A program made the translations under genes and the position numbers. Shown here piece by piece: positions 1 to 64,000 of a stretch of DNA of 64,000 nucleotides. This DNA comes from Bacteroidota bacterium. Lineage in GTDB: Bacteria > Bacteroidota > Bacteroidia > Chitinophagales > LD1. Positions within the stretch are counted from its first letter, which is position 1; every line of letters begins with the position of its first letter. The notes beneath the pieces are model-generated. The model had not been told where the DNA came from. It ran no database searches and saw only the letters and a list, made by a program, of their open reading frames with translations. Location of the stretch: assembly GCA_018267385.1 (NCBI GenBank), contig JAFDYN010000012.1:1-64000 (forward strand). Reading direction: 5' to 3'.

Positions 1-198
1 CGCTGTGTTGATCGTGATACCACGTTCTTTTTCCTCAGGAGCGTTATCTATCGAAGAGTAGTCACGCACCTCAGCGAGGCCCTTCTTTGACAGGACAGTA
101 GTGATCGCAGCAGTAAGGGTAGTCTTACCGTGGTCAACGTGACCGATGGTACCAATGTTTACGTGCGGCTTGTCTTTGATAAATTTCTCTTTAGCCAT
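1..198 (-). CDS. tuf: Elongation factor Tu (5' part, truncated by window edge)
   Basis: EF-Tu is the GTPase that brings aminoacyl-tRNA to the ribosomal A site. Only the first 66 codons are here; the gene runs off the left edge. The start is the ATG whose complement lies at 196-198, giving MAKEKF. The P-loop GHVDHGKTT is visible, and the effector (switch I) region begins near the edge ([11 protein letters not shown]). The gene is the last member of a tRNA-tRNA-tRNA-tRNA-tuf transcription unit read leftwards, an arrangement also known for E. coli tufB. Identity is certain at family level; whether a second tuf copy exists cannot be seen. Confidence 0.97.
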
Positions 199-288
199 TG
201 TTATTGTTTTTTAATTGTTGTTTTAAATTCTTTATGTTTTAATAAAATTCCAGCTCCGTATATCTTGCTCCACTATTTATTAAAATGG

Positions 289-360
<72 letters not shown>

Positions 361-408
361 TTTTCGCACTATCGGCACAGATCTGATCTGTGTCTCCGTT
401 GCTACTGG

Positions 409-481
409 AGCGGGAGACGAGGTTCGAACCCGCGACCTACAGCTTGGAAGGCTGTCGCTCTACCAGCTGAGCTACTCCCGC
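409..481 (-). tRNA. tRNA-Gly (TCC anticodon)
   Basis: A 73-nt cloverleaf on the minus strand has acceptor arms GCGGGAG/CTCCCGC and an anticodon stem ACAGC/GCTGT around the loop CTTCCAA (anticodon TCC). The T-loop GTTCGAA is present and CCA is not encoded. It corresponds in position to glyT of the E. coli thrU-tyrU-glyT-thrT-tufB cluster. Confidence 0.95.
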
Positions 482-519
482 ATACTAAGCGATGAGCGGA
501 AGATCATTAAAAAAAAGTG

Positions 520-602
520 TGGGCAGGCGTGGATTCGAACCACGGAACTCCGAAGAGGACAGATTTACAGTCTGTTGTCGTTGGCCACTTGACTACCTAC
601 CC
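520..602 (-). tRNA. tRNA-Tyr (GTA anticodon)
   Basis: An 83-nt class II tRNA with a long variable arm, as expected for tRNA-Tyr. Acceptor GGGTAGG pairs with CCTGCCC through one T-G wobble. The anticodon loop CTGTAAA carries GTA and the discriminator base is A. It corresponds in position to tyrU. Confidence 0.95.
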
Positions 603-625
603 GTCGCCATTAAGGAGATTTATAG

Positions 626-698
626 AGCCGAAGGAGGGAATCGAACCCCCGACCTACTGATTACAAATCAGTAGCTCTACCAGCTGAGCTACTTCGGC
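626..698 (-). tRNA. tRNA-Thr (TGT anticodon)
   Basis: A 73-nt cloverleaf on the minus strand with acceptor GCCGAAG/CTTCGGC, D-arm GCTCAGCTGGTAGAGC and anticodon loop TTTGTAA (TGT). It is the first gene after the promoter at 762-791, so it leads the tRNA-tuf unit, as thrU does in E. coli. Confidence 0.95.
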
Positions 699-761
699 TT
701 ATTACTTACGCTCATCTATTCTGTCAAACAACGAATTTCCCGCCCTTTCGTAAACGGGACG

Positions 762-791
762 CAAGTATAGTGACATATTTTCATTTTGCAA
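762..791 (-). promoter_or_regulatory. Promoter of the tRNA-tuf unit (TTG-N19-TATACTTG)
   Basis: On the minus strand TTG (complement of 789-791) is followed after exactly 19 bases by TATACTTG (762-769). This fits the Bacteroidota consensus TTG-N19-TAnnTTTG with one mismatch. It lies about 65 bases upstream of the first tRNA and just downstream of the hpf terminator. Confidence 0.7.
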
Positions 792-834
792 AACACCCCT
801 TACTATTTTCTCCACAAATTTTGTGTATAAGGCA

Positions 835-869
835 GCGGCCCCGTATACACTCTCTGCATACGGGGCCGC
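835..869 (-). terminator. Hairpin terminator downstream of hpf
   Basis: A perfect 12-bp GC-rich stem (835-846 with 858-869) encloses an 11-nt loop. It sits 27 bases past the hpf stop codon and before the tRNA promoter, so it most likely ends hpf transcription. Only short T runs follow on the minus strand, so termination strength is uncertain. Confidence 0.65.
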
Positions 870-895
870 AATTATAAGATTATCTCAAAAATGGC

Positions 896-1195
896 TCAGA
901 CTACCCTGGCCTTTTCCTTCTGTTTCTTCAGCTGGCGTGACATGGTATCTATAGCCAGGTCCGTGCTTTCTTCAAAGGTCTTGGACGTCTCACACACAAA
1001 TATCGTCTTGCCCGGGACGTGCAGCTTTATCTCCACCGTCTTGTCTTTGATATTTTGCTTCGTATCCATCTTGAGGAAAACCTCCGCCTCTACGATGCGA
1101 TCAAAGAACGTTTCCAGTTTCTGGAGCTTTTTATTTACAAAAGAGATGAGCTGCGTAGATGCGTCAAACCGCACCGGATGAATGACAATGTTCAT
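896..1195 (-). CDS. hpf: Ribosome hibernation-promoting factor, short HPF/RaiA type
   Basis: This 99-residue protein matches the short HPF/YfiA (RaiA) fold, which binds the 30S subunit and silences ribosomes in stationary phase or stress. It starts MNIVIHPVRF, has the expected beta-alpha-beta-beta-beta-alpha length, and ends in the usual basic helix rich in Lys and Arg. The C-terminal dimerisation domain of long HPF is absent. The gene is monocistronic, with a -7 type promoter at 1256-1263 and a hairpin after the stop. Its position just upstream of the tRNA-tuf unit puts two translation functions side by side. Confidence 0.9.
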   Translation of the reverse strand: MNIVIHPVRFDASTQLISFVNKKLQKLETFFDRIVEAEVFLKMDTKQNIKDKTVEIKLHVPGKTIFVCETSKTFEESTDLAIDTMSRQLKKQKEKARVV

Positions 1196-1255
1196 AATTG
1201 CTCGATTTTAATGATGAAAAATTGTTGTTTGAAACTACTAAACAGGGTCGACTTT

Positions 1256-1263
1256 CAAAACTA
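1256..1263 (-). promoter_or_regulatory. Likely -7 element of hpf (TAGTTTTG)
   Basis: TAGTTTTG on the minus strand matches TAnnTTTG and lies about 60 bases upstream of the hpf start. The nearest upstream TTG is about 28 bases away, longer than ideal, so the -33 part is unsupported. Confidence 0.4.
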
Positions 1264-1398
1264 TTTTACGCAAAAAATATGAAAAAGTTAACAAATTGTT
1301 TGCTGTCTATTTTTGAAAACAAACCATTGACTGTCATAGTACTAAAAACGTACCATGCCCCACCTTCATTGTAATTTTTGAGACATTTTAGGTATCCG

Positions 1399-2457
1399 TC
1401 AGGCCACTGACAAGAGTATCAGCGCGTAATCATTCTTATAAGAATTGCATATAAGGATATGCTGTGGACAAGATGGGGTACCGCTGAGCACCGCCGCTGC
1501 CGGTACCACCCTGCTGTGCAGGATCATAGCGCCCAGCCACATGGCAAAGGCCGTGGAGGTCATATACTCACCACATAAATGCTTATAGCCCAGTATCGTA
1601 TTGCCTTCGAATAGCCCTGTATTGACCTCCTGCAGCAGCGTATCCCGGCGCTGGTCACCACTGAGGCCGGACAGCACGGCCACGTCAGATACACCGCCCC
1701 CGTGACCCGCCAGAAATCCCTGTATGGCTGAAGAGAGTACCGCACCAGAGGCGGGCTTGTAGAGCAGCTTATTGCCCCGGTATCTTGCATAGATTTTGGC
1801 TCCTCTATCAGGCGATAGCACGAAAAAGGTGGCCCCCTCTCCCGCTATGGTGCCTTTAGAAGCGTGTTTCAGCAGGTCGAGGTTTGACTCTTCGCTCGTC
1901 TTGATCAGCCCCAGCCGCTGCATGATCTGGCAGCTATAGTCTGTCACCTCATCATAGGCGCCGACCAGTATATTGCGTATCGATTCGTTCTCAGTGGCCA
2001 GCATCTGGGCATCAGTGAGCGCACTCTCAAAGGAAAACCCTTTATGCGCAAAAGTGTTATTGTGTGCATGGCAGCCGACCGCCAGAGCTATGTTTGAGCT
2101 GACCGTATTATGCGTAGACTGGATAAAGGCCGTAGGACTCACTACTCCCTCCGCTGCCTCTATCACGTTCTTTAGAAACTTGCCAGAGTCATCCAGCAGC
2201 CCAAAGCCTGTGCCCGTGGAGATAGCATCCGGCACCTGCACACCAGTATCGCGCAAAGCCTGCAACCCTGCCGTCGTACCATACTTCAACAATCGCCCCA
2301 TCCTACGCGACAGCTTAGGATCGATGTACGGCGTGTAGTCAGGCTCTACGCAGGCCAGACGAGATCCATGATATTCCTTTATCTCAAACGGAAACTCCGT
2401 CCCGAAAGTCGGCTGCGGCGAGATACAGCTCGCACCATTGATGTAGAGCGGCTTCAT
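1399..2457 (-). CDS. Ketosynthase-like protein, chain-length-factor type (Ketoacyl-synt_2-like)
   Basis: This 352-residue protein has the thiolase/ketosynthase fold but no active-site Cys. The nucleophile region reads FAHKGFSFESAL (about 136-146) where catalytic enzymes have ACSS. The stretch STHNTVSSNIAL (114-125) is typical of the Ketoacyl-synt_2 proteins found in aryl polyene and flexirubin clusters. By analogy with chain-length factors it probably pairs with the catalytic ketosynthase encoded just upstream, whose stop overlaps this start by 4 bases (ATGA). It is the last gene of a four-gene unit. The partner and product are inferred from family and context. Confidence 0.75.
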   Translation of the reverse strand: MKPLYINGASCISPQPTFGTEFPFEIKEYHGSRLACVEPDYTPYIDPKLSRRMGRLLKYGTTAGLQALRDTGVQVPDAISTGTGFGLLDDSGKFLKNVIEAAEGVVSPTAFIQSTHNTVSSNIALAVGCHAHNNTFAHKGFSFESALTDAQMLATENESIRNILVGAYDEVTDYSCQIMQRLGLIKTSEESNLDLLKHASKGTIAGEGATFFVLSPDRGAKIYARYRGNKLLYKPASGAVLSSAIQGFLAGHGGGVSDVAVLSGLSGDQRRDTLLQEVNTGLFEGNTILGYKHLCGEYMTSTAFAMWLGAMILHSRVVPAAAVLSGTPSCPQHILICNSYKNDYALILLSVA

Positions 2458-3647
2458 AGCTTAGAGAAAATAACGGATGAACAATTTCCACCAAAGCCAA
2501 AAGAATTAGATAGCACATGCTGCAGAGGCTTCTCCAGCAGGCTGGTCTGCGGGCCAAATGGCAGTTCTTTCATCTGTGTCTGATGGCGCAGGTTAGGAAA
2601 CACCACGCCATTTGCCAAAGCCAATATGCTGATCACGGCCTCTATGCCCGCGCTAGCCCCAAGCGTATGACCGGTGTAAGCCTTGGTAGAACTCATGACG
2701 GGCGGCGTATCGCCAAAGACCCGTTTGATCGCTGTCCCCTCCGATACATCATTGTTAGGCGTACCCGTGCCGTGCAGATTGATATAGTCTATATCTGATG
2801 GAGCCAGTCCGGCCATCTGCAGTGCGCCGGTCATAGCGGCATAGTTGCCATTACCCTCCGGGCTGGAAGCAGTCTGGTGATAGGCATCATTCGCATTAGC
2901 ATAGCCGCTCAGCAGAGCCATAGGCTTGATCCCCTCACTATCCATTACCCGCCGGGAAACCAGCACCACATATCCCGCACCTTCACCCAGATTGAGTCCT
3001 CTTCTATTCTCATCAAAAGGCTGACACGGCTGCTCATCCAGTATCATGAGAGACTTGAAGCCATTCAGCGTAAAGCGCGATAGCGCATCAGTACCACCCG
3101 CTATGATGATATCCACCATATCATTCTGTATCAGGCGTGCGCCATACATCATTGCATTAGCCGATGAGGAGCAGGCCGTGCTGATCGTCGTGATGTAATC
3201 TGTACAGCCCAACTTCTCCGCTACGATCTCTGTGGCGTCACCACTATCGTGATTGATCACATCATGCAGGTCGCCACTGCTCGCATCCGCGAGAAAGTCC
3301 TTCATAAAATCCTCCGTGCGGTCCATCCCGCCCACCGTATTGGCAGAGATAAAGCCGCAGCGCCACTTCGTGAAATCTATCTTGCTATTTTCTTTTGCCT
3401 CTCGGGCAGCTATCATGCTCAGCTGCGCCGTGCGTGTCTGCCAGGGCTCCAGGCCACTTATAGCAGCCAGCTCTGCGTTGCTATATTTCACCTCCGCTAC
3501 AGGTAGAGTACCCGCATAGGCCGATGGCAGTACCTCCATACCACTCACACCTGACTCTGATGCCGTCAGGTGCGCCAGTGTCTCGGCCACATCATCTCCT
3601 ATGGCAGAGATGATGCCGATGCCTGCTATGTAGATGGGGGCCTTCAA
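2454..3647 (-). CDS. Beta-ketoacyl-ACP synthase (FabF/KAS II-like)
   Basis: A 397-residue condensing enzyme with the full Cys-His-His triad: Cys159 in TACSSS, His292 in HGTGT and His327 in KAYTGHTLGA. Such enzymes condense malonyl-ACP with an acyl-ACP primer. It lies 18 bases after a dedicated ACP gene and overlaps a Cys-less ketosynthase homologue, which points to a specialised polyketide or polyene chain rather than primary fatty acid synthesis. No ketoreductase, dehydratase or acyltransferase is adjacent, so those activities would have to come from elsewhere. Whether it is a second fabF cannot be told from this window. Confidence 0.9.
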   Translation of the reverse strand: MKAPIYIAGIGIISAIGDDVAETLAHLTASESGVSGMEVLPSAYAGTLPVAEVKYSNAELAAISGLEPWQTRTAQLSMIAAREAKENSKIDFTKWRCGFISANTVGGMDRTEDFMKDFLADASSGDLHDVINHDSGDATEIVAEKLGCTDYITTISTACSSSANAMMYGARLIQNDMVDIIIAGGTDALSRFTLNGFKSLMILDEQPCQPFDENRRGLNLGEGAGYVVLVSRRVMDSEGIKPMALLSGYANANDAYHQTASSPEGNGNYAAMTGALQMAGLAPSDIDYINLHGTGTPNNDVSEGTAIKRVFGDTPPVMSSTKAYTGHTLGASAGIEAVISILALANGVVFPNLRHQTQMKELPFGPQTSLLEKPLQHVLSNSFGFGGNCSSVIFSKL

Positions 3648-3665
3648 TAAAGTAAAGATAAATGA

Positions 3666-3911
3666 TTACGCCGCCTTATGCGCCGTGATGTACTCCGCTA
3701 TGCTACGCACAGTCTTGAAGACTGTCGGCCCTTCAGATGGATTAGCGAGTTTGATGCCGTATTTCTGCTGTAGCAGCACGATCAGCTCCAGTGCATCTAT
3801 CGAGTCCAGACCGAGACCTTCTATGAAGAGTGGCTGATCATCTCCTATATCTTCGGGTTTGATATGTTGCAGGTTGAGCTGTTCTACTATCTGCCCTTTG
3901 AGTGTCTGCAT
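3666..3911 (-). CDS. Acyl carrier protein
   Basis: An 81-residue acyl carrier protein with the phosphopantetheine-attachment motif GLDSIDALEL (Ser at about residue 37). The start at MQTLKG is chosen because its ATG overlaps the stop of the upstream gene as TAATG and is preceded by GGAAGAA, a good ribosome-binding site. An in-frame ATG four codons earlier (MEEL, complement ending at 3923) is the alternative. It sits between two ketosynthase-fold genes and presumably carries the growing chain for them. The sequence is short and acidic as usual for the family. Confidence 0.9.
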   Translation of the reverse strand: MQTLKGQIVEQLNLQHIKPEDIGDDQPLFIEGLGLDSIDALELIVLLQQKYGIKLANPSEGPTVFKTVRSIAEYITAHKAA

Positions 3912-4528
3912 TAGTTCTTCCATTGCCGTTCGTATAGTTGTTTGGTGGTTTGCGAGTTGTATTCTCCCAAAGATGCAGGAATTTTCTCTACCAGCATAAA
4001 AAAAGCATTCATCTCCCCGCGCAGGTAGTCTGCCCTGCCGGAGATACACACCTCTGCCCTGTTTCCTGTGAGCAGTCCATTGACGTAGTCCGCCTGAAAA
4101 TCGGGATCAAAACTATCAGACACAAAGCAGGTATTCTCCCCTTTGATGCCCTGCCGGATACATATCTCTCCTATCATCACGTTGGGCAGTGTATAAACAA
4201 ACAGCGACGGGCTGGGCGCCGTAGCCATAGACTGCTGATAGCGCAGATCCGTATCGAGGCTGGAGTGTGCGCAGCTGATTATTACAGCTACATCCTCAGG
4301 CTTGTACTCCTGTGTGAGGCGGCGCCCCCGCAGCAGCGCCTCGGTAGCCAGTATCGCCAGCCTACTCAGCGGATCCATTTTATAGAACTTAGGATAATCG
4401 AGGCCCATGCCTTTGTAGGCCTCCGTCAGAAACTCCGCATCAGTAGTTTCGCCGCCATACAGCAAGGTCCCATCTACATAGATAGCCCTCCCATCGATAT
4501 GCACATAGCGGGTGATGTAGTGCTGCAT
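3911..4528 (-). CDS. Truncated ketosynthase-like protein of the KS/ACP cassette
   Basis: A 205-residue protein that looks like the N-terminal half of a ketosynthase: the segments DVAVIISCAHSSLDTD (about 80-95) and LPNVMIGEICIRQGIKG (about 114-130) match the core strands and helix of that fold. No TACSSS nucleophile motif or C-terminal HGTGT half is present. Short KS-like proteins of this kind occur in Bacteroidota flexirubin/aryl polyene clusters with unclear roles. It is the first gene of the cassette and is coupled to the ACP gene by TAATG. A structural or chain-length role is only inferred. Confidence 0.6.
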   Translation of the reverse strand: MQHYITRYVHIDGRAIYVDGTLLYGGETTDAEFLTEAYKGMGLDYPKFYKMDPLSRLAILATEALLRGRRLTQEYKPEDVAVIISCAHSSLDTDLRYQQSMATAPSPSLFVYTLPNVMIGEICIRQGIKGENTCFVSDSFDPDFQADYVNGLLTGNRAEVCISGRADYLRGEMNAFFMLVEKIPASLGEYNSQTTKQLYERQWKN

Positions 4529-4549
4529 ATAGCAATAATAGAAAAAGAC

Positions 4550-6010
4550 CTACTCTTTCACAATTTTGGTCATCCGGGCAGTATGACTACCTGATACGCG
4601 TAGCAGATAAATACCACTCTCCCAATCAGTACTGTTGATTGATATTTTGCTTTGAGGATTTTCAAGTGAGTAGACCAGTCTACCCGCCATATCATAGATA
4701 CACATCAGAGCGATGTCACCTTCTGAGAAATGCACCTTTAACCTATCGCTAAATGGATCCGGAGATACACTCAAACCGTCCGCCACAGGTACATCAGATA
4801 TGGCTGACGATAAATATGGATGCTCCAGGATGTTAGATTCTATATAGGAACCGCTACGCGTAGCATGACAGCTGTATGGCAGTTGCGCTTCTAGTCGATA
4901 GCTGGCCGTATGATAGGCTACAAACTGCGGATCACTAGCGGTAGTCTGCCCTGTCGGGATGGTCTGTATCAGCTGCCACTGGCCCAGGCCCGCCGAATCG
5001 CGATAAAGCTGGTAAATCAGTCCTGATGTATCACCCTCTATGATATAAGGTATCCAGCTAAAATTACCATTACCTGTAGGTATAAGATATAAAGTTTGTA
5101 TGAACGGGCTAAGTACTGAATAGTTGCCACAGGTATCGAGCAGTGATATTTTGTACCGGTAGCTAAAACTATCAGATAATGCATTCATGTCAGTCCAGGC
5201 ACTTAGGGAATCTTTGTCCATGGCGGCTACCAGGCTATATGCTGAATCTGGTGTCTGAGCGCGGTATACGAAGAAACTATCTGTCGCATTCTTGTTAGCT
5301 TTCTCCCATATCACCTGAGGGGAATGACTATCACTATCTATAGAGACCATGCAAAGATGCTGAACTAGCGGCGATATCTCTAGTACATATAGTGCGGTAT
5401 CTATACCGAAAAGGCTGAAGCAAGTGTAGCTGTAATTCCATGCACGGACGTATGGATGTAAAATATCGCCCGGCATAGAATTTGCGACGATCGTGTCAAC
5501 TCTGGGATTAGACCAGGTACCCGCCGGTGATAGTCTCTTCCCATAATAATGATCGGCTACAAGCTCCATCGTATCTGCATTCACAGAGGTAATATAATAA
5601 GTGATCTGTGTGGATTGGCAAGCGGGCCTTTGAGAAGTCTCGCCTGATAGCACCCTTGGCGAATGTCCATGCAAAATGAAAATATTGCTGCGCACCGTCG
5701 TACCATTTGCACAGGGATCGCTACTGGTCATCTCTGCATAGATCGTATCATTTTCTCCCACGAAACCCACATATCTAAAAACCCCAACAGAATCCGCGCA
5801 AAGGCTATCATTATAATACCACCTGTAGTACGGAGACGTACCTTCATTCGTTGTTTGATATATATAGATCATTGAGCTTACCAGTGGGTCGCAGTAGACG
5901 TTCAGATCAGAAGAATCAGCTATTGCAATAGATACCGTTGGTGTACACGTCTGAGCGCTCGCCGCCAAAGCGACTAGCGAAAGAATAGCAGAAAGGCAAA
6001 ATGTTTTCAT
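4550..6010 (-). CDS. Secreted protein with T9SS type A sorting domain
   Basis: About 486 residues beginning with a signal peptide (MKTFCLSAILSLVALAASAQ); an ATG two codons upstream is an alternative start. The middle is rich in Ser, Thr, Asp and Tyr and looks like fibronectin/Ig-type beta sandwiches, without a recognisable enzyme motif. The last 80 or so residues form a T9SS type A sorting domain: VSPDPFSDRLKVHF, then IYDMAGRLVYS, GIYLLRVSG and a basic end. It should cross the outer membrane through the type IX system and be anchored or released at the surface. Function is unknown. Confidence 0.85.
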   Translation of the reverse strand: MKTFCLSAILSLVALAASAQTCTPTVSIAIADSSDLNVYCDPLVSSMIYIYQTTNEGTSPYYRWYYNDSLCADSVGVFRYVGFVGENDTIYAEMTSSDPCANGTTVRSNIFILHGHSPRVLSGETSQRPACQSTQITYYITSVNADTMELVADHYYGKRLSPAGTWSNPRVDTIVANSMPGDILHPYVRAWNYSYTCFSLFGIDTALYVLEISPLVQHLCMVSIDSDSHSPQVIWEKANKNATDSFFVYRAQTPDSAYSLVAAMDKDSLSAWTDMNALSDSFSYRYKISLLDTCGNYSVLSPFIQTLYLIPTGNGNFSWIPYIIEGDTSGLIYQLYRDSAGLGQWQLIQTIPTGQTTASDPQFVAYHTASYRLEAQLPYSCHATRSGSYIESNILEHPYLSSAISDVPVADGLSVSPDPFSDRLKVHFSEGDIALMCIYDMAGRLVYSLENPQSKISINSTDWESGIYLLRVSGSHTARMTKIVKE

Positions 6011-6040
6011 GGTCATTATTTATTTCGAAAATATGCTTTT

Positions 6041-7117
6041 TTACTTGGGCGCTGTTTTCAGAAGATAAAAAGCAATGATCCCAAAAAGGAAGTTAGGTAT
6101 CCAGACCCCTATAAATGGCGGCAGGGAGGCATTGGTAGAGAAGGTGATCGAGAACTTCATGATGATCTCAAAGGTAGCACACAGCGCGATACCTAGCACC
6201 AGGTGCCAGCCCAGCCCTCCCCGTATCTTGCGCGAGGCCAGGCTCACGCCTATCAGCGTCATGATCAGCACGCTGAAAGCCCCCGACGTGCGCCGGTATA
6301 GCTCTACCTCGTAAAACTCAATATCATTGGAGCCCGCCTTCTGCATATGCCGGATAAAATCCTTGAGCGCGGGGGTCGTCATTTCGTCCTTACGGTCAGT
6401 CGTGATGGCAAAGTTCTCCGGCCGGAATGAGAAAAGCGAATCCATGCTGGCTCCGGTCCTTATCACATCTCCCTCGGGGTGCAGCTCACGGATATAGTAG
6501 TTTTTCACCCGCCATGTTTTCTTGATCGTATCCCATGCTATACTCTCGCTGCGTAGCTTGGTCACCATCTTGCCATTCTCAAATTTGTCTATGGAAAAGC
6601 GGCTACCCACCGCATCAGCCGGACGGTAGTTCTCTACATACATAAAGGTGCCAGGACTGATCTGCCGGTGGTAGTTATAGCTCAGCGTCCTGGTGAACTT
6701 ATTTATGTAGGTACTCTCAAACAGGAGCCGTTTGTGATTGGCCATCGGCACGAGGTAGTTATTGCACACCCAGAGGCCACCACCTAATATCAGAGCCCCT
6801 ACTCCATAGGGCAATAGCATACGGTAGTAGCTCGTGCCGCTATTGAGTATCGCTATGATCTCCGATCGGTCTGCCAGCTGTGAGGTAAAGAAAATGACCG
6901 CTACCAGCACAAAGAACGGCGCCAGCATAGACGAGATGTATGGTATGAACGCCAGGTAGTATGAGAAAATGATCTCCCATACCGTCGCGCTGCCATCCAG
7001 AAAGTTGTCAATCTTCTCTGACACATCCACCACCACCGTGATGAGATTCAGCAGCACGATGATAAACACAAACGTGCCGAGAAACTTCTTCAATATGTAC
7101 CAGTCTATTTTCTTCAT
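6041..7117 (-). CDS. LptF/LptG family lipopolysaccharide transport permease
   Basis: A 358-residue YjgP/YjgQ-type permease. It starts MKKIDWYILKKFLGTF, has two N-terminal and about three to four C-terminal membrane segments, and a periplasmic beta-jellyroll region between (about 130-280), the LptF/G layout. It would work with LptB and LptC to extract LPS from the inner membrane. LptF and LptG cannot be told apart here. The next gene downstream is a T9SS protein and the one upstream is tgt, so it is not beside other lpt genes. Confidence 0.88.
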   Translation of the reverse strand: MKKIDWYILKKFLGTFVFIIVLLNLITVVVDVSEKIDNFLDGSATVWEIIFSYYLAFIPYISSMLAPFFVLVAVIFFTSQLADRSEIIAILNSGTSYYRMLLPYGVGALILGGGLWVCNNYLVPMANHKRLLFESTYINKFTRTLSYNYHRQISPGTFMYVENYRPADAVGSRFSIDKFENGKMVTKLRSESIAWDTIKKTWRVKNYYIRELHPEGDVIRTGASMDSLFSFRPENFAITTDRKDEMTTPALKDFIRHMQKAGSNDIEFYEVELYRRTSGAFSVLIMTLIGVSLASRKIRGGLGWHLVLGIALCATFEIIMKFSITFSTNASLPPFIGVWIPNFLFGIIAFYLLKTAPK

Positions 7118-7168
7118 TTACAGAATTACAGATGTACAGATTTAATGCACTCCTCTATTCCCTATTCC

Positions 7169-8299
7169 TTATAAACGCGTCATCACCCGTGCCAGTGTCT
7201 CCTTCTTCCACGCTGCAAAGTCGCCAGCCAGGATGTGCTGCCTCGCTTCGCGCACCAGCCAGAGGTAGAAACTAAGGTTATTGACCGAAGAGATCATGGC
7301 GCCCAGCATCTCACCAGAGTGTACCAGGTGCCGCAGATACGCTTTGGTATGCGCGCGGACCAGTTCGCAGGCACCACCTGCATCTATAGGACTAAAGTCG
7401 TTCTTGAATTTCTCATTCCTGATATTGATGATGCCCTGCGTAGTAAATAGCATCCCATTGCGCGCATTGCGCGTAGGCATCACACAGTCAAACATATCTA
7501 CCCCGAGAGAGATTCCCTCCAGTATATTGGCAGGTGTACCTACGCCCATCAGGTAGCGCGGTTTGTCCTTTGGCAGGATATCGCACACCAGCTCGGTCAT
7601 CTCATACATATCTTCATCCGGCTCGCCCACACTCAGGCCGCCTATGGCATTGCCCTCCATGCCTTTCTCAGCGATATACTCGGCTGATTGTTTGCGGAGG
7701 TCTTTATATGTAGAACCCTGCACGATAGGAAACAACGTCTGCGAGTAGCCATATAGCCCCTCCGTGTCGCGGTAGCGGCTGATACAGCGGTCCAGCCAGC
7801 GGTGCGTCATAGCCAGTGACCTCTTAGCATAATCATACTCACACGGATACGGGGTACACTCATCAAAGGCCATCATGATATCCGCACCGATCTTGCGCTG
7901 CGTATCTATCACATTCTCCGGTGTGAACTGATGCTTGCTGCCATCTATATGGCTGCGAAACTCGGCACCTTCTTCCTTTATCTTGCGGATATCAGACAGC
8001 GAGTACACCTGATAGCCACCGCTATCCGTCAGTATCGGCCTGTCCCATCCTATAAATTTATGCAGGCCTCCTGCCTTCACCAGCGTATCCAGACCCGGAC
8101 GCAGGTAGAGGTGATAGGTATTGCCCAATATGATCTGCGCATTGATATCAGCGCGGAGCTCATTGAAGTGTACGGCCTTGACAGTACCGGCAGTACCCAC
8201 CGGCATAAAGATCGGCGTCTGTATCACGCCGTGGTCCGTGGTGATCTCACCCGCACGCGCCTTGCTATTGGCATCAGTAGCTTGTAACTTGAATTTCAT
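7169..8299 (-). CDS. tgt: Queuine/preQ1 tRNA-ribosyltransferase
   Basis: A 376-residue tRNA-guanine transglycosylase that exchanges G34 for preQ1 in GUN-anticodon tRNAs. The start MKFKLQATD is preferred; the frame is open 13 codons further. Hallmarks are ILTDSGGYQVYSL and VDMFDCVMPTRNARNG (nucleophilic Asp in FDCV). The usual zinc site CxCxxC is replaced by GACELV, so two of three Cys ligands are missing although the following AYLRHL segment is conserved. I believe this loss is seen in other Bacteroidota, but that is from memory. The tRNA-Tyr (GTA) of this window is a likely substrate. Confidence 0.93.
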   Translation of the reverse strand: MKFKLQATDANSKARAGEITTDHGVIQTPIFMPVGTAGTVKAVHFNELRADINAQIILGNTYHLYLRPGLDTLVKAGGLHKFIGWDRPILTDSGGYQVYSLSDIRKIKEEGAEFRSHIDGSKHQFTPENVIDTQRKIGADIMMAFDECTPYPCEYDYAKRSLAMTHRWLDRCISRYRDTEGLYGYSQTLFPIVQGSTYKDLRKQSAEYIAEKGMEGNAIGGLSVGEPDEDMYEMTELVCDILPKDKPRYLMGVGTPANILEGISLGVDMFDCVMPTRNARNGMLFTTQGIINIRNEKFKNDFSPIDAGGACELVRAHTKAYLRHLVHSGEMLGAMISSVNNLSFYLWLVREARQHILAGDFAAWKKETLARVMTRL

Positions 8300-8445
8300 C
8301 AGGAGCCGAAAATAGGTATATCCCGCAAATAGCGGCATTGATTAGCCTTTTTTAATGGACAGGCATATATCATAGTATACATCCCTGCCGGTGCAATGTG
8401 TATTACTCCATTTCCGGCACGCTGCTTTATCCGTTTCTTTGCAAG

Positions 8446-9549
8446 ATGTTAATCCTGTACGCTTTATTCATCGGGGCGGTTGTCTTGCAGTTGTCCTATT
8501 ACATCCTGGTCTTCAGCCGGCTCAGTTATAGCCGCGAGCCACACTACGAGCCGGAGAGCTACCCTCCTGTCTCTATCGTGATCTGCGCGCGCAATGAGGC
8601 GGACAACCTCCGTCAGTACCTCAAGGTGGTGATGATCCAGCACTACCCAAAGTTTGAAGTCATCATCGTCAATGACCAGTCTACTGACAATACAGTAGAC
8701 GTAGTGGCCGACTACTTCAAGCGCAATGACAACATCCGCCTCTTCAATATCAAGCAGGGCGAGAAGCCTATGCCGGGCAAGAAGTTTGCCCTCAAGGTAG
8801 GTGTCGAGGCCGCTCAGTACGACATAGTAGTCGTGACTGACGCTGACTGCAAGCCGGCTTCTGCTCATTGGTTGGAGCATCTGGTAGGTGCCTATCTCAG
8901 TGATACAGATTTCGTATTGGGCTACTCCCCTTTCTACCGCTATCGCGGTCTGCTCAATATGCTGGTGCGATATGAGAATGTGATGACGGCCACACAGTAC
9001 CTATCCTTTGCCCAGGCGGGTATGCCGTATATGGGCGTAGGTCGCAACATGAGCTTCCGCAAGAAGGTCTTCACCGGCTGGAAAGACAGCTCCGGCGGCA
9101 GCCGCAAGCAGAGCGGAGATGATGATCTCTTTGTAAACGCGCAGGCCAAAGGCAAGACCACAGCGCTGAGCCTGCACAAAGATGCCTTCACCTTCTCCGA
9201 GCCCAAGCGCTCCTGGGGCGAATGGATCAGCCAGAAGGCCCGCCATATCAGCTCCGCTACGCACTACAAGTTTCACCACAAGGTGCTGCTCTTCTTCTTT
9301 GCCCTCAGTGACTTTTTATTTTACACAACATTTATACCCCTGTGTATTTTATCAGCCATGCCGCTCTTTGTCTTGCTGGCAGGCTTCTTTGTGATCGTGA
9401 CCAAGCATATCGTGAGCGTGAGAATCAACAATAAGCTGGAGCAGCGGGACCTCTCCGGATGGCTCTGGCTGCTAGATCCGCTGTATGTTATCTACTTATT
9501 CTATATATTTATGGTATCGTTATTCAGACCCAACCAAGAATGGAAGTAG
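8446..9549 (+). CDS. Membrane glycosyltransferase, family 2
   Basis: A 367-residue GT2 enzyme. One N-terminal membrane segment (MLILYALFIGAVVLQLSYY) precedes the GT-A domain with VSIVICARNEADN, IVNDQSTDNT and the metal-binding VVTDADC (DxD-like), then three or so membrane helices at the C-terminus. The start at 8446 is chosen to place the transmembrane helix at the N-terminus; the frame extends 16 codons upstream. Its stop lies inside the start of the sigma factor gene (10-base overlap), which implies translational coupling. The donor sugar and acceptor cannot be predicted. Confidence 0.85.
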   Translation: MLILYALFIGAVVLQLSYYILVFSRLSYSREPHYEPESYPPVSIVICARNEADNLRQYLKVVMIQHYPKFEVIIVNDQSTDNTVDVVADYFKRNDNIRLFNIKQGEKPMPGKKFALKVGVEAAQYDIVVVTDADCKPASAHWLEHLVGAYLSDTDFVLGYSPFYRYRGLLNMLVRYENVMTATQYLSFAQAGMPYMGVGRNMSFRKKVFTGWKDSSGGSRKQSGDDDLFVNAQAKGKTTALSLHKDAFTFSEPKRSWGEWISQKARHISSATHYKFHHKVLLFFFALSDFLFYTTFIPLCILSAMPLFVLLAGFFVIVTKHIVSVRINNKLEQRDLSGWLWLLDPLYVIYLFYIFMVSLFRPNQEWK

Positions 9550-10163
9550 AAAAGAACTCTAACCCCGCTCCTACGCCCCCGGTCAAAGTGAATCCCGACC
9601 TCGATCTGGTCAATAAGGCCAAGACCGGTGATCAGGTGGCCTTTGGCAAGCTGATGGCCCGCTACAAGGAGTCCGTCTACTACATGATCCTGAAAATGGT
9701 GCACAACCGTGACGATGCTGACGATCTCACGATGGTAGCCTTTAGCAAGGCTTTTAATAACCTGGCCAACTACAGCGCGGACTTCGCATTTAGCACCTGG
9801 CTCTTCCGCATCGCTACCAATAACTGTATCGACTTTATCCGCAAGAAGAAACTCCAGACCACCTCTATAGACCAGAGCACGCCAAACGATGAGGGCGAGT
9901 CAGTGCCGATAGCCGTCAAGGACAAGGCCATGACCCCCGAGGAGCGCATCATCAAAGACCAGCGCGCCATCAAGATCCGCGAGGTGATACAGGAACTCAG
10001 CCCCAAGTACAAGCAGCTCATCGAGCTCCGCTACTTTGAGGAACTCAGCTACGAAGAGATAGCCGAGCGCTGCGACCTGCCACTAGGCACCGTCAAGGCT
10101 CAGCTTTTCCGCGCCAAGGATATGCTCTACAATCTGATGAAGAGTACCAAGGATAGGTACTAG
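9540..10163 (+). CDS. ECF-type RNA polymerase sigma factor
   Basis: A 207-residue sigma-70 family protein with region 2 (LMARYKESVYYMILKM to TWLFRIATNNCIDFIRKK, about 32-105) and region 4 with a helix-turn-helix (ELSYEEIAERCDLPLGTVKAQL, about 165-190). The start at 9540 overlaps the upstream glycosyltransferase stop by 10 bases; longer in-frame starts would run backwards through that gene. No anti-sigma factor or FecR-like gene lies next to it, unlike many ECF loci in this phylum. It may be a general stress or envelope sigma factor; its regulon is unknown. Confidence 0.9.
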   Translation: MEVEKNSNPAPTPPVKVNPDLDLVNKAKTGDQVAFGKLMARYKESVYYMILKMVHNRDDADDLTMVAFSKAFNNLANYSADFAFSTWLFRIATNNCIDFIRKKKLQTTSIDQSTPNDEGESVPIAVKDKAMTPEERIIKDQRAIKIREVIQELSPKYKQLIELRYFEELSYEEIAERCDLPLGTVKAQLFRAKDMLYNLMKSTKDRY

Positions 10164-10253
10164 TTTATTTCTGATTTAGTGTTTTTGGGGACGTAATGAT
10201 GGCGGGCAATTCCTGGCAGGCAATTATTCTCTGTTAGTTATTCTCTATTCTCT

Positions 10254-10604
10254 CTACTTCACCTTCTTCATCTCCGCCTCCTTCTTGCTCAGCTCGGTGA
10301 TCACCTGCTCGTACATCTTATTCATATCATCCGGGTGCCCCTCGTAGTAGCGGAAGCTGGCTTTGTACTGATCAGCAGTGATGTGGTGATTCTGGTAGAT
10401 ACGGCGGTACACCGCATTGATGAAATCACGGTTTGGCTTGTCCGTGCCGTAGCGCTGGTCGCCTATAGCGTCTGCTATATGGATATCTACCATGATGCTG
10501 ATCATGCTATCCCTGGTGATCAGATCGTCAGGTGCTACCGGCCCACCTCTATGAGCACAACCCACCAGTGTCAATAACAGTATACCTATCAGTCCTTGCT
10601 TCAT
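10254..10604 (-). CDS. DUF4296 domain lipoprotein
   Basis: A 116-residue lipoprotein. The start at MKQGLIGILLLTLVGC is chosen because AAAGGT lies just upstream and the signal peptide ends in the lipobox LVGC; an ATG five codons earlier also exists. The mature part has the DUF4296 signature MVDIHIADA followed by a helical region ending in many Lys and Glu residues. DUF4296 proteins are small Bacteroidota lipoproteins of unknown function. It is divergent from the YggS-family gene, with only 34 bases between the starts. Confidence 0.8.
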   Translation of the reverse strand: MKQGLIGILLLTLVGCAHRGGPVAPDDLITRDSMISIMVDIHIADAIGDQRYGTDKPNRDFINAVYRRIYQNHHITADQYKASFRYYEGHPDDMNKMYEQVITELSKKEAEMKKVK

Positions 10605-10606
10605 CG

Positions 10607-10614
10607 TACCTTTG
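10607..10614 (+). promoter_or_regulatory. Likely -7 element for the YggS-family gene (TACCTTTG)
   Basis: TACCTTTG fits TAnnTTTG and lies 25 bases upstream of the YggS-family start. No TTG is found 17-23 bases upstream. It almost touches the divergent lipoprotein start, so the -33 region would lie inside that gene. Confidence 0.45.
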
Positions 10615-10638
10615 CGCACAGCCGAAAATAGGAAATAA

Positions 10639-11301
10639 ATGAATCTCGACCGCTACCGCCAGATACTCGCCGACCTCGCCCCGCACCACGCCCGCCTCGT
10701 AGCCGTGAGCAAGACCAAGCCAGTAGAAGATATCCAGACCCTCTACGACCTGGGCCAGCGCATCTTTGGCGAGAACAAAGTACAAGAGATGACCGCCAAA
10801 TATGAGTCACTGCCCAAGGATATCCAGTGGCACCTGATAGGCCACCTGCAGAGCAACAAGGTCAAATACATCGCCCCCTACGTGAGCATGATCCATTCTG
10901 TAGACTCGCTCAGCCTGCTCACGGAGATAGACCGCCAGGCAGCGAAGCATAACCGCATCATTTCTTGCCTCTTGCAGATACACATCAGCGGAGAGGAAAC
11001 TAAATTCGGCCTCAGTGAAGAAGAAGCCACTACATTACTGGATGATCCTTCCTTTACACAGCTAAGGAATATCCAGATAGCCGGCCTCATGGGCATGGCG
11101 TCTAATACAGATGATGAAAAGAAGATAAATGCAGAATTCGCTTCACTGAAAAACCTCTTTGATACGCTACGCTCAAAGTACTTCACAGACCAACCTACCT
11201 TCAAAGAGCTATCTATGGGCATGTCATCCGACTATCACATAGCCCTGCACCACGGAGCAACATTAGTCAGAGTAGGCAGCGATATTTTTGGAAGCAGATA
11301 A
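10639..11301 (+). CDS. YggS family pyridoxal-phosphate-binding protein (PLPBP)
   Basis: A 220-residue PLP homeostasis protein with a TIM-barrel fold like alanine racemase domain 1. The PLP-binding Lys is in LVAVSKTKP (about residue 26), followed by GENKVQE, WHLIGHLQSNK and, near the end, LSMGMSSDYHIAL, the phosphate-binding signature of the family. Such proteins do not catalyse a known reaction but keep vitamin B6 and amino-acid pools balanced. The gene is followed after 2 bases by the stop of the convergent MsrB-like gene. Confidence 0.93.
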   Translation: MNLDRYRQILADLAPHHARLVAVSKTKPVEDIQTLYDLGQRIFGENKVQEMTAKYESLPKDIQWHLIGHLQSNKVKYIAPYVSMIHSVDSLSLLTEIDRQAAKHNRIISCLLQIHISGEETKFGLSEEEATTLLDDPSFTQLRNIQIAGLMGMASNTDDEKKINAEFASLKNLFDTLRSKYFTDQPTFKELSMGMSSDYHIALHHGATLVRVGSDIFGSR

Positions 11302-11303
11302 GC

Positions 11304-11864
11304 CTATTTATCCGCCAGGTCCTTGGCACCGGTATAGGCGCGCACCTCACCTGGCCTTCCCGGCTCAAAGTCCAGCACGTCACCATTCAGCGCGTAGTGT
11401 TTTTTGGTGGCAGTAGGACCATCCATCAGCAGATAGCCCATGTGAGAGTGGCAGCGGCTGCACACTATCTCATTGTCCTTGCCATCTTCATCTTTCTGCA
11501 ATGTCAGGCTCTGCTCTTTTAGTGTAGCTGTGAAACTCGGCCTGCCCGTATGGCTGTCATACTTAGACGCAGAGCTAAAGAGAGGATTACCACAGATAGC
11601 ACAGTAGTAGGTACCCTTCTCATAGTCGTCCCAGTACTTCCCCGTATAGACGCGCTCTGTACCCATCTCGCGCGAGAGGTGATAGATGCCTTGCGGCAGG
11701 ATCTGCTTCCATGCCTTATCGTCTACATTGAGCACGCGGGCATCGGTATGAGAGTAATAGGGATTTTTGCTATGGTCATAATCAGCACCATTGTGACCAG
11801 ACTGAGAGAAACCAAAGCACAAAAATGCTGTCAATATTGCTGCGGGGATGTGAACCTTCTTCAT
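11304..11864 (-). CDS. MsrB-like protein lacking the catalytic cysteine
   Basis: A 186-residue secreted homologue of methionine-R-sulfoxide reductase B, with signal peptide MKKVHIPAAILTAFLCFGFS (an ATG four codons earlier is possible). The zinc-binding pairs CAIC and CSRC are intact. However, the catalytic motif RYCxN reads HYALN, so the nucleophilic Cys is Ala (codon GCG), the usual GWPSF is GRPSF, and the HxGH pair is HMGY. By family knowledge this should abolish the normal reaction. It may be a pseudoenzyme, a methionine-sulfoxide binder or use other chemistry. It is convergent with the YggS-family gene. Confidence 0.8.
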   Translation of the reverse strand: MKKVHIPAAILTAFLCFGFSQSGHNGADYDHSKNPYYSHTDARVLNVDDKAWKQILPQGIYHLSREMGTERVYTGKYWDDYEKGTYYCAICGNPLFSSASKYDSHTGRPSFTATLKEQSLTLQKDEDGKDNEIVCSRCHSHMGYLLMDGPTATKKHYALNGDVLDFEPGRPGEVRAYTGAKDLADK

Positions 11865-12078
11865 AACCATCTTCATTTACACATTACGGGGCAAGGACGA
11901 CTTGCCTCAAAACAAAAAGCTCAGGCTACAGTCAGGTTGATAACGTACTTATAGAAAAATCCGTGCCAACGCGGGTGCGAGATTAGTTGCTTCAGCGTTA
12001 AAAATCGAGTACTTATCGGTGTGCAGATACTTTTCGGCGGTAGCGTATGTTGGCTTTTTAGCTATCATAGCCTTCTAT

Positions 12079-12132
12079 TTGCATTAAGCCCCAACGGGGC
12101 GACCCGCCTCTAGCGTTGGGCGCCGCCCAACG
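12079..12132. repeat. Two-hairpin interspersed repeat, copy 1
   Basis: Hairpin one is GCCCC-AAC-GGGGC (12088-12100). After the spacer containing CGCCTCTAGCG comes hairpin two, CGTTGGGC-GCC-GCCCAACG (12114-12132). The element at 22131-22180 has the same layout and spacer but different, still complementary arms in hairpin two. It lies in the msrB-yidC intergenic region. Confidence 0.75.
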
Positions 12133-12151
12133 TACCGTGCCGACACCCCTT

Positions 12152-12187
12152 TTGCCATAGGGACAGGTCGCGACCTGTCCCTGGCAA
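12152..12187. repeat. Palindromic repeat with CAGGTCGCGACCTG core, copy 1
   Basis: A 24-base perfect palindrome (12159-12182) with core CAGGTCGCGACCTG, extended by TTGCC (12152-12156) and GGCAA (12183-12187) around a small bulge. The same core occurs at 24995-25008 with different complementary flanks. It sits directly before the yidC terminator. Confidence 0.75.
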
Positions 12188-12210
12188 GCCAGCGTCAAAT
12201 CCTCTAAAAC

Positions 12211-12235
12211 AAAAAAGCGCCCCGTAGGGCGCTTT
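12211..12235 (-). terminator. Rho-independent terminator of yidC
   Basis: A 9-bp stem AAAGCGCCC/GGGCGCTTT (12214-12222 with 12227-12235) and a 4-base loop, followed on the minus strand by six Ts. It begins 6 bases past the yidC stop. Confidence 0.88.
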
Positions 12236-12240
12236 CCATT

Positions 12241-14127
12241 TTATTTCTTCTTGCCGTTTCCTTTAGCGTTAGCGTTTGCTCTCTGCTGAGCTTCTGCCTG
12301 GCGCTGTATGTCTTGCAGTTTAGCCATGAAGCCGGTCTGCTTCTTGGGGTTGGCCTTATTCTGCTGGATGGTGCGGTGCAGCTCTGCTTCATCTATGAAG
12401 AACTTCTGTATAGCCCACTGTTGCGCTATGGTCAGGATATTCTGCAGGAGGTAATAATAAGTGAGCGCCGCAGGGAAGTCATTGAACATGAACATCAGCA
12501 TCACCGGCATGATGTACGGCATGTACTGCATACCAGGCTGTGAGTTGTTCATCCCGCTTTGGTTCTGGTTGTACACTGCAGAGAGGATCGACGTGATGGT
12601 CATGAGCACCGTGAAGAGGCTCAGGTGATTGCCGATCAGCGGTAGCGCAGAGGTCCATGACATGATCGCATCGTAGCTGCTCAGGTCCGTAGCCCATAGG
12701 AACGGCTGCTGGCGCAGCTCGATCGAGTTGGGGAAGAAATAGTACATGGACATCAGGATCGGCATCTGCAGCAGCATAGGCAGGCAGCCACCAAAGGGGC
12801 TCACTCCGGCCTTCTGATAGATCTTCATCTGCTCGGTCTGGATGCGCTGCTGGTCATCGCCATATTTCTCTTTCAGCTCGTCTATCTCAGGCTTCAGCAC
12901 TTTCATGTAGGCACCTGACTTGATCGCTTTCCACGTCAGTGGTGTGAGGACGAGTTTGAGGAGCAGGGTGAGTATCAGGATGATAATGCCATAGTTGAGG
13001 TGCGCCTTGTCCAGCAGGTTGAAGGTGGGGATGATGGCCCACTTGCTGATATACTTGATCCAGTTGAATGCAAAGTTGTCAGGAGAGAGCTTCAGGATAC
13101 CCTCAAAGTCCTCACCCGATTTTTTCAGCGTGCTGTAGTGGTTTGGACCAAAGTAAAAGTGCATGTCATAAGAGACAGAGGCCGCGGGCTTGTAGTCCAG
13201 TGTCAGCACCGCATTATCCTTCTTTACATAGCTCTTGTCATTTTTGTCATAGTCAGACTTGAGAGATCCCTTGAAAAGCCCCTTGCCAAAAAGGGAAGCA
13301 TTAAAGAACTGCTGTTTGAATGATACCCAGTCTGCACGGCCTATCAGAGACTCCTGCTGGTCAGGTTTGGTCTCATCCAGGTGCTGCACATCGCCATCGT
13401 TATACTTGTAGTATACTGCTGTGTAGCCGCGCTCCTTGTCTACCAGGCGCTCCAGGTTCAGCAGGGTGCTCTGCCAGGTGATCTGGATATCATTTGCATT
13501 GGGCATCACCTGGTCCATGCCCACCAGGTTTACAGTATAGCCCAGCTTATAGTCATTGCCTTTCAGCGTATATTTCTGCTCAAAGTACTGGCCGTCTGCC
13601 GCCTTCAGGCGAAAGGAGATACTCTTTGCTTCGTCGCCTTTCACAGTGAAGCCCTCACCCACCGGCTCGAAGTACAGATCACGGGTATCTACGATCTTAT
13701 TGCCCGCTATCACAAACTGGTAGCTGATGCTCTGGCTCTTATCATTGAAGAGGACCAGCGGCTTGCCATCCCAGGTCTTGTAATCTTTCAGCTCGACCTG
13801 CTTCACCGTGCCTCCACGGCTAGAGATAGTGATCTTCTGCAGTTCGTTTTCCAGCACATATTCTTTGGCCTCGCCAGTCACAGCCGCCGCAAAGGGGCCC
13901 GCCTGGCTCGCTGCAGCAGCAGAGTCCTTGGGCAGGTCTGCAGCCTTGGGCTGGGCAGCGCCGGCGCCGGGATTCATAGCGCGGGTATGCGCGGCACTAT
14001 CGCCTACAGCTACCTGCGTGGTTTTAGCCTTATTCTTCTCCCTGTCTTCCTTACTGCTGAAATAAAATAGCCCGAATAGCAATAATCCGAGCAAAAGTGT
14101 ACCGATGAGGGTGTTCTTATTCTCCAT
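12241..14127 (-). CDS. yidC: Membrane protein insertase YidC
   Basis: A 628-residue YidC/Oxa1 insertase that places inner-membrane proteins alone or with SecYEG. An N-terminal anchor (LIGTLLLGLLLFGLFYF) is followed by an Ala/Pro/Lys-rich linker, a large periplasmic beta-sandwich (about 85-350) and the five-helix Oxa1 core (about 365-580) with the hydrophilic-groove Arg region around TPLTWKAIKSGAYMKVLKPEI. The C-terminal tail is basic and Gln/Ala/Asn-rich (KANPKKQTG to KGNGKKK), suited to ribosome contact. The gene is monocistronic, with a -7 element at 14159-14166 and a strong terminator. Confidence 0.96.
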   Translation of the reverse strand: MENKNTLIGTLLLGLLLFGLFYFSSKEDREKNKAKTTQVAVGDSAAHTRAMNPGAGAAQPKAADLPKDSAAAASQAGPFAAAVTGEAKEYVLENELQKITISSRGGTVKQVELKDYKTWDGKPLVLFNDKSQSISYQFVIAGNKIVDTRDLYFEPVGEGFTVKGDEAKSISFRLKAADGQYFEQKYTLKGNDYKLGYTVNLVGMDQVMPNANDIQITWQSTLLNLERLVDKERGYTAVYYKYNDGDVQHLDETKPDQQESLIGRADWVSFKQQFFNASLFGKGLFKGSLKSDYDKNDKSYVKKDNAVLTLDYKPAASVSYDMHFYFGPNHYSTLKKSGEDFEGILKLSPDNFAFNWIKYISKWAIIPTFNLLDKAHLNYGIIILILTLLLKLVLTPLTWKAIKSGAYMKVLKPEIDELKEKYGDDQQRIQTEQMKIYQKAGVSPFGGCLPMLLQMPILMSMYYFFPNSIELRQQPFLWATDLSSYDAIMSWTSALPLIGNHLSLFTVLMTITSILSAVYNQNQSGMNNSQPGMQYMPYIMPVMLMFMFNDFPAALTYYYLLQNILTIAQQWAIQKFFIDEAELHRTIQQNKANPKKQTGFMAKLQDIQRQAEAQQRANANAKGNGKKK

Positions 14128-14158
14128 GTATAAACTCGTACCTACAAAAATGGAGGCG

Positions 14159-14166
14159 CAAACCTA
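14159..14166 (-). promoter_or_regulatory. Likely -7 element of yidC (TAGGTTTG)
   Basis: TAGGTTTG on the minus strand fits TAnnTTTG, about 32 bases upstream of the yidC start. No clear TTG is spaced correctly upstream, so support is partial. Confidence 0.45.
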
Positions 14167-14313
14167 GCTTTTTTATTTTAAAAACGACCCGGTTGACCTG
14201 CTTTTGTCTGACGTTGGTCATTTTATCCCGGTGCGGCACACTTTCCCGCCTGCTATTGCGTCTGATATCATAGGAGCGGTAGCGAAAGCAGCGTACAGTG
14301 ATTTTTGGACCGG

Positions 14314-14363
14314 TCACATGATTCTTTCCGTGAAACTGAGAAAAATAACGGTCTATCATGTGA
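14314..14363. repeat. 9-bp inverted repeat in the yidC-14.4 kb intergenic region
   Basis: TCACATGAT (14314-14322) and ATCATGTGA (14355-14363) are perfect inverted repeats 32 bases apart. They lie in the 322-base gap between yidC and the gene at 14450, in which no gene is recognised. They could form an operator pair or a stem; function is unknown. Confidence 0.4.
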
Positions 14364-14449
14364 TTTAAAAAGCGGCGTTCGTTGAAAAATAGCGAACATT
14401 CGCTGGCATTAATCCGTACGTTAGATTAATATCGTAACCGCCGAAAAAG

Positions 14450-14911
14450 ATGCTACTACACATTCTATCAGACATCTTCATCTTTCTGAGTTCTACGGTG
14501 AAATTCGCCCTCCTGACTTTCACTGTGATCACTACAGATATGGGCATCCCCGGCACTATAGCCAATATACTGGGCGGCCTCACCGGCATCGTACTTTTCA
14601 CTTATCTCGGTACTAATCTACGCGCCTGGGCTATCGAGACTTTCCCTGAGCGTTTTGGCCGCAAGTTTACACGTCAGAGCCGCTTTCTGGTACGCGTGCG
14701 CAAGCACTCCGGCCTCTTTGGCGTGGCACTGCTCACTCCTGTATTTTTGTCTATCCCGGTAGGCGTCATACTGGCGCTGAGTCTCACCACGCACAAGCGT
14801 CAGATCGTGACCAGCATGGCAGTATCCTGTATCTTTTGGTCAGCGGTATTCTTTGTGCCCTACTATGTTTTCAGCATCAATGTGATCGGCTGGGTCAAGG
14901 GTATGTTCTGA
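14450..14911 (+). CDS. Small multi-pass membrane protein, unrecognised
   Basis: A 153-residue membrane protein with about four hydrophobic segments: near 8-25, 32-53, 92-112 and 120-145. The segment GLFGVALLTPVFLSIPVGVILALSL resembles the small multidrug-export/DedA-like helical hairpins, with Pro in mid-membrane, but the match is too weak to assign a family. A basic loop (GRKFTRQSRFLVRVRKHSG) should face the cytoplasm. It is separated from yidC by a long intergenic region and followed at 71 bases by an ABM-domain gene. Probably inner membrane; role unknown. Confidence 0.6.
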   Translation: MLLHILSDIFIFLSSTVKFALLTFTVITTDMGIPGTIANILGGLTGIVLFTYLGTNLRAWAIETFPERFGRKFTRQSRFLVRVRKHSGLFGVALLTPVFLSIPVGVILALSLTTHKRQIVTSMAVSCIFWSAVFFVPYYVFSINVIGWVKGMF

Positions 14912-14982
14912 TCTCATTCTTTATCCTCTATTCCCTATTCCCTATCTTACTATATTAGCGCCATCACTATACCGCGCACCTC

Positions 14983-15267
14983 ATGTCCCTCATACGCATT
15001 GTCAAGATGACTTTCCGCCCGGAGGCCGTCGCACAGTTTCAAAAGATCTTTGATGAAAGAAAAGAACGCATAGCTGCTGCACCCGGCTGCGCCAGTGTAG
15101 AGCTGCTGCATGATGATGGCTGCATTTTCTTTACCTACTCTGTATGGGAAGATGAAGTAGCGCTGGAGACCTACCGCTCCTCAGAATTGTTTAGCTCTAC
15201 ATGGGCACTGGTCAAGCCACTCTTTGCCGCCAAAGCCGAGGCATGGTCGGTGCGCAAAGTAGTGTAA
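14983..15267 (+). CDS. Antibiotic biosynthesis monooxygenase (ABM) domain protein
   Basis: A 94-residue single-domain protein of the dimeric alpha/beta ABM family. It begins LIRIVKMTFRPEAVAQFQKIF, contains PGCASVELLHD and FTYSVWEDEVALETYRSSELF, and ends with a short basic strand, all matching that fold. Members include quinol monooxygenases and heme-degrading enzymes, but many are uncharacterised, and no substrate can be inferred. The DNA just upstream contains the heptamer tract TTCCCTATTCCCTAT. Confidence 0.85.
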   Translation: MSLIRIVKMTFRPEAVAQFQKIFDERKERIAAAPGCASVELLHDDGCIFFTYSVWEDEVALETYRSSELFSSTWALVKPLFAAKAEAWSVRKVV

Positions 15268-15409
15268 CATCGCAGGTAAGTATAAATCATAACCCTCGTC
15301 AAATAATATACTCACTGCGCAAACGTTTTACAATGCCGTGACACATCTGTCTGATTTTGTCGGTAATATTACATAAGCGATTTTGCTATACACCAAACCT
15401 ACACACACT

Positions 15410-16108
15410 ATGATATCGCGTATACTCCTCGTAGAAGATGAAGAACACCTGCAGGAAGCCATCAAGCTCAATCTGGAGCTGGAAGGCTTTGAAGTAGAAG
15501 TAGCAGACACCGGCACCACTGCTATCAAAAAGGCCGAGACACAAAGGTTCAACCTCATCATCCTGGATGTGATGCTGCCTGAGTTGGATGGATTTGCAGT
15601 CTGCGAAAAGATCCGGCTGCATGATACGGACACGCCGATCATATTTCTCACAGCCAAGGATACCAGCCAGGACCGCGTGAATGGCCTGCGCCTCGGTGCC
15701 GATGACTACCTGGCCAAGCCATTCAACCTGGAGGAGCTGCTCCTGCGCGTGAAGGTGCTGGTGAAACACAGCATGAAAGGCACGCAGGAAAGCAAAGACC
15801 TCAAGACATACAAGTTTGGCGACAATGAGGTCAACTTTATCACCTACAAAGCAAAAGGCATAGGTGGCAAGGAATACGAGCTGACCAAAAAAGAGATCTC
15901 CCTTCTCAAACTGCTGATAGACCGCCAGAACTCTGTCGTATCGCGCCAGCATATCCTGCAGTATGTATGGGGCTATGACGTCTATCCGTCTACCCGGACG
16001 ATAGACAACTTTATCCTTGCATTCCGCAAGTATTTTGAGAAAGATGCCCGCAATCCCGAGTTCTTTCACAGCATCCGCGGTGTGGGGTATAAGTTTACTG
16101 CCAACTAG
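15410..16108 (+). CDS. OmpR/PhoB-type response regulator
   Basis: A 232-residue two-domain regulator. The receiver domain begins ISRILLVEDEEHLQEA and has the phospho-acceptor Asp in LIILDVMLPELDG (about 53) and Lys in LAKPF (about 104). The C-terminal winged helix (about 135-230) includes LLKLLIDRQNSVVSRQHILQYVWG and RTIDNFILAFRKYF. The start at 15410 is preferred over one nine codons upstream because the receiver begins immediately. The nearest kinase (16256) lacks membrane segments and is 147 bases downstream on the same strand; pairing is possible but unproven. Confidence 0.92.
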   Translation: MISRILLVEDEEHLQEAIKLNLELEGFEVEVADTGTTAIKKAETQRFNLIILDVMLPELDGFAVCEKIRLHDTDTPIIFLTAKDTSQDRVNGLRLGADDYLAKPFNLEELLLRVKVLVKHSMKGTQESKDLKTYKFGDNEVNFITYKAKGIGGKEYELTKKEISLLKLLIDRQNSVVSRQHILQYVWGYDVYPSTRTIDNFILAFRKYFEKDARNPEFFHSIRGVGYKFTAN

Positions 16109-16255
16109 GCCATACCCAGCGGCATAGTCTATCCTTCACAGGCGGTATATGGGTCTGTATTTCATGACCACAGTCATAAAATATTGAAGTAAACCTTTCG
16201 ATTTTTATAGCCGGACCATCTGCCTCTACTGGAGGTATAAAACTTATGACCCGGC

Positions 16256-17332
16256 ATGACCACTGACTATCACTACAAGCAGATGATCGACAGCGTAGAA
16301 GACTATGCTATCATCCTGCTGGACGCTACCGGCCATATACAGAGCTGGAATAAGGGCGCTATACAGATCAAAGGCTGGCAGCCTGAGGAGATCATAGGGC
16401 ATCATTTTCGTACCTTCTACACTGATGAGGACCGGCAGCGCCAGCTACCGGAGACCTACCTGGCCGAGGCTGCTGATCTGGGCCATGTGCAGCACGAAGG
16501 CTGGCGGGTACGGCGCGATGGCAGCCTCTTCTGGGGTCATGTGACCATCACTGCCCTGCGGGATGAGCAGGGTACCATCAGTGGCTACTGCAAGGTGACG
16601 TATGACCGTACGGACCGGCTGCGCCGCGAGGAGATGGACCGCCGTATGCATGAGCTGGAGGCGCGCAATAAAGAGATGGAGCAGTTCGCCTACGTGGCCT
16701 CCCATGACCTCTCTGAGCCACTCAATACGGTGGGGAGTTTTGCCTACCTGCTGGAGACAGACTATGGCGCCGCCCTGGACGATATGGGCAAGGCCTACCT
16801 GACCCAGATACAGACGTCTGTAGGCCGTATGAAGGGGCTGATCCATGCGCTGCTGCACTACGCCCGGATAGGCCAGTACCGCTCCCTGGAGCAGGTCAAT
16901 ATGACTGACCTCCTCAGGTCAGTCATGACAGACATGCACCAGACCATCGTCACGTCAGGCGCGCGCATCACCTATCAGGATATGCCGGTGATCACGGCCT
17001 ACCCGGTAGAGCTGCGCCAGTTGCTGCAGAGCCTGCTGAGCAATGCGATCAAATTTCAGGCTCCGGGCACGGCTCCGCGCATTCATATCACCGCTGGTAT
17101 GCGAGGCCAGACTTGGGCATTTTGTGTAGCAGATAACGGCATCGGCATGGCACCCGAAGATTATGAAAAGGTCTTTATTATGTTCAAGCGCCTCCATAGT
17201 CAGGAGACCTTTGCAGGATCTGGCATAGGATTGGCATATGCTAAAAAGATAGTGGAGATGCATAATGGCTCGATATGGATAGAACCCAACGAACCAAGTG
17301 GCGTCAAAATCTGTTTTACACTGAATACCTGA
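16256..17332 (+). CDS. Cytoplasmic PAS-domain histidine kinase
   Basis: A 358-residue soluble kinase. The PAS domain (about 8-120) starts KQMIDSVEDYAIILLD and has the PAC-type end GTISGYCKVTYDRTDR. A short coiled coil leads to the HisKA domain with phospho-acceptor His150 in AYVASHDLSEPLNTV. The ATPase domain shows the N box LLSNAIKFQ, G1 DNGIGM and G2 GSGIGLAYAKKI. No membrane segment is present, so it senses a cytoplasmic signal. The next gene, 18 bases downstream, encodes a single-domain receiver and is the probable partner, as in phytochrome-like kinase/Rcp1 pairs. Confidence 0.92.
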   Translation: MTTDYHYKQMIDSVEDYAIILLDATGHIQSWNKGAIQIKGWQPEEIIGHHFRTFYTDEDRQRQLPETYLAEAADLGHVQHEGWRVRRDGSLFWGHVTITALRDEQGTISGYCKVTYDRTDRLRREEMDRRMHELEARNKEMEQFAYVASHDLSEPLNTVGSFAYLLETDYGAALDDMGKAYLTQIQTSVGRMKGLIHALLHYARIGQYRSLEQVNMTDLLRSVMTDMHQTIVTSGARITYQDMPVITAYPVELRQLLQSLLSNAIKFQAPGTAPRIHITAGMRGQTWAFCVADNGIGMAPEDYEKVFIMFKRLHSQETFAGSGIGLAYAKKIVEMHNGSIWIEPNEPSGVKICFTLNT

Positions 17333-17350
17333 TCAACCCCAAGATCTCCG

Positions 17351-17761
17351 ATGAAGGAAAAGCTGAGCTGTATCCTGCTCATAGATGATGATAAAGCTAC
17401 CAACTGGCTCCACCAGATCCTGATCAATAAGCTGTGCTGCTCCGATCAGGTGATCGTAAAAGGCAATGGCCGCGAGGCGCTGGACTACCTGCTCTCCCCC
17501 GAGCCTAAACCCCGTATTGATCTCATCCTGCTGGATCTCAATATGCCTGTCATGGATGGATGGGAGTTTCTGGCGCGGTACAAGGAAGCCGATTTTGACC
17601 AGAAAGACACCTCTGTCCTCACAGTGCTCACCAGCTCGCTCAACCCGGACGATGAGAAGAAGATCCGCGTGCTGGGAGGATCACATGGGTACCATCAGAA
17701 GCCGCTGGATCTGGACAGCCTGGAGGGGCTCCTGCGTCTCTATTTCCCGGAGCGGTTTTGA
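17351..17761 (+). CDS. Single-domain response regulator (Rcp1-like)
   Basis: A 136-residue stand-alone receiver. It has the acidic pair in CILLIDDDKATNW, the phospho-acceptor Asp in LILLDLNMPVMDG (about 60), Thr/Ser in LTSS and the Lys in YHQKPL (about 115). There is no output domain, so it probably relays phosphate or acts by protein contact. It lies 18 bases after the PAS kinase and is likely co-transcribed with it. Confidence 0.9.
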   Translation: MKEKLSCILLIDDDKATNWLHQILINKLCCSDQVIVKGNGREALDYLLSPEPKPRIDLILLDLNMPVMDGWEFLARYKEADFDQKDTSVLTVLTSSLNPDDEKKIRVLGGSHGYHQKPLDLDSLEGLLRLYFPERF

Positions 17762-17837
17762 CGGCTTGGTGAGCTGAGTCCATGTTGGACTATTCACACC
17801 TTACCCACACAGCGCTGGTCTTTAGCGACTTTTTCGC

Positions 17838-17845
17838 TATATTTG
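17838..17845 (+). promoter_or_regulatory. Likely -7 element of ahcY (TATATTTG)
   Basis: TATATTTG matches TAnnTTTG and lies 21 bases upstream of the ahcY ATG. The sequence 19-20 bases further upstream is CTGG rather than TTTG, so the -33 element is weak. Confidence 0.5.
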
Positions 17846-17866
17846 CGGCTCAATCAAAAATGATTT

Positions 17867-19180
17867 ATGTCAGCAACTACAGAAACACTGAAGTACAAGG
17901 TAAAAGATATCAAACTGGCCGAGTGGGGCCGCAAAGAAATCCAACTGGCTGAGGCTGAGATGCCGGGCCTGATGGCTATCCGTGCAGAGTACGGTCCTAA
18001 GCAGCCGCTGAAAGGTGCCCGCATAGCCGGCTGCCTCCACATGACCATCCAGACAGCTGTGCTGATCGAGACCCTGAAAGCCCTAGGCGCAGAGGTGACC
18101 TGGTCTTCCTGCAATATATTCTCTACACAGGACCACGCCGCTGCTGCTATCGCTGCTGCCGGTATCCCAGTATATGCCTGGAAGGGTCAGAACGAACAAG
18201 AATTTGACTGGTGTATAGAGCAGACGCTCCGCGCCTTTGAGGGTGGCGAGCCGCTGAATATGATCCTGGATGATGGTGGTGACCTGACCAATATGGTACT
18301 GGACCGCTACCCAGAGCTGATACCAGGCATCAAGGGCCTCTCTGAGGAAACTACTACAGGCGTACACCGCCTCTATGAGCGCATGCGCAAGGGTACCCTC
18401 CCTATGCCTGCTATCAATGTAAACGACTCTGTGACCAAGTCTAAATTTGACAATAAGTATGGCTGCAAAGAGTCTCTGGTAGACGCTATCCGCCGCGCTA
18501 CTGACGTGATGATGGCCGGCAAGGTGGCAGTAGTAGCCGGCTACGGTGACGTAGGCAAGGGCTCTGCTGAGTCTCTCCGCGGTGCCGGTGCCCGTGTGCT
18601 CGTCACAGAGATCGACCCTATCTGCGCCCTGCAGGCTGCGATGGACGGTTTCGAGGTAGTGACAATGGATGAGGCTGCTACACGCGCCAATATCTTCGTG
18701 ACTGCCACAGGCAATATCAATATCATCCGCGACCGCCACTTCAAGGCGATGAAGGATAAGGCAATCGTGTGCAACATCGGCCACTTCGATAATGAGATCG
18801 ATATGGCATGGCTCAATAATAAGTCAGGCGCTACCAAAGACACTGTAAAACCTCAGGTAGACATCTACACACTGGAGGGCAAGCAAGTGATCGTACTGGC
18901 AGAAGGCCGCCTCGTGAACCTGGGCTGCGCTATGGGCCACCCATCATTTGTGATGAGCAACTCATTCAGCAATCAGACCCTGGCTCAGATCGAGCTCTGG
19001 CTGCACAGCGAGAAGTATGAGAACAAGGTGTATGTACTCCCTAAGCACCTGGATGAGAAGGTAGCATTCCTGCACCTCGCACAGATAGGCGCCAAGCTGA
19101 CCAAGCTGGACGAAGACCAGGCTGAGTACATCGGCGTGACCGTAGCCGGTCCGTTCAAGTCTGAGCACTACAGGTATTAA
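17867..19180 (+). CDS. ahcY: Adenosylhomocysteinase
   Basis: A 437-residue S-adenosyl-L-homocysteine hydrolase, which splits SAH into adenosine and homocysteine and so relieves inhibition of methyltransferases. Strong signatures include [20 protein letters not shown], the NAD-binding [18 protein letters not shown] (about 225), ATGN and the C-terminal [24 protein letters not shown] typical of the family, where Lys and Tyr contact NAD across the dimer. Full length. It is monocistronic with its own promoter and an excellent terminator. It is a core activated-methyl-cycle enzyme. Confidence 0.97.
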
Positions 19181-19195
19181 TATTCAACTTTACCG

Positions 19196-19232
19196 AAAGC
19201 TGCCTGTCCATCAAAATGCAGGCAGCTTTTTT
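19196..19232 (+). terminator. Rho-independent terminator of ahcY
   Basis: A perfect 11-bp stem AAAGCTGCCTG/CAGGCAGCTTT (19196-19206 with 19219-19229) and a 12-base loop, followed by a run of Ts. It starts 16 bases after the ahcY stop. Confidence 0.92.
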
Positions 19233-19249
19233 CTGTCTATCAGATAGCA

Positions 19250-19335
19250 GCCGTGGTGGTGGAACCGGTAGACACGAGGGACTTAAAATCCCTTGACCCT
19301 AAAAGGTCGTGCGGGTTCGATTCCCGCCCGCGGTA
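19250..19335 (+). tRNA. tRNA-Leu (TAA anticodon)
   Basis: An 86-nt class II tRNA. Its anticodon stem GGGA/TCCC holds the loop CTTAAAA (TAA), it has a long variable arm (TGACCCTAAAAGGTCG), T-arm GCGGGTTCGATTCCCGC and discriminator A. The first acceptor pair is a G-T wobble. CCA is not encoded. It is followed by its own hairpin terminator. Confidence 0.93.
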
Positions 19336-19340
19336 CAGAG

Positions 19341-19365
19341 AAGCTCGCTTATGGCGGGCTTTTTT
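19341..19365 (+). terminator. Terminator of the tRNA-Leu gene
   Basis: The 8-bp stem AAGCTCGC/GCGGGCTT (19341-19348 with 19354-19361, one T-G wobble) is followed by six Ts. It starts six bases after the tRNA. The convergent proline dehydrogenase stop lies at 19385. Confidence 0.85.
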
Positions 19366-19384
19366 GTTTAGCAATATGAGAATC

Positions 19385-20560
19385 TTATCTCCTCCGCTTT
19401 ATCTCCCGCTGTATCAGGTCCAGCTCGCGGCCTGTCTGGCCGGCTACGGAGGTATTCTCCTGGGCGCGGCGGATCAGGTAGGGTATCACATCTTTCACCG
19501 GGCCGTAGGGCAGGTATTTGCAGGCATTGAAGCCGGCAGCGGCGAGGTTGAAGGTGATGTTGTCTCCCATGCCGTAGAGCTGTGAGAAGAGGATATGCGG
19601 ATGATCACGCTTCACACCCTTGCGGTCTATGCTCTTGATCGCTTTCAGATTTGACTCCTCGCTGTGAGAGGCCACACATACTGACACGGCATCTATATGA
19701 TCGAGGCAGAGGTTGACCGCTGCATCATAGTCCTTGTCCACGCCGGCCTTATCTGCATGTATCGGTGAGGGGTAGCCCATCTCTGCGGCACGGCTCCTCT
19801 CCTTCTCCATGTAGGCGCCGCGCACCAGCTTTGCGCCGAGGGTGTAGCCACCTTTCTGCGCGGCAGCGAGCTGCTGCTTCAGGTACTTCAGCCGGTCGTG
19901 GCGGTAGTGCTGGAAGGTATTGTAGACGATAGCTTTCTTCGTGTTGTACTTCGCCATCATCTCCTCGGTCATCGCATCGAGCGGATCTTGTATCCAGCTC
20001 TCCTCAGCATCTACATAGACTGCTACATCATTTTTCACAGCAGCCTTGCAGACCTTGTCAAAGCGAGCTACGACCCGCTCGAGTTCTGCCTCCTCCTCTC
20101 CTGTCAGCTTTCCTCCCGCCTGTATCTTCTCAAACAAGCCAAAGCGCCCGAAGCCGGTGATCTTGATGCAAAGCACCTTCACGTCCTTATTCTTGCCGGC
20201 AAACTCTATCGCCTCGATATTCTTCTCTATCGTCTTGTCAAAGTCCTCCTCCTCTTCCTTCAGCTCCACACCATAATTCAGCATGGCATAGACGCCATTC
20301 TTCTTGAGTTTAGCTATCGTCCTTTTGCACTCGGCAAAGGTCTCGCCGCCGCAGAAGTGGTCATACACCGTGAGGCGGAAAATGGGTGAGATAGGCAGGT
20401 GCAGCTTCAGCGCGAGCCCGGCCAGGCTCGTGCCCACGGCTACCAGTTTATTATTGCCTATGAGGGAGAAGAGCCATTTGGCCTTCTGGAGTTCTGCGTC
20501 AGTCTTGTGAGCGAAAGCTACCTCGGTATTCTCAAATATATCGTCAGTGATCGGAGCCAT
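19385..20560 (-). CDS. Proline dehydrogenase, monofunctional
   Basis: A 391-residue FAD enzyme of the PutA proline dehydrogenase domain family, oxidising proline to pyrroline-5-carboxylate. It has the TIM-barrel core: LCIKITGFGRFGL, VDAEESWIQDPLD, NTFQHYRHDRLKYL, GAKLVRGAYMEKER and, near the end, YLPYGPVKDVIPYLIRRAQEN, the FAD/substrate-binding signature with two Arg. The start MAPITDDIF is preferred over an ATG nine codons earlier. No P5C dehydrogenase domain is fused, and none is adjacent. Confidence 0.93.
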   Translation of the reverse strand: MAPITDDIFENTEVAFAHKTDAELQKAKWLFSLIGNNKLVAVGTSLAGLALKLHLPISPIFRLTVYDHFCGGETFAECKRTIAKLKKNGVYAMLNYGVELKEEEEDFDKTIEKNIEAIEFAGKNKDVKVLCIKITGFGRFGLFEKIQAGGKLTGEEEAELERVVARFDKVCKAAVKNDVAVYVDAEESWIQDPLDAMTEEMMAKYNTKKAIVYNTFQHYRHDRLKYLKQQLAAAQKGGYTLGAKLVRGAYMEKERSRAAEMGYPSPIHADKAGVDKDYDAAVNLCLDHIDAVSVCVASHSEESNLKAIKSIDRKGVKRDHPHILFSQLYGMGDNITFNLAAAGFNACKYLPYGPVKDVIPYLIRRAQENTSVAGQTGRELDLIQREIKRRR

Positions 20561-20643
20561 GGTGCAAAGTATAGAAAAGTCAGCCACATCAGGAAACTAT
20601 CCACAAAGGCCATGCCGCCTGAGAATTATCACATATTTACCCC

Positions 20644-20651
20644 TACTTTTG
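20644..20651 (+). promoter_or_regulatory. Likely -7 element of rmuC (TACTTTTG)
   Basis: TACTTTTG fits TAnnTTTG and lies 20 bases upstream of the rmuC ATG. No TTG is found at the matching -33 position. Confidence 0.4.
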
Positions 20652-20671
20652 GCCACAGACATTATCAGAAA

Positions 20672-22057
20672 ATGCTTTATTATATCCTCTTCCTCATCTT
20701 AGGCGTGGCGCTAGGCGCCTTCATCGGTTACCTTGCCTTTGGCAATAAGAATGATAACAGTGCACAGCTCCTGTCGGATGAAAAGTTCCGCGCAGCGGAA
20801 GCAGTATTCGAGCAGAAGCTGCGTGCCGCTGAGGCCATGTCTGACGAAAAGCTCCGCGCCGCAGAGTCTGTACATGCCAGTCTGCGCCGTGATATAGAGT
20901 CTATCCGCACCGAGACCACACAGGAGCGCAGCAAGAGCGAAAGCCTCCAGATCAAACTCGCCTCCCTGCAGTCAGAGAACGGCAACCTGGTAGACAAACT
21001 AGCCGAGCAGAAGGTGCAACTGGAGGACCTCCAATCCCGCTTTACCAAAGAGTTTGAGAACCTGGCCAATAAGATACTGGACGATAAGAGCCGCAAGTTT
21101 ACCGAGCAGAACGAGACACAGCTGCGCAACATACTGGACCCGCTACGTGACCGGATACAGAACTTTGAGAAGCGCGTAAATGACACGCACAATGAGTCTG
21201 AGAAAGAACGCAGCGCCCTGCGCGAGCAGCTGCGCATCATGGCGGATATGAATAAGCGCATGAGCGAAGAAGCCCTCAACCTGACCCGCGCACTGAAAGG
21301 CGACACCAAGAAGCAGGGCAACTGGGGTGAGCTGATACTGGAGAAAGTACTCGAGCGCTCCGGCCTGACCAAGGGCCGCGAGTATGATGTGCAGCAGAGC
21401 TTCACCCTGGAAGATGGCAGCCGCCTGCAGCCCGATGTGATCGTGCGCCTGCCCGATGGCAAGAACATCATCGTAGACTCTAAGGTGAGCCTGATAGCCT
21501 ATGAGCGCTACACTAGCGCGCTGGATGATGATGCCGCCACACACGAGCTGCAACTGAAAGAGCACATCGCCTCTCTCCGCAGTCACGTGAAAGGTCTCAG
21601 CGGCAAGAACTACCAGAACCTTTACAATATCGGTTCACCGGATTTTGTCCTGCTCTTTGTGCCGATAGAGTCGGCCTTCTCTCTGGCTATCTCTCATGAC
21701 AGCGAGCTGTACAACGATGCCTTTGACAAGAATGTGATCCTCGTGAGCCCCACCACCCTACTCGCTACACTGCGTACGATATCTAATGTGTGGAAGCAGG
21801 AATACCAGAACCAGAATGCCCTCGAGATAGCGCGCCAGGGCGGCGACCTCTACGACAAATTTGTAGGCTTCGTAGAGGACCTCATCAAAGTAGGCAAGCT
21901 GATGGACGACAGCAAAAAAGCCTACGGCGAAGCCATGAACAAACTCTACGACGGCAAGGGCAACCTGGTACGCCGCGCGGAGAATATGAAGAAGCTCGGC
22001 GTGAAGGCTACCAAGCAACTGCCGCAAGGACTGATAGATAGGGCTATAGAGGAATAG
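20672..22057 (+). CDS. rmuC: RmuC family DNA recombination protein
   Basis: A 461-residue RmuC protein. The start at 20672 (MLYYILFLILGVALGAFIGYLAF) places a membrane anchor at the N-terminus; the frame is open upstream only as antisense to the divergent gene. A long coiled coil follows (about 35-180), with a near-repeat built on DEKLRAAEA three times at 33-62. Then comes the PD-(D/E)xK-like RmuC domain (about 205-430) with GNWGELILEKVLERSGL, DGKNIIVDSKVSLIAYE and NVILVSPTTLLATLRTI. RmuC limits inversions at short inverted repeats in E. coli, which may be relevant in this repeat-rich genome. Confidence 0.93.
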   Translation: MLYYILFLILGVALGAFIGYLAFGNKNDNSAQLLSDEKFRAAEAVFEQKLRAAEAMSDEKLRAAESVHASLRRDIESIRTETTQERSKSESLQIKLASLQSENGNLVDKLAEQKVQLEDLQSRFTKEFENLANKILDDKSRKFTEQNETQLRNILDPLRDRIQNFEKRVNDTHNESEKERSALREQLRIMADMNKRMSEEALNLTRALKGDTKKQGNWGELILEKVLERSGLTKGREYDVQQSFTLEDGSRLQPDVIVRLPDGKNIIVDSKVSLIAYERYTSALDDDAATHELQLKEHIASLRSHVKGLSGKNYQNLYNIGSPDFVLLFVPIESAFSLAISHDSELYNDAFDKNVILVSPTTLLATLRTISNVWKQEYQNQNALEIARQGGDLYDKFVGFVEDLIKVGKLMDDSKKAYGEAMNKLYDGKGNLVRRAENMKKLGVKATKQLPQGLIDRAIEE

Positions 22058-22130
22058 TACATCATGTCATTAAATATGGAGCAATTGTCCGTATACTACT
22101 GTATACCCACGATAGAAAAGCCATTATCGC

Positions 22131-22180
22131 ATTTCAGCCCCAAAGGGGCGATACGCCTCTAGCGAAGGGCATAGCCCTTC
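22131..22180. repeat. Two-hairpin interspersed repeat, copy 2
   Basis: GCCCC-AAA-GGGGC (22137-22149), the spacer CGCCTCTAGCG, and a second hairpin GAAGGGC-ATA-GCCCTTC (22164-22180). Layout and spacer equal those of the element at 12079-12132, while the second-hairpin arms differ but still pair. It lies in the 420-base gap after rmuC, which holds no gene. Confidence 0.75.
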
Positions 22181-22319
22181 ACCACATCACCCACCGCGAC
22201 CATCTATTTTTTTGTGAATAAGTCTCCCGCAAAAAGACGCCCATTTTACACATCTTTGCATTATACATCTGAACCTCGTAGAGCCGCACATCTGCTGTTT
22301 ATCGCCTGCTCTCAGCCTG

Positions 22320-22400
22320 CATTTCTATGTGCTCTATGTGGTTCAAATGTATTCTGCATTCATTCTGTAAATTCTAAAATCCTGTAAATTCTGATTCAGA
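22320..22400. repeat. Interspersed repeat of the 'tgctctatgtggttcaaa / tcctgtaaattctgattcag' type
   Basis: This stretch contains GTGCTCTATGTGGTTCAAA followed by CATTCTGTAAATTC and CCTGTAAATTCTGATTCAG, itself an internal repetition of CTGTAAATTCT. Phrases like these recur as short dispersed repeats in many bacterial genomes, to my recollection. No gene is visible here. Confidence 0.5.
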
Positions 22401-22414
22401 AATTGCATCCTGTA

Positions 22415-22448
22415 TTAAAGTCTCCCTTTAGGGAGATTTAGAGGGCCG
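22415..22448 (+). repeat. TCTCCC(C)TTTGGGGAGATTTAGAGGGG repeat, copy 1
   Basis: Hairpin TCTCCC-TTTA-GGGAGA (22421-22436) followed by the tail TTTAGAGGGCCG. The same element occurs at 25268-25302, and related forms at 40250-40337. It ends about 30 bases before the gene at 22478. Confidence 0.75.
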
Positions 22449-22477
22449 TATTAATCACTTCAAAAATAAAAACACCT

Positions 22478-23056
22478 ATGCCAGCACCGACAGCCAACAC
22501 CAACGCCTCCAAATGGACCCGCGAGAAAACCATCAAGACCCTCCAGCAGATAGAGGCCATCGCCACCGATGAGTACTCCATCACACACACCCTCACTCAG
22601 GCCCTCATGCGGCTCAAATGCTACAAGCAGCTCTGGAGCTACTGGAAAAAGAAATGGGAAAACGACGGCGACATCATGGACCAGATCTACTACATCGAGC
22701 AGATCTTTATCAATAAACTCGAAGAAGGCGCCCTCTTTCGCCAGCTTCATCCCTCCGCCTGTTACTTTATCCTAAAGCACAACTACGGCTACAATACCAA
22801 AGGCGAAAACGAGCTCCCCTCCCACCTCCGCGCAGAGTTTGAAGAGCCGCAGCAACAACCGCACTCCGGTTCAAAAACAACGTCATCACCAGCAGAAAAG
22901 CCTGTAGTAGTAGCGAAAACAGCGCTCATACAGCCACCTGTTACCAGTCCTGTCAGCTCCCACCCGTCTATGTACGGCTCCATCAAGCGCCAAAACGACC
23001 AGATCATCTCCGTAGATCCGCACCAGCATCGCCCTATCCGGGCCGCCGTCAGGTAG
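22478..23056 (+). CDS. Orphan protein resembling phage terminase small subunit (gp3-like)
   Basis: A 192-residue protein. Its N-terminal 110 residues are helical and read like DNA-packaging small-terminase proteins: WTREKTIKTLQQIE, then SYWKKKWENDGDIMDQI, then a helix ending LEEGALFRQLHPSACYFILK followed by HNYGYNTK. The pattern '..L-x-GAL-x4-HP-x3-Y-x-LKHNYGY' is the part that recalls the family. The C-terminal 80 residues are low-complexity (Gln/Pro/Ser) with a basic end. No large terminase, portal or capsid gene is nearby, so it may be a domesticated phage gene. The family assignment is by eye. Confidence 0.5.
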   Translation: MPAPTANTNASKWTREKTIKTLQQIEAIATDEYSITHTLTQALMRLKCYKQLWSYWKKKWENDGDIMDQIYYIEQIFINKLEEGALFRQLHPSACYFILKHNYGYNTKGENELPSHLRAEFEEPQQQPHSGSKTTSSPAEKPVVVAKTALIQPPVTSPVSSHPSMYGSIKRQNDQIISVDPHQHRPIRAAVR

Positions 23057-23307
23057 GATAGATCGCCACGGTATTATTTGCAGGGTCGCATCAGCATGCG
23101 TCCTGACCAGGTATGCCCCTAAGGCAAGAAGACAGCTGGCGCCAAACCAATTAATGCTAAAATTGTTGTACTTGCAGTAACCGCGGCAATTTATAGCAGG
23201 ACTGTGCGTCCAAAAGATAGAGATGAGCACCAGCCACAGGCTTTATGCACAAACTATGGCACACGCTTTGAAAATCTATACTATTTTTAGCGCCTCTAAA
23301 AGATACG

Positions 23308-24948
23308 ATGGACGAATTTAAAGACTACCAGAGCTACAAGCCGGGCGAGCCGCGCCGCAGTTCTAATCCCTTTGCCCCGCTGATATATGCCCTGCTGATC
23401 GTGTTTGGTGTGCTGATGGGTTTCGTCGTAGCCCATGTGACCAGCGGCAAGCGTGTGCCCCTGGCCAAAGGCAGCGGCAAGTATGACAAGCTAGACGACA
23501 TCATCAGCTTCATCAAGCTGAAATATGTGGACACTGTCAATACGGAGCAGCTGGAGGACAATGCCATCGAGAAGATGCTCACCACACTCGATCCGCACTC
23601 TGTCTACATCCCCAAAAAGGACCTGGAGCAGACCAATGAGTCACTGGAGGGCAACTTTGAGGGCGTGGGTATCGAGTTCTTTCTCGTGCAGGATACGATC
23701 ACGGTGGTCTCTGCCATCTCCGGTGGCCCGTCAGAGCTGGTGGGCATCCACGCGGGCGACAGGATCATCAAGATCAACGACACGACAGTAGCAGGCACCA
23801 AGATCAAGAATGAGGATGTGATACACAAGCTGCGCGGCCCCGGCGGTACGACTGTGCGCGTGAGCATCCTGCGCAGTGGCGAGAAGGGCCTCAAAGTATT
23901 TAATATCAAGCGTGACAAAATACCGCTCTTTAGCATAGACGCTGGCTATATGGTAGATGCTACCACGGGCTATATCAAGATCAATCGCTTCAGCGCCACG
24001 ACGTATCAGGAGTTTCACAAGAAGCTGAAGGAGCTGCGCGATGCCGGCATGACCAAACTGATCATAGACCTGCGCCAGAATCCCGGCGGCTACCTCAATG
24101 CTGCTACAGATATAGCAGACGACCTGCTGGACGATGAGAAGCTGATAGTCTATACCAAGGGCAAATCAGTAGACAAGGTAGAGTACCGCTCTACGCGCCC
24201 GGGTGAGTTTGAGAATGGGAAGCTAGCAGTGCTCATAGACCAAGGCTCGGCCTCAGCCTCTGAGATCCTCTCCGGCGCCATACAGGACTGGGACCGCGGC
24301 ACGATCATAGGCCGCACGTCTTTTGGCAAGGGGCTGGTGCAGGAGCAGTATGAGCTGCCCGATGGCTCCGCGCTGCGCCTGACGGTAGCGCGCTACTACA
24401 CGCCTAGCGGCCGCTGCATCCAGCGCGCCTATGACAAGGGTACGGAGGAGTACTACAATGAAATATCAGACCGGTACAAGAAGGGTGAGTTCGTACATGA
24501 AGACAGCTCTATGATCCGCGATACAACGGTGTATCATACCGCCAAAGGCCGCGTGGTCTATGGCGGCGGCGGTATCAAGCCAGATATCTTCGTGCCGCTG
24601 GATACGACGGAGGACTTTGACTATCTCTATCGCATCCGCGTGGTGATACCGGAGTTTATCTACAGCCACTACTCGGCTGATCCGTCTATGCTGAATGCCT
24701 ACAAGACGCTGCCGGAGTTTGGCAGCAAGTATCAGGTGCCGGCTATGCTGAAAGCGGAGTTTAAAGCCTACCTGAATAGGGACAGCGCCAAGCTGGACGA
24801 GAAGCGCTACGCTAAGCTGGCGCCAAAAGTAGAACAACTGATCAAGGCCTATCTGGCCAAGCAGAAGTGGCAAACAGACGGCTTCTACTATGTGCTCAAT
24901 CAGGACGACAAGGTAGTAGAGAAGGCGCTGGAGGTGGTGCGGAAGTAA
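23308..24948 (+). CDS. C-terminal processing peptidase, S41A family (CtpA/Prc-like)
   Basis: A 546-residue periplasmic protease. An N-terminal membrane anchor (about 22-43) precedes the PDZ domain (about 112-200, with GVGIEFFLVQDTITVVSAI and AGDRIIKIND). The catalytic core has Ser316 in GSASASEI and Lys341 in TSFGKGLVQ, the expected 25-residue spacing of the Ser/Lys dyad. A C-terminal extension of about 150 residues after GGGGIKPD is helical and common in Bacteroidota homologues. Such enzymes trim or degrade envelope proteins from the C-terminus. The gene appears monocistronic. Confidence 0.94.
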   Translation: MDEFKDYQSYKPGEPRRSSNPFAPLIYALLIVFGVLMGFVVAHVTSGKRVPLAKGSGKYDKLDDIISFIKLKYVDTVNTEQLEDNAIEKMLTTLDPHSVYIPKKDLEQTNESLEGNFEGVGIEFFLVQDTITVVSAISGGPSELVGIHAGDRIIKINDTTVAGTKIKNEDVIHKLRGPGGTTVRVSILRSGEKGLKVFNIKRDKIPLFSIDAGYMVDATTGYIKINRFSATTYQEFHKKLKELRDAGMTKLIIDLRQNPGGYLNAATDIADDLLDDEKLIVYTKGKSVDKVEYRSTRPGEFENGKLAVLIDQGSASASEILSGAIQDWDRGTIIGRTSFGKGLVQEQYELPDGSALRLTVARYYTPSGRCIQRAYDKGTEEYYNEISDRYKKGEFVHEDSSMIRDTTVYHTAKGRVVYGGGGIKPDIFVPLDTTEDFDYLYRIRVVIPEFIYSHYSADPSMLNAYKTLPEFGSKYQVPAMLKAEFKAYLNRDSAKLDEKRYAKLAPKVEQLIKAYLAKQKWQTDGFYYVLNQDDKVVEKALEVVRK

Positions 24949-24987
24949 GTTGCACTTAGCTGTAGTGTCACACACTGCGCATGAGCT

Positions 24988-25015
24988 GTAGTGTCAGGTC
25001 GCGACCTGACACTAC
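24988..25015. repeat. Palindromic repeat with CAGGTCGCGACCTG core, copy 2
   Basis: A perfect 28-base palindrome with core CAGGTCGCGACCTG (24995-25008) flanked by GTAGTGT and ACACTAC. Copy 1 (12152-12187) has the same core but different complementary flanks. An extra TGTAGTGTCA at 24961-24970 repeats one arm. It lies 40 bases after the S41 peptidase stop. Confidence 0.8.
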
Positions 25016-25066
25016 GGATAATACACCAAATAGCACCCAAAACACACTATCTTGAACATACGCTAT

Positions 25067-25143
25067 TTCGGATTTGCAATCCGAAAGTATACTGATAGTG
25101 ATCTCAAATCCACGGTTAGTAAGTTCGGCATTGCAAATCCCGA
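25067..25143. repeat. Repeat built on GGATTTGCAATCCG / GCATTGCAAATCCCGA
   Basis: The perfect hairpin TTCGGATT-TGC-AATCCGAA (25067-25085) is followed 38 bases later by the related, inverted-orientation phrase TTCGGCATTGCAAATCCCGA (25124-25143). It directly abuts the T9SS sorting-domain remnant at 25150 and belongs to a cluster of three repeat types in the gap 24949-25357. Confidence 0.6.
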
Positions 25144-25149
25144 TCAGCT

Positions 25150-25260
25150 ATGAGTACACTGTCGATAGATCTGCGTGCGCTGAGTGCCGTCACCTATATG
25201 GTACACTATGAGACGGAGGGGAAGGCTCTGCTAGACACAAAGCTGATAGTGACAAAGTGA
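25150..25260 (+). pseudogene. Remnant of a T9SS type A C-terminal sorting domain
   Basis: An open stretch of 36 codons from ATG to TGA encodes a short sorting-domain tail: SIDLRALSAVTYMVHYE followed by TEGKALLDTKLIVTK. This is the closing part of a T9SS type A domain, where 'DLSALPAGTYIVxxxT..GxxxxxKLIVxK' is usual. No signal peptide, passenger or upstream half of the domain exists. The fragment is bounded by interspersed repeats on both sides, so the rest of the gene was probably lost by deletion or rearrangement. Confidence 0.7.
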
Positions 25261-25267
25261 TCGGCTG

Positions 25268-25302
25268 TTAAGTCTCCCCTTTGGGGAGATTTAGAGGGGC
25301 CG
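25268..25302 (+). repeat. TCTCCC(C)TTTGGGGAGATTTAGAGGGG repeat, copy 2
   Basis: Hairpin TCTCCCC-TTT-GGGGAGA (25273-25289) followed by TTTAGAGGGGCCGC, almost the same as at 22415-22448 but with one more GC pair. It starts 7 bases after the T9SS remnant stop. Confidence 0.78.
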
Positions 25303-25329
25303 CACTACCACATATCTCCCGCATAATTT

Positions 25330-25337
25330 TACATTTG
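25330..25337 (+). promoter_or_regulatory. Likely -7 element of the SirB-cytochrome c gene (TACATTTG)
   Basis: TACATTTG fits TAnnTTTG, 20 bases before the ATG at 25358. No matching -33 TTG is seen. Confidence 0.42.
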
Positions 25338-25357
25338 TATGACAAAAGTCACTCACC

Positions 25358-25987
25358 ATGGATTACCATCTCATCGTCGTCGCGCATCGCGTATTTGTTA
25401 CCGCATTTTTGCTGCACTATGTATGGAAGACCTTCCTGCTGGTCAGCAATAAGAAAGATACTCTCGCCGCCTATACCGCCAAGACACGTATAGCCGAAAT
25501 GGTCGTATCGCTCTGCTTCCTGCTCACAGGTTTTTATCTGGTGTATAAAAGCCCGCCGCTGTCGGTAATAATGTGGACTAAGATTGCTATGGTATTTGCA
25601 TCTATCCCTATCGCTATCATCGGCTTCAAGCGCGGCATCAAGCCGATGGCTATCGTGGCGGTGCTGCTGATAGTGGGGGCCTACGGCCTGGCCGAGATGA
25701 ATAAAGCAAAATTTAAGAAGGAAGATAAAAAGGCTGTAGATACAAGTACTGTAGAAGGCGGACCAGTCGCTGTGGGCAAAGCTATTTATACTGTAAAGTG
25801 TATTGCCTGTCACGGTGAAAATGGCGACTTAGGTTTATCCGGCGCCAAGAATCTCAAGATCACAACCCTCACTGACGACCAGCAGAAGGACATCATCCTG
25901 CATGGCAAAGGCGGCATGAGCGCCTTCCCACTGCCTGATGACCAGCTGAACGGTGTCATAGCCTACCTCAAGACGCTGAAGCAGTAA
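25358..25987 (+). CDS. SirB-like membrane domain fused to cytochrome c
   Basis: A 209-residue protein. The N-terminal half has four membrane segments (about 2-25, 42-63, 68-90, 93-112) with the SirB-like beginning MDYHLIVVAHRVFVTAFLLH, including conserved-looking His residues. A charged linker (KAKFKKEDKK) leads to a class I cytochrome c domain (about 140-209) with the heme-binding CIACHG and probable axial Met in KGGMSAFP. The heme domain should face the periplasm, giving a membrane-tethered electron carrier. Partner enzymes are not adjacent. The fusion is the noteworthy part. Confidence 0.82.
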   Translation: MDYHLIVVAHRVFVTAFLLHYVWKTFLLVSNKKDTLAAYTAKTRIAEMVVSLCFLLTGFYLVYKSPPLSVIMWTKIAMVFASIPIAIIGFKRGIKPMAIVAVLLIVGAYGLAEMNKAKFKKEDKKAVDTSTVEGGPVAVGKAIYTVKCIACHGENGDLGLSGAKNLKITTLTDDQQKDIILHGKGGMSAFPLPDDQLNGVIAYLKTLKQ

Positions 25988-26003
25988 ATACCATCTATGG
26001 CGA

Positions 26004-26834
26004 CTATTGAGCCGTGCTACCGGCCAGTAGCTCTTTGACCCGCTCTATGGAGAGCTGTGGCGGAGTGTAGTCATATTCCTTTACCATAGGATACCGCCCG
26101 ACGGGCTCGGAAAAGTCATTGGCCAGGTAAAAGCTGAAAGGCACCAGATAGGCACGCACACGCTGAGCGGCGCGGTCGAGCCAGTGAAACCTCATCTCTA
26201 CATCAGGATGCAGCGCACCAAAGTGCACCACCGGCCGGGAGTGGCCGGAGTGATTGACATGTGAGCCATGGAGTGTCTTGTCCAGATAGATGACGAGATC
26301 TCCTGCCTGGCACTCTATGGTCTGCGCCAGAGGGATAAGCTCAGTCAGCATCCCTCTATACGGCCACTCACAAAACATAGGAAGCATGTAATCAAAAACG
26401 CGATGGCTGCCCGGCAGCGCAAAGAGCGCCCCGTTTTGCAGCGTGGTATCTACGAGCGGCATCCATAGATTGCGGTACTGGTACTGCTCCTCATCTGCTA
26501 TAGAGAAATCACGATGCAGGTCACACTCGCTATACTTATTATTGTTCTTTGACATAAAGGTGCCCACCGGGGCATAATACGATACAAAGAGTGCATCGAG
26601 GCGCGGCCTGAGGATATGCAGTATCTGCTCGCTCATGCTCATAGCTCCATCCTCACTCTGGTTATAGAGGCTATTCCACATACCGGCATCTGGCTCCGGC
26701 GCGGGATGGTTTCGCCGGTAGATGTCCAGCAGTGCTGTGACCTCTGCGGCTGAGAGGAAATGGGGTATCCGTATATATCCTGTATCCTGTAGCTCCCTCT
26801 CCAGGGCCGGATCATTCAGCTGCGCTACTTTCAT
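26004..26834 (-). CDS. Phytanoyl-CoA dioxygenase (PhyH) family protein
   Basis: A 276-residue Fe(II)/2-oxoglutarate-type oxygenase. The metal motif HxD is in CDLHRDFS, the distal His in LDKTLHGSHVNHSGHSRPVVHFG with a following Arg that would bind 2-oxoglutarate, and NGALFALPGSHR is the usual beta-strand before it. The start MKVAQLNDPALE is the only good one. It stands alone between convergent or distant genes, so the hydroxylated substrate (lipid, amino acid or secondary metabolite) cannot be predicted. Confidence 0.85.
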   Translation of the reverse strand: MKVAQLNDPALERELQDTGYIRIPHFLSAAEVTALLDIYRRNHPAPEPDAGMWNSLYNQSEDGAMSMSEQILHILRPRLDALFVSYYAPVGTFMSKNNNKYSECDLHRDFSIADEEQYQYRNLWMPLVDTTLQNGALFALPGSHRVFDYMLPMFCEWPYRGMLTELIPLAQTIECQAGDLVIYLDKTLHGSHVNHSGHSRPVVHFGALHPDVEMRFHWLDRAAQRVRAYLVPFSFYLANDFSEPVGRYPMVKEYDYTPPQLSIERVKELLAGSTAQ

Positions 26835-26864
26835 ATATATGAAGATAGTCAGAGTACCATAAAT

Positions 26865-26902
26865 AAAAAAGGCGCTGCCGGGATACGGACAACGCCTTTT
26901 TT
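26865..26902 (-). terminator. Terminator of the SWIB gene
   Basis: AAAAAAGGCG (26865-26874) pairs perfectly with CGCCTTTTTT (26893-26902). On the minus strand the hairpin is followed by the T run expected for intrinsic termination, 17 bases after the SWIB stop. Confidence 0.85.
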
Positions 26903-26918
26903 AAAAGAGGTCAGCAGC

Positions 26919-27314
26919 TTAGCTGAGGTGCTTGTTGACCAGCTTGGTCATTTCAAACATGCTCACTTGCTTCTTGCCACCGAATACCTTCTGGAGGTTT
27001 GCGTCAGCATTGATGTTGCGCTTCTCCTTAGGATCCTGCAGCTTGTTCTTCTTGATGTACTCCCAGAGTTTCTTGGTCACCTCTGTGCGTGGGAGTGGCT
27101 TGCTGCCTACTACGGCGTGCAGTGCCTCGCCTACGTTCATAGGCTTCATGAAAGAAGGGTTTGGAGTCCTCTTCTTAGCTGCCTTCTTAGGGGCTGCTTT
27201 TTTAGCAACTGCTTTCTTAGGAGCTGCTTTTTTTGCAACAGCTTTTTTCGGAGCTGCTTTCTTTGCTGCAGCTTTTTTCGGAGCTGCTTTCTTTGCTGGT
27301 TTCTTTGTTGCCAT
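26919..27314 (-). CDS. SWIB/MDM2 domain protein with histone H1-like Lys/Ala/Pro tail
   Basis: A 131-residue basic protein. Residues 1-48 form a tandem repeat of the unit KKAAPKKA(V/A)A, like histone H1 tails and the chlamydial Hc proteins. Residues 50-131 form a SWIB domain (NPSFMKPMNVGEALHAVVG, then TKKLWEYIKKNKLQDP, then MFEMTKLVNKHL). The tail should bind DNA without sequence preference, so this is a probable nucleoid-associated protein. The tail is encoded by a degenerate 12- to 30-base DNA repeat, so its length may vary between strains. A strong terminator follows. Confidence 0.88.
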   Translation of the reverse strand: MATKKPAKKAAPKKAAAKKAAPKKAVAKKAAPKKAVAKKAAPKKAAKKRTPNPSFMKPMNVGEALHAVVGSKPLPRTEVTKKLWEYIKKNKLQDPKEKRNINADANLQKVFGGKKQVSMFEMTKLVNKHLS

Positions 27315-27515
27315 GTACTTGGTTTAAATGGTCAATTAATAAGTCTAAATGTATTAAATAAATCTCTGAGAAATGAAATCTACGATAATAACATTGTGGA
27401 TATCCTCATGGGAGGTGGCCCGGGGGTATCGGCCCGGCCATTTTGCCACGGCAGCCGCTTGCATTTTTGCAGGCATTTTATTGCCTCATTTGTTTCTCCC
27501 TTGCAGGAGATTTTT

Positions 27516-27523
27516 TAGTTTTG
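27516..27523 (+). promoter_or_regulatory. Likely -7 element of mgtE (TAGTTTTG)
   Basis: TAGTTTTG fits TAnnTTTG and lies 60 bases upstream of the mgtE ATG. A TTTG lies 23 bases upstream (27489-27492), near the upper limit of spacing. It overlaps a weak TCTCC/GGAGA hairpin with a T run. Confidence 0.4.
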
Positions 27524-27583
27524 CGCGCCCCGCTGAGGCGGGACTATTATTCACTAACTGATCAGATATGCCCCCGACGACAC

Positions 27584-28912
27584 ATGGTACAGGAGACAGA
27601 TACACCGGTAGCAGTGCATCCATCGGACATTGCATATCAGATCGCCGAGCTGGACGATAGGGAGAAGGCCTTTGCCTTTCTCCGGCTGCCGGCACATCAG
27701 AAATCCATCGTTTTCTCCTATCTCTCACAGTCTGACCAGCACCATGTGCTGCGCGAGCTGGGCAATAAGGAGATATCAGACATCGTGAATGCGATGACCC
27801 CGGACGACCGGACCAAGATGTTTGAGAACTTTCCCGATGAGCTGATACGCAAGATCATACGCCTGCTGAACGATGAGGAGCGCAAAGTAGCAGTGACCCT
27901 GCTGGGCTACCCTCAGGACAGCGTAGGCCGTATCATGACCCCTCACTACATACAGGCACGCGAAAACCAAACCGTAGGCGATGTACTGCGCAATATCAAG
28001 CAAAACGGCAAGCGCGCTGAGACCCTCAACACGATCTATGTGGTGGATGACCACAACAAACTGATAGACGATATACAGATCGGCGTATTTCTCCTGGCTG
28101 ATGACGATACTAAAGTATCTGCGCTGATGGACTACAATTTTGTATCACTACGCAGTACTATGAATAAGGATGAGGCGGTGGCCGTATTTGAGCGATATGA
28201 CCGCAATGCGCTGCCTGTGATCTCTGAGAGCGGCATTTTGGTAGGCATAGTGACTATAGATGACATCGTAGACGTGATAGAGTGGCAGAGCACCAAGGAT
28301 ATCCAGAAGTTTGGTGGTCTGGAGGCGCTGGACTATCCGTATATCAATACACCTTTCTTCTCGCTGATATCAAAGCGTGCCGGCTGGCTCATCGTCCTCT
28401 TTCTCGGAGAGATGGCTACGGCCACGGCTATGGGCTACTTTGATGTAGAGATATCAAAGGCAGTGGTACTGGCACTCTTCATCCCGCTCATCATCTCCAG
28501 CGGGGGCAATAGCGGATCGCAGGCGGCGACACTGATCATACGCGCCATGTCACTGCAGGAGATCACCGTCAGGGACTGGTGGTTTGTGATGCGGCGTGAG
28601 ATACTATCGGGCCTCACCCTCGGTGTGATACTAGGCGCGATAGGCTTTGTGCGCATCATCCTCTGGCAAAAACTGCACTGGTACAATTACACGGAGCACT
28701 ACCTGCTGGTAGCGGTGACGATCTTCTGCTCACTGATCGGTATCGTGATGTGGGGTACACTATCCGGCTCTATGATACCTATACTGCTCAAGAGGCTGGG
28801 ACTAGACCCAGCCACATCCTCCGCCCCACTGGTAGCCACGCTGGTAGATGTGACGGGGCTAGTGATCTACTTTACAATTGCAGCTATTATCCTGAAGGGG
28901 ACCCTGCTTTAA
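27584..28912 (+). CDS. mgtE: Magnesium transporter MgtE
   Basis: A 442-residue Mg2+ channel. The start at 27584 (MVQETDTPVAV) fits the cytosolic N domain; longer in-frame starts run through the promoter region. The N domain (about 20-120, ELDDREKAFAFLRLP, helical), two CBS domains (about 125-245, GRIMTPHYIQARENQTVGDVL and ALPVISESGILVGIVTIDDIVDVIE) and the membrane domain of five helices (about 270-440) are all present. The selectivity-filter region reads PLIISSGGNSGSQAATLIIRA and VATLVDVTGLVIYF. CBS domains gate the pore by binding Mg2+ and nucleotides. Confidence 0.95.
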   Translation: MVQETDTPVAVHPSDIAYQIAELDDREKAFAFLRLPAHQKSIVFSYLSQSDQHHVLRELGNKEISDIVNAMTPDDRTKMFENFPDELIRKIIRLLNDEERKVAVTLLGYPQDSVGRIMTPHYIQARENQTVGDVLRNIKQNGKRAETLNTIYVVDDHNKLIDDIQIGVFLLADDDTKVSALMDYNFVSLRSTMNKDEAVAVFERYDRNALPVISESGILVGIVTIDDIVDVIEWQSTKDIQKFGGLEALDYPYINTPFFSLISKRAGWLIVLFLGEMATATAMGYFDVEISKAVVLALFIPLIISSGGNSGSQAATLIIRAMSLQEITVRDWWFVMRREILSGLTLGVILGAIGFVRIILWQKLHWYNYTEHYLLVAVTIFCSLIGIVMWGTLSGSMIPILLKRLGLDPATSSAPLVATLVDVTGLVIYFTIAAIILKGTLL

Positions 28913-28943
28913 TTTCGGTTTTCTACATAGTATCCTCTGCTCA

Positions 28944-29090
28944 GTGACTTATGCAGTAGTAACAGGCAAAATGCTGCCGGCCGATAGTGCCAACTACAAA
29001 ATCAAACTAAGCGGGAAAGCGGCGCGGAATATAGACCTAAAGGACTACAATACAGTAGAAGTGGGCTGCTATACGCCTCCTATACATTAG
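28944..29090 (+). CDS. Short open reading frame, unrecognised (possible gene remnant)
   Basis: Between mgtE and the SDR gene an open stretch from a GTG codon to TAG encodes 48 residues. It has a protein-like composition: AVVTGKMLPADSANYKIKLS followed by GKAARNIDLKDYNTVEVGCY. The frame stays open upstream to the mgtE stop region, so the true start is unclear and an ATG exists at the KM-L position. I do not recognise the family. It could be the 3' end of a decayed gene rather than a working gene. Confidence 0.3.
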   Translation: MTYAVVTGKMLPADSANYKIKLSGKAARNIDLKDYNTVEVGCYTPPIH

Positions 29091-29125
29091 CAGGCTTTAC
29101 TATCTTTAGGGCAAAACACTGATAC

Positions 29126-29932
29126 GTGAAAAACTTTAAAGATAAGATAGCCGTGATCACAGGCGCAGGCTCAGGCATGGGCCGCTCCCTGGCTGTGCAG
29201 ATGGCCGCAGAGGGGGCGCTAGTACTCCTGTCAGACATCAATGAAACCGGCCTGGCAGAGACGCGCAAACTGATAGGCAGCGGCCGCTGCAAAACCTACA
29301 AGGTAGACGTAGGTGATAAGGAGCAGGTATATGCATTTGCCGGGCAGGTGCTGGCCGAGTATGGCTACATAGATGTGCTGATCAATAATGCCGGCATAGC
29401 CATAGGCGAGGCCAGCCTGATGGAGATACCGCTGGAGGATTTTGAACGGCTGATCAATATCAACCTGTGGGGGGTGATACACCATACGCGCGCTTTTCTC
29501 GATGTGATGCTCACCAGGCCCGAGGCAGCTATCGCTAATACCAGCAGCGTTTTTGGCCTGATGGGTATCCCTACACAGATACCGTATTGCATCAGCAAGT
29601 TTGCTGTGCGCGGCTTCTCAGACGCGCTCAGACTGGAGCTCAGCGGTACCAATGTATCCGTGACCTGCATTCACCCGGGCGGTATAGACACCAATATCGT
29701 GGCCAACGGCATCCACTATAACGGCAAGAAAGATGTGACCGTAGAGAAATTTAAAGAACTCGTGATGACAAGCTCTGACAAAGCAGCTACGATCATTCTC
29801 AATGCGATACGCCGCAAGGCCAAGCGCGTGATGGTAGGGCCGGATGCAAAACTCATCCGCATCATGACGCAACTGGCACCGGGTGTGGTAGACAGAGAGA
29901 TACTGCGCCGCAGGGCTAATCTGAGCCTCTGA
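29126..29932 (+). CDS. Short-chain dehydrogenase/reductase (SDR) family oxidoreductase
   Basis: A 268-residue classical SDR. The cofactor motif TGAGSGMG (about 12-19), NNAG (about 88-91), catalytic Ser in NTSSVFGL (about 140) and YCISK (Tyr about 153, Lys about 157) are all present. The start is GTG at 29126 (VKNFKDKIAVITG). A basic C-terminal tail follows the core, as in acetoin dehydrogenase-like and fungal ketoreductase-like members. Substrate unknown. It is probably transcribed alone. Confidence 0.9.
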   Translation: MKNFKDKIAVITGAGSGMGRSLAVQMAAEGALVLLSDINETGLAETRKLIGSGRCKTYKVDVGDKEQVYAFAGQVLAEYGYIDVLINNAGIAIGEASLMEIPLEDFERLININLWGVIHHTRAFLDVMLTRPEAAIANTSSVFGLMGIPTQIPYCISKFAVRGFSDALRLELSGTNVSVTCIHPGGIDTNIVANGIHYNGKKDVTVEKFKELVMTSSDKAATIILNAIRRKAKRVMVGPDAKLIRIMTQLAPGVVDREILRRRANLSL

Positions 29933-30000
29933 ATACACTTTGAACCATATAGATATAGAACTGATGCAGAGCTATCGCCGCTATCAAACAGTACTTTTGC

Positions 30001-30063
30001 GCGCGCTGCGTTCTCTGCGGTGAATAACTAATTCCTTTTGCGTTTCCGCGTTTTTGCGGTTAA
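30001..30063 (+). repeat. Interspersed repeat of the 'tgcgttctctgcggtgaa ... gcgtttttgcggtt' type
   Basis: GCTGCGTTCTCTGCGGTGAA is followed by CCTTTTGCGTTTCCGCG and TTTTTGCGGTTAA. The unit TGCG-TTxxT-GCGGT occurs twice within 60 bases. From memory, this phrase is a dispersed repeat in many unrelated bacterial genomes. It forms the leader of the ArsC/Spx-family gene at 30079. A TACTTTTG at 29992-29999 could be its -7 element. Confidence 0.55.
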
Positions 30064-30078
30064 GGTTATGTTAGCAGC

Positions 30079-30426
30079 ATGATCAGGATATACGGCATCA
30101 AGAACTGCGACACTATGCAGAAGGCCATTAAGTGGCTGGATGCAAAAAAGACACCTTATGAGTTTCACAACTATAAAGAGTCAGGTATAGACAAAGCTAC
30201 GCTACAGACCTGGCTGGAGCACTTTCCCACGGATAAGCTGATCAATACCAAGGGTACAACCTACCGTGCCCTCACGGACACGGAAAAAGCAAGTATCAGC
30301 AACAAGTCCAAAGCGATAAACCTGATGATCAAGAATCCATCTCTGATCAAGCGACCGGTATGGGATCTGGGCGGTGGAAAGTTCTTTCTCGGATGGGATG
30401 AAAAGGCGCTGGCCGAATTGATCTAA
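30079..30426 (+). CDS. ArsC/Spx/YffB family thioredoxin-fold protein
   Basis: A 115-residue thioredoxin-fold protein. The single N-terminal Cys is in IYGIKNCDTMQKA (Cys10), with no CXXC partner. The C-terminal half has LINTKGTTYRAL and SLIKRPVWDLGGGKFFLGWD, including the cis-Pro region RPV. This combination fits the YffB/Spx-like subgroup (often called ArsC family reductase) rather than true arsenate reductase, because no ars genes are near. The reaction is unknown for most members. It is probably transcribed alone behind a dispersed repeat. Confidence 0.87.
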   Translation: MIRIYGIKNCDTMQKAIKWLDAKKTPYEFHNYKESGIDKATLQTWLEHFPTDKLINTKGTTYRALTDTEKASISNKSKAINLMIKNPSLIKRPVWDLGGGKFFLGWDEKALAELI

Positions 30427-30531
30427 AGCAAAGCCCTTTCTCTCTGACTACCAGAGCACTTACCCTTACCATTCACTTTACTTTTATCACAAAAGACCCG
30501 ATCCCGTCACCCTGAGGGGGTGTGAGGTATG

Positions 30532-30539
30532 TACCTTTG
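30532..30539 (+). promoter_or_regulatory. Likely -7 element of the DUF4397-like gene (TACCTTTG)
   Basis: TACCTTTG fits TAnnTTTG, 40 bases upstream of the ATG at 30580. No correctly spaced TTG is visible. Confidence 0.42.
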
Positions 30540-30579
30540 ACATCGTAATATTTAATCACTATCAAACTCTACCATTATC

Positions 30580-31275
30580 ATGAAAAAGATCATCACCGCA
30601 GCAGCTACCATACTCCTGCTGGCTGCCTGCCACAAAGACAACACCACCACCTCAAACCCTAACGACAAAACGCATATCCAGTTTGTCAGTGCCTCGCCGT
30701 CTGAGCAGCATCCGGACCTGTACCTGCTGGGGAGCAGCGCCCCGCAGGTAGCAGACTTCTACTACTACCTTCCTACCGGCTATGACCAGCCGCGCATAGC
30801 TGACCTGACAGTCACTATCAAGGACGCCGCACATGGCACGGTGCTGACCAGCGGTCCGCTAGCCTGTAGCAAGGACTCTTTCTACAGCTGGTTTCTCTAT
30901 GATACTTTCCCAAACCTGAAAGCCTATCTGACCACTGATGTGCGCCTCACCTCTATACCTGCCAATAAGGCGGCAGTAAAATTTGTAAATCTGTGCCCTA
31001 ATGGTGGTAACCTGCACTATCGCATACAGGGGGGTGCAGACCTGAGCACAGATCTGGGATATGCAGGTACTACTCCTGCCACGTCCACTACCCAATACCT
31101 CCTCATGGATACCGGCTGGCAGAATATAGAAGTAGTGAACAGCAGCTCAGTAGTGGTTAGTACTTTCCAGAATTTCTACGCACGTACCGGAGCTTACTAC
31201 ACACTCTGGACCACTGGCTATGTGGGTGGTACGGGCGACTATGTACCGTATACAGGCTGGACAGAAGATCATTGA
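30580..31275 (+). CDS. DUF4397-like lipoprotein
   Basis: A 231-residue lipoprotein with signal peptide and lipobox (MKKIITAAATILLLAAC). The mature protein is beta-rich and contains the phrase KAAVKFVNLCPNGGNLHYRI (about 130-149), which matches the DUF4397 pattern of '..VRFVNxxPNxGxLDVxxxG'. It should sit on the outer or inner membrane surface. Many Bacteroidota encode several such lipoproteins with unknown roles, possibly cell-surface adhesion. It is convergent with the EGF-like lipoprotein, with a 1-base gap between stops. Confidence 0.75.
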   Translation: MKKIITAAATILLLAACHKDNTTTSNPNDKTHIQFVSASPSEQHPDLYLLGSSAPQVADFYYYLPTGYDQPRIADLTVTIKDAAHGTVLTSGPLACSKDSFYSWFLYDTFPNLKAYLTTDVRLTSIPANKAAVKFVNLCPNGGNLHYRIQGGADLSTDLGYAGTTPATSTTQYLLMDTGWQNIEVVNSSSVVVSTFQNFYARTGAYYTLWTTGYVGGTGDYVPYTGWTEDH

Positions 31276-31276
31276 T

Positions 31277-31837
31277 CTATCTCGTCCAGGTACCGGAGCA
31301 GGTATAGGAGTTGCCATTGGTAGAGTCTACGATGGTATACTGTATAGACAAAACACCACTGGCATACGAGCCGCTGCCGGATATATACTGGCGCGTGGGA
31401 GCATCGGGCTGCTGTAGCGGCACGGTCAGATTGTTTCCCCGGCAGGTAGCTGTGACACTATTGAGAAAAAAGCTATTGCTCAGGTGAGACAAGTAGACCT
31501 GATCGTACTGAGACGGTGACACGAGAACGGATGCAGTGTATGAACGCGATCCTGATGCACTGCCGGATACACTTTCAGAGACTGTGTAGTTTTGATATAT
31601 GAACTTTGCCCTGCTCAGGGTATTGCAGTCAGAGCCTTCATATCCGCCTCTGCAGGAGTCACAGTGTTGCCCGGTGAAATTGCCCGGGCAGCTACAGGTA
31701 CCATTGGCACAGGTACCACCATTCTGGCAGTATTGGGTAGCGCAGGCATCAGAAGAGCGGGAGCATGAAGTGAGAGCCATCAGGCCGGCAATAATGGCGA
31801 GTGCAAAAAGAGAGATCGTTAGTTTTCTTTTGTCCAT
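31277..31837 (-). CDS. Lipoprotein with EGF-like domain
   Basis: A 186-residue lipoprotein. The signal peptide ends in the lipobox MALTSC (Cys25). Residues 32-61 form an EGF-like domain with six Cys (CATQYCQNGGTCANGTCSCP and HCDSC), followed by a laminin-like GGYEGSDC. The remaining 115 residues are Ser/Thr/Tyr-rich beta sheet with no match that I recognise. EGF-like domains are uncommon in bacteria but recur on Bacteroidota surface lipoproteins. Disulfides imply a periplasmic or surface location. Confidence 0.8.
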   Translation of the reverse strand: MDKRKLTISLFALAIIAGLMALTSCSRSSDACATQYCQNGGTCANGTCSCPGNFTGQHCDSCRGGYEGSDCNTLSRAKFIYQNYTVSESVSGSASGSRSYTASVLVSPSQYDQVYLSHLSNSFFLNSVTATCRGNNLTVPLQQPDAPTRQYISGSGSYASGVLSIQYTIVDSTNGNSYTCSGTWTR

Positions 31838-31905
31838 GACGTTTGTAGATTTGATGATCTCACTAAAGTAGCATAATCTCCACTTCCCAAAAATCGCCTC
31901 CTATC

Positions 31906-32487
31906 ATGAAAAGCATCACCGTCTTCTGCGGGGCCAGTACCGGCAACGATCCCATCTATGTATCTGTAGCGCGCCTAGTGGGCGCGACGCTGGCTGCCGC
32001 CGGTGTACGAGTCATATATGGCGGCGCCTGTATAGGCGTGATGGGCGCTGTGGCAGATGCAGCCCTGGAGGCAGGTGGACATGTGGTGGGTGTCATCCCT
32101 TATTTTCTGCGCAGCAGAGAGGTGGCACACTATGGCCTGTCAGATCTCATCATCACCGAGACCATGCACGAGCGCAAGATGAAGATGCAGGAACTCTGCG
32201 ATGGCTTTATAGCGCTGCCGGGAGGCTTTGGCACGCTGGAGGAGCTCTTTGAGGTGCTGACCTGGGCACAGCTGGGACTGCATACCAAACCCATAGGCCT
32301 GCTGAATACAGACGGCTACTATGACAGCCTGATAGCGATGGCAGATGATATGGTGACGCGCGGCTTCCTGAAACCGGTGTATAGAAACATGCTACTGACG
32401 AGTAATGAGATGGGCGACCTGCTGCATCAGATGCAGGTCTATAGGGCTCCTGAGGTGGAGAAGTGGCTCACAGACGAGACTACGTGA
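31906..32487 (+). CDS. LOG family protein (TIGR00730 type)
   Basis: A 193-residue Rossmann-fold protein of the LOG/'lysine decarboxylase-like' family. The nucleotide-binding sequence SITVFCGASTGND and the signature PGGFGTLEELFEVLTWAQLG (about 104-123) are intact, including the catalytic Arg/Glu area MHERKMKMQEL. Homologues release cytokinin-type bases from nucleotide monophosphates (phosphoribohydrolase activity). The physiological role in bacteria is unclear. The 3' neighbour is convergent, with 4 bases between stops. Confidence 0.92.
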   Translation: MKSITVFCGASTGNDPIYVSVARLVGATLAAAGVRVIYGGACIGVMGAVADAALEAGGHVVGVIPYFLRSREVAHYGLSDLIITETMHERKMKMQELCDGFIALPGGFGTLEELFEVLTWAQLGLHTKPIGLLNTDGYYDSLIAMADDMVTRGFLKPVYRNMLLTSNEMGDLLHQMQVYRAPEVEKWLTDETT

Positions 32488-32491
32488 TAGC

Positions 32492-33220
32492 TTACTTACT
32501 GTTGACGCTGATCTGGTTTTCCAGTGTGGCGCGGTCAGTCACGCCGAGCTGGCGCCAGACTTCCTTACCATTTTTGTAGAGTATCAGCAGCGGTATGCCG
32601 GTGATATGCATAGCGTCTGACACGGCAGGATTTTTATCTACGTCTACAGCCAGCAGCTCCACTTTGTCTTTGTTGGCCTCGGTGGTCTGCTCCACTATCG
32701 GTTTGAGTATCTTGCACGGTCCGCACCATACAGCGCTGAAATCTACCAGCACCAGTTTGTCCGCTTTAGTATGCTTGAGATAGTCGTCAAAACTCATCCC
32801 CTTGGGCGCGCCACCCTGTGTACCAGCAGGTGTCTCTACCGGCAGGCCGGCTTCATTCCACGCCAGTATACCGCCGTCCAGATTGTAAACCTGCGAGAAG
32901 CCCTTGCTGCTAATGAGCGCAGCCGCCTTGGTACTACGACCACCCGACAGGCAGTAGACATATACCGGTTTGGTCTTATCGAGCTTTTCTATTTTATCTA
33001 TGAAGTTGTCATCGTTGAAATTGATATTGACAGCCTCCTTCAGGTGCTTCTCTGCATACTCCTCAGGTGTGCGTACATCTACGAGCTGTACAGCCCCTTC
33101 GCTTATTTTTTTAGAGAAATCGGCGGCTTTAAGGGTTTGGTATTTCTGGCCGCCAAACAGATTGCAGGAGGTCAGTACAAAAGCTATGACGAGGGCGTAA
33201 AGTGGTTTACCGGCTGACAT
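32492..33220 (-). CDS. Rhodanese-thioredoxin fusion lipoprotein
   Basis: A 242-residue envelope protein with lipobox VLTSC (Cys19). The rhodanese domain (about 28-130) has the active-site loop CLSGGRST (Cys90). The thioredoxin domain (about 140-242) has WCGPC (165-169) and the cis-Pro in TGIPLL. A fused rhodanese and thioredoxin suggests sulfur-transfer or reduction of persulfides and disulfides in the periplasm. It is monocistronic behind a good promoter (33238-33268). Confidence 0.9.
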   Translation of the reverse strand: MSAGKPLYALVIAFVLTSCNLFGGQKYQTLKAADFSKKISEGAVQLVDVRTPEEYAEKHLKEAVNINFNDDNFIDKIEKLDKTKPVYVYCLSGGRSTKAAALISSKGFSQVYNLDGGILAWNEAGLPVETPAGTQGGAPKGMSFDDYLKHTKADKLVLVDFSAVWCGPCKILKPIVEQTTEANKDKVELLAVDVDKNPAVSDAMHITGIPLLILYKNGKEVWRQLGVTDRATLENQISVNSK

Positions 33221-33237
33221 ATATCTATTTTATCCTT

Positions 33238-33268
33238 CAAAAATACACTAGTCCTTTAAACAAAGCAA
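33238..33268 (-). promoter_or_regulatory. Promoter of the rhodanese-thioredoxin gene (TTG-N20-TATTTTTG)
   Basis: On the minus strand TTG (complement of 33266-33268) and TATTTTTG (33238-33245) are separated by 20 bases, matching the Bacteroidota consensus. It lies 18 bases from the ATG. Confidence 0.65.
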
Positions 33269-33285
33269 CAGGAATATCCACCGCG

Positions 33286-34062
33286 CTACTGCACCAGGTC
33301 ACCCTCTATCCAGTGCCTGAACTCCTGCGCCTTCTCGCGGCTCACATCTACAGGGGTATCATGGCCCTTCACTTTGACTTCCACCTTGCCTGTGTAGTGC
33401 TTCTGCAGGCTCTCTACAGCCTCCTTGCAGATCAGGGTCTGCCTGTTGGCCCGGTAGAAATGGGCCGGGTCTACGAGTTCTTCTATCTCGTCCAGTGTAT
33501 TATAGTCAGTCACGTATTTCTGCCCGTCACCGGCCAGCAGGTAGATGATCTGATCTTTGTAGAAGGCGCTGATCTGGTCTTTGTGCACAGGGATATAGCC
33601 GGAGCGGTGATGCACCAGGAAGCGCTCTTTATGCGGAATCTTCTTGCCGGTAGCAAACATGGCGATCAGGTCATTGATCTCCGGCTGCTGGCTGCTGCGC
33701 TCCTGATATAGCTTGCGAAACTTATCCAGCGCACGCTTCAGGTCAGCTTTGTCCAGCGGCTTGAGGAGATAGTCCAGGCTGTTATACTTGAACGCCTTGA
33801 TAGCATACTCGTCATAAGCCGTGGTGAATATGACCGGCCGGTCCAGCTCTACCTGCTTCAGGATATCAAAGCTGACACCATCGCCCAGCTGTATATCCAT
33901 AAATACCAGATCCGGATACGGGTGACTATTGAGCCATTTTACCGTACCCTTTACGGTGTCTGTCACAGCCAGCACCTCTACATCAGGGGCCAGCTCCTTC
34001 AGCATGCGCTGGAGGTTTTTGGCTATCAGGCTCTCGTCTTCTACTATCAGTACTTTTATCAT
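33286..34062 (-). CDS. LytTR-family response regulator
   Basis: A 258-residue regulator with a receiver domain (about 1-120; MIKVLIVEDESLIAKNLQRM, phospho-Asp in DLVFMDIQLGDG, Lys in LLKPLDKADLKRAL) and a LytTR DNA-binding domain (about 150-255; ERFLVHHRSGYIPV, YRANRQTLICKEAVESL). Its start follows the kinase stop by 7 bases. It should control the pump operon in which it is the last gene, or a related envelope response. LytTR sites (direct repeats) were not identified. Confidence 0.92.
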   Translation of the reverse strand: MIKVLIVEDESLIAKNLQRMLKELAPDVEVLAVTDTVKGTVKWLNSHPYPDLVFMDIQLGDGVSFDILKQVELDRPVIFTTAYDEYAIKAFKYNSLDYLLKPLDKADLKRALDKFRKLYQERSSQQPEINDLIAMFATGKKIPHKERFLVHHRSGYIPVHKDQISAFYKDQIIYLLAGDGQKYVTDYNTLDEIEELVDPAHFYRANRQTLICKEAVESLQKHYTGKVEVKVKGHDTPVDVSREKAQEFRHWIEGDLVQ

Positions 34063-34069
34063 GGCTATG

Positions 34070-35074
34070 TCAGATTAGAGGTATATGTACGGCAAAGGTA
34101 GCTTCCGTTTGTGTCACGATCATTTTCTTTTCTATCAGCACCTCATAGAGACCGCGGAGGTTTTCCAGCCCTTGCTTATTGCTGGTATCTATGGTATGCT
34201 TGATCTGGAGGTTATTTTTCACGACCAGATAGTCCTGCTCGTCATAGATGTCTATCACCAGCGGATTATCACGGCTGGTCACATTATGCTTGATGGCATT
34301 CTCTATGAGTATCTGGAGGGTGACGGGCAGTATGTGCCGCTCCAGTGCCTGGTCACTGAGACTGATGGTGATAGCTAGTCCATCAGCGAAACGCGTAGCA
34401 AGCAGCTCTATATAGTTCTCTATAAAGCGGACCTCTGTATCCAGTGTCACTACTGTCTTGTCCTTATTCTCCAGCACATAGCGGTAGACCTTTGACAGAT
34501 GCTGAAGGAACTCAGATGCCAGCTGCGGATTCTCATAGATCAGCGAGTTGAGCGAGGTCAGCGAGTTGAAGAGGAAATGCGGGTTGAGCTGGTTTTTCAG
34601 ATTGTCATATTGCACGGTGGCTTTTTCGCGCTCCAGCGTTTCCTTTTTCAGCTCTGTCTCGCGCCACTTGTGAAAGAAGCGGAAGCCAAACATGGTGAGT
34701 ACGATGGTAGCGATGAAGAGGATATGGGCTGCGGTAGCCACTATGTACAGCTCACGGGTGACGGGTATGGGCAAATAACTTTTGGTGTAGTGAAAGATAG
34801 CTTGCCTCAGCGACAGCACAATGACCAGCGATATCACAAACTGGATCACGAGGCGAAACACCAGGCTACGCTCATAGGGATAGAGCCGGTCCAGTACGAG
34901 GTCTACCACGCGCATGGAGAGGATGATCACTACCAGTACGATCAGGCCAAAGATGCTCCCCTCTACCTGCCAGGCGGTGCTCAGGCCGGGGAAGGTATAG
35001 ATCTTTAGCACCGTGAAGAACAGGTACAGGCAGCCGACCACGAGCCACAGTAGTTTTCTCTCTTCCTTTATCAT
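34070..35074 (-). CDS. LytS-type sensor histidine kinase (His_kinase/HATPase)
   Basis: A 334-residue kinase with four membrane segments (about 8-30, 38-60, 73-93, 105-128), a coiled coil, and the His_kinase motif LNPHFLFNSLTSLNSLI with phospho-acceptor His (about 165). The ATPase part has LQILIENAIKHN and a shortened G-box region. It overlaps the ATPase gene by 4 bases (ATGA) and precedes the LytTR regulator by 7, so it is the cognate kinase. Its short loops suggest sensing within the membrane, for example of the substrates or damage handled by the pump. Confidence 0.91.
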   Translation of the reverse strand: MIKEERKLLWLVVGCLYLFFTVLKIYTFPGLSTAWQVEGSIFGLIVLVVIILSMRVVDLVLDRLYPYERSLVFRLVIQFVISLVIVLSLRQAIFHYTKSYLPIPVTRELYIVATAAHILFIATIVLTMFGFRFFHKWRETELKKETLEREKATVQYDNLKNQLNPHFLFNSLTSLNSLIYENPQLASEFLQHLSKVYRYVLENKDKTVVTLDTEVRFIENYIELLATRFADGLAITISLSDQALERHILPVTLQILIENAIKHNVTSRDNPLVIDIYDEQDYLVVKNNLQIKHTIDTSNKQGLENLRGLYEVLIEKKMIVTQTEATFAVHIPLI

Positions 35075-35748
35075 TGCTTTATGATCTCTCCGTCTTTCAT
35101 CTCTATGATGCGGTCCGACTTCTGCGCAAACTCGGGATCATGTGTGACCGCTATGATCGTCTGCCCCTTATTGGTGGCCAGGTCTTTCAATATATCAAAG
35201 ACGATCTGGGTATTGGCCGTGTCGAGATTGCCGGTAGGCTCATCACCCATGATGATGGTGGGGTCATTGATCAGTGCGCGGGCTATGGCTACACGCTGCG
35301 CCTGGCCGCCGGAGAGCTTGCTGCTCTGCTTCATGGCATAGTCCTGCATATCCAGCATCCTGAGCTTCTCATAGGCGCGGTCTTTGATCTCGGACTTTGA
35401 GTACTTGTTCAGCTTTTCTGCGGGCAGCATCACATTCTTCAATGCAGAAAACTCCGGTAGCAGAAAGTGAAACTGAAAGACGAATCCGATATGCTCATTG
35501 CGAAAGGCTGCGAGCTGTTTCTGCTTCTGCCCGGTGAGCTTTGTGCCATTGATCTCTATTTCTCCTTTGTAGTCTGTATCCATGGTGGAGAGCAGGTAGA
35601 GCAGTGTAGACTTGCCACAGCCGGACTTGCCTATCAGAGACAGAAACTCGCCTCTGCGCACCTCAAAGCTGATATCCTTGAGTACGTGAAACTCCTCCGG
35701 CTCGTAGAAGTATTTATTGACCTTTTTTGCTCTCAGTACTGTCTCCAT
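35071..35748 (-). CDS. ABC transporter ATP-binding protein (MacB/LolD type)
   Basis: A 225-residue ATPase. Walker A is GKSGCGKST, the signature KLSGGQAQRVAIARAL, Walker B TIIMGDEPTGNLD and the switch His ITHD. The sequence GFVFQFHFLLPEFSALKNV is the Q-loop of the MacB/LolD group. It lies between the permease and the kinase and will energise the FtsX-like permease encoded just upstream. Confidence 0.95.
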   Translation of the reverse strand: METVLRAKKVNKYFYEPEEFHVLKDISFEVRRGEFLSLIGKSGCGKSTLLYLLSTMDTDYKGEIEINGTKLTGQKQKQLAAFRNEHIGFVFQFHFLLPEFSALKNVMLPAEKLNKYSKSEIKDRAYEKLRMLDMQDYAMKQSSKLSGGQAQRVAIARALINDPTIIMGDEPTGNLDTANTQIVFDILKDLATNKGQTIIAVTHDPEFAQKSDRIIEMKDGEIIKQ

Positions 35749-35761
35749 TGCATTGCTTTCA

Positions 35762-37018
35762 TTATCCTCTCAATATCGCCACAGGGTCTATCTTGCCCGC
35801 CTTGAGGCTGGGCATCAGGCCGGCTATCAGCGTAGTGAGCATACCAAATACGACCCCAAACACGTAGTGCCTGACGTGAAATGTGACAGGGAAATGAGTG
35901 ATGCTCATAAACTCATTCTTGGGGAATGGAAGGTTATAGACGCCGTATGACATGGCATAGCCGAGTATCAAGCCGAGCAGCGCGCCAAAGAGGCCGATGG
36001 TCAGCGACTGAAAAAGGAATATCTGTATGATATCCGACCCTGCGAAACCCTCTGCCTTGAGGATAGCGATGTCCTTCAGTTTATTCTGGATGGTCATGTT
36101 CATGATATTGTAGATGCCAAAGCCAGCTACTACCAGCAGCGTAAAGCTGATCACGATGGTCATCATATTGCGGATGGTGATCGAGACCATGGCAGAGGCA
36201 TTGGCCACCTGCCAGTCTTCTGATTTGTACCCGTATTTGCGCGCAAAGACCGCTGCCAGTTGCTTGGCTTTGGTGTAGTCCTTCATCTTGATATTGATGT
36301 CGGTGACATATTGATTGTCCTTACCCAGTAGCTGCTGCACATTTTTCAGGCTCACATAGCTGCGGATATTATCCAGGGACCCGATACCAAACTGGAACGT
36401 ACCGACCACCCGGAAACTCATAGAGGTACCCTGCGGCGAGGCTAGTGTGACGAGGTCGCCTACACTGGCATTGAGCTTGGTAGCGAGGCCATGACCGAGC
36501 AGGATACCATTGTCTACTTTCATCAGATCCTCTATGGCGCCCGTTTTCATTTTATCCTGCAGGTTGGTCAGCTTGGCTTCCTCCATGATGTTGACACCAT
36601 TCAGCGTGCCGGGTATCTGTACGGGACCATTATTGTAAAAAACCTGTGAGGACAACTGAGGCGATACGGCCAGGATATTGTCAAAGGTCTTGATGTCTGA
36701 CACGATCTGCTTGGGATTGTGAATATTGGGAGTGATGTCTTTGGGCTTGGGGTGATGCACGATATTCAGCATGCGGCTGGTATCGGATACCTGGTCCAGT
36801 ATGGAGTGGGAGTAATCAGTCTTGATGTCATTGTATATATGAATATCCGGCGTGGAGGAGAGCAGCGTATCCTCCAGGTACTCGTTGAAGCCATTCATAA
36901 ATGAGATCATGAGCAGGTACATGCCGATGCCAAAGGTGACGCCCATCATGGCTACCAGGGTCTGCCGCTTTTTGGCGAGCAGGTGTGTACGTGCTATCTC
37001 GAGGTTTACACCGATCAT
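35762..37018 (-). CDS. ABC transporter permease, FtsX/MacB family
   Basis: A 418-residue permease. The first membrane segment (about 18-42) is followed by a large periplasmic MacB_PCD domain (about 45-270) and three further helices at about 285-310, 335-360 and 380-400, the standard MacB topology. It pairs with the ATPase 13 bases downstream and the membrane-fusion protein 9 bases upstream. In MacAB-TolC systems such a mechanotransmission permease pushes periplasmic substrates through TolC. Confidence 0.93.
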   Translation of the reverse strand: MIGVNLEIARTHLLAKKRQTLVAMMGVTFGIGMYLLMISFMNGFNEYLEDTLLSSTPDIHIYNDIKTDYSHSILDQVSDTSRMLNIVHHPKPKDITPNIHNPKQIVSDIKTFDNILAVSPQLSSQVFYNNGPVQIPGTLNGVNIMEEAKLTNLQDKMKTGAIEDLMKVDNGILLGHGLATKLNASVGDLVTLASPQGTSMSFRVVGTFQFGIGSLDNIRSYVSLKNVQQLLGKDNQYVTDINIKMKDYTKAKQLAAVFARKYGYKSEDWQVANASAMVSITIRNMMTIVISFTLLVVAGFGIYNIMNMTIQNKLKDIAILKAEGFAGSDIIQIFLFQSLTIGLFGALLGLILGYAMSYGVYNLPFPKNEFMSITHFPVTFHVRHYVFGVVFGMLTTLIAGLMPSLKAGKIDPVAILRG

Positions 37019-37027
37019 GCGCTGGGT

Positions 37028-38158
37028 TTATTCCTTTGGTAATACGATCTCATCAGACTCTGTGATACCGGACAGTATCTCTATATCGGTCATATTCATG
37101 AGGCCGCGCTGGATCTTTACAGTCTTATTGCCGCCTACACCTTTCACTATCACTTCATCCTTTGCATTGACCGCCTGGCGCGGCAGTACCAGCGCGTTAT
37201 CCTTGGTAGCTATCACGATATTGGCCTCCACCGACGCATTGATAAAGCGCAGGCCCGGGTCCTGGTCAAAATCCGCATCCACGCGGAATGACTGATTATT
37301 GCCATTCATATTCGGATAGACCTTGGTCACATGCGCCTTATACACCTTGTCTGAAGATATATCCATTTTGACCACTACCTCCTGCCCTACTTTCACACGG
37401 CCTATGTCCTGCTGGTCTACAGCCAGCTGGAGATACTTGCTACCCAGCTCACCTACCAGCGCTACGGCATCATTGCGCCTCACCGCCTCACCCAGCTCCT
37501 TATAGGTCTCATAGACCTGGCCTTTGATCAGGGACTTCAGCACATAGTTAGACAAGTCCTGACCGGAGGCGGCCACCTGTGCCTGTGCATTCTGCGCGTC
37601 TACTGATAGCTGCTCTTTGGTCCGCCTGAGGGCTTCTTTGGCGGCCTGCAGGTTATTTTCAGAAACAGTGAGCGCAGTAGCAGCCTGGTCATACTGAGTC
37701 TTGCTCACCGCACCCGCATCATACATATTCTTCATCCGGGTAAAGGTGGTCCGGTCGTTTGCCAGCAGAGTCTCAGCATTATTGATCTTGATCTGCAGGT
37801 CCTGCAGTACCGGAGAGTTATCCTTTGCATTTTCTATGGCCAGCCTGTACGCAGATGAGCTGGCACCCAGCTTAGCAATAGAGGCATCGCTCTGTACACG
37901 GTAGAGGGCCTCGCCCTGTGCTACAGTATCGCCTGCCACATGATATTTGGCCACGATATTGCCATCGGTGAGCGCATAGACCTTGTACATATTGCGCGCC
38001 GCGACAAATCCCGATGCATACACCGCCTCAGTGATAGATTTGTGCGAGGCGTGCAGGTTCTTTCCCCTATTGCAGCTCCCTGCGGTCACGATGAGCGCAG
38101 CCGCCATAGCACCGGCTATCAGCCCGCGCATCATACCGGCACGTTTACTTTTTATCAT
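37028..38158 (-). CDS. Periplasmic adaptor (HlyD/MacA membrane-fusion protein)
   Basis: A 376-residue adaptor with a signal peptide or lipobox (LIVTAGSC at about 22-29, so probably a lipoprotein). It contains a lipoyl-like half (KVYALTDGNIVAKYHVAGDTV), a long alpha-hairpin of about 100 residues (roughly 110-215, rich in Ala, Gln and Lys), the second lipoyl half and beta-barrel segments (ISSDKVYKAHVTKVYPN). Its start overlaps the TolC gene by 14 bases. It links the MacB-like permease to the outer-membrane channel. Confidence 0.92.
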   Translation of the reverse strand: MIKSKRAGMMRGLIAGAMAAALIVTAGSCNRGKNLHASHKSITEAVYASGFVAARNMYKVYALTDGNIVAKYHVAGDTVAQGEALYRVQSDASIAKLGASSSAYRLAIENAKDNSPVLQDLQIKINNAETLLANDRTTFTRMKNMYDAGAVSKTQYDQAATALTVSENNLQAAKEALRRTKEQLSVDAQNAQAQVAASGQDLSNYVLKSLIKGQVYETYKELGEAVRRNDAVALVGELGSKYLQLAVDQQDIGRVKVGQEVVVKMDISSDKVYKAHVTKVYPNMNGNNQSFRVDADFDQDPGLRFINASVEANIVIATKDNALVLPRQAVNAKDEVIVKGVGGNKTVKIQRGLMNMTDIEILSGITESDEIVLPKE

Positions 38159-39452
38159 AGCTATTGATGAGTTTTATTTTGTATTGTGAGGTCACATAGT
38201 CTGCCTCGGCCTGCAGCATCTGCTGCTGCGCGGCGAGCATTTCATTTTGCACGTTCACGAGGTTGTCATAGGTCAGTGATTCATTCTTGTATTTGACCAG
38301 GGCCAGATCATAGTTTCTGTCGGAGAGCGATAACTGCTGCTGCCGTGCTTTGAGATCACTCTTTGCCTTCACAAAGTCCAGCACGAGATCCTGATCTTCC
38401 TTGGCGGTCTTGAGCTGCGTATTCTGTTGGTCCAGCACTGCTATCTGCTGGTTGAGCTTGGCCTTCTGTACACTATAGTACTTGATGCCTCCGGCAAAGA
38501 CCGGGACATTCAGCGTGAGGCCGATGGCGCTGGCTTTGTACCATTTTTGCGAAGCATCGGTGAATCTGAAATTGTTGTTTAGCCCGGTCACACCATAGTT
38601 GGCAAAGCCGGACAGCTCCGGCGCAAACCGCAGCTTCTCCCGCGTAGATGACATGCTGGCGATCTGGCTGCGCAGCATGCTGGTGCGCAGCTCCGGACGA
38701 GTGTACATATTGGCGGTGATAGCCTCAGCCAGGGGGATATCCTGTATCACCAGTCTATCTTGTATCACTAGCTTATCGGTCACATTCATACCGGCTATCA
38801 GCTTGAGGTTGTTCAGCGCTTTCTCCATCAGTACGCCGCTCTGGCTGAGCTGGTTTTCTGCCTGTAGCCGTGTAGACTTGCTGCGATTCAGGTCCAGCTC
38901 ATCTATATACTGATTGTCAAACCTGACCTGCGTAATGTGCAGCAGCGTGTCGGCATTCTTCAGGTTGCGTTGGCTAAAGTCAAAGTTGCTCTGATAGAGC
39001 AGGTAGAGATAATATGCCTGGGCAATAGAGAGCTTGATCTGCTCTGTGCTCAGCGCCGTATTGGCAGCAGCCAGTTCCTGATTTTTCTTTGCGATAGTGA
39101 GGCTTTGGAAGTTGCTGGCATTGATGAGGTTCACGTTCAGGTTGCCGTAGGGATTCAGCACGTACTTTGATCCAAAACGAAACTCCTGTGTGACCCCGTT
39201 GAAAGCCACGATCTGCGTATTCAGGATCAGGTTGTCAGTGAAGGTAGCAGCAGCATTGGCAGTAGGCAAGAGGGGGGCGATGGCGCTGTTTTTATTCTGC
39301 TCCTCCACTTTCTCATTCAGTATAGCCTGCTGCAGGGATGGATTGTGCTGCAGCGCATAGTCTGTGAACTGATCCAGGCTGACAAAGACCTGCTGCGCCT
39401 GCAGGCTGCCGATGGAGATAAAAAGTAAAGCGGCTGTGATCCACTTTGTCAT
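38145..39452 (-). CDS. TolC family outer membrane channel
   Basis: A 435-residue outer membrane efflux protein. The start at MTKWITAALLFISIGSLQA gives a clean signal peptide; a 16-codon-longer frame exists but overlaps the promoter. Two repeats of long amphipathic helices (about 35-200 and 240-420) joined by short strands give the TolC trimer fold. It is the first gene of a six-gene operon (TolC, adaptor, permease, ATPase, LytS, LytTR) with promoter 39471-39500. Confidence 0.92.
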   Translation of the reverse strand: MTKWITAALLFISIGSLQAQQVFVSLDQFTDYALQHNPSLQQAILNEKVEEQNKNSAIAPLLPTANAAATFTDNLILNTQIVAFNGVTQEFRFGSKYVLNPYGNLNVNLINASNFQSLTIAKKNQELAAANTALSTEQIKLSIAQAYYLYLLYQSNFDFSQRNLKNADTLLHITQVRFDNQYIDELDLNRSKSTRLQAENQLSQSGVLMEKALNNLKLIAGMNVTDKLVIQDRLVIQDIPLAEAITANMYTRPELRTSMLRSQIASMSSTREKLRFAPELSGFANYGVTGLNNNFRFTDASQKWYKASAIGLTLNVPVFAGGIKYYSVQKAKLNQQIAVLDQQNTQLKTAKEDQDLVLDFVKAKSDLKARQQQLSLSDRNYDLALVKYKNESLTYDNLVNVQNEMLAAQQQMLQAEADYVTSQYKIKLINSYDKK

Positions 39453-39470
39453 GATCCGTATTTTGAAGGG

Positions 39471-39500
39471 CAAATTTACCCGTTCATAATTGACAGCCAA
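39471..39500 (-). promoter_or_regulatory. Promoter of the efflux/two-component operon (TTG-N19-TAAATTTG)
   Basis: TTG (complement of 39498-39500) and TAAATTTG (39471-39478) are separated by exactly 19 bases on the minus strand, a full match to TTG-N19-TAnnTTTG. It is 18 bases upstream of the TolC start. The expected regulator is encoded as the last gene of the operon. Confidence 0.75.
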
Positions 39501-39600
39501 TGATATTTCTCCGAAGCATATAAAAACGTCTATGAATAGGCAAAGCCCGCCGCTAAAGGGATACAGTCAAATATTGCCTTAAAACCATAGTTTTATAGCC

Positions 39601-40248
39601 ATGAGAAACATCATACTCCTAGTGGCCTTCACCCTGATGGCCCTCATAGCCCAGGCCCAAACCCACGAGGCCGAGATCGTGACCAACTATGGCAAAATAC
39701 GCGTCATGCTCTACGATGGCACACCACAGCACAGGGACAACTTCATCAAACTGGTCAATGAACACAAATACGACAGCCTGCTGTTTCACCGGGTGATCAA
39801 GGGCTTTATGATACAAGCCGGTGATCCAAACTCTAAGCTGGCCAATGATACAGCGCTGCTGGGTGATGGCGACCTCGGCTACACAGTGCCGGCAGAGATC
39901 ATGCCTGACAAATACTACCACAAGCGTGGTGCCCTGGCAGCAGCGCGGGATGATAATCCTAAAAAGGAATCATCCGCAATACAGTTTTACATCGTGCAGG
40001 GCCAGGTGGCCAATGACTCCACCTTTATCAAAGCAAAAAAGCGCAGCGGGGGCTACGAGATACCCGAGGAGCATAAGCAGGTATATCGCAGCTATGGTGG
40101 CGTACCACGCCTGGATAGCCAGTATACAGTATTCGGTGAGGTGGTGAAGGGTATGGCTGTGGTAGACGAGATAGCTGAGAGCCTGACCGACGCCAATGAC
40201 AGGCCTAAGAAGAATATCCGCATCAGGACGGTGCGGATGGTGAAGTAG
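39601..40248 (+). CDS. Secreted cyclophilin-type peptidyl-prolyl isomerase
   Basis: A 215-residue cyclophilin with signal peptide MRNIILLVAFTLMALIAQAQ. Key motifs are FHRVIKGFMIQAGD (catalytic Arg), GALAAARDDNPKKESSAIQFYIV (GxLxxAR and SQFYI-like) and YTVFGEVVKGMAVVD. An insert of about 40 residues between the last two (FIKAKKRSGGYEIPEEHKQV) is common in Bacteroidota members. It should assist folding of periplasmic proteins. A weak TAGTTTTA lies 14 bases before the ATG. Confidence 0.94.
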   Translation: MRNIILLVAFTLMALIAQAQTHEAEIVTNYGKIRVMLYDGTPQHRDNFIKLVNEHKYDSLLFHRVIKGFMIQAGDPNSKLANDTALLGDGDLGYTVPAEIMPDKYYHKRGALAAARDDNPKKESSAIQFYIVQGQVANDSTFIKAKKRSGGYEIPEEHKQVYRSYGGVPRLDSQYTVFGEVVKGMAVVDEIAESLTDANDRPKKNIRIRTVRMVK

Positions 40249-40249
40249 C

Positions 40250-40337
40250 AGCCCCTAAATCCCCAAAGGGGACTTGAATAGCCAGTAAACATTTTGTATT
40301 TAAGCCTTCCCCTTTGGGGAAGGTTTGGATGGGGCTT
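40250..40337. repeat. Inverted pair of the CCCCTTTGGGG hairpin repeat
   Basis: Two copies face each other. The left copy (40250-40276) reads, on the minus strand, AAGTCCCCTTTGGGGATTTA then GGGGC. The right copy (40302-40337, plus) is AAGCCTTCCCCTTTGGGGAA then GGTTTGGATGGGGCTT. Hairpin stems differ in their outer bases but stay complementary. The pair lies between the convergent cyclophilin and rhomboid genes and could serve both as a terminator. Confidence 0.75.
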
Positions 40338-40349
40338 AGAGATTTAGGG

Positions 40350-40976
40350 TCATGGGTGTTTCTCAAAGAAATGGCGGTCATCCTCCGGCTCTTCCTCCTC
40401 CAGGGATAAAGGCCGCTGATGATAGCTGCGCAGAATGAAAGACATGAGCAGGCCGATGGCTGCGCCAAAGACGTGAGACTGCCATGAGATACCCGGCTGA
40501 CGTATGAAGCCCTCTGCCATGCCGCCGTACAGTATAGAGACAAAGACCGCGATACCAATAGAGGTAAGATCACGCCGGAAGAAACCTGACCCTACGAGGA
40601 AAGCGGCTATACCATAAATGATACCACTGATGCCGACATGCACAGTGTAAGGCGGTGCATACATCCAAACCAACAGGCCGCTGAGCAGGTGGATACACAC
40701 CAGCACAAAAAGCGCCACCTCTTCATAAGCGCTGATCAGCACAAAAAAAAGCACCATAAAAGGAAGCGTATTGCTCATGATGTGGCCGATGCCGGAGGTA
40801 TCATGTATAAAGGGGCTGAAGAGAATGCCTCGCAGGCCAATGGCCGTATGAGGAATGATACCATACTGCGCCAGCTGGAGGTGAAATAACACATCGCAAA
40901 ACCAGACGATCCACAGCACGGCGGTAAGGCCAAGTGTGAGGCGCAGGTGGCGGCGGAAGGAGTGGCGATCGTCCAT
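40350..40976 (-). CDS. Rhomboid family intramembrane serine protease
   Basis: A 208-residue protein with six membrane helices. The catalytic Ser is in VHVGISGIIYGIAAF (GxSG) and the His in ISWQSHVFGAAIG; HIMSNTLPF in helix 2 supplies the HxxxN oxyanion motif. Both dyad residues are present, so it should be active. The acidic C-terminal tail (LEEEEPEDDRHFFEKHP) is cytoplasmic. Substrates are unknown. Confidence 0.9.
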   Translation of the reverse strand: MDDRHSFRRHLRLTLGLTAVLWIVWFCDVLFHLQLAQYGIIPHTAIGLRGILFSPFIHDTSGIGHIMSNTLPFMVLFFVLISAYEEVALFVLVCIHLLSGLLVWMYAPPYTVHVGISGIIYGIAAFLVGSGFFRRDLTSIGIAVFVSILYGGMAEGFIRQPGISWQSHVFGAAIGLLMSFILRSYHQRPLSLEEEEPEDDRHFFEKHP

Positions 40977-41050
40977 GGTATGATGACGCTACGAACGTAG
41001 ATTTATTTTTCAGTCCTTTATAATTACATTCACGGGAAAATCAACCCAAC

Positions 41051-43489
41051 GTGAGATTTATTGCTTTTCTGGTCAGCCTCGGGGCCACTATCGGCCTCAT
41101 CTATGTGCTCAATCATCCCCTCGGGCCTGCGCCTGCACTGGGCCGTTTCTTTGACCCCTATAGTGGCTTCTGGCAGAATGCCGAGAATACCTCGCACTAC
41201 CATGATATAGACCTCCAGCTGCCGGGCCTGCATGACAAGGTGGAGGTGTACTTTGACGACAGGCTGGTGCCGCACATCTTTGCGCAAAATGATGAGGACC
41301 TCTTCTTCATGCAGGGCTATATCACTGCCCGGAACCGCCTGTGGCAGATGGAGGTGCAGACGCATAGCGCGGCCGGCCGCGTGTCAGAGATAGCTGGCGA
41401 GAAAGCCCTGGCCAAAGACCGCCTCTCCCGCCGCATAGGCCTGGGCTATGGTGCAGAGAACTCAAAAGCCTTTATAGAAAAGGATGCGCAAAGCAATGAC
41501 CTGGTGCGTGCCTACTGTGCGGGTGTGAATGCGTACATCAAATCCCTCTCGCCAAAGGACTATCCGCTGGAATATAAGCTACTGGGCTACGCACCTGAGG
41601 AGTGGACGCCGCTGAAGGTAGCACTGCTGCTCAAGAACATGGCAAACATGCTCTCGGTCTACGAGTTTGACATAGAGAATACCAACTTCGTGTCAAAGTT
41701 TGGAGCTGATCAGTTTCACTATATCTATCCGGAGCGTGATTCCTTCACAGACTATATCATACCGCGTGGTACGCCGTGGGCCTTTGCCGGAGATAGTGCG
41801 CCTGCTGCGCCGGAGGCTTTGCCCGCAGGGCAGAAGGTCTCTAATGTAGACCGCGACCTCTACGAGAGCTATGACCGCGCTATAGAAAAGCCGCAAGAAC
41901 TAAACGGGTCAAACAACTGGGCCGTGAGCGGCAGCAAAACAAAGAGCGGCAAACCACTGCTCTGCAATGATCCCCACCTACAACTCAACCTGCCCTCTAT
42001 CTGGTATGAGATGCACCTCTCCTCGCCTACTATGAATGCCTACGGCGCTACGCTGCCCGGTGCGCCCTGCGTGATCAGCGGGTGGAACGACTCCATAGCC
42101 TGGGGCGTGACCAATGGTGGCCGTGATGTGCGGGATTGGTTTACGGTGCAATTCAAGGACGATACGCACAATGAATACCTGCTGGACAGCCAGTGGGTGA
42201 AGACGGAGAAACGCATCGAGCACTATAAGGTAAAGGGCGGCAAAGACTTCACAGATACGGTGCTGTATACGCGCTTTGGCCCGATCGTATTTGACCAGAG
42301 CTATGGCGATGTGAAGAGCAGGAAATACCTCTCGCTGAAGTGGACGGCTCACACAGGATCAAATGAGTTTAAGACCTTCTACCTGCTCAACAAGGGCCAC
42401 AACTATGACAACTACCTCGATGCGCTGAATAACTACTCCTGCCCTACTCAGAACTTCGTCTTTGCCTCCCGCAGCGGCGATATAGCGATCAAGGAGCAGG
42501 GCACGCATCCTCTCACGCATGAGTTTGTGGCAGATGGCAGCACCTCTGCCAGTGACTGGCACCGGGTGATACCAAATGAGCACAACCCGATGGTCAAGAA
42601 CCCTGAGCGCGGCTTTGTGAGCAGTGCCAATCAGTTTCCGGTGGATGAGACGTACCCGTACCCGGTATCTCACGTAGGCATCTATGAGAATCCGCGCGCC
42701 ATGCGTATCAACCACCTGCTCTCAGACTCGCAAAAGATGGACGTGGCCTACATGCAGCGCATGCAGCGGGACAACTATAACATGATAGCCTCTCTCACCC
42801 TGCCTACCCTGCTGCGCGTGATAGACCGCAGCAAACTGACCGCAGATGAGACAGAGGCCATCTCTGCGCTGGAGCACTGGGACTACTATGACAATGCCGA
42901 CAGCAAGGCCACGGTCTACTACGAGGCATGGACGGATGTGCTCTACCCGCTGCTGTGGGATGAGATGGGCGACCCTACCCTGCCGATGCGCAAGCCTAAC
43001 ACGTACCGCACGGCCTACTTCCTGAGGGATGATAGCACGAGTGCCTTCTATGACAATCTGCAGACCGGCGAGCGCGAGACACGCGAGATGCTGGTACTGA
43101 TGAGTTTTGACAAGGCGATGAAGCAACTGAAAGAAAAGTACGGCTCACTGGACAAAGTGAAAGACTGGGGCACCTACAAGGCTACGATGGTACACCACCT
43201 CTCGCCGCAGCTGGATGCATTCAGCCGGATGAATGTCTACTGCGGCGGCAACCGCGGCATCATAAACGCGACCAGCCATGACCACGGCCCCAGCTGGCGT
43301 ATGATCGTGGACTTTGGCGATATGAAGGGCTACTGCCTGTACCCCGGCGGTGAGAGCGGCAACCCGGGCAGCAAGTTCTACGACAATATGGTGGACTCAT
43401 GGGCCAAAGGCGACTACTATACGGCGAAGTTTGAGCCTAAGGCACAGCTCGATAGAGACAAGCTGTATAAGATCACATTCAATAAGTAG
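41051..43489 (+). CDS. Penicillin acylase family N-terminal nucleophile hydrolase
   Basis: An 812-residue Ntn hydrolase starting at GTG (VRFIAFLVSLGATIG, an uncleaved or cleaved signal). The precursor should self-cleave before Ser287 in NGSNNWAVSGSKT, making alpha (about 30-286) and beta chains. The beta chain shows DPHLQLNLPSIWYEMHL and, far downstream, GGNRGIINATSHDHGPSWRM typical of the family. Members hydrolyse amide bonds in penicillin G, acyl-homoserine lactones or related compounds; substrate cannot be told from sequence. It is probably periplasmic. Confidence 0.93.
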   Translation: MRFIAFLVSLGATIGLIYVLNHPLGPAPALGRFFDPYSGFWQNAENTSHYHDIDLQLPGLHDKVEVYFDDRLVPHIFAQNDEDLFFMQGYITARNRLWQMEVQTHSAAGRVSEIAGEKALAKDRLSRRIGLGYGAENSKAFIEKDAQSNDLVRAYCAGVNAYIKSLSPKDYPLEYKLLGYAPEEWTPLKVALLLKNMANMLSVYEFDIENTNFVSKFGADQFHYIYPERDSFTDYIIPRGTPWAFAGDSAPAAPEALPAGQKVSNVDRDLYESYDRAIEKPQELNGSNNWAVSGSKTKSGKPLLCNDPHLQLNLPSIWYEMHLSSPTMNAYGATLPGAPCVISGWNDSIAWGVTNGGRDVRDWFTVQFKDDTHNEYLLDSQWVKTEKRIEHYKVKGGKDFTDTVLYTRFGPIVFDQSYGDVKSRKYLSLKWTAHTGSNEFKTFYLLNKGHNYDNYLDALNNYSCPTQNFVFASRSGDIAIKEQGTHPLTHEFVADGSTSASDWHRVIPNEHNPMVKNPERGFVSSANQFPVDETYPYPVSHVGIYENPRAMRINHLLSDSQKMDVAYMQRMQRDNYNMIASLTLPTLLRVIDRSKLTADETEAISALEHWDYYDNADSKATVYYEAWTDVLYPLLWDEMGDPTLPMRKPNTYRTAYFLRDDSTSAFYDNLQTGERETREMLVLMSFDKAMKQLKEKYGSLDKVKDWGTYKATMVHHLSPQLDAFSRMNVYCGGNRGIINATSHDHGPSWRMIVDFGDMKGYCLYPGGESGNPGSKFYDNMVDSWAKGDYYTAKFEPKAQLDRDKLYKITFNK

Positions 43490-43562
43490 TGAGTAGTGGG
43501 TATTGAGTAGTGAGATAAATACAAGAGACAAGAATCAAGAAACTGCAATAAGAACAACAAAC

Positions 43563-43901
43563 ATGAAACTCCTTTTTCCGATCCTAGCTATTGCCATCGT
43601 GAGTGCAGTCGTACAAAACTTCGCGCCGTGGTGGAGCATTGCCATTGTGGCGTTTATCATCAGCTACCTGCTACGATTGAAGCCTGGACTGGCGTTCCTG
43701 GCGGCCTTCCTCGGAGTGTTCATCCTCTGGGCCGGTGTAGCAGCACGACTGGACTTTGGCAATGACCACATCCTTTCTACACGTATAGCTACACTGTTTC
43801 CATTAAAAGGCAACTATTGGCTGCTGCTACTCCTCACAGGAGTGGTAGGCGGGCTGGTGTCTGGTCTTGCAGGGTTGAGCGGAGCGCTGCTGCGTAAATA
43901 A
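43563..43901 (+). CDS. Small membrane protein, unrecognised
   Basis: A 112-residue protein with about four membrane segments (3-20, 25-42, 47-65, 88-110). The start at 43563 (MKLLFPILAIAIVSAVVQN) is preferred; the frame is open 20 codons upstream but runs through a GTAGTGAG-type microsatellite. Homologues of this general kind are frequent in Bacteroidota as 'hypothetical membrane protein'. It is 9 bases ahead of the next membrane gene and may be co-transcribed with the HTTM-like pair. Confidence 0.6.
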   Translation: MKLLFPILAIAIVSAVVQNFAPWWSIAIVAFIISYLLRLKPGLAFLAAFLGVFILWAGVAARLDFGNDHILSTRIATLFPLKGNYWLLLLLTGVVGGLVSGLAGLSGALLRK

Positions 43902-43910
43902 AAACTCTGT

Positions 43911-44753
43911 ATGAAACGAGTGCTACCATATGTCATACTACTTTTTGCACTCGTGCCTATTGTATTCAATCAATATCATTGGATCAGCTTTTATTTTGAA
44001 CGGGATCTGGAGGCCTATAGGGCATGGTTCCCTAATTTATATCTGCCTTTATTTCTTCTTATTAAGTTTTTTTATCCAGGTATATTAGGATACTGGTCAG
44101 CGTGGCTCCTGAGCTTCACCACGAGTAAAAGATGGCCAGTAGCAGTGATCGCGATAGCTCAAGGATTTCTGGTCTACTATATAGAGAGCAGTCAGGATCG
44201 AGGTTTAATGTGGGTCAGCTATGACCTTGTAGTTCTGTTAGTATTGACCGCTGCCATTATCAAGGGGCGGGATATCTATTACTATGCACAGGTAGCGTGG
44301 ACCCGGCTATTACGGATGGCACCGTGGCTATCCCGAGGCTATACCTACTTTATTTTTTGTAGCTACATCGTGCTATCTCTGCTGCTACCAGAGGTTCAGC
44401 CATTCTCCCGCTATCCTATGTACAGCCAGTTTCCGGATAATGCAGAGACTTTTTTGATCAGAGACGGACACGGCCACATGATCCCTACACATCGGTATTT
44501 TGCCCCTGGTGCAGCAGACCTTAGCCATCTTTATTACCATCTTATGGCAGATTATACCCGACCTTCTGCTGGCTTTATATCTCAATCGTCGATCGACAGT
44601 GCAGTTGGTATTGCTTTGTATCGCCTGCTGATGGCCAATCAGAAAGTACATCCGGATTTAGACACTATTTGCGTTAATATGCAGGTAATACGTTTGTCCA
44701 AAGGTCAATATAGCATCAATGAAACCACCCTATATAAGCAGAGCGTGGAGTAA
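43911..44753 (+). CDS. Integral membrane protein preceding an HTTM-like gene
   Basis: A 280-residue protein with about five membrane segments in the first 165 residues, followed by a soluble C-terminal region of about 115 residues starting LPEVQPFSRYPMYSQFP. DNA here is clearly more AT-rich than the surroundings, hinting at transfer or relaxed codon use. Its 3' end overlaps the next gene by 35 bases. Two-gene sets of this kind are seen in Bacteroidota, but I do not recognise a named family for this member. Confidence 0.6.
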   Translation: MKRVLPYVILLFALVPIVFNQYHWISFYFERDLEAYRAWFPNLYLPLFLLIKFFYPGILGYWSAWLLSFTTSKRWPVAVIAIAQGFLVYYIESSQDRGLMWVSYDLVVLLVLTAAIIKGRDIYYYAQVAWTRLLRMAPWLSRGYTYFIFCSYIVLSLLLPEVQPFSRYPMYSQFPDNAETFLIRDGHGHMIPTHRYFAPGAADLSHLYYHLMADYTRPSAGFISQSSIDSAVGIALYRLLMANQKVHPDLDTICVNMQVIRLSKGQYSINETTLYKQSVE

Positions 44754-45600
44754 AATCTGGTCAAAGGAGTATGGGGATACAGAATGGCTATGCCTCAAGA
44801 TATTCTTTGCCGGATGGAGTTTCTTGCACACTACAGCTATACTCTTCCTATATTCCTCAGCACCATATCCTTCAGGCGTATTATCTTTTTTTAGTCCAGA
44901 GTATCTCATGCTGCTGCCCGTCAGGATAGCCATCGCTGTAGGGCTCTTCGTATTGCTAGTCCTATACGTGCTGGAGATACGGGTGGCACTTGTCACATTT
45001 ATTATCTTCATACTCTCTGTGTTTATCTTTTCCATTGGAGAAAGCAATGGAGTCATGGGCCGCAATGGACTCATGTCACTCACCTGGATAGCTCAATCCC
45101 TGGCATATAGCTTGCATACCGTAGGACGTGCCGGCGACCTTAGACGAAATAGATTTCAGTTTCCCCTGCAGGCTATGGCTGCAGTGTATACTTTGGCTGC
45201 CATATCAAAGCTAATCGCGTCTCCTATACACTGGATATCAGACGCACCATATCTTGCCCTCCAGATCATCAAGTCATTTGATTTTGCATATTATACTACG
45301 GGAGATCCATCCCTGCATACTGCTGGTATAGACCGCGCTTATCTGATCACCGCACACCCTTATCTCACCCGGATATTATTGGCCGCATCGTTTTTACTGG
45401 AGATCTGCTCATTCGTCCTGATGACCGGACGCAGGCCGGCCATAGTATATGGCTTACTTCTGCTCTCCATGCACATAGGCATCAGCTATTTCATGGACAT
45501 ATTTTTCCCAAACATAAGTGTTCCAATGATAACATTCGCCATCAATCCATTGTACATTATATACATCTTGGTAGCAGCCCTAAGGAGAGAGGTAGCATAA
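44719..45600 (+). CDS. HTTM-like (vitamin K-dependent carboxylase-like) membrane protein
   Basis: A 293-residue membrane protein with about seven helices. The spacing of helices and the phrases LKIFFAGWSFLHTT, GVLSFFSPEYL and SIGESNGVMGRNGLMSLTW are consistent with the HTTM domain shared by vitamin K-dependent gamma-carboxylase and bacterial relatives. The extracellular carboxylase part is absent. It overlaps the upstream membrane gene by 35 bases, so the two are made together. The family call is moderate, the function unknown. Confidence 0.55.
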   Translation: MKPPYISRAWSKIWSKEYGDTEWLCLKIFFAGWSFLHTTAILFLYSSAPYPSGVLSFFSPEYLMLLPVRIAIAVGLFVLLVLYVLEIRVALVTFIIFILSVFIFSIGESNGVMGRNGLMSLTWIAQSLAYSLHTVGRAGDLRRNRFQFPLQAMAAVYTLAAISKLIASPIHWISDAPYLALQIIKSFDFAYYTTGDPSLHTAGIDRAYLITAHPYLTRILLAASFLLEICSFVLMTGRRPAIVYGLLLLSMHIGISYFMDIFFPNISVPMITFAINPLYIIYILVAALRREVA

Positions 45601-45736
45601 CTTAACTCTGTGGACCTCTCTGAGAAACCTTTTCCAAATGGAAAGCTCGATGATATGATGCATGATATGCTCCAGGACGCGTAGAGTCATGGTTGCGAGA
45701 TAGGATAATGTGAGTATAGCTTCTAAAATGTGCGTC

Positions 45737-46312
45737 CTACTCTCTGTACCTATAGTGCCCTGTGATCTTGAAATCAAAAAGGCAATCTGCCAGCACCTGA
45801 CCTGCTCCGATATTGTGCACGATGAGATGGCGCTGGCTATCGGCTGCTGAGAGCCGGTCTACCACCAGGCCGATATGCACTATGCCATGACCCAGGTCCC
45901 ATGTCACTATATCTCCGGGCTGATAGTCTGCAGCCCGCTGCGATACGGACAGCGCTGCCTGCCGGTGCGCGAAGAATGTCTGGAGATTCTGCACCCGGCG
46001 GTGGTCTATATTGGCATCAGGCTTCTTGAGTCCCCACAGAGCAGGATACTGGTCAAAGTGAGCTACCATATCTTCATGCACCTCTCGCTGCAGGTCTATA
46101 CCCAGTCGCCTGTAGGCACGTATCACCACATCCGTGCATACGCCTTTGCCGGCAGCTACATCTCCATTGGGATAGGGTATAGATACATAGGCCGCATCGT
46201 AGCGGATAGAGGGATCAATAATGGCGATGCCTGCATCAGACAGCGCATGAAAGAAAGACTGCGTAGACGCCGGCCGGGTGAAGAGCAGCAGGGCAAGTAG
46301 CAGAGCAGGCAT
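45737..46312 (-). CDS. DUF1287 domain secreted protein
   Basis: A 191-residue protein with a signal peptide (MPALLLALLLFTRPASTQS). It carries the DUF1287 signature GVCTDVVIRAYRRLGIDLQ, VHEDM, YPALWGLKKPDANIDHRRVQ and a C-terminal GDIVTWDLGHGIVHIGLVVD. The Cys and His residues in that order are those of an NlpC/P60-like or amidase fold, so a cell-wall hydrolase role is plausible but unproven. Confidence 0.85.
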   Translation of the reverse strand: MPALLLALLLFTRPASTQSFFHALSDAGIAIIDPSIRYDAAYVSIPYPNGDVAAGKGVCTDVVIRAYRRLGIDLQREVHEDMVAHFDQYPALWGLKKPDANIDHRRVQNLQTFFAHRQAALSVSQRAADYQPGDIVTWDLGHGIVHIGLVVDRLSAADSQRHLIVHNIGAGQVLADCLFDFKITGHYRYRE

Positions 46313-46368
46313 AAGTACCGGGATTTGATATGAAACGTAGCTATCACTCCGCTATTGTGCCTATCTGC

Positions 46369-46398
46369 TTGTACAAGTGCATTCTATAATTACCTTTG
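46369..46398 (+). promoter_or_regulatory. Promoter of the barrel-protein gene (TTG-N19-TACCTTTG)
   Basis: TTG (46369-46371), 19 bases, TACCTTTG (46391-46398): a full match to the Bacteroidota consensus. It lies 27 bases upstream of the ATG at 46426. Confidence 0.75.
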
Positions 46399-46425
46399 CG
46401 GCTCATCAAAAAAAATCAATCAACT

Positions 46426-47166
46426 ATGAAAAAACTCCTTTTTTCCCTTTGTTTCCTTTTCGCCTGCACTATTGTTTTTGCCCAGGGCAAATATGAGCAG
46501 GTGGTATACCTCAAAAACGGATCTGTGATCCACGGCCTGATAGTAGAATATGTGCCGAACGCGTCTATCAAAGTAAAGAGTGGTCCAAACCTTTTTGCCT
46601 ACAAGATGGATGAGATAGAAAAGATCACCCTGGAGGAACCAGCAGCCAGCGTCTACGAAGGCAAGAGCAAGGGCTACTATGGCATCGCTCAGGTAGGCCT
46701 TACAGACTTTCCGGCAGGTGGCAATCTGGCTATGGCATCTATCAGCCTGATCAATGGCTACCAGTTTAACCGCTATGTGGGGCTAGGGCTAGGTATAGGC
46801 GGCGATATCTCTACGCACAAGGTGTACAATATGCCGGTATTTGCAGATCTGCGGATCAATTTTCTCAAGACACGCGTGACACCTTTTGTAGCCATAGACC
46901 TGGGCTACAATGCCCAGTTTACCCAGACCTATGACTACTACAGCGGTGATACCAAGCCACAGGTATATCACGGCATGGTATTCAACCCTTCACTGGGTGT
47001 CAAGGTAGGCATCTCAAAAAAGGTAGGTGCCTCTCTGGCCCTGGGCTACAAAATGCTGGGGGTCAATGCCAGCTATACCAGCTACTCTTACTATGGCTAC
47101 TCCAGTACCGTGAGCAGCTTTGGCCTCTCTCATGGTATCACCCTGATGGGAGCCATCCACTTCTGA
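46426..47166 (+). CDS. Outer membrane protein with N-terminal small beta domain and porin-like barrel
   Basis: A 246-residue secreted protein with a signal peptide (MKKLLFSLCFLFACTIVFAQ). Residues 24-66 form a short beta domain (YLKNGSVIHGLIVEYVP, then MDEIEKITLEEP) often found on Bacteroidota surface proteins. The rest (about 75-246) alternates hydrophobic and polar residues and ends in Phe (MGAIHF), as a beta-barrel outer membrane protein does. It has its own promoter and terminator. Function unknown. Confidence 0.78.
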   Translation: MKKLLFSLCFLFACTIVFAQGKYEQVVYLKNGSVIHGLIVEYVPNASIKVKSGPNLFAYKMDEIEKITLEEPAASVYEGKSKGYYGIAQVGLTDFPAGGNLAMASISLINGYQFNRYVGLGLGIGGDISTHKVYNMPVFADLRINFLKTRVTPFVAIDLGYNAQFTQTYDYYSGDTKPQVYHGMVFNPSLGVKVGISKKVGASLALGYKMLGVNASYTSYSYYGYSSTVSSFGLSHGITLMGAIHF

Positions 47167-47188
47167 CACCATCTGGTTCCTTATATGT

Positions 47189-47219
47189 AATAGGAGGCTT
47201 CGTGCCTCCTATTTTTTTT
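47189..47219 (+). terminator. Terminator of the barrel-protein gene
   Basis: A perfect 10-bp stem AATAGGAGGC/GCCTCCTATT (47189-47198 with 47204-47213) with a 5-base loop and a run of Ts, 22 bases after the stop. Confidence 0.92.
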
Positions 47220-47236
47220 CTTATCCTCTATGCAAT

Positions 47237-47266
47237 AAAAAAGCCGCGTCTTCATGCGCGGCCTTT
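47237..47266 (-). terminator. Terminator of secreted-peptide gene A
   Basis: GCCGCG (47243-47248) and CGCGGC (47257-47262) pair, with flanking A and T runs; on the minus strand six Ts follow. It lies 32 bases past the stop of the gene at 47299-47565. Confidence 0.8.
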
Positions 47267-47298
47267 CAAATAGGGGTTGGCTGTATCTTGATGGCTGA

Positions 47299-47565
47299 TT
47301 AAGCTTTTTTTACACCTTCACGGAGCAGGAGGAGATTCAGGTCATTGGTACCTACAAAGTTTGCAGAAATGTGAGGACCTGTGCCAGCAGTAGCGTCCTG
47401 AGCCGGAGTAGCCTCTGTAGCGGCAGGAGTGGTAGCTTCAGGAGTTTCTACTGCTGTATTTGCCACGTTTACGATAGTAGCCTTGGTAGTTTCCTTGGCG
47501 GCTGGAGTCTGAGCTTTTGCTGCGAAAGTGACCAGAGTGAGTGCTATTATCAGGAGGCTTTTCAT
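47299..47565 (-). CDS. Small secreted protein A (paralogue of 56020-56229)
   Basis: An 88-residue protein. The signal peptide MKSLLIIALTLVTFAAKAQ is followed by a low-complexity region rich in Thr, Ala, Pro and Glu, then a conserved-looking C-terminal tail GTNDLNLLLLREGVKKA. The gene at 56020 encodes a second protein with the same plan and the tail GTNKANLAIVREGVKQA; both share a nearly identical upstream region. No family is known to me. It has its own terminator and, like its paralogue, lies next to a small cytoplasmic unknown (47852). A secreted peptide or signalling role is a guess. Confidence 0.75.
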   Translation of the reverse strand: MKSLLIIALTLVTFAAKAQTPAAKETTKATIVNVANTAVETPEATTPAATEATPAQDATAGTGPHISANFVGTNDLNLLLLREGVKKA

Positions 47566-47596
47566 CGTTGGGAGTTTTTAGTAGTTCGTTATGAAT

Positions 47597-47694
47597 TCAA
47601 GATAGATCCGGGTTTCACTTTTGTCAAGGTTTTTTTTCAAAAAAGTTTCAGAAAAATGTAACATTTTTGAACCATATTGACTATCAGATAGTTA
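47597..47694 (-). promoter_or_regulatory. Promoter and conserved upstream block of secreted-peptide gene A
   Basis: TTG (complement of 47625-47627), 20 bases and TATCTTGA (47597-47604) form a promoter. Bases 47611-47694 are almost the same as 56263-56346 upstream of gene B, including 28 consecutive identical bases. Inside is the dyad AAAAATGT-A-ACATTTTT (47652-47668) about 30 bases upstream of the -33 element, a candidate operator. Confidence 0.7.
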
Positions 47695-47812
47695 TTTTAC
47701 GCTTAATCCTAAAATTTATTGTATGGTTCACCCCCAATCCTTAAAAGGAACTTAAATACCCCTCCGAGTACTCCTTGTGCATAACTATAAACCCGCTCAA
47801 ATAAGCTATTTA

Positions 47813-47842
47813 TTTTAGTAAATACTAATTTTATTACTAAAA
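47813..47842 (+). promoter_or_regulatory. Operator-like dyad in front of gene 47852 (TTTTAGTAA ... TTACTAAAA)
   Basis: TTTTAGTAA (47813-47821) and TTACTAAAA (47834-47842) form a perfect 9-bp inverted repeat; inside it TTAGTA-AA-TACTAA (47815-47828) is a second dyad. The 14-mer AAATACTAATTTTA (47820-47833) recurs exactly at 56725-56738 in front of another small unknown gene. It ends 10 bases before the ATG, an ideal place for repressor binding. Confidence 0.65.
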
Positions 47843-47851
47843 TATAGCAAT

Positions 47852-48244
47852 ATGGAGTTTGAAAGAGGACAATGGATCATAGACCAGAAGAATAAGAAGC
47901 CGGTGTGGGTCACGGCTGTGGAGCTGGACGGTACCCTGGTGATGGGCTGGGGCCTGCGGCGGCATACACCCCACTGGTGCACGGCCTCTGCCCTGCGCGA
48001 TGCCCCGCGCGTCATGACAGACGGCGAGGTGGCAGACTATATAGACCAGGAGTGCAGTGTAGATGGCATGACCTACTTCAAGACGATCATGACCAATCCT
48101 GATGACCATATGTTTAAGAGTATCTCGCGCTATGGCACGGATGACAAAGACCACATACGCCGCTGCACCGAGGATGAGCGCACCGCCCGCTATGGCTCCA
48201 GGATAGAGGCCGAGCGCAAGGCGCGGCTGAAGGAGCGCCTTTGA
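47852..48244 (+). CDS. Small cytoplasmic protein, unrecognised
   Basis: A 130-residue soluble protein with no signal peptide. It opens with an antiparallel beta-like part (RGQWIIDQKNKKPVWVTAVE, then TLVMGWGLRRHTPHWC) and ends in a charged helix (RIEAERKARLKERL). I do not recognise a family. It is divergent from secreted-peptide gene A and is preceded by the dyad at 47813-47842. The 56351 gene has the same kind of neighbour and the same 14-bp element, but the two proteins do not look homologous. Confidence 0.65.
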   Translation: MEFERGQWIIDQKNKKPVWVTAVELDGTLVMGWGLRRHTPHWCTASALRDAPRVMTDGEVADYIDQECSVDGMTYFKTIMTNPDDHMFKSISRYGTDDKDHIRRCTEDERTARYGSRIEAERKARLKERL

Positions 48245-48283
48245 GCTGGAGGGCAGCGGGCAGCACCCTCTTCACAGAGGCAC

Positions 48284-48291
48284 TATTTTTG
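48284..48291 (+). promoter_or_regulatory. Likely -7 element of gene 48356 (TATTTTTG)
   Basis: TATTTTTG fits TAnnTTTG, 64 bases upstream of the ATG. No TTG is spaced correctly. Confidence 0.4.
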
Positions 48292-48355
48292 CACCCCTCC
48301 GGGGAAATAAAACGGGCACCCCATCCGTCTACTATCACACACCCAAACTAATCAC

Positions 48356-49000
48356 ATGAAAAAGATAGGCATCATCGGCTCAGGCGCAGTAGCCAGGACA
48401 CTCGGTAATGGATTTATCAAGCACGGCTATGAGGTACGCCTCGGCACGCGGGACAAGGCCAAGCTGGCAGAGTGGCAGGCACAGGCAGGTGAGAAAGCCT
48501 CGGTCGGCACCTTCTCTGAGGCGGCGTTCTTTGGCGATATCGTAGTGCTGGCAGTCAAAGGCCACGCAGCCAAAGATGCACTGGCCCTGGCAGAGCAGAA
48601 GCACCTGGATGGCAAGACCATCATAGACACCTGCAATCCCATAGCCGGCCCTCCGGTGAATGGTGTCCTCCCCTACTTCACCGCGGTCAATACCTCACTG
48701 ATGGAGGAGCTGCAGGCGCTCTACCCTGATGCCCACTTTGTGAAATGCTTCAACTCTGTAGGCAGCCCCGCAATGGTCAACCCCGAGTACCTGGGTGGCA
48801 AGCCGACCATGTTCATCTGCGGCAATGATGGCGCTGCCAAAGCCGAAGTATCTCAGATCCTCGAGTACTTTGGCCATGAGCCCTGTGATATGGGCGGCGC
48901 GGAGGCTGCACGAGCGGTAGAGGCGCTCTGTATGCTGTGGTGCATACCCGGCTTTCGCGAGAATAGCTGGACACACGCCTTCAAGCTGCTACGCAAATGA
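48356..49000 (+). CDS. NADP/F420-dependent oxidoreductase-like protein (F420 reductase family)
   Basis: A 214-residue NADP-binding protein. The Rossmann start KKIGIIGSGAVARTLGNGF, the GTRD motif after strand 2 (probably NADP-selecting) and VKCFNSVGSPAMVNP with FICGNDGAAK fit the 'NADP oxidoreductase coenzyme F420-dependent' family. In organisms without F420 such proteins act on unknown substrates. It is full length and has no obvious operon partner. Confidence 0.85.
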   Translation: MKKIGIIGSGAVARTLGNGFIKHGYEVRLGTRDKAKLAEWQAQAGEKASVGTFSEAAFFGDIVVLAVKGHAAKDALALAEQKHLDGKTIIDTCNPIAGPPVNGVLPYFTAVNTSLMEELQALYPDAHFVKCFNSVGSPAMVNPEYLGGKPTMFICGNDGAAKAEVSQILEYFGHEPCDMGGAEAARAVEALCMLWCIPGFRENSWTHAFKLLRK

Positions 49001-49067
49001 TAGGATAGCATATCCGGAAGGATAGTTTTCCATACCTTAGCGGTGTAAATTTATTTCTATAAATACG

Positions 49068-50369
49068 TTGAAAACTACTCTCCTGTCCTTCTTTCTCTTT
49101 TCCCTCCTGACGTGCTGGGCACAGCAGGAGCGGCTGGTGGCGAGTGTACAGTACTTTAATAAAGCCGGGCAATCTGCCGATCATGATTCCACCGTTTATA
49201 TCTACTCAGGCCTTAGGAATATAGATAGCAGCTGGGGCATCATACAAGATGCCGATACCACTTATCACTGGAGTAGAAATAATGCTACTACCCGCTACGT
49301 GCTCACAAACAGAAATCGTCTTCAGCGAACTACCGCAGACCGCAGGTCTATTTCTTTCCTGGACAGCTATGATAGCAGCACGCATACTTTCAGCGTGGCC
49401 AGTTGGGATACGTTTGCATTTACCCCTGCAGGAGCGCCGCTGCGCAGACAGCATTACATCTACAATGCTACTTTGCAGGCATATGTGATCAGCAGTGACG
49501 ATACGCTCCTCTATGCACCATCGGGGTATGACAGAACCGAAGTGGACTATCAATATCATACAGTAAATGGGATCTGGCAAAAAGATACGTTTATGCTGTC
49601 GTTTCATCACTCCGATGCGTCCGGGCGTATCCTGTCAGATTCTTCCATCTCCATTTCGGGGCTTTATTCAAGTACCATCGTAAACCAGATGAGCTACGAT
49701 GCCCTGGGGCAGATGGATACACAGTACATAATGTTTTCGACCAGCTATAATAATGTAGTAATATCTGTTAGTGGGACCATGTATGTAAGCAGCTACGCCC
49801 CGTCTCATCTGCTGGATCACAGCTTGAACTATAGCAAAAACTTCTCTTCAGGTCAATGGTACCTGGCAAATCATGATTACTATTATTATGATGGTAGGGG
49901 CAATCTGATGGAGTGGACCCGCCAGACCTACGATAGCGCCGGCCAATGGGTGAACAGCGACCACTATACCTATACCTATGACAGCTACAATATGCTCCTG
50001 ACTACTGATATCCGCATCTGGAGTGATAGCGCCCAGCAGTGGGTACTCCCTCCGGGCAGGACAGGCTATCACTATCACTATGAGGTCTACGGTCCTACTG
50101 CTGTACCCGATGTGGTGTCTGGTAGCGAGCTGGTCCTCTATCCCGTGCCCGCCTCAGATATGCTGCACGTGGCCGCAGATAAGCATACGGATGACCCTGC
50201 TACGATCAGCATCACAGACCTGAGCGGCAGGCAGTGCGGGCAGTGGTCCGTATCAGGAGGACCATATAGCGGCTACATACCGGTGGGCTACCTGCCGGAC
50301 GGTATCTATCTGCTCAGTATCTCGGCTGCCGGTCATACTACGCAGCGCAGTTTTACTATAGTCAGATAG
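49068..50369 (+). CDS. Secreted protein with T9SS type A sorting domain, TTG start
   Basis: A 433-residue protein. The only plausible start is TTG at 49068, giving (M)KTTLLSFFLFSLLTCWAQ, a clean signal peptide; no ATG lies in the signal region. The passenger is Tyr-, Ser- and Asp-rich, with repeated phrases such as YTYTYDSYN and YYYYDGRGNLMEW that resemble YD/RHS-like strands. The end is a T9SS type A sorting domain (LYPVPASDMLHVAAD, TDLSGRQCGQW, YLPDGIYLLSISA, TQRSFTIVR). Function unknown. Confidence 0.85.
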   Translation: MKTTLLSFFLFSLLTCWAQQERLVASVQYFNKAGQSADHDSTVYIYSGLRNIDSSWGIIQDADTTYHWSRNNATTRYVLTNRNRLQRTTADRRSISFLDSYDSSTHTFSVASWDTFAFTPAGAPLRRQHYIYNATLQAYVISSDDTLLYAPSGYDRTEVDYQYHTVNGIWQKDTFMLSFHHSDASGRILSDSSISISGLYSSTIVNQMSYDALGQMDTQYIMFSTSYNNVVISVSGTMYVSSYAPSHLLDHSLNYSKNFSSGQWYLANHDYYYYDGRGNLMEWTRQTYDSAGQWVNSDHYTYTYDSYNMLLTTDIRIWSDSAQQWVLPPGRTGYHYHYEVYGPTAVPDVVSGSELVLYPVPASDMLHVAADKHTDDPATISITDLSGRQCGQWSVSGGPYSGYIPVGYLPDGIYLLSISAAGHTTQRSFTIVR

Positions 50370-50434
50370 CGGGGCAGGATACCTCTTCTACTATGTCATT
50401 TTAGGACATTACTTATAGCTTGCCAGAGAGAGGC

Positions 50435-50887
50435 TCACTGCGCCTTGTCCACCTGATTGACGATCATCCAGAAAAACCCCAGCGCAGATATCTCTTTGAA
50501 AAAAGCATCAAACGCAACCGGCTTTACGACATAACTATTGACACCCAGCTCATAGCAGTGCTTCATGATTGGGTCGTCTTTGGTAGATGTCAGCACTACT
50601 ACCGGTATGTGACAGGTACGCTCATCAGCCTTGAGCCGTTTGAGTACTTCCAGCCCGCTTACGCGGGGCATATTGATATCCAGTACGATCACCCTCAGGC
50701 GCTGCTCTACTGCATGGCCCGCGAAGGATCCTTCACCGAATATAAAATCGAGGGCCTCGGCACCATCTCTCAGGTGCAGCAGACCATTGGCCAGGTTGTT
50801 ACGCTTCAGCGCACGCATGGTCAGCTCTGCATCGTGCTCATTGTCCTCTACGAGTAGTATCTCTACTCCATGTACTGTAGTATCCAT
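50435..50887 (-). CDS. Single-domain response regulator
   Basis: A 150-residue stand-alone receiver: acidic residues in ILLVEDNEHDAELTM, phospho-Asp in VIVLDINMPRVSG, Thr in LTSTKDD and Lys in VVKPVAFDAF. No output domain. It is the last gene of a three-gene signalling unit with two kinases (gaps of 24 and 36 bases) and is the likely phosphoacceptor or shuttle. Confidence 0.9.
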   Translation of the reverse strand: MDTTVHGVEILLVEDNEHDAELTMRALKRNNLANGLLHLRDGAEALDFIFGEGSFAGHAVEQRLRVIVLDINMPRVSGLEVLKRLKADERTCHIPVVVLTSTKDDPIMKHCYELGVNSYVVKPVAFDAFFKEISALGFFWMIVNQVDKAQ

Positions 50888-50923
50888 AAAGTTTATTTGT
50901 GTGTATGGTTAAGTTTCTTGCCT

Positions 50924-52027
50924 TCAGTCATCTGCTGCGGGTAGCGCTACATAGAATGTAGCTCCCTGATCTATGGCGCCCTCTGCCCAGACCCGGCCGC
51001 CGCTGCGCGTCACGATACGCTGTACGATGGCCAGCCCTATACCTATGCCCTCATACTCCGTATCTCTGTGCAGCCGGGAGAATACGCCAAAAAGTTTATT
51101 CATGTACTGCATATCAAAGCCCGACCCATTATCACGTATGTGATAGATCACCTCGCTACCCTCGCGCTTTGCACCAGCCTCTACCACAGGCATATCTTTC
51201 TTGCCAGAGTATTTTATAGCGTTAGATAGGAGGTTTACAAAAACCTGCTTTAGCAGCTCACGGTCACCATTGGCGCAAGGCATATCCTGCTGTATGCGAA
51301 ATTCGGGTAGCTTTTTGACAGTAGCCTGTATCACCTCCAGTGCCTCTTGTATCAGTAGATTTACATCCACAGCGCGTGCCTTGATGCTCTGCTTGCCCAG
51401 CCTGCTAAACTCCAGCAGGCTCTCTATGAGACTGGCCATACGCTCTGCATTGCGGGTGATATTGCCAGTCAGCCGCATGCACTCTGTGCTGAGCTCTTTC
51501 TCGTGGTCCTCCATCAGAATCATAGCATAGCTATGCACAGCACGTAGTGGTGCGCGCAGATCATGAGATACAGAGTAGGTAAAGGCCTCCAGGTCTTCAT
51601 TCTTTTGCTTTAGCTCCTCATTCAGGTCACTCAGGGCTGCCTCCTGCTCATAGATGCTGATAAAGAACTTTACCTTATTGATCAGTATCTCGGGCTGAAA
51701 AGGCTTTGTGATAAAGCTGAATGCCCCTCTCTCATAACCTTTGAAAATATTGAGGTTGTCAGTATATACTGCGGATATAAAGATGAATGGCAACCTGGCA
51801 GTTCTCTCCTCTTCGCGTAGGATACCTGCCAGCTCATAGCCGTCCATCTCTGGCATCTGGATATCCAGCAGCGCCAGTGCAAAATCATGATGCAGTGTAG
51901 CGCGAAGCGCTTCATTGCCACTATAGGCCCTGATCAGCTCCACATCCAGATCTCGCAGCACAGTTTCTATCGCTACTAGGTTTTCCGGTTTGTCGTCTAC
52001 TATCAGTATTTTAGGTCTCCTGGTCAT
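50924..52027 (-). CDS. Response regulator-histidine kinase hybrid (REC-HisKA-HATPase)
   Basis: A 367-residue cytoplasmic protein: receiver domain (about 5-125; KILIVDDKPENLVAI, LALLDIQMPEMDG, ITKPF), a short coiled coil, HisKA with FTYSVSHDLRAPLRAV (phospho-acceptor His at about 156) and an ATPase domain with LLSNAIKYSGK, DNGSGFDM and GIGIGLAIVQRI. Having the receiver at the N-terminus lets phosphorylation by another kinase tune its own activity. It lies 24 bases after the large hybrid kinase. Confidence 0.92.
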   Translation of the reverse strand: MTRRPKILIVDDKPENLVAIETVLRDLDVELIRAYSGNEALRATLHHDFALALLDIQMPEMDGYELAGILREEERTARLPFIFISAVYTDNLNIFKGYERGAFSFITKPFQPEILINKVKFFISIYEQEAALSDLNEELKQKNEDLEAFTYSVSHDLRAPLRAVHSYAMILMEDHEKELSTECMRLTGNITRNAERMASLIESLLEFSRLGKQSIKARAVDVNLLIQEALEVIQATVKKLPEFRIQQDMPCANGDRELLKQVFVNLLSNAIKYSGKKDMPVVEAGAKREGSEVIYHIRDNGSGFDMQYMNKLFGVFSRLHRDTEYEGIGIGLAIVQRIVTRSGGRVWAEGAIDQGATFYVALPAADD

Positions 52028-52051
52028 GGTCAGAGATTTGATTCGCTAATA

Positions 52052-55000
52052 TTATTTGCTGAGCCACACTCTCATGAGTGACAGCAGACGCTCCACATCT
52101 ACAGGCTTGGTGATATAGTCACTCGCTCCGGCATCCATACATTTTTGTTTGTCTTCTTTCATAGCCTTGGCAGTGAGGGCTATGATGGGCAGCTCACGAA
52201 ACCGCTCCTGAGCCCTGATGCGCTGCATGGCCTCATAGCCATCCATCTCGGGCATCATGATATCCATGAGTACGAGGTTTATACCGGGATCCTTGTCCAG
52301 CATATCCAGCGCTATCTGGCCGTTCTCTGATTTGGCCACCTCCAGACCGCGCTCCCGCAGCACCTTAGACAGGGCAAATACATTGCGCATGTCATCGTCT
52401 ACGAGCAGTACCTTTTTGTTTTGGAAAATACTCTCACGGTCATAGAGCCCGGTGATGATCTTTTGTTTTGCCTCGGGCAGCAGGCTTATAGTGCGGTGTA
52501 GAAACAGCGCCGTCTCATCCAGCAGCCGCTCCTCGGATTTTACCCCCTTGATGATAATGGTCTCTGCGTACTTCTGCAGTTCTTCGTTTTCAGCGGGGGT
52601 CAGTTCTTTGCCGGTATAGATGATGATGGGTGGCAGCGACTCGCGTATATCCTGCAGCCGGTGTATCAGCTCCACACCACTCATGTCCGGCAGCCCCAGG
52701 TCCAGGACTATGCAGTCTATTTGCTGTACCCCGTAGAGTTCTATGGCTTCTGCACCATTTGACGCTTCATAGGTTTTGACATCACCATTTCCTATGAGCT
52801 TGCGCATAGCTATGCGTGCATGGGTGTCATCCTCTATGATGAGCAGATTTTTCACTTTCCTCTTCACCAGGTTCTCTATCCTGTTGAATGCTTCCTCCAG
52901 ATCGCTGTTTCGTATAGGTTTGGTGAGAAACTCTACCGCGCCCTCCTTGATGGGTGCCAGTGAGCGCTCATTGACCGACATGATATGGACCGGTATGTGT
53001 CGTGTATCGGGGTCATGCTTGAGCTGGGCCAGCACCTGGTAGCCATCTATACCGGGGAGGTCTATATCCAGTATAATGGCATGCGGACGGTACTGTGCGG
53101 CCAGTACCAGTCCATCCTCTCCTGTACCTGCCGCTATGCACTTGAATCCCTTGGCATGGCTCTGCCTGAGCAGGATACCGGCAAACTTCTGATCATCTTC
53201 TATGATAAGCACGAGGGTATCTCCTTCCTTTACTTCCTGCCGGTCGTCCTTGATAGTAGGATAGTTATACAGATGTTCATTCTTCTCAAATACCTGCACC
53301 GGCGGTGATACCGTCAGGGCTTTGGCGCCCTCTGCTGACATATGGTCCCCCTGCAGCTCTATAGACAGCAGCAGGGTAAAAGTAGATCCTTCGCCCACCT
53401 TGCTGGATAGGCTGATCTCACCACCCAGCAGCTTTGCCAGCTCCCGGGAGATAGAGAGGCCGAGGCCGGTACCGCCATATTTGCGTGAGGTGCTGCCATC
53501 GCCCTGGTGAAAGGCCTCGAAGATGGCCATTTGCTTATCTGCCGGGATGCCTATGCCGGTGTCACTCACGGCTATGGATATATGCCCACTGTCATGACGC
53601 TGTATGGCGAAACTTACAGTGCCCTGCGCAGTAAACTTGATGGCATTGGACAGCAGATTTTTTATGATCTGATCCAGTCGCTTGGTATCGGTAGTGATAC
53701 ATGCGGGCAGGCCGTCACCCAGGGTCAGGCTCAGTTTCAGGCCCTTATTCTCCGCCAGGTGGCGAAAATTTCTGCCTATATCATCGGCAAAGGATCTGAG
53801 ATCCAGGCGCGCCAGGTCCAGCGTCATCTTGCCGGCCTCTATCTTGGATAGGTCGAGCACCTCATTGATCAGACCCAGCAGATCCATACCGCTCTTATGG
53901 ATGATCTCTGCACTCTCTACCTGGTCCGGCGTCAGGTTCTTTATTTTATTGTCTGCCAGGTCGCGTGAGAGGATGAGCAGGCTATTGAGCGGGGTACGTA
54001 GCTCATGTGACATATTAGCCAGAAACTCTGACTTATACCGGCTACTCATCTCCAGTTGCTTTGATTTCTGTACTATATCTGCGCGGGCGGACTCTACCTC
54101 AGCGTTTTTGGCCTCAAGCACCTGCGCCTGTTCTTCCAGTTCCTCATTGGTCATCTGCAGCTCCTCCTGCTGCTGGCGCAGGGTCTGTGTCTGCTCCTCC
54201 AGTTCTTCATTGAGCTGCCGCAGTTCTTCCTGCTGGGTCTGCAGTTCCTCAGATTGCTGCATGGTCTGCTCCATCAGCTCTTCGGCCCGTGCCCGTGCCT
54301 GCGCAGCATCTATACCTATAGCTACATTATTGATCACCTGCGGCAGAAATTTCTTTTCAATCGCAGAGAAACCTGCGACCTTACCGATCTCTATGACACC
54401 GAGTACCCTCTCATCCAGCGGGAACGCGACCGCAATGATCTCACGCGGCCTGACCGACCCCATACTGCTCTCGATTTGAAAATACCCGTCAGTGATATCA
54501 GACACGATGATCATCGTATTGGCCGCTGCAGCCTGACCTGCTATTCCTTCGCCCCATGCTACTCTTTTTTGTGCCAAGGTTTTGCTATCCAGAGTATAGC
54601 CCCCTGCCAGAGTGATGTGCGCGCCATCCGGGTCTGTCAGGTATATAGCCCCTATATCTGCACTAAGGTATTTGCACACATAGTTGATAATGTTCTGAGC
54701 GAGCTCACCCGTCAGTTTATTGCCTTGCATCTGGCGAGCCAGCTCACTGGTGCCTGTCAGGTTCCAGTTTTTATCCTCATTCTCCTGCTCGGCTTTTTTC
54801 AGTGCGTTGAGATTGGTCCGGATGATGAAATAGACTGCAATGAGCACCAGCATGATAACTACCAGCAGCAATATAAATACCTGCATAAAGCTATCAGCAT
54901 CTTCTTTATTAGCTTTCTCGCGATCAGCGAGTAGCTCATTTTCCAGTCGCACGCAGAGTGCCACCTGCTGGCGTATGCGATCCAGTCTTTTTTTCCCTTC

Positions 55001-55432
55001 CGCATTTGCCAGCATTAGAGCCGCTGCGTCAAATCCCTTCGCCCGTCTGATGGCGATACACTTGTCTAGGTGGGCTATGTGGTCACCGGCCAGATCAGAG
55101 AGGGTCCGGATATTTGCCTGCTGAGCGGGGTTATCCTCGGTCAGCTGCTGCACAGTGCCTATATGTTGTCTTACAGCGATCTTGTCACTATCAAAAGGAT
55201 CCAGATAGTCTGCCTCTCCGGTGATGATATACCCTCTCTCTACCGTTTCTGCATCTTCGGCATATTGCAGTACCTGACCTAGCTCATAGAGGACCTGATG
55301 CGTATGTGCTACCCATGAGGTAGTGGCCATCCACTTTTCACTATTGCGGATAGAAGCGATGCCTACTCCCAGCAGAAGAGCGGTACACGCAGCCAGGCCC
55401 ATCAATATCTTTTTGTCCAGTGTGATTTTCAT
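52052..55432 (-). CDS. Large hybrid sensor kinase (CHASE3-GAF-HisKA-HATPase-REC-REC-REC)
   Basis: An 1126-residue sensor. The N-terminal membrane segment (about 8-26) and a second (about 184-205) bound a CHASE3 periplasmic domain. A GAF domain (about 220-375) and a long Gln/Glu-rich coiled coil (about 380-465) precede HisKA (FLANMSHELRTPLNS) and the ATPase domain (LLSNAIKFTAQ, DTGIGIP, GTGLGLSISREL). Three receivers follow, each with a phospho-Asp (ILDIDLPGIDG, VLDLGLPDMSG, LMDIMMPEMDG). Many inputs and three receivers suggest a phosphorelay hub for the two genes downstream. Confidence 0.94.
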   Translation of the reverse strand: MKITLDKKILMGLAACTALLLGVGIASIRNSEKWMATTSWVAHTHQVLYELGQVLQYAEDAETVERGYIITGEADYLDPFDSDKIAVRQHIGTVQQLTEDNPAQQANIRTLSDLAGDHIAHLDKCIAIRRAKGFDAAALMLANAEGKKRLDRIRQQVALCVRLENELLADREKANKEDADSFMQVFILLLVVIMLVLIAVYFIIRTNLNALKKAEQENEDKNWNLTGTSELARQMQGNKLTGELAQNIINYVCKYLSADIGAIYLTDPDGAHITLAGGYTLDSKTLAQKRVAWGEGIAGQAAAANTMIIVSDITDGYFQIESSMGSVRPREIIAVAFPLDERVLGVIEIGKVAGFSAIEKKFLPQVINNVAIGIDAAQARARAEELMEQTMQQSEELQTQQEELRQLNEELEEQTQTLRQQQEELQMTNEELEEQAQVLEAKNAEVESARADIVQKSKQLEMSSRYKSEFLANMSHELRTPLNSLLILSRDLADNKIKNLTPDQVESAEIIHKSGMDLLGLINEVLDLSKIEAGKMTLDLARLDLRSFADDIGRNFRHLAENKGLKLSLTLGDGLPACITTDTKRLDQIIKNLLSNAIKFTAQGTVSFAIQRHDSGHISIAVSDTGIGIPADKQMAIFEAFHQGDGSTSRKYGGTGLGLSISRELAKLLGGEISLSSKVGEGSTFTLLLSIELQGDHMSAEGAKALTVSPPVQVFEKNEHLYNYPTIKDDRQEVKEGDTLVLIIEDDQKFAGILLRQSHAKGFKCIAAGTGEDGLVLAAQYRPHAIILDIDLPGIDGYQVLAQLKHDPDTRHIPVHIMSVNERSLAPIKEGAVEFLTKPIRNSDLEEAFNRIENLVKRKVKNLLIIEDDTHARIAMRKLIGNGDVKTYEASNGAEAIELYGVQQIDCIVLDLGLPDMSGVELIHRLQDIRESLPPIIIYTGKELTPAENEELQKYAETIIIKGVKSEERLLDETALFLHRTISLLPEAKQKIITGLYDRESIFQNKKVLLVDDDMRNVFALSKVLRERGLEVAKSENGQIALDMLDKDPGINLVLMDIMMPEMDGYEAMQRIRAQERFRELPIIALTAKAMKEDKQKCMDAGASDYITKPVDVERLLSLMRVWLSK

Positions 55433-55961
55433 GAGACGATGAAATGTGGTTTATGGATTTCACTCATTTGCGCATACGACTCCTGAGGCATGATAGGTAT
55501 AACCCGGCCCGAGGTTTGGGCCTTGCTGCTGTAAGAAAAACATAACGTATACCAGCGGCTCCTCAGAGTACGTGACATACAGCGTGCAGATAAAGGAGCC
55601 GGCATCAGAAAAAGTGAAACCAGCCGTCTTATGACAATATGAAAGTCTATTCCTACGCGTATGGCAGCAATAGCCTGTGGTAGCAGCGATATCAGGACAT
55701 GAGCTATGGTCACCCGCAGGGTCCGCGGAAAACCACCTATACATACAAAAAAAAATGCATACACAAGCAACTCTAAATCAAATCCTAACCCTGTAACTAT
55801 CGACATATACATCACAATAATGCCTGCACCATTATTTCGTACAGTCACACTGCCCCACTATTTATATATGTTAAGATAAATATTTGATCTGTCACGTCCC
55901 CTTAAATACAAGGTCAATATTGTAACCAATCGGTAAGCCGGTAAAAAGATAGGGGGAAAAG
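55433..55961. other. Intergenic region without a recognised gene
   Basis: About 530 bases upstream of the hybrid kinase. Overlapping minus-strand frames exist here (one ending in an ATGA overlap with the kinase start), but none resembles a known protein. The centre is AT-rich with a run of A residues near 55745-55755. The kinase promoter must lie here, but no TTG/TAnnTTTG pair was found. Confidence 0.5.
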
Positions 55962-55989
55962 ATAAAGCCCCGGCGAACCGAGGCTTTAT
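55962..55989 (-). terminator. Terminator of secreted-peptide gene B
   Basis: ATAAAGCCCCGG (55962-55973) pairs with CCGAGGCTTTAT (55978-55989) with one mismatch and a 4-base CGAA loop. It lies 30 bases past the stop of the gene at 56020. Confidence 0.75.
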
Positions 55990-56019
55990 AAGGGGGGCTT
56001 GAGTTGTATCTTCTAGCTA

Positions 56020-56229
56020 TTAAGCTTGCTTTACACCTTCGCGAACGATAGCCAGGTTAGCCTTGTTGGTACCTACCAGAACCTCAGACTTGGCAGTGGC
56101 ATCAGCCGGAGTAGCTACCGGAGCAGCCTGCTCAGTCTTCACATCCTTCCTGGTCTCGGTAGCTGGAGTTTCACACTTTGCGGTGGCTACTGCTGCGAGG
56201 AAGGTGATAGTGAGGAGGATGCTTTTCAT
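56020..56229 (-). CDS. Small secreted protein B (paralogue of 47299-47565)
   Basis: A 69-residue protein with a signal peptide (MKSILLTITFLAAVATAKC), a short Glu/Thr/Ala/Pro-rich stretch and the tail GTNKANLAIVREGVKQA. The tail and the overall plan match protein A, and the 84 bases upstream of the two promoters are nearly the same, so the two genes are a duplicated pair about 8.7 kb apart. It has its own terminator and promoter. Function unknown. Confidence 0.75.
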   Translation of the reverse strand: MKSILLTITFLAAVATAKCETPATETRKDVKTEQAAPVATPADATAKSEVLVGTNKANLAIVREGVKQA

Positions 56230-56248
56230 TTTGTCGTTGCTTATAAAT

Positions 56249-56346
56249 ACAAGGTAGTTTCAGGTTTCACTTTTGTCAAGGTTTTTTTTCGAAAAATCTT
56301 CAGAAAAATGAAACATTTTGAAACTATATTGATAATCAAACAGTTA
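56249..56346 (-). promoter_or_regulatory. Promoter and conserved upstream block of secreted-peptide gene B
   Basis: TTG (complement of 56277-56279), 20 bases and TACCTTGT (56249-56256) form the promoter. Bases 56263-56346 correspond to 47611-47694. The dyad is kept as AAAATG-AAA-CATTTT (56305-56319). Conservation extends well beyond the core promoter, so a shared regulator is likely. Confidence 0.7.
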
Positions 56347-56350
56347 AAAA

Positions 56351-56710
56351 CTATGCAGCGTCCAGTCCCTCTATATGCATAGCACTGAGGCGAGGTATAA
56401 AGATGCGGGTATGGCACCTGCGCAGGGCCAGTTCGTTAAATTTTTCCCGCCCGGTATAGGCCAGATCGGCCATAAAGCGGTCTACCGCCAGGCTGGTGAT
56501 GACCGAGGTAGAGGTCAGGATCGCATCGCAGGCATACTCCCCTACTACCTCTCTGTAGTCATCATAGATGCGGAGGGTATAGCGCAGTACTACACGGTGC
56601 GCCTCGGTGATATGAAAGTGGTACGTATCCTTGCAAAAGGGAGACTCCGGTAGCCTGATGGCATCCATATCTATGTACCTGTCGGTGATGTCGGTCTTGA
56701 TGGCATTCAT
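56351..56710 (-). CDS. Small cytoplasmic protein, unrecognised
   Basis: A 119-residue soluble protein without signal peptide (MNAIKTDITDRYIDMDAIRL). A beta-rich middle (CKDTYHFHITEAHRVVLRYT) and a helical, Arg-rich end are visible. I do not recognise the family. It lies upstream of secreted-peptide gene B on the same strand, with the conserved peptide promoter block between them. Its own promoter (56715-56745) contains the 14-bp element also present in front of gene 47852. Confidence 0.6.
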   Translation of the reverse strand: MNAIKTDITDRYIDMDAIRLPESPFCKDTYHFHITEAHRVVLRYTLRIYDDYREVVGEYACDAILTSTSVITSLAVDRFMADLAYTGREKFNELALRRCHTRIFIPRLSAMHIEGLDAA

Positions 56711-56714
56711 AGCT

Positions 56715-56745
56715 CAAAGATAGCAAATACTAATTTTAATAGCAA
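56715..56745 (-). promoter_or_regulatory. Promoter of gene 56351 with embedded operator-like element
   Basis: TTG (complement of 56743-56745), 20 bases and TATCTTTG (56715-56722) form a full consensus promoter. The spacer contains AAATACTAATTTTA (56725-56738), identical to 47820-47833, flanked by direct repeats TAGCAAA (56721-56727 and 56740-56746). An element between -33 and -7 is a classic repressor position. Confidence 0.65.
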
Positions 56746-56794
56746 AGATTATTAGAAACTACAACAAAGCGGAGAGATCTATATATACGTTCAT

Positions 56795-56821
56795 AAAAAA
56801 AGGGGCTCTTGGGAAGCCCCT
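56795..56821 (-). terminator. Terminator-like hairpin without an assigned gene
   Basis: AGGGGCT (56801-56807) pairs with AGCCCCT (56815-56821). On the minus strand a run of Ts follows, as in an intrinsic terminator, but no minus-strand gene precedes it. On the plus strand it is followed by AACCTAAACCCAAACCTATG, a leader-like phrase before a 40-codon frame. Confidence 0.5.
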
Positions 56822-56838
56822 AACCTAAACCCAAACCT

Positions 56839-56961
56839 ATGAAATATCTTTTCTACTATATGATACCCGGCATCTGTGATGGACACCGGATCGTTTTTAC
56901 CCCCCCCTTTTTTTATCTGCTCCGGTCTGTGTTATTCTTCCTAGAACAAATAAATGCGTGA
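56839..56961 (+). CDS. Short open reading frame behind a leader-like sequence, with C8/T7 tract
   Basis: A 40-codon frame from ATG to TGA (MKYLFYYMIPGICDGHR, then VFTPPFFYLLRSVLFF). It is hydrophobic and could insert in the membrane, or be the 5' end of a decayed gene. A run of eight C (56900-56907) followed by seven T lies inside it, and short arms ACCGGA/TCCGGT surround the run. I do not recognise it, and it may be non-coding. Confidence 0.25.
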   Translation: MKYLFYYMIPGICDGHRIVFTPPFFYLLRSVLFFLEQINA

Positions 56962-57023
56962 ATCCATAATGCAAAGATGTAAGCCTTTTCGGTATCAATC
57001 AAACTGATAATTTTTATCTTGCA

Positions 57024-57038
57024 ATAGATAAAAGCTAT
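57024..57038 (+). promoter_or_regulatory. OxyR-type half operator overlapping the oxyR leader
   Basis: ATAGATAAAAGCTAT matches the classical OxyR half-site ATAGnTnnnAnCTAT at every fixed position. It ends five bases before the oxyR ATG. The second half-site expected 7 bases upstream is degenerate. A second dyad, GATAA-TTT-TTATC (57006-57018), lies just upstream. The position suggests autorepression. Confidence 0.65.
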
Positions 57039-57043
57039 CAATC

Positions 57044-57976
57044 ATGAATCTACAACAACTCGAGTATATCATAGCCGTAGACCAATACCGCCACTTTGCC
57101 CGTGCAGCGGAGCATAGCTTTGTGACGCAGCCTACGCTGAGCATGATGATACAAAAGCTGGAGGATGAGCTGGGGCTCAAGATATTTGACCGTACTAAAC
57201 ATCCTATCACCCCCACGCCGGAGGGCGAGGAGATCATACGCCGCGCCAAGGTGATCCTGGCAGAGGCCAGCCATCTGAGAGACTACTCTCAGGAGCTGAA
57301 GGGTGAGATCACGGGAGACCTGCACATAGGCATCATACCCACACTGGCCCCCTACCTGCTCCCGCTCGTGCTGAAGAACTTCTCTGAAAAGTTTCCCAGG
57401 CTGAAGCTCTATGTGCGGGAGATGGTGACAGACGATATCATAGCCGCGCTCAAATCTGGCAAGCTGGAGATGGGCCTGCTGGCTACCCCGCTACATGAGC
57501 AGGGACTGCAGGAGCACGTGCTGTTTTATGAGGCTTTCTACGCCTATGTATCGCAGAGCGAGAAGCTATCTAATAAGAAGTACCTCCTGCCCAAACAGAT
57601 CAACCCTGATCACCTGTGGCTGCTACAGGAGGGCCACTGCCTGCGCAGCCAGATATTTAACCTCTGCGAGCTGAAGCAGCAGAGCAGCGATACGGAGATG
57701 CTGCACTATGAGGCAGGCAGCATAGAGACACTGATCAACCTGGTAGACCGATATGACGGCATCACCATCATCCCCCACCTGGCCATGCTAAACCTGAAGC
57801 CTAACCAAAAGAAAAAGGTACGCGAGTTTAGCAATCCCAAACCCGTACGCGAGATCAGCCTGGTGACCAAGGATACCTTCCCGCGCCATGTACTGCTGCA
57901 GCGCATACAGGAGGAGATCATCCGCTCGCTACCCGATGACGTAAACCCAAAGGCTAAGAAAATAATAGCGCTCTAG
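57044..57976 (+). CDS. oxyR: LysR-type peroxide sensor OxyR
   Basis: A 310-residue LysR regulator. The winged helix (about 1-60; LEYIIAVDQYRHFARAAEHSF, VTQPTLSMMIQKLEDELG) is followed by the sensor domain with Cys199 in EGHCLRSQ and Cys208 in NLCEL, the same numbering and 8-residue spacing as the redox pair of E. coli OxyR. It should form a disulfide on peroxide and activate antioxidant genes; none is adjacent. A half operator overlaps its leader, and its stop overlaps the convergent gene's stop (CTAG). Confidence 0.95.
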   Translation: MNLQQLEYIIAVDQYRHFARAAEHSFVTQPTLSMMIQKLEDELGLKIFDRTKHPITPTPEGEEIIRRAKVILAEASHLRDYSQELKGEITGDLHIGIIPTLAPYLLPLVLKNFSEKFPRLKLYVREMVTDDIIAALKSGKLEMGLLATPLHEQGLQEHVLFYEAFYAYVSQSEKLSNKKYLLPKQINPDHLWLLQEGHCLRSQIFNLCELKQQSSDTEMLHYEAGSIETLINLVDRYDGITIIPHLAMLNLKPNQKKKVREFSNPKPVREISLVTKDTFPRHVLLQRIQEEIIRSLPDDVNPKAKKIIAL

Positions 57977-58605
57977 CGCCAGTACTCCTCCTCCGGTCCC
58001 GTAGGTTTCACAGAAAAGGTGCGGCCGGTATATTGTTCTATCTTTTCTACGATCTCCTCCGCATCCCACGAGGGTATCTCCTTGCCAAAGCGTACCTGCT
58101 CCTTGCCGTCAGAGATATACATATTGCCGTCTGTGATCTGGTAGCGTATTAGCCTTTCATTGACCATAAACCCTATGGCTGCATTATTATCTTCCAGTGG
58201 ATGCTGGGTGAAATTCTCATCACCCGCCACACCTATTTCCTTGACTTGCGACAGATTAAACACCTTCTTTTTGACACCAAACAAGGAACGTAACGATATG
58301 GTCAGATGTTTATCATCTATCGCGATTTCTTCATTCTCTGTCAGTTTACTAATGAAAGATTTGGCGATCAGAAAGTAGAGCGCAACAAACGCAAGAACGG
58401 CCAGTAATGGTACGAGCAGGCCCGGCAACATACGGAATGATAAATCTGCCACTGAAAACAGGCTTAGAAGCATAATACCTGCGCCGATATATACCAGCGT
58501 ATAAACAGTCAGTCCAAACTTGATAGCCCAGGAGCGATTGGGGCGTAGGGCTATGTGCAGGCCGGAGGCGTCTGTGTCTATTTTGTATGTTTTCTCTATA
58601 GGCAT
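57973..58605 (-). CDS. Membrane protein with two helices and a PH-like domain
   Basis: A 210-residue protein (start at MPIEKTYKID, three codons inside the longest frame). Two membrane segments (about 30-52 and 60-84) are followed by a soluble domain (about 95-205) with alternating strands (EEIAIDDKHLTISLRSLFGV, FNLSQVKEIGVAGD) and a final helix (AEEIVEKIEQYTG), like bacterial PH-domain proteins. Function unknown. It is convergent with oxyR. Confidence 0.65.
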   Translation of the reverse strand: MPIEKTYKIDTDASGLHIALRPNRSWAIKFGLTVYTLVYIGAGIMLLSLFSVADLSFRMLPGLLVPLLAVLAFVALYFLIAKSFISKLTENEEIAIDDKHLTISLRSLFGVKKKVFNLSQVKEIGVAGDENFTQHPLEDNNAAIGFMVNERLIRYQITDGNMYISDGKEQVRFGKEIPSWDAEEIVEKIEQYTGRTFSVKPTGPEEEYWR

Positions 58606-58640
58606 AGTACCCAAGATAATAAGAAAACGCTATCCCTGCA

Positions 58641-59825
58641 CTACGGTGTTTTGACGGCAGGCTGGTGCATAGGTGGTAGCTTCCAGCGGCTTACCGCGGT
58701 ACGGATAGCCTGTATGGTGGGCTTGTCTCGCAGCAGTGTCCAGTCCAGCGTTTTGTCCATCGTAGTGTTATCATTATTGGAGTGGTAAAAGAGGATCGCT
58801 TTGACCAGCGGATACCTGACAGGCAGGTTGGCCAGCGCATCTGCAAACCACTTCTCCCTGCTGCCACCTACTCTCAGGCAGCCTATCTCAGAGAGCATGA
58901 CAGGCTTTTTGAAAACTGCAAGGCTGTCATAGTACACACCAAAGATATCGTTGAAACTCCACCACTGGCTCCACGGGGCTACGGTACCGTAGTTGAGCGT
59001 AGGTATACCTATCCAGTCTACATAGGCATCACCGGGATAGTACTCATTGAATTGCCTGTAGGCAGGGTGCGGGCTCCATATCCACTGTACATTCTTTGCG
59101 CCTGCGGCTATGAAGCGGTCGTGTACATGCTTCCATGCAGCGATGTATTCTTCCGGCTTGTTATTCTGCGGGCCCCAGGGATAGCGGTACGGGTCATTCA
59201 TCTCATGGCCCAGACGCAGATAGATATTAGCACCAAAAGTCTTGACCCTGCCGGCCCACTCATCTATGTAGGCGTCGTACTCACCTGCGGCTATAGCTTT
59301 CATGCCGCCCCAGTTGCGGTTTGTGATATCGCCCTTGGTCGGAAACTTTTCATTATCAAAATCATTCAGCCACGGCTCCCAGGTGATCATCGGTATAGAG
59401 CCTAGATCGTAGATGGCTTTGGCCTGATTGAAGGGAAACCGCTCATCAGGCTTGCTACCCCAGGCGCTGTATATCTGCACCACGGCAAACTTCATGTGCA
59501 GCGTATCTTCCAGCGCTACGATCGGCTCATAGGAGTCTGACTGCGTATTGTCATACGCGCCCCAGAGTATGGTATCAGGATGGCTGATGCGGTAGGTGCC
59601 TATGCGGTATGGCTGAAACCAGCTCAGATAGTCTGCACGTGATTTCTCCTGCGTGGAGACCACTACCTCGTGCTCTATTTCGGTCACTTTGGTACCGATG
59701 GTGGTCACTGCATCTTCTATCGGGCCTGAAGACTTCTGACCGGCATACGTCAGCGCCATGACCAGCGCTATGCCTATGCCAAAGGCCAGGACGGTAAGCG
59801 TAATGCGATACATAACTTTCTTCAT
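58641..59825 (-). CDS. Glycoside hydrolase family 26-like enzyme
   Basis: A 394-residue enzyme with an N-terminal membrane anchor (about 6-28). The catalytic acid/base is Glu208 in LRLGHEMNDP and the nucleophile Glu313 in MLSEIGC; WEPWLND and WIWSPHP are other GH26-like features. GH26 enzymes cut beta-mannans or mixed-linkage beta-glucans. It is the last gene of a three-gene operon with a membrane GT2 and an outer membrane TPR/barrel protein, so it probably trims or edits the polymer that operon makes. Confidence 0.85.
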   Translation of the reverse strand: MKKVMYRITLTVLAFGIGIALVMALTYAGQKSSGPIEDAVTTIGTKVTEIEHEVVVSTQEKSRADYLSWFQPYRIGTYRISHPDTILWGAYDNTQSDSYEPIVALEDTLHMKFAVVQIYSAWGSKPDERFPFNQAKAIYDLGSIPMITWEPWLNDFDNEKFPTKGDITNRNWGGMKAIAAGEYDAYIDEWAGRVKTFGANIYLRLGHEMNDPYRYPWGPQNNKPEEYIAAWKHVHDRFIAAGAKNVQWIWSPHPAYRQFNEYYPGDAYVDWIGIPTLNYGTVAPWSQWWSFNDIFGVYYDSLAVFKKPVMLSEIGCLRVGGSREKWFADALANLPVRYPLVKAILFYHSNNDNTTMDKTLDWTLLRDKPTIQAIRTAVSRWKLPPMHQPAVKTP

Positions 59826-59836
59826 TTAGTTTAAAG

Positions 59837-61462
59837 TTAGGACGGTTTCGTAATACTATCAAGACGGTCTTTATTCTCTGCTACTATCAGGTCCAGGTCT
59901 ACGCTATCCCAAGGGTCCTCCTCCGGCAGGTCCTGGCTCTCCCATACTGCTATCATGCCGCCGCAGCTCATGAGAAAGGCGATACCGGCAAAGCCCACCA
60001 TGCTCCAGGTACGCTCGCTGGTCAGCTCCAGCGCTGCCTCATGTACGATGAAGCTGCGGTGAAAAACGATGTACAGCACTGTGACCAGGAAGAGTACGAT
60101 ATGCGCGATCAGCGGGCGGGCAAAAGGGGTGAAACCTTTTACGGATTGCTTGGCTGTAGGGATGTATGGTATGGGGTGGTCTATGAGTGAAAGCACAAAG
60201 CCCATGAGAAATACCGGAAAGCAGGCAAACTTCAGCACCATACCCCGCCAGTGCACACCTCGCTCTGAGGCCGGGTGGCACATCCATAGTTGCACGTACA
60301 GATAGATGGCTACGCCAAAAATAGCTACCGGCAGCCAATGCACCAGAAACGGTACAAACTCCATCTGCGCCGGCATGATGCCAAACCAGAAAAATATGAA
60401 TGGGATAAGCAGGAAAAGAAAAGTAGTGAGGCCCGCCAGGTAGTACGTACCAATTGTGATGTACGACAGGCGCTGCCATCCCGTCAGGTTTCTGAAGAGG
60501 CGTGGCACCTCTGCAAAGAGTACCTCATGCACGCCCCTCGCCCACTTGAGCTGCTGCTTGCAGAAGGAGCCGAAGTCCTCCGGCACGAGCCCCCTGCTGA
60601 CCACTATGGGCGAGTAGATACTCCGCCATCCCGCTCCATGGATACGGATAGCGGTGACGAGGTCCTCTGCCAGGCCGTGGCCGTGGCCGCCTATGCTCTC
60701 CAGTGCCTCGCGGCGGAAGGTACAGTTGGCACCTATTGCTACCGACGCACCTATACCGTGCATACCCATCTGCGTAGGACCGTAGAAGCCATAGGTCTGC
60801 TCTGCTGCCCCCTGCGCGGTGAAGGAACGGTACTGATTGTAATAAGCCTGAGACACCTGTACGTAGCCTACATCAGGATCATCGAAATAACCAAGCACCT
60901 CATCCAGAAAATTTGGGAAAGGGATGTGATCAGGATCCAGCACGAGGATAAACTCTTCATCTGTCCGCTTCAGCGCTCCGTTGATCTTGCCGGCCTTGGC
61001 ACCCGGCAGGCCCACCAGCTCCAGCCATACGGCGCCATTGCGCTCCGCTACCTCACGGTAGCGTGGGTCGCGGGTATCGTCCAGCAGGTAGGTAGTATGC
61101 GGATAGTTGATCCTGGCGCAGGCTGCCAGCGTTTTGTCAAACATGCCCAGTGGCTCTCCGGGGCTGCTGGTGGTAAAGATGGCTACCCGCTTGCCCGCAG
61201 GTGCAGGACGCGGAGCAGGCTTGCTGATGTGCAGATAGCTGACCCAGATGATGATCATGCGCAGCATGCCCCACCAGAGTATTGCAGACAGGATCACAAA
61301 GAGCGGCAGCGAGGCCACATGCTCCTCACGAAACCACCAATCTGACAGCAGCAGGATACTGAGGCAGCCGCCCACTACCAGCGCCCCGAGCAGAAACTTC
61401 TCCCGCGCTGTGGCCTGCAGGGCCTCCCGGTATTGCCAGAAACTTTTAGTATCAGCGGGCAT
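59837..61462 (-). CDS. Processive membrane glycosyltransferase, family 2 (cellulose synthase-like)
   Basis: A 541-residue polysaccharide synthase. Two N-terminal helices (about 27-75) precede the GT-A domain (about 90-330) with LDDTRDPRY, DPDH (metal binding) and QQLKWARGVHE, a QxxRW-type motif of processive synthases. About five more helices follow (about 335-525). There is no PilZ domain. It overlaps the upstream outer membrane gene by 11 bases and precedes the GH26 gene by 11, so all three are one unit. Confidence 0.9.
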   Translation of the reverse strand: MPADTKSFWQYREALQATAREKFLLGALVVGGCLSILLLSDWWFREEHVASLPLFVILSAILWWGMLRMIIIWVSYLHISKPAPRPAPAGKRVAIFTTSSPGEPLGMFDKTLAACARINYPHTTYLLDDTRDPRYREVAERNGAVWLELVGLPGAKAGKINGALKRTDEEFILVLDPDHIPFPNFLDEVLGYFDDPDVGYVQVSQAYYNQYRSFTAQGAAEQTYGFYGPTQMGMHGIGASVAIGANCTFRREALESIGGHGHGLAEDLVTAIRIHGAGWRSIYSPIVVSRGLVPEDFGSFCKQQLKWARGVHEVLFAEVPRLFRNLTGWQRLSYITIGTYYLAGLTTFLFLLIPFIFFWFGIMPAQMEFVPFLVHWLPVAIFGVAIYLYVQLWMCHPASERGVHWRGMVLKFACFPVFLMGFVLSLIDHPIPYIPTAKQSVKGFTPFARPLIAHIVLFLVTVLYIVFHRSFIVHEAALELTSERTWSMVGFAGIAFLMSCGGMIAVWESQDLPEEDPWDSVDLDLIVAENKDRLDSITKPS

Positions 61463-62957
61463 GCTTCAGAAAGGTGACGAGTAAATGAATAGATGTATAA
61501 TGGCTCGCATAGAAGAAAGCACTGGTGTAAGCATAGTCTGCCCCCAGAGATATCCTGCGCGATAGTTTGAAGTCTATGTTTGCAGAAAGGCGGTATGGAT
61601 GAAAGACCTCTTTGTAAGATCCCGAGGCCAGGTAAATCACGTCTGCCGATGTTTTATCCAGATAGAGATACGGATTCTGCGCCTGCGCATAGAAGCCTAT
61701 ATCTCCCTTGATGCCTATGGAGACAAATCTGGCCGGCCGGATGCCTATGGCTATGATGGCCGAGTGTATATGCTGCCGCAGCGGAGTGAAGTAGGGGTCA
61801 TATATCCCTGCTATCTGCTCACCGGCGGTATAGGTGGCCAGTATCTCGCTGAGCGACTTGACAGAGCGGTAGGTACTGCGCGCACTGGTAGTGTACCTGT
61901 AGCCATATCCGAACCGGAAACTAAATACAGATGCCTTGACTGGCTGTGATAGCGCCCAGACGCTGGCAGTCTGGATAGGATTATGATCATTGAAAAACTG
62001 ATAACTGTACGCAGCCTGAGCGGACCAACTATTTTCTTTGTTCAATATCAATGAAGCGCCCAGCGTATTCTGCATCAGAGAGAGAGAGGCACTGCTCAGC
62101 GTACTGAGGTATGGTGCCCTGCCTGCCTGAAGCTGCAAGGAGAGGTACTTATAGAGCTTCTGGCGCACGGTCACATCTCCCGTCCAATCGGTGCCTGCAC
62201 TGAAGCTTTTGAATACCCCAAGCGAGAGGGAAACATCCGTACCCGCTTTGCCAAAAACAAACTTATTGCCCAGCGACGCGGCGAGCGTCACATTCCATTT
62301 GCCTGCTGCATAAAACTCCCGGTCGGTAGCCTGCACTTTAGGATTCAATAGCCAGGAATACGATAGACCACTCTCTACACTAATACCTATCACCTGCATG
62401 GGCTGGTCATCTCTCTGGTAGCCCACCGTATACCTAAGGTAAGGCGCTGTCGCTTCATCCAGCGCGAGACTGAGATCCTGCGCAGTCGCATTGTCGGGAT
62501 AGCGGTCCAGTACGTCGCGCGTATCCCTGCGGGCAGGCTGGTAGCGGGCATACCAGCGGTATATATTGCTCCTGATCAGGTGCGCCTCTGCATCATTTGT
62601 ATCTTTTGTCATCACTTTATCCAGTTGTCTGAGAGCGGCATTCAGCCGCTCCGCCTCATAGAGCATCCGTGCATAGTCCAGGCGCAGCTTAGTATTGTCA
62701 GGGTCCTGATCGAGCGCCAGGTCGAAACTCTTTGCTGCACCTCTATCGTGTCCTGCCCAGTGAGCTACCTGCCCGTAGTACCACAGCAGGGAGACATCAC
62801 TGCTACCCGATGCCTCAGGGCGCAGTATCCGCTCAGCCGCGCGAAACTTGTGCTGCACGACCAACTGCTGCGCCTGTGTGGTAGCATCTGACTGCGCTAT
62901 ACAGTATGACTCTGCGGACAGGCAAAGCAATAAAATGCTGATGGTACGGATCCCCAA
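61452..62957 (-). CDS. TPR plus beta-barrel outer membrane protein (YaiO-like), probable polysaccharide exporter
   Basis: A 501-residue secreted protein with a signal peptide (MGIRTISILLLCLSAESYCIA). TPR-like helices fill about 25-180 (DPDNTKLRLDYARMLYEAERL, DAEAHLIRSNIYRWYARYQPA). The C-terminal 300 residues alternate like a beta-barrel and end near FYASHYTSIHLLVTFLKHAR. This layout matches YaiO-like and BcsC/PgaA-type exporters. It is first in the operon with the GT2 synthase and GH26 enzyme. Confidence 0.82.
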   Translation of the reverse strand: MGIRTISILLLCLSAESYCIAQSDATTQAQQLVVQHKFRAAERILRPEASGSSDVSLLWYYGQVAHWAGHDRGAAKSFDLALDQDPDNTKLRLDYARMLYEAERLNAALRQLDKVMTKDTNDAEAHLIRSNIYRWYARYQPARRDTRDVLDRYPDNATAQDLSLALDEATAPYLRYTVGYQRDDQPMQVIGISVESGLSYSWLLNPKVQATDREFYAAGKWNVTLAASLGNKFVFGKAGTDVSLSLGVFKSFSAGTDWTGDVTVRQKLYKYLSLQLQAGRAPYLSTLSSASLSLMQNTLGASLILNKENSWSAQAAYSYQFFNDHNPIQTASVWALSQPVKASVFSFRFGYGYRYTTSARSTYRSVKSLSEILATYTAGEQIAGIYDPYFTPLRQHIHSAIIAIGIRPARFVSIGIKGDIGFYAQAQNPYLYLDKTSADVIYLASGSYKEVFHPYRLSANIDFKLSRRISLGADYAYTSAFFYASHYTSIHLLVTFLKHAR

Positions 62958-63132
62958 CGCTCAGTGATTTATGTGTAGTAAACTAAGACTTCAGCTATTT
63001 AGACGGTGTACCGCTTCAAAATCCTTCTGGACCTATTGTGCTTCAGTGGTCGCGGTCACTGTCTGCTACTAATGTAACGCATACCCAATCTTTTCAGCCG
63101 CTTTCAGAGGAGTATTATCCCTTTTTGTAGGT

Positions 63133-63168
63133 AAAAATGCGATGGGCCCGGCGACCTGCCGAGCCCAT
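63133..63168 (-). terminator. Terminator of the T9SS gene at the right edge
   Basis: ATGGGCCCGG (63142-63151) pairs with CCGAGCCCAT (63159-63168) through one wobble. On the minus strand a run of five Ts follows (63133-63137). It lies 28 bases past the stop of the partial gene at 63197. Confidence 0.75.
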
Positions 63169-63196
63169 GCTGATTATTTCATATGTGTTTCTAATA

Positions 63197-64000
63197 TTAT
63201 TCTTTCACTACCTTCCTGGTGTATGCTATTTCACCCGCTTGCACCCTCACTGTATAGACACCCGCAGGATACCCGGAGAGATCTATCGACTGAGAGGTGC
63301 TGCCTGTAGTGCCCAGGTCATGCGACCATACCTGCTGGCCTATCACATTGTATAGAGCCAGGCTGATATTGGCCTGCTGCGGCAGCTCTACGAATACGGC
63401 GCACCTGTCCTTTACAGGGTTTGGTACCACGCTCACTCTCGCAGCCTCAGAGATGGTAGTGACACCTGTATGAGGCTGTACCACTGCATCTATATTCACA
63501 TTATCCAGATAGATGGCGTTGCCGTGATTGCTCAGATTGACGAAGGCAAATTGCACGCCTGCGATGCCATCCATAGCCGCCAGAGATATGGTAGAGTCGC
63601 GCACCCAGTTAGTATCAGCCGGTGCAAATACAGAATTGCCATATAGTGCATGAGCGGTGGCGAGGCCTGCACCTCCCTTCTTCCACAGCGTAAACCATGT
63701 AGCACCACAGTCGGTAGAGTATTGTACAAAGAGGGAATCCCTTGACGTTGACCTCTTCTGTGCATAGGCATAGTCAAATTTCAGTTTGCTATCCGCTGTG
63801 ATACCTTGCGTAAAGTCCAGTACCGGCGTATAGAGGTAGTCATACTGGCCACGGATATTCTGCTGTGTATAGTTGTCCAGGTAGGCACTGTTAGATGACA
63901 GACCAAAACCTCCGGCAGTAGTTTTCTGAGCCCAGGCTGTCTGGTTGTCTGGATTGACCACAGACCAGCCCGCAGGCGGGAATGTACCCTCAAAGCCCTC
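63197..64000 (-). CDS. T9SS type A sorting domain protein (3' part, truncated by window edge)
   Basis: The reading frame is open to the right edge, so the gene begins outside the window; 267 residues are visible. They start EGFEGTFPPAGWSVVNPD, a phrase of MAM/cleaved-adhesin (choice-of-anchor-like) domains, which fill about 1-180 with paired beta-sandwich phrases such as FVQYSTDCGATWFTL and YLDNVNIDAV. The last 80 residues are a T9SS type A sorting domain (VVPNPVKDRCAVFV, LYNVIGQQVWSH, GYPAGVYTVRVQAG, YTRKVVKE). It is exported and probably surface-attached. Confidence 0.88.
   Translation of the reverse strand, partial: EGFEGTFPPAGWSVVNPDNQTAWAQKTTAGGFGLSSNSAYLDNYTQQNIRGQYDYLYTPVLDFTQGITADSKLKFDYAYAQKRSTSRDSLFVQYSTDCGATWFTLWKKGGAGLATAHALYGNSVFAPADTNWVRDSTISLAAMDGIAGVQFAFVNLSNHGNAIYLDNVNIDAVVQPHTGVTTISEAARVSVVPNPVKDRCAVFVELPQQANISLALYNVIGQQVWSHDLGTTGSTSQSIDLSGYPAGVYTVRVQAGEIAYTRKVVKE

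Follow-up and report, generated by a model that had tools for sequence, protein, structure and literature searches.

A conserved TPR-barrel, GT2 and GH26 gene trio in Bacteroidota as a likely minimal exopolysaccharide secretion system

Results

Organization of the locus

The window that we analyzed, a stretch of 64,000 nucleotides from a Bacteroidota genome, contains three minus-strand genes that are read in the order TPR-barrel exporter, GT2 synthase, GH26 glycanase (Table 1). The exporter and GT2 genes overlap by 11 bases (61452-61462), and GT2 and GH26 are separated by an 11-base gap (59826-59836); thus, the open reading frames reproduce the three genes, the coordinates, the overlap and the gap given in a preliminary description of this DNA. 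Pfam profiles matched each of the products: GH26 by PF02156 (34.4 bits, cut-off 20.2), GT2 by PF13632 (2e-20) and the exporter by TPR_19 (5e-8).

Table 1. Positions of the trio, its predicted domains and motifs, and adjoining features (window coordinates)
Feature	Position	Strand	Description
Terminator-like hairpin	63142..63168	-	Strong, 11 pairs; upstream of the trio; consensus match only
TPR-barrel exporter gene	61452..62957	-	501 aa, TTG start; signal peptide, short TPR domain, C-terminal beta-barrel
TPR helices	62448..62888	-	Exporter residues ~24-170; model secondary structure
Transmembrane beta-barrel	61473..62441	-	Exporter residues ~173-495, ~16 strands; model
GT2 synthase gene	59837..61462	-	541 aa, processive-type, with membrane channel (predicted)
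GT2 S100-P101	61160..61165	-	Donor pocket, nucleotide-stacking region; alignment places it around BcsA Tyr149; near-invariant in family
GT2 D128-D129	61076..61081	-	DDG-like motif of donor pocket; DD in 74/74 cassette-free survey loci
GT2 DxD (D176-P-D178)	60929..60937	-	Metal/UDP; invariant in 53 homologs
GT2 QQLKW (303-307)	60542..60556	-	QxxRW acceptor motif, Arg to Lys; Q303, Q304, K306, W307 invariant in 53
GT2 PYIPTAK (432-438)	60149..60169	-	Gating-loop-like (BcsA FxVTxK); P432, I434, T436, K438 invariant in 53
GH26 gene	58641..59825	-	394 aa, membrane-anchored periplasmic glycanase (predicted)
GH26 N-terminal membrane anchor	59742..59804	-	Residues ~8-28, MKKVMYRITLTVLAFGIGIALVMALTYAG; hydropathy
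GH26 Glu208	59202..59204	-	Acid/base (HEMN); invariant in 41; aligned with HE of CtLic26A
GH26 Glu313	58887..58889	-	Nucleophile (SEIG); invariant in 41; aligned with catalytic E of CtLic26A
213-aa membrane protein gene	57973..58614	-	26 bases downstream of the trio

Because the predicted hairpin parts the trio from the gene upstream, the trio probably forms a separate transcription unit, with the hairpin marking its start. The upstream gene (63197-64000, same strand) encodes a T9SS-sorted secreted protein (choice-of-anchor J), which in the genome runs past the window edge to 686 aa. Scanning the window for the Bacteroidota-type promoter TTTG-N-TANNTTTG returned three matches (one at 56715-56746) against an expectation of 0.43, none of them upstream of the trio. 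The downstream 213-aa gene is probably co-transcribed with the trio. It was rejected as a component of the trio, which it adjoins elsewhere only in the same-genus locus L035, as was a LysR/OxyR-like gene that is kept within the genus only. A tandem pair of large sensor-kinase/response-regulator hybrids (367 and 1126 aa; 50924-55432) lies about 3.2 kb from the trio.

Conservation and distribution of the trio

A GT2 profile run against some 85,000 species genomes recovered 114 relatives, the best 80 of which constitute our survey set. The preliminary description had proposed surveying the trio across Bacteroidota, and all three genes are present at 74 of these best 80 loci, which belong to Bacteroidota, Ignavibacteriota and Chlorobiota. 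Within the survey loci the genes mostly overlap or are separated by gaps of a few bases. The trio is a conserved unit, and its arrangement is beyond chance. Among the six loci lacking the complete set, contig ends truncate three (L064, L110, L112), two have a different gene at the exporter position (L071, L098), and at one (L040) no exporter was recognized. At both L071 (816-7919) and L098 (2-3451), the replacement upstream of GT2-GH26 encodes a very large repetitive secreted protein.

Hosts of the trio include Hymenobacter, Algoriphagus, Salinimicrobium, Segetibacter and many uncultured Bacteroidota, as well as Ignavibacteriota and Chlorobiota assemblies. A full trio also occurs on a contig labeled Candidatus Saccharibacteria (L083), which is probably misbinned. 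Evenly drawn samples of the phylum and of the class contain few close relatives of the GT2, and inside the window's own genus and family these are patchy; the trio is therefore an accessory cassette. In one same-genus locus (L009; G003:C143) a stop codon interrupts the GT2 gene, representing either a decayed gene or an assembly error.

The exporter

The structural model of the exporter (pLDDT 93.3) finds its best solved matches in BcsC (Z 26.8), PgaA (Z 25.9; 2.5 Å over 274 aa) and PelB (Z 24.8), after which all rows fall to Z 19 or less and are TPR-only. The PgaA barrel (4y25) aligns with residues 164-497 in the model comparison, and TPR_19 is present in 53 of 53 exporter homologs. By these matches the protein has the TPR plus outer-membrane beta-barrel architecture of synthase-dependent secretion, and it models as an exporter of the BcsC/PgaA/PelB type. 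The label 'YaiO-like' that it had been given is not borne out: PF19413, on which E. coli YaiO scores 92.7, has no match in the window's exporter, there is no YaiO match, and profile comparison (hhalign) with E. coli YaiO returned a probability of 0.4%, and we reject membership in the YaiO family. The PgaA equivalog TIGR03939 scored 27 bits on the exporter, against a cut-off of 366.65.

The GT2 synthase

Residues 18-530 of the GT2 model (pLDDT 86.7) align with BcsA (Z 29.8, 2.7 Å), as expected of a BcsA-like synthase that forms its own membrane channel, and the model also superposes on the barley (1,3;1,4)-beta-glucan synthase CslF6 with Z 19.7. In addition to the DxD, QQLKW and gating-loop-like motifs of Table 1, the (A)ED motif is invariant or nearly so across 53 homologs. 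The protein nevertheless scores 156.1 bits on the CelA/BcsA equivalog TIGR03030 against a cut-off of 699.1, and 45 bits on the PgaC model against a cut-off of 422. Pfam finds no PilZ domain in its 541 residues. Neither the trio nor the recurrent neighbors of the 80 survey loci include BcsB, an absence that refers to the locus only, and GGDEF has no match in the window's assembly, which is 96% complete. A relationship to E. coli YaiP was considered and rejected, there being no significant similarity.

In the GT2 tree the family forms one clade, whose sister comprises the ApsS proteins of Sinorhizobium and Rhizobium together with L011, a Bacteroidota GT2, with SH-aLRT 93 (<95 star); E. coli BcsA lies outside this grouping. 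The preliminary description had held that its reading would be refuted if the GT2 clustered with the synthases of cellulose or hyaluronan, accompanied by their usual accessory genes; instead, the synthase belongs to a clade of its own, sister to ApsS, and there is no BcsB in the locus. A GT2 relative that is 40% identical (L126:5749-9227) adjoins a GH2-like TIM barrel protein, not a GH26.

The window's GT2 keeps the UDP-type donor pocket, and the assembly contains no RfbG over cut-off and a GalU-like enzyme that scores just under cut-off (321 bits). Because the DD pair is kept, no RfbG exceeds cut-off and a GalU-like enzyme is present, the donor would be a UDP-sugar, most simply UDP-glucose.

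The GH26 glycanase and its link to the synthase

A PF02156 score above gathering and the catalytic pair E208/E313 place the third protein in GH26. Its profile matches the lichenase CtLic26A, the nearest solved structure, at 1e-47, and the best mannanase at 4e-11; the substrate is thereby read from the nearest characterized relative, at about 25-30% identity. The genome has no other GH26 match, and the protein is therefore unlikely to be the foraging enzyme of a mannan locus.

The linkage of GT2 to GH26 recurs at the ApsS/ApsE loci and in genome G030, which carries L011: ApsE of S. meliloti and the partner of the L011 GT2 are both GH26 proteins. In the next tier of GT2 relatives (L131-L152; about 400 bits, with an LCDEA/LCDEG motif), 18 of 22 synthases carry a GH26 domain at the C-terminal end of the same polypeptide. 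The sister grouping of the synthases (SH-aLRT 93) and the match between the GH26 proteins (E 6e-15) show that GT2 and GH26 share descent with ApsS and ApsE. Because the pair is of common descent and is fused in these relatives, we strongly infer from sequence comparison that the GH26 acts on the polymer made by its synthase.

A branch with CDP-sugar genes

At six of the 80 survey loci (L106, L107, L109, L111, L112, L113), a cassette of glucose-1-phosphate cytidylyltransferase, CDP-glucose 4,6-dehydratase and SDR genes (RfbF, RfbG and SDR) lies inside or beside the trio. RfbF (TIGR02623) and RfbG (TIGR02622) exceeded curated cut-offs in all three loci scanned with NCBIfam (L107, L109, L113), and a search of five genomes for RfbG found, in four of them, no copy over cut-off other than the one at the locus. 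The GT2s of these six loci are changed at both S100/P101 and D128/D129, with DDT replaced by DNT, SDR, TDR or DST. Five GT2 columns separate the six from the rest; random sets of six divergent homologs were set apart by 0.01 columns on average and never by more than 1.

A second search, whose loci are not a random sample since a CDP-type query was used, added eight loci with altered pockets. All seven with contig room hold the cassette; the eighth (L186, pocket DST) is cut where its contig ends at the GT2. The single locus with an unaltered pocket lacks the cassette. Combining the survey six with L183-L185 and L187-L190, the Asp pair is altered in 13 of 13 cassette loci, whereas DD is kept in 74 of 74 survey loci without the cassette. 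In SpsA, N3 of uracil is coordinated by an Asp of the pocket motif, and a GT2 relative in which this Asp was mutated retains <2% activity (PMC3849446); because of this contact, a change at the pocket Asp fits a cytosine base.

A first tree had suggested two separate origins of the CDP trait, which shrank to one change after sequences were added and the pocket columns omitted, a count that leaves out the contig-cut L186. Because this amounts to one independent pair only, the association of pocket and cassette carries no phylogenetic statistical power and may reflect a single evolutionary origin. A GH26 change, Tyr279 to Phe, was also considered as a CDP marker: it held in five of five loci of the first set, but Tyr is retained in three of the seven CDP loci found later, which have Asp or Glu at 281, and we discarded it. 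The literature that we searched yielded nothing relevant on CDP-using GT2 synthases. On balance, we give close to an even chance to a donor switch in one branch of the family, in which a CDP-activated 6-deoxyhexose took the place of a UDP-sugar.

Discussion

A synthase, a TPR-barrel exporter and a membrane-anchored glycanase were proposed in the preliminary description as the parts of a synthase-dependent exopolysaccharide system, and the matches of the models to BcsA and to BcsC, PgaA and PelB bear this out. We consider it quite likely that the trio constitutes a minimal system of this kind. The GT2 would polymerize a UDP-activated hexose, most likely UDP-glucose, and pass the growing chain through its own BcsA-like membrane channel; in the periplasm beside this channel, the anchored GH26 would trim, release or edit the chain, as BcsZ does for cellulose; and the TPR-barrel protein would carry it over the outer membrane in the manner of BcsC, PgaA and PelB. 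The system would operate with neither a BcsB gene in the operon nor a PilZ domain, and dependence on c-di-GMP is unlikely.

From the sequence relationships of the GH26, the polymer is reasonably likely to be a beta-glucan, with mixed 1,3;1,4 linkage as its single likeliest form, for which our confidence falls somewhat short of even. That the product varies across the superfamily (i.e., an arabinose-containing polymer in the sister APS system, and CDP-sugar genes in another branch) counts against a glucan. Of the two polymers suggested in the preliminary description, a mixed-linkage glucan is partly upheld, the GH26 being by far closest to the CtLic26A lichenase, but mannan does not stand as its equal. 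A beta-mannan or glucomannan, edited by a mannanase-type GH26, would agree with the facts that mannanases form the majority of characterized GH26 enzymes and that mannanase structures are also matched by the GH26 profile. However, the disparity between the lichenase and mannanase scores and a synthase closest to BcsA make this reading improbable, and the closeness of the GH26 to CtLic26A makes mannan less likely than beta-glucan.

Another UDP-sugar could instead serve as donor, namely UDP-GlcNAc or, by analogy with the rhizobial APS operon, UDP-arabinose or UDP-xylose. The GT2 does have ApsS as its sister clade, and ApsS operons hold UDP-xylose/arabinose genes, but nucleotide-sugar genes adjoin the trio neither in the window nor at the great majority of homologous loci, as would fit a housekeeping donor, and we regard these alternatives as unlikely. 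Somewhat more doubtful is that the GH26 serves as a transglycosylase that cyclizes or remodels the chain, such that the operon yields cyclic or short glucans, periplasmic or exported, comparable to what has been proposed for the pseudomonad GH17-GT2 proteins. Transglycosylation would be permitted by the retaining mechanism of the GH26 family. The GH26 domains fused to the synthase C-terminus in the wider relatives follow a layout logic like that of GH17-GT2 (PMC10237404). But a dedicated BcsC/PgaA-like exporter within the unit suits a long exported chain. We know of no GH26 cyclase.

The closest described system to the trio is the operon for APS, the arabinose-containing polysaccharide of Sinorhizobium that is controlled by CuxR, through which c-di-GMP acts (PMC9495663). 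Both hold a GT2 synthase and a GH26 in one operon, the synthases being sister clades and the GH26 proteins 25% identical (E 6e-15, a single comparison). Unlike the trio, the APS operon includes UDP-sugar genes and encodes two DUF995 proteins, and the annotated genes shown beside it include no TPR-barrel; uxs and uxe are absent beside the window trio; and in contrast to the c-di-GMP control of APS, the window's assembly is without a GGDEF match. The preliminary description had overlooked that GT2 and GH26 were already known as a pair from this operon.

With the cellulose system (BcsA-BcsB-BcsZ-BcsC) the trio shares a full-length synthase fold, a gating-loop-like motif, a periplasmic endoglycanase and a TPR-barrel exporter, but it has neither BcsB in the locus nor PilZ, GH26 replaces GH8, and its exporter of 501 aa is dwarfed by the much longer BcsC. 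The PNAG system (PgaABCD) likewise combines a TPR-barrel exporter, with a PgaA barrel matching at Z 25.9, and a processive GT2; the trio differs in having no deacetylase and no PgaD. The rhizobial mixed-linkage glucan synthase BgsA (bgsBA) is, like the window's GT2, BcsA-like and devoid of a PilZ domain; it binds c-di-GMP via its own C-terminal domain (PMC5567048). The short L119 sequence, probably BgsA, falls outside the clade of the window's GT2. In the GH17-GT2 'Orphan' proteins of pseudomonads, a glycanase is coupled to a BcsA-like GT2 (PMC10237404), but there the GH17 is N-terminal and in one chain, whereas the GH26 of the trio is a separate membrane-anchored protein.

Although the pairing of GT2 with GH26 is already known, the compact arrangement of three genes, exporter included, appears to be undescribed: no account of the trio was found in the literature searched, whose scope was outside subscription journals. 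The trio would represent a compact and recurring three-gene exopolysaccharide machine of Bacteroidota and their relatives that dispenses with two features of cellulose synthase, its PilZ domain and the BcsB gene. Should the CDP branch prove real, it would include a processive, channel-forming GT2 that makes its polymer from a CDP-6-deoxyhexose. Such a branch would be a natural experiment in the donor change of a processive synthase, with a short list of pocket residues, and its product might be a new class of 6-deoxyhexose polymer.
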